Shown in pieces: positions 1 to 5,557 of a stretch of 5,557 nt of DNA; within the stretch, counting starts at the first letter, position 1, and each line of letters begins with the position of its first letter. The stretch comes from a bacterium (lineage in GTDB: Bacteria > UBP15 > UBA6099 > JAJRTR01): contig JAJRTR010000136.1 of assembly GCA_024278215.1 (NCBI GenBank), positions 1 to 5,557 of the forward strand, written 5' to 3'. The position numbers were made by a program, and so were the translations under genes. Under the pieces are notes generated by a model. It did no database searches and was not told the origin of the DNA. It saw only the letters and a program-made list of their open reading frames with translations.

Positions 1-110
1 GTTAAGTTAACGCCTATGGGTGCCTGTACCTGCTTTTCGCGTGTTGGGACTTTTTGCGCCGGAATCAACTTTTGTTTTTTGGGACCTGCCGTGTGGAAGC
101 GGGCACCTTG
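1..110 (-). repeat. dispersed repeat, copy 1 (core 66-110)
   Basis: The 45 bases at 66-110 recur at 2206-2250 in the same orientation with only two mismatches (positions 84 and 86 of this copy). Read on the minus strand the shared block encodes KVPASTRQVPKNKS-like residues, but it is probably a repeat rather than a protein domain. In this copy it is joined directly to the RAYT fragment, whose frame terminates inside it. Sequence to the left (1-65) has no counterpart at the second copy; it may be an extension of the same repeat family, which one window cannot show. Confidence 0.7.
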
Positions 111-250
111 AAGCGGTGCTTCTCGCTTTCCTTCCTCAGCAACTCCAGGTACTCCCGCCTGACGTTGTCCACGAAAAACACGTTCTTCCGATTGTTTCCC
201 CGCCGGGTCCTGGGCCACAAGATAAAAAAACCCAGGCGCTGCCACTCTCG
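65..250 (-). pseudogene. truncated REP-associated tyrosine transposase (RAYT, Y1_Tnp/IS200-like), N-terminal fragment
   Basis: A minus-strand frame of 61 codons lies between a TAG (251-253) and a TGA (65-67). It contains RGNNRKNVFFVDN followed by VRREYLELLRKESEKHRFKV. This matches the typical early part of RAYT/Y1 transposases, where an RGNNR-x-IF block is followed by a helix of the type YxxFLxLLxxxxxxxxFxV. In intact members the next residues are the AWxLMPNHxHL segment carrying the HUH metal-binding histidines. Here the frame instead runs straight into the 45-bp dispersed repeat, so the HUH motif and catalytic tyrosine are absent. No start codon or recognisable N-terminal YHVTxR block is present; an ATG slightly upstream meets TAG after three codons. 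It is therefore a dead remnant. The family call rests on motif recognition only. Confidence 0.7.
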
Positions 251-310
251 CTATTCTCACCATTGCGCTATGATGCCATACTCACTTTTATCACGTCAAA
301 CACATCAAAA

Positions 311-327
311 AAACGGTGGCTGTCCCC
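311..327 (+). repeat. REP-like element end, copy 1
   Basis: The 17 bases AAACGGTGGCTGTCCCC are, on the opposite strand, the same sequence as 2135-2150 with one mismatch. The ACGGTGaCTGTCCC type of sequence is familiar as the terminal REP-like repeat accompanying RAYT transposases. Here it lies 5' of the RAYT fragment and points toward its upstream side, as expected for the 5' border of a REP-RAYT-REP unit. The tandem decamer array starts directly against its outer end. Confidence 0.55.
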
Positions 328-394
328 ATTATTCACCATTATTCACCATTATTCACCATTATTCACCATTATTCCCATTATTCCCCATTATTCC
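326..394. repeat. tandem decamer array, unit CCATTATTCA, about seven copies
   Basis: Four perfect copies of the 10-base unit occupy 326-365. Three degenerate copies follow (366-375, a 9-base unit at 376-384, and 385-394) in which the last base becomes C. The first unit overlaps the CCCC end of the REP-like element, so the array probably arose by replication slippage in the flank of that element. A 10-bp period is not a multiple of three, so the reading frame rotates along the array, which argues against coding. There are no spacers, so it is not a CRISPR array. Confidence 0.9.
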
Positions 395-538
395 GCAGTG
401 TTTGTTTTTTGTTTCCGTGTTTATCAGTGGAAATATGTTCGGTGCGGTTCGCAGTTCGCGCCCTACAGCGGAAAGTCATGCCGACAACGCGGATGAAGAC
501 ATCACGCGACGCGTTCTGTCATTGCCCGGGAGCGGCGG
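395..538. other. gene-free stretch downstream of the 237-aa gene
   Basis: With 1-394 this makes 538 bases without an intact gene. No open frame in it looks like a real protein; the frames crossing it are translations of repeats. The only visible structure is the imperfect hairpin at 488-508 and a short palindrome ACGCGACGCGT at 504-514. A transcript of the minus-strand gene pair would be expected to end here, but no hairpin plus T-tract terminator is evident. Confidence 0.5.
488..508 (-). terminator. imperfect hairpin, possible weak terminator or mRNA 3' stem
   Basis: CGCGGATG (488-495) and CATC-a-CGCG (500-508) pair as eight base pairs with one bulged A around the loop AAGA. It lies about 30 bases beyond the stop codon of the 237-aa gene in the direction of its transcription. 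No T-tract follows on the minus strand, so an intrinsic terminator is not demonstrated; it may only protect the mRNA end or be incidental. Confidence 0.25.
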
Positions 539-1252
539 TCACTTTTTCCTGCGCTCTTTCTCCATCCCGTCCGGTTCCTTTTCCCAATCGCCGGCGTCTA
601 TCTCATTTTCGTCGACGACCCTGCCGTAGACAATCATATCGAGTTGCTTTTCGACATCCTTGCAGTTTTCTCTGCCATCCTCATGAAACGGGTCGGCTAT
701 CACCTGAAGATACTTTTCATAATAATCCGGTTCCTTTCCGTACACATCCATATCAGGATAAATAAAGACCAGTCCCCCTATAAATAATGGACTGTATATA
801 AAAAGCAGTTGTTTGTCATTATAAAGTCTTCTGATTTCGTCCACATAATGTGCAGCCTCATCACATCTTTTTTCATCGTCCAGCCTGGAAATAAGCTCCG
901 AGTACAGCTCAATCAGTAATGTAGATTCCGTATCGAAATTCCGCCCGAAACTCATTTTGTACCCATCAAGTTTTGTATAACCCTCGATTCTCTTTTTTAC
1001 ATCATCCACCTCATTTTCATCCCTTTCGCTCTCCTTCCACTGAACCCGTTTCTCATCGTATAGCGAAGGCACAACATATTTGTAGATCATTATTATTTGC
1101 GGATCGTCAAGCGGTAAATAATAGCCCCGGCCATCATATTCCGGCCACCTGAACAGTGAATATCCGGTGATCAGAATACCGATTGCAGCAGCAATCATCG
1201 CAAATATAATAAATCCGGCAATCAGCCTTTTATTTCTTATCTTTACCTTCAT
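539..1252 (-). CDS. hypothetical membrane-anchored protein, 237 aa
   Basis: I do not recognise the family. The basic N-terminus (MKVKIRNKR) is followed by a hydrophobic helix at about residues 10-34, which should anchor the protein with its N-terminus in the cytoplasm and the rest outside the membrane. The middle (about 65-145) is charged and predicted helical (EKRVQWKESERDENEVDD; DEKRCDEAAHYVDEIRRLY). A second hydrophobic patch at 149-165 (LLFIYSPLFIGGLVFIY) may be a buried strand or a second membrane segment. The C-terminus (about 212-237) is acidic then lysine/arginine-rich, ending EKERRKK. The ATG is supported by GAGGAG five bases upstream. It lies 64 bases behind the 229-aa gene on the same strand, so one transcript is likely. 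Its DNA is much more AT-rich than the genes to the right: 781-840 has 16 G+C of 60. Confidence 0.75.
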   Translation of the reverse strand: MKVKIRNKRLIAGFIIFAMIAAAIGILITGYSLFRWPEYDGRGYYLPLDDPQIIMIYKYVVPSLYDEKRVQWKESERDENEVDDVKKRIEGYTKLDGYKMSFGRNFDTESTLLIELYSELISRLDDEKRCDEAAHYVDEIRRLYNDKQLLFIYSPLFIGGLVFIYPDMDVYGKEPDYYEKYLQVIADPFHEDGRENCKDVEKQLDMIVYGRVVDENEIDAGDWEKEPDGMEKERRKK

Positions 1253-1257
1253 GTATG

Positions 1258-1278
1258 CTCCTCATGAATCGACATGAG
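1258..1278 (-). promoter_or_regulatory. Shine-Dalgarno of the 237-aa gene abutting a small inverted repeat
   Basis: On the minus strand GAGGAG (1263-1258) lies five bases before the ATG. The inverted repeat CTCATG (1261-1266) / CATGAG (1273-1278) with a six-base loop overlaps the first three bases of this ribosome binding site. If formed in the mRNA, the stem could lower ribosome access. Six base pairs is weak, so a regulatory role is only a possibility. Confidence 0.35.
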
Positions 1279-1316
1279 TCCCTGAGGCGAAAGCCCCGAG
1301 CCACTACAAGCAGCTC

Positions 1317-2006
1317 TTATAAAACCATTCTCGCTATTTTACTGCTTCTGATAAATCCATCGTACTTGTCCTTTAATATTTCAAAGCCATAATACTTATA
1401 ATTATCTTTTCTGTTTAACATCTCTCTCAACACACTTCCAGCAATCTTTTTCTTCAAAAGGGGGTGCTCGACTTTATCATCGAACTTTTGCAACGCATCA
1501 AGCATCATCGCAGCCGCCCTCGCATCCGCACCCTTCTCATTTTTATGCAGATTGTACATTCTGTCAATTTCCCTTATGCGCTCGTCGAGTTTTCGGAATC
1601 GTTCAGCGTCTCTCTTAAGCATCAACGCCCTGCTTATGACGCCAGCTCCGGCTTTCTCGCCGTCGCCCATGCCCCGTCCGATGAACGCCATAGGCTGGAA
1701 GTAGTCGCTTCCGCCTTTATAAGCAGCCGATACGGCACGGGCGTAGTCGGACGCATTGTCGAAGTCGAGCCCCATCTCACGGCAATACCCCCTTACCCGG
1801 TTTTCCCGTTCTTCATCTTCGATCTCTTCGGCAAGGCACTTAAAGCGTTCCCACTCTTCACATTCAGGCATGCTGTTCATGTGTGAGAATACGTAGTCGG
1901 TTTTCTCGCTATTGCCGAAAAGTCGATCTTCGATTATGTCTAAACGTTTGTCGATTCCGGCCAGTCTTCCGCCGAACTCTATTTTTGCGCTGTGTTCCGG
2001 ATCCAT
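1317..2006 (-). CDS. hypothetical charged helix-rich protein with a GLDxDxASxYARA motif, 229 aa
   Basis: I do not recognise the family as a whole. The protein has no signal peptide or membrane helix and is rich in charged helical segments: about 15-30 (LAGIDKRLDIIEDRLF), 50-72, 125-153 (ALMLKRDAERFRKLDERIREIDRMY) and 162-200. Residues 70-94 (RVRGYCREMGLDFDNASDYARAVSA) match the last part of the phage-type protease encoded at 2271-4157 in 13 of 25 positions, including Cys75, GLD, the second Asp, AS and YARA. In the protease that motif is C-terminal; here it is internal, followed by a glycine-rich turn (FIGRGMGDGEKAGAG). The ATG has GAGAGG ten bases upstream. It precedes the 237-aa gene by 64 bases on the same strand. 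The motif suggests a partner or paralogue of the phage-derived protein, but the function is unknown. Confidence 0.75.
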   Translation of the reverse strand: MDPEHSAKIEFGGRLAGIDKRLDIIEDRLFGNSEKTDYVFSHMNSMPECEEWERFKCLAEEIEDEERENRVRGYCREMGLDFDNASDYARAVSAAYKGGSDYFQPMAFIGRGMGDGEKAGAGVISRALMLKRDAERFRKLDERIREIDRMYNLHKNEKGADARAAAMMLDALQKFDDKVEHPLLKKKIAGSVLREMLNRKDNYKYYGFEILKDKYDGFIRSSKIARMVL

Positions 2007-2031
2007 ATTACATCATCCTCTCATAATTTGA

Positions 2032-2062
2032 AATATGCTTTCGCCATATTGCGCTATAGCAA
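2032..2062 (-). promoter_or_regulatory. weak candidate promoter for the 229-aa/237-aa gene pair
   Basis: On the minus strand TTGCTA (2062-2057) resembles a -35 box in four of six positions, and GCATAT/CATATT around 2038-2032 could serve as a -10 box with a spacer of 18-19 bases. This sits 26 bases or more before the 229-aa start and inside the AT-rich stretch. The match is poor and short boxes occur by chance, so this is only a place to look. Confidence 0.2.
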
Positions 2063-2134
2063 CTAAACCGGGTTTTGGGGTCAGACATAGAATAATGAAC
2101 AGATTTGCCCATTCAAAAAATGGGGACAAAAATA

Positions 2135-2150
2135 GGGACAGTCACCGTTT
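2135..2150 (-). repeat. REP-like element end, copy 2
   Basis: GGGACAGTCACCGTTT on the plus strand is the inverted copy of 311-327 with one mismatch. On the minus strand it reads AAACGGTGACTGTCCC and lies 3' of the dispersed repeat copy, as expected for the 3' border of a REP-RAYT-REP unit. Nearby TGGGGAC at 2121-2127 partly repeats its GGGAC end. Together with copy 1 it brackets the two AT-rich genes with inverted repeats about 1.8 kb apart. Confidence 0.55.
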
Positions 2151-2205
2151 TATCCTCCCGCTTTCTTGTCTTTTTCTGCCCCTTTCCTGGATTTGGATTT
2201 CTTGG

Positions 2206-2250
2206 CAACTTTTGTTTTTTGGGGCTTGCCGTGTGGAAGCGGGCACCTTG
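2206..2250 (-). repeat. dispersed repeat, copy 2
   Basis: This is the 45-base counterpart of 66-110 with two mismatches. On the minus strand it is followed by about 55 bases that are lysine/arginine-rich when translated and then by the REP-like end at 2150-2135. That order (repeat, basic tail, REP) would fit the 3' end of a degenerate RAYT unit, complementary to the 5' end kept at 65-327. No catalytic RAYT segment is left here. Confidence 0.7.
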
Positions 2251-2267
2251 TTTACGGAAACACAAGG
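2246..2267 (-). terminator. short inverted repeat just after the protease stop codon
   Basis: CCTTGTTT (2246-2253) can pair with AAACACAAGG (2258-2267), with a two-base bulge and an ACGG loop. It begins four bases beyond the protease stop codon on its coding strand. There is no T-tract after it, so it is a weak candidate for a transcript end. Confidence 0.25.
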
Positions 2268-2270
2268 GAA

Positions 2271-4157
2271 TCAACAGCGTCCATTAAGCGGCAGGGGAAT
2301 AACGTATTCGCCGACGGTGGAGGCGGCACGTGCGTAGGCGGAGGCGTCGTCGGGGTCGAGGCCGCGCGTGGCGCACCAGGCGGCGATGCGTTTGTCAAGG
2401 TCTGTGCTGTCGCCGGGGTCGCCGTGGCCGTTCGCGCCGCCCTGCCCTGTTTTCTGTGCGCCGTATTCACTCATCGCGGGGTGTGCACCGAGCGAGTCGA
2501 TGAAGGCCATGAAGTCGACTGTGGAGACGGTGCGCGAAACGGCGTTGTCGCCGGAGCTGTCGCCGCCGGGCGCGGCGTATTCGCTTGCGGCGGGCGCGTC
2601 GCCGTCGAGCAGCGCGAGCATGTCGAGTATGACGCTGTGGTATGCGGGCGGGATAAACCGGCCACGTGTTTCAATGAATCGCCGCCTCTGTTTCTCCCTC
2701 AGCTTGCTTTCGCGGGTGCGGTATTCTTCGAGTTCGGCGACAGTTGCGTCGAGTCGTTGGGCAGTTTCTTTCAACTGTTGTCTGAATTCTTCTTCTGCGT
2801 TTTCGACTTCCGTTTCTGCTTTTGTTTCTGCTTCGTTGTCGATTTTTAACTTTTCATCCTGTTCCTTTTCCGTGTCGTTTTCGCTATCGTCATCAGATTC
2901 GGATTTTGGATCGGCCGGTTCTGAAACCTTGCCTTCCGCTGCATTATTCACCGCGAGCGCACCTGATTCTTCATCGACAGCGTTCTTTTCTTCCAGCTTG
3001 TTTTTCTTTGCTTCGATCTTTTCATCTTTCTTTTCACCTTTTTCCGCAGGCGCCGAGCCATAAGCATATTCGGCGACGCCGGATATGCTCACGCCCGTGT
3101 CGTCCGCGTCGTAGAGATAGGCGACTGTTTCGGGCGAGAGTTCATAGAGAGCGCTGATGTCGGCGAGCGAGCCGATGGCGGGCAGTCGGGCGCCGAGCAG
3201 GGCGAGGCCCGCGGCGACATGTTTGTAGACTCTGCCGTCTGCGGCGTCCCTGAAGTCGTGCAGCACTTCGAGGCTCCGTTTCTTGTATGCGTTGCTTTTT
3301 ATCAACTCGAATATTTTTTTCGGCACATCCTTGAGGTCTGCGAGCAGACTGCCGCCCCTGACGCGCAGGTTCGCCAGCCAGCCCGCGGCGGGGAGTCCGT
3401 CGCTTTTCAGCAACGGCTGTTCCTTCTCGTGGCCGAGTTTCACAGGCGCCTCGAAGCGGCCCTTGAGGTTGTTGTAAGCGTCGGCCATCTCGCGCAGGTC
3501 GTTTTCCGTGTAGTTTATCGTCCTGCCGGTGCTGTCGGTCCATTCGCCGGTCCTGAATATCTCGACGTTTTCGATGTCGAAAGTTTCGTGCGCGGCTGCC
3601 GGTGTTGTGCTCGTGGTGGCGTCCGGTATTGTTTCCCGCGCTGCTTCATGTGCGGCGGCGTCTGCGACACTATGCGAGCTTTCCGCCGTGTCGATCCGGT
3701 CTTTCTCTGCAAATATATAGGATACGCCCAGGCCCTCGCCGGGTTCTTCACGCGTTGCGGCTTTGTCGTCATATTCCGTCAGGACATAATAGAACCCATC
3801 GGCGTGTTCCTCGACCGTGTGGTCTTCATCCAGCGGCAGGTCCGTTTCCGTTTCGATCCATTCTTCCGCTTCGCCCGCGTTTCTGAAATGCTTTTTCGCG
3901 AATTTTATTGCAACACGCGAGTATCCGGGGCCGGAGTCGTTCTTTACGTCTTCACCGGATTCGCTCCAGAGACCGTCGGCGAGTTCGTGAGTGCGGCGGA
4001 ACCGCGCCACCGCGACGCCCCACGGATTCCTGACAGTATCATCGTGCGCAAAACTTTCCGCCCATTGCGCTATCATCTTGGCCTGATCGAGCGTAAGCGG
4101 CGCGCCGCCTATTTTCCTGAGTCTTTCCGGTACTTCATCAATTGATTGCCACGACAT
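2271..4157 (-). CDS. Mu gpI-like phage capsid maturation protease/scaffold fusion protein, 628 aa
   Basis: Numbering is from the ATG at 4157. Residues 1-64 (SIDEVPERLRKIGGAPLTLDQA..., then NPWGVAVARFRRTHE) are a ChaB-like module common at the front of phage head proteins. Residues 81-101 (VAIKFAKKHFRNAGEAEEWIE) resemble the small XkdF-type module that often follows it; this is a weaker call. Residues 197-336 carry the Mu-like protease signature: VEIFRTGEWTDSTGR, a tyrosine-rich DAYNN helix, EAPVKLGHEKE (His243), KKRSLEV (Ser295) and ALLGARLPAIGSLADI. His243 and Ser295 fit the expected catalytic pair. A Lys/Glu/Asp-rich low-complexity linker (370-450) and a coiled coil (452-494) follow, as in protease-scaffold fusions. 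The C-terminus holds C-x3-GLDPDDASAYARA (595-611). Family members cleave scaffold and capsid subunits during procapsid maturation. No other phage head gene is in the window. An upstream in-frame ATG at 4235 lacks a ribosome binding site. Confidence 0.85.
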   Translation of the reverse strand: MSWQSIDEVPERLRKIGGAPLTLDQAKMIAQWAESFAHDDTVRNPWGVAVARFRRTHELADGLWSESGEDVKNDSGPGYSRVAIKFAKKHFRNAGEAEEWIETETDLPLDEDHTVEEHADGFYYVLTEYDDKAATREEPGEGLGVSYIFAEKDRIDTAESSHSVADAAAHEAARETIPDATTSTTPAAAHETFDIENVEIFRTGEWTDSTGRTINYTENDLREMADAYNNLKGRFEAPVKLGHEKEQPLLKSDGLPAAGWLANLRVRGGSLLADLKDVPKKIFELIKSNAYKKRSLEVLHDFRDAADGRVYKHVAAGLALLGARLPAIGSLADISALYELSPETVAYLYDADDTGVSISGVAEYAYGSAPAEKGEKKDEKIEAKKNKLEEKNAVDEESGALAVNNAAEGKVSEPADPKSESDDDSENDTEKEQDEKLKIDNEAETKAETEVENAEEEFRQQLKETAQRLDATVAELEEYRTRESKLREKQRRRFIETRGRFIPPAYHSVILDMLALLDGDAPAASEYAAPGGDSSGDNAVSRTVSTVDFMAFIDSLGAHPAMSEYGAQKTGQGGANGHGDPGDSTDLDKRIAAWCATRGLDPDDASAYARAASTVGEYVIPLPLNGRC

Positions 4158-4163
4158 AACAAA

Positions 4164-4170
4164 CACCTCC
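4164..4170 (-). promoter_or_regulatory. strong Shine-Dalgarno deciding the protease start
   Basis: On the minus strand GGAGGTG (4170-4164) puts a near-perfect GGAGGT seven bases before ATG at 4157-4155. The in-frame ATG at 4235 has no such site, and the 26 residues it would add do not resemble the phage N-terminal module, which begins at MSWQSIDEVPE. The start at 4157 is therefore preferred. Confidence 0.85.
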
Positions 4171-4181
4171 ATAGGTTTCGC

Positions 4182-4207
4182 CGCTCCCGTTACAAACTGC
4201 GGGAGCG
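4182..4207 (-). promoter_or_regulatory. perfect 8-bp hairpin in the leader of the protease gene
   Basis: CGCTCCCG (4182-4189) and CGGGAGCG (4200-4207) are perfect inverted complements around a ten-base loop (TTACAAACTG). The stem is GC-rich and ends 12 bases before the strong ribosome binding site on the minus strand. It could be a leader-RNA structure or an operator. It has no T-tract on the minus strand; on the plus strand only TTT follows, so it is not a convincing terminator. Confidence 0.4.
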
Positions 4208-4358
4208 TTTCGGCGAGCAGCCTGCGTTCATTCATATTTCGCGAACCGCTCTCACCCTATGAAGGACGTTTCCGGGCCGGTTTCGGTCATGACTACCCAA
4301 AAAAGATGGTTTATAAGGCGCAAGGGCGAAAGCGAATTTTCGTTCGACCGACATTTGT

Positions 4359-4366
4359 GATAATAT
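4359..4366 (+). promoter_or_regulatory. candidate -10 element of the glycosyltransferase gene
   Basis: GATAATAT contains GATAAT, one mismatch from the TATAAT consensus. It ends seven bases before the GTG at 4373, so transcription from it would start at or next to the start codon, giving a leaderless mRNA. No good -35 box is seen (TTTTCG at 4337-4342 is poor). No Shine-Dalgarno sequence precedes the GTG, which agrees with leaderless initiation but does not prove it. Confidence 0.3.
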
Positions 4367-4372
4367 TCACCC

Positions 4373-5557
4373 GTGAAATGGAATAAGGCGAAATCATCTC
4401 GATACATCGCAGGAGACAGGCACGAAGTAGCCGCCTGCACAGTTTTTTTCTTTCTGGCGACCGGGGTGCTGTTTCTTGCCGCGCCGCCGCTGGGGATTTT
4501 GAACAATGCAGATGTCGCCGGTAATCTGAAACATTTCATGGCCTATGCGGAATCGGCGGCGGCGGGACTGCGCCCTTATGCAGATGTCCGCATCGAGTAT
4601 CCGCCGCTCGCAGCGCTGTGGCTGTGGGCTTTCGCGCCGTTCTCCGGAAGTTTCGCTCTCTATCATCTCGCATTCTCCGCTTCGATGCTGTTGTGGGCTT
4701 TCGCGGGGCTTGCGGGCGTATGGAGTATTGTCGGTTGCAGCGGCCGGGGCGACTGTTCGCATTTTGTGTCGCCGCGTGTCACGGCGACACTTCTATATGT
4801 GCTTTCGATGGCGGCGGTCGGCCCGATAGGGGGCGTCTCTTTCGATTACATACCGGCGGCGCTGGTGATATGGGCGGTGGCGGCGGAGCGGAAAGGCAGG
4901 GGCGGGGCGGCAATGGTTCTCCTTGCGCTGGGTTGCGGCGTGAAGATGTTTCCGGCGGTTGCCGTTCCGTTTTTTATTTTCAGAACATACCAGCTGCGGG
5001 GGCCGCGCCGTGCGGCGGTCGAACTTCTTGTTTTCGCGGCGGTTTGCTCGATGGTGTTCGGCATCCCGTACATTATAGCCCCGGAGGGTGTTGCGGCATC
5101 TTTCAAATATCATTTCGGACGCGGCATCGAGATCGGCAGCCTCTACGGTATGATGTTGCTTGTCGGCAAGTGGTTCGGGCTCGGCGCGGTCGCTGTTTTC
5201 AATCATGGCTCATGGAATGTCGCGGCAGGCGTCGCTTCGGATTTCCTGTCTCGAATATCCGGCATGATCCTGCTGCTTCTCGTCGCGGCGGTTTTCGCCC
5301 GGTACGTTTCGGCTTCAAAATCGACGGGAAGGAACGACGGCGGAGTTGACGACGGAGATACATTCCTCAGTGCGATAACATGCGTGCTGCTTGCGTTTAT
5401 AATCGGGTTTAAAGTCGGCTCACCGCAGTTCCTGTGCTGGGTGCTGCCGCTTGTGACGGCGGCGGGCGTGGTGACGGCGGCGGGCAGGTCGAGACTCTAC
5501 ATGTTTATATGCGCCGGGCTGCTCGGGCAGGCGGTTTTTCCGTGGTACTGGGAACAA
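4373..5557 (+). CDS. GT87/DUF2029-type polytopic membrane glycosyltransferase, 3' end outside window
   Basis: The frame is open for 395 codons from GTG (the first possible start after an in-frame TAA at 4361) to the last base, so the C-terminus is missing. The protein is strongly hydrophobic, with a first membrane helix at about 19-42 and several more (about 78-120, 136-170, 178-203, 213-236, 256-275, 296-312, 331-347, 352-369, 374-390). GT87-like landmarks are: NADVAGN in the first outer loop (Asp47, the likely GT-C catalytic acid), GLRPYADVRIEYPPLA (64-80), GVKMFPAVAVPFF (189-201), FGRGIEIGSLYG (248-259) and KVGSPQFLCWVLPL (347-360). Such enzymes use polyprenyl-phosphate sugars to modify glycolipids or cell-wall glycans outside the membrane; the acceptor here is unknown. 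It is divergent from the protease gene, 215 bases apart. Confidence 0.85.
   Translation, partial: MKWNKAKSSRYIAGDRHEVAACTVFFFLATGVLFLAAPPLGILNNADVAGNLKHFMAYAESAAAGLRPYADVRIEYPPLAALWLWAFAPFSGSFALYHLAFSASMLLWAFAGLAGVWSIVGCSGRGDCSHFVSPRVTATLLYVLSMAAVGPIGGVSFDYIPAALVIWAVAAERKGRGGAAMVLLALGCGVKMFPAVAVPFFIFRTYQLRGPRRAAVELLVFAAVCSMVFGIPYIIAPEGVAASFKYHFGRGIEIGSLYGMMLLVGKWFGLGAVAVFNHGSWNVAAGVASDFLSRISGMILLLLVAAVFARYVSASKSTGRNDGGVDDGDTFLSAITCVLLAFIIGFKVGSPQFLCWVLPLVTAAGVVTAAGRSRLYMFICAGLLGQAVFPWYWEQ

What the first reader, a model, noticed from the sequence alone, without database searches (positions are those of the whole stretch)
1725..2396. Same C-x4-GLDxDxASxYARA motif in the unknown 229-aa protein and in the phage-type protease
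Residues 70-94 of the 229-aa protein and 590-614 of the protease match at 13 of 25 positions, with shared Cys, GLD, AS and YARA. The coding DNA is also similar over this stretch. In the protease the motif is the C-terminal tail, where scaffold tails in head assembly often bind capsid or portal. A free-standing gene carrying the same tag internally, encoded just downstream on the same strand, hints at a shared binding partner: a two-component module not described to my knowledge.
Basis: partly seen in the sequence, partly recalled or inferred. Interest (0 to 1): 0.65.

Follow-up and report, generated by a model that had tools for sequence, protein, structure and literature searches.

The report
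Phage-head tag on swappable toxin-like effectors
In an uncultured bacterial phylum, a short tag from the tail of a phage-type head protease is also carried by proteins with interchangeable ends, each followed by a membrane-anchored, immunity-like gene, which suggests that phage-like particles are loaded with toxin-like cargo through this tag.

Summary
The two window proteins share the tag (13/25 residues). A profile built only from protease tails finds the 229-aa protein at E = 1.1e-9. All six proteases found in the phylum (GTDB UBP15) carry the tag, and no full-length tag turned up in about 380 other genomes.

The reading changes. In four relatives the tag is not the protease's end. It is followed by one of two unrelated C-terminal domains (T1, T2). 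DNA homology between two relatives stops at the codon after the tag and resumes at the next cassette. Orphan C-terminal domains and orphan partner genes lie downstream. This is the layout of polymorphic toxin/immunity loci. The 229-aa protein is a third, free-standing type: coiled coil, tag, helical C-terminus. The next gene (window 539-1252) encodes a membrane-anchored protein. Remnants of that C-terminus and of this partner lie side by side again near the capsid gene.

Head and tail genes are split over two loci and under purifying selection: GTA-like.

Best explanation: a protease/scaffold-tail tag loads polymorphic effectors into a phage-like head, as MuF toxins or T4 internal proteins do. 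Toxicity and packaging are inferred. It is not a MuF toxin.

The parts
2271..4235 (-). Phage-type head maturation protease (654 aa; start perhaps at Met27), ending 14 residues after the tag, without a C-terminal effector domain
   Evidence: phrog_976 E 1.2e-35, phrog_3894 E 9e-32; aligned with five UBP15 proteases
2316..2390 (-). Tag in the protease, residues 616-640 RIAAWCATRGLDPDDASAYARAAST
1317..2006 (-). 229-aa free-standing tagged effector-like protein (type T3)
   Evidence: no Pfam, PHROGs, NCBIfam, PADLOC or phage-record match
1725..1799 (-). Tag in the 229-aa protein, residues 70-94; predicted helix-loop-helix 65-78 / 85-95
   Evidence: model pLDDT about 50-69 here, low
1320..1652 (-). 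Predicted all-helical C-terminal domain of the 229-aa protein (residues 119-229), the candidate effector part; degenerate copies on contig C35 of the same genome
539..1252 (-). 237-aa protein with one N-terminal transmembrane segment (residues 10-28, after MKVKIRNKR): candidate immunity protein of the 229-aa protein
   Evidence: hydropathy; its only other copy in the genome is a remnant directly after a remnant of the 229-aa protein's C-terminus

Best explanation
The 229-aa protein is a cargo effector of a domesticated, phage-like (GTA-like) particle. It consists of a coiled-coil start, the head protease/scaffold tail tag, and a variable C-terminal domain; the membrane-anchored protein encoded next is its immunity partner. 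During head assembly the tag binds the same partner as the protease's own tail (coat protein, or portal), so the effector is enclosed in the procapsid. It leaves with the particle's contents and acts at the envelope of the recipient, while producer and kin are protected by the envelope-located partner protein. In relatives the C-terminal domains are fused to the protease itself directly behind the tag and are exchanged together with their partner genes. Shown: the shared tag, the domain switch exactly at the tag's end, pairing of C-terminal type with partner type, orphan cassettes, and conserved head and tail genes. Inferred: capsid binding, packaging, delivery, toxicity and protection.
For: Tag in all six UBP15 proteases and in free-standing proteins. 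G001 and G003 proteases are 86% identical over residues 1-503 and then unrelated; DNA homology ends at L045:11456 / L046:11450, the base after the tag, and resumes at 13425/12001. Arrangement: G003 = tag-T1-I1; G006 = tag-T2-I2; G001 = tag-T2-I2 plus orphan I1; G004 = tag-T1-I1 plus orphan T2-I2. T1 domains stand on the protease or on free-standing proteins, followed by I1-type membrane proteins. Remnants of the 229-aa C-terminus and of its partner are adjacent a second time, downstream of the capsid gene. Partner genes encode TM proteins or putative lipoproteins (sequence). Portal found in 6 and capsid in 5 of 7 genomes, TerL-portal and protease-capsid-tail in separate loci, omega 0.04-0.08 for capsid, TerL and portal within the genus. 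[quoted passage not shown]
Against: No C-terminal type matches a known toxin. T1 has only a weak profile hit to a ricin-B-type lectin (E 8e-4), which could mean a binding domain. AlphaFold models are poor (pLDDT 53 and 35). Homology of the tag to other phage protease tails is not established (hhalign probability 9.5%). Tags in the G001/G006 free-standing T1 proteins are diverged (E 0.016). Four of the six tag-bearing genomes are one genus, and all are metagenome assemblies. The C35 remnants show the pair together but are decayed.
Confidence: 0.6

Rival explanations
1. Ejection protein and superinfection exclusion. The variable C-terminal domains are head-internal ejection proteins, and the membrane or lipoprotein partners block entry of particles carrying the matching domain. 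The pair then serves exclusion, not killing.
For: All partner proteins look envelope-located; no toxin domain is recognised. Prophage exclusion proteins are often small membrane or lipoproteins (own knowledge).
Against: Orphan C-terminal domains and switching at a fixed boundary are more typical of polymorphic toxins. In MuF systems the same arrangement is toxin plus immunity (PMC11699363).
Confidence: 0.15
2. Assembly accessory. The 229-aa protein is an extra scaffold or portal/coat-binding factor that works with the protease; its neighbour is unrelated.
For: Shared tag; position beside the protease.
Against: No full-length homologue in the other six genomes of the phylum, unlike capsid or portal. 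Its C-terminus and the neighbour's product occur together twice. The tag in relatives is joined to exchangeable domains.
Confidence: 0.1
3. Relic. The 229-aa protein is a decayed duplicate of a protease end fused to unrelated sequence, without function.
For: Close copies of its C-terminus on C35 are broken; the gene pair lies between 45-bp repeats.
Against: The window ORF is intact over 229 codons. The tag is conserved at protein level while third positions are randomised, which implies long selection on the protein.
Confidence: 0.07
4. The tag is only a recombination homology arm for swapping C-terminal ends; its protein function is incidental.
For: DNA homology between relatives stops exactly at its end.
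Against: Between the two window copies the DNA is too diverged (44/75 nt, 11/25 at third positions) to serve recombination, yet the residues are kept.
Confidence: 0.05

Closest known systems
MuF polymorphic toxins (phage head protein gpF/SPP1 gp7 domain fused to toxin domains; Zhang 2012 PMC3482391, Jamet 2017 PMC5576092, Bxa PMC11699363)
   Same: A phage head-morphogenesis protein carries exchangeable C-terminal domains, with partner genes encoded directly downstream; packaging into the head is proposed there too
   Different: The constant part here is the tail tag of the head protease/scaffold, not a MuF domain. The tag also occurs on free-standing proteins. Head genes are split over two loci with no integrase noted beside them. 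C-terminal types are unknown and partners are envelope proteins
T4 internal proteins with capsid targeting sequence (PMC3012670)
   Same: A short conserved targeting segment on otherwise diverse cargo proteins, directing them into the scaffolding core
   Different: The tag here sits between two parts of the protein, its sequence was not compared with T4's, and its cargo has immunity-like partners
P22 scaffold C-terminal coat-binding helix-turn-helix and its use for cargo loading (PMC12005531, PMC9962691)
   Same: A helix-loop-helix at the C-terminal end of a scaffold; fusions to it are enclosed in the head
   Different: P22 cargo fusions are engineered; here fusions would be natural. No sequence relation was tested
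CDI/Rhs polymorphic toxins
   Same: Constant N-terminal part, sharp boundary, exchanged C-terminal ends with cognate partner genes, orphan cassettes downstream
   Different: No secretion-system delivery part; the constant part is a phage head protease

Membership tests
Polymorphic toxin system | Constant delivery part followed by unrelated, exchanged C-terminal domains with a sharp boundary | tested here: met
   (boundary at the codon after the tag)
Polymorphic toxin system | Cognate partner gene directly downstream, moving with its C-terminal domain | tested here: met
   protection itself not tested
Polymorphic toxin system | Orphan C-terminal/partner cassettes | tested here: met
   G004 orphan T2-I2, G001 orphan I1, C35 remnants
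Polymorphic toxin system | Toxic activity of the C-terminal domain | not testable with these tools
   No known toxin domain found
MuF polymorphic toxins | N-terminal MuF domain | tested here: not met
   No MuF match in the 229-aa protein, the protease or the free-standing proteins scanned
MuF polymorphic toxins | Encoded in a head-morphogenesis cluster | tested here: met
   Protease first, capsid and tail genes following
Gene transfer agent | Phage structural genes kept under purifying selection without phage replication or integration genes beside them | tested here: inconclusive
   Two loci, omega 0.04-0.08 within the genus; no integrase noted next to them in the ORF lists, but contigs are incomplete
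Gene transfer agent | Particles carry random host DNA | not testable with these tools
   Uncultured lineage
Capsid targeting sequence / scaffold coat-binding domain | Binds coat or portal and directs cargo into the procapsid | not testable with these tools
   Only position and predicted helix-loop-helix
Capsid targeting sequence / scaffold coat-binding domain | Sequence relation to tails of other phage head proteases | tested here: inconclusive
   hhalign probability 9.5%, E 0.0034

The most novel reading that the evidence does not exclude
A domesticated phage-like particle of a whole uncultured phylum serves as a weapon. Polymorphic toxins are loaded into its head through the tail tag of the head protease, either as protease fusions or as separate tagged proteins, and kin are protected by envelope-anchored immunity proteins.
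Probability: 0.4. Interest if true: 0.85.

Novelty: new variant of a known kind. Interest (0 to 1): 0.66.

Why it matters
If true, it would show a second natural way, besides MuF, of arming a phage head with exchangeable toxins, with a short portable tag. It would link GTA-like particles to antagonism between bacteria, and it would give a ready genetic tag for loading proteins into phage heads. The binding and toxicity steps can be tested in laboratory E. coli.

Tried and rejected
Recent duplication of the tag as DNA: rejected, third codon positions are near random. MuF toxin: no MuF domain. Known toxin fold: no match in Pfam, NCBIfam, PADLOC, PDB sequences or by Foldseek of the 229-aa model; the T1 model is too poor to search (pLDDT 35). 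Common homology of the 229-aa C-terminus with T1 or T2: not supported by shuffles. A shared linker motif (ESDYAK...) joins T2 with two T1 proteins but not the 229-aa protein. Viral-contig searches with the T1 proteins and with the 229-aa protein found nothing; phage records have no match for the 229-aa protein. T1 outside UBP15: none in 386 genomes searched. Tag outside UBP15: only partial, chance-level hits. A paper search for 'head maturation protease' with 'polymorphic toxin' gave no paper.

Full report
OBSERVATION. The window is the whole of contig C110 of a metagenome-assembled genome. Its phylum holds seven genomes. Named records of close relatives, among them UBP15_UBA6099 and ADurb.Bin236, place it in GTDB UBP15 (the naming rests on these record titles). 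The DNA is 44/75 identical with only 11/25 at third codon positions, so the likeness is kept at protein level. A profile built from the six protease tails alone finds the 229-aa protein at E = 1.1e-9 among 3971 ORFs.

WHAT THE TAG IS. The protease is a phage head maturation protease (phrog_976). All six UBP15 proteases found carry the tag. In the window genome and in RA.bin91 the protein ends soon after it. In G001, G003, G004 and G006 about 165 more residues follow. Those residues are of two unrelated types, T1 (G003, G004) and T2 (G001, G006). The tag is predicted as helix-loop-helix in both models made, although model confidence is low. Related proteases on viral contigs also end in a short tail of similar length, but a profile comparison does not establish homology. 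Among 386 genomes searched, full-length tags occur only in UBP15.

SWITCHING AT THE TAG. G001 and G003 DNA is about 92% identical up to L045:11456 / L046:11450, the base after the tag, and homology resumes at 13425/12001. Between these points G003 has T1, and G001 has T2 with two putative lipoprotein genes. G001 then keeps the T1 partner gene (I1) without T1. G004 has T1-I1 in place and a T2 domain, cut off from the protease, with the two lipoprotein genes further downstream. G006 has T2-I2 only. T1 domains also occur on free-standing proteins: G005 280 aa with a clear tag; G001 252 aa and G006 297 aa with a diverged tag. Each is followed by an I1-like membrane protein. This is the anatomy of polymorphic toxin loci.

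THE 229-AA PROTEIN. It has the same build as the free-standing proteins: N-terminal helix, tag, then a predicted all-helical C-terminus of a third type with no detectable relation to T1 and T2. The next gene (539-1252) encodes a protein with one N-terminal transmembrane segment preceded by positive charges. On contig C35 of the same genome, after the capsid gene, broken copies of the 229-aa C-terminus (C35:2685-2940, again at 4995-5054) are followed at 2973-3317 by a 63-65% identical remnant of that membrane protein. These are the only two places in the genome with that protein. The C-terminus and the partner therefore travel together. This supports reading the pair as effector and immunity protein.

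THE PARTICLE. Six of seven genomes have a Mu-type portal gene (PF06074) and five have the capsid gene. TerL and portal lie in one locus. Protease, capsid, head-tail adaptor and tail genes lie in another, with T1 effectors again at the far end of the tail genes in G001, G003 and G006. Upstream of the protease are cellular genes, not the portal, in three genera. Within the genus, omega is 0.04-0.08 for capsid, TerL and portal. A domesticated, GTA-like particle is the simplest reading, but DNA transfer is untested and contigs are incomplete. Locus positions are not fully conserved: in G001 and G003 the TerL-portal segment is bounded by dispersed repeats.

MECHANISM. Most likely the tag is the piece of the protease/scaffold that holds it to the coat or portal. 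Any protein carrying it would be enclosed in the procapsid, as T4 internal proteins are through their capsid targeting sequence (PMC3012670) or cargo fused to P22 scaffold (PMC9962691). The exchangeable ends would be antibacterial effectors, and the envelope-located partners would protect producers. MuF toxins are the known parallel (PMC3482391, PMC5576092, PMC11699363). Shown here: tag, switching, pairing, orphan cassettes, particle genes. Inferred: binding, packaging, delivery, toxicity, protection. The main weakness is that no C-terminal type resembles a known toxin; T1 even has a weak lectin-like hit. An ejection-protein/exclusion pair therefore remains possible.

NOVELTY. It is not a MuF toxin, because the defining domain is absent. 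It works like one and like the T4 system. I rate it a new variant of a known kind; the paper search found no description of protease-tail-tagged polymorphic effectors (the library is limited to open-licence papers).

Noticed in passing
window 66-110 and 2206-2250: 45-bp direct repeats (96% identical) lie on either side of the 229-aa/237-aa gene pair; they might be traces of cassette insertion or a dispersed repeat. Their number elsewhere in the genome was not counted.
   Followed up: partly
window 321-402: Tandem run of a 9-10 bp unit (ATTCACCATT) downstream of the 237-aa gene, near the contig end.
   Followed up: no
L060 (G001:C11) 3646-12557: Integrase-bearing element with replication protein O, its own terminase genes and no capsid noted; the 215-aa protein next to its terminase carries the protease tag twice (E 4e-7). 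It could be a satellite that uses the tag to exploit the particle.
   Followed up: partly
L058 11751-12997 (G003:C30): Two tandem I1-type membrane-protein genes behind a frameshifted T1 effector, as in a small immunity array.
   Followed up: no
L044-L046: A 186/187-aa multi-TM protein follows I1 in G001, G003 and G004; its role is unknown.
   Followed up: no
L011 1666-2715: A glycosyltransferase-like gene sits directly behind the capsid gene in the window's genome, where relatives have a 458-460 aa protein of unknown function.
   Followed up: no
L043 4327-4685: In RA.bin91 the gene after the protease starts a protein with a T1-like linker but no clear tag; it is cut by the contig end.
   Followed up: no
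L079 7795-7941 and 14382-14524: A roughly 145-bp dispersed repeat borders the TerL-portal segment in G001; flanks differ from G003, which suggests repeat-driven rearrangement.
   Followed up: partly
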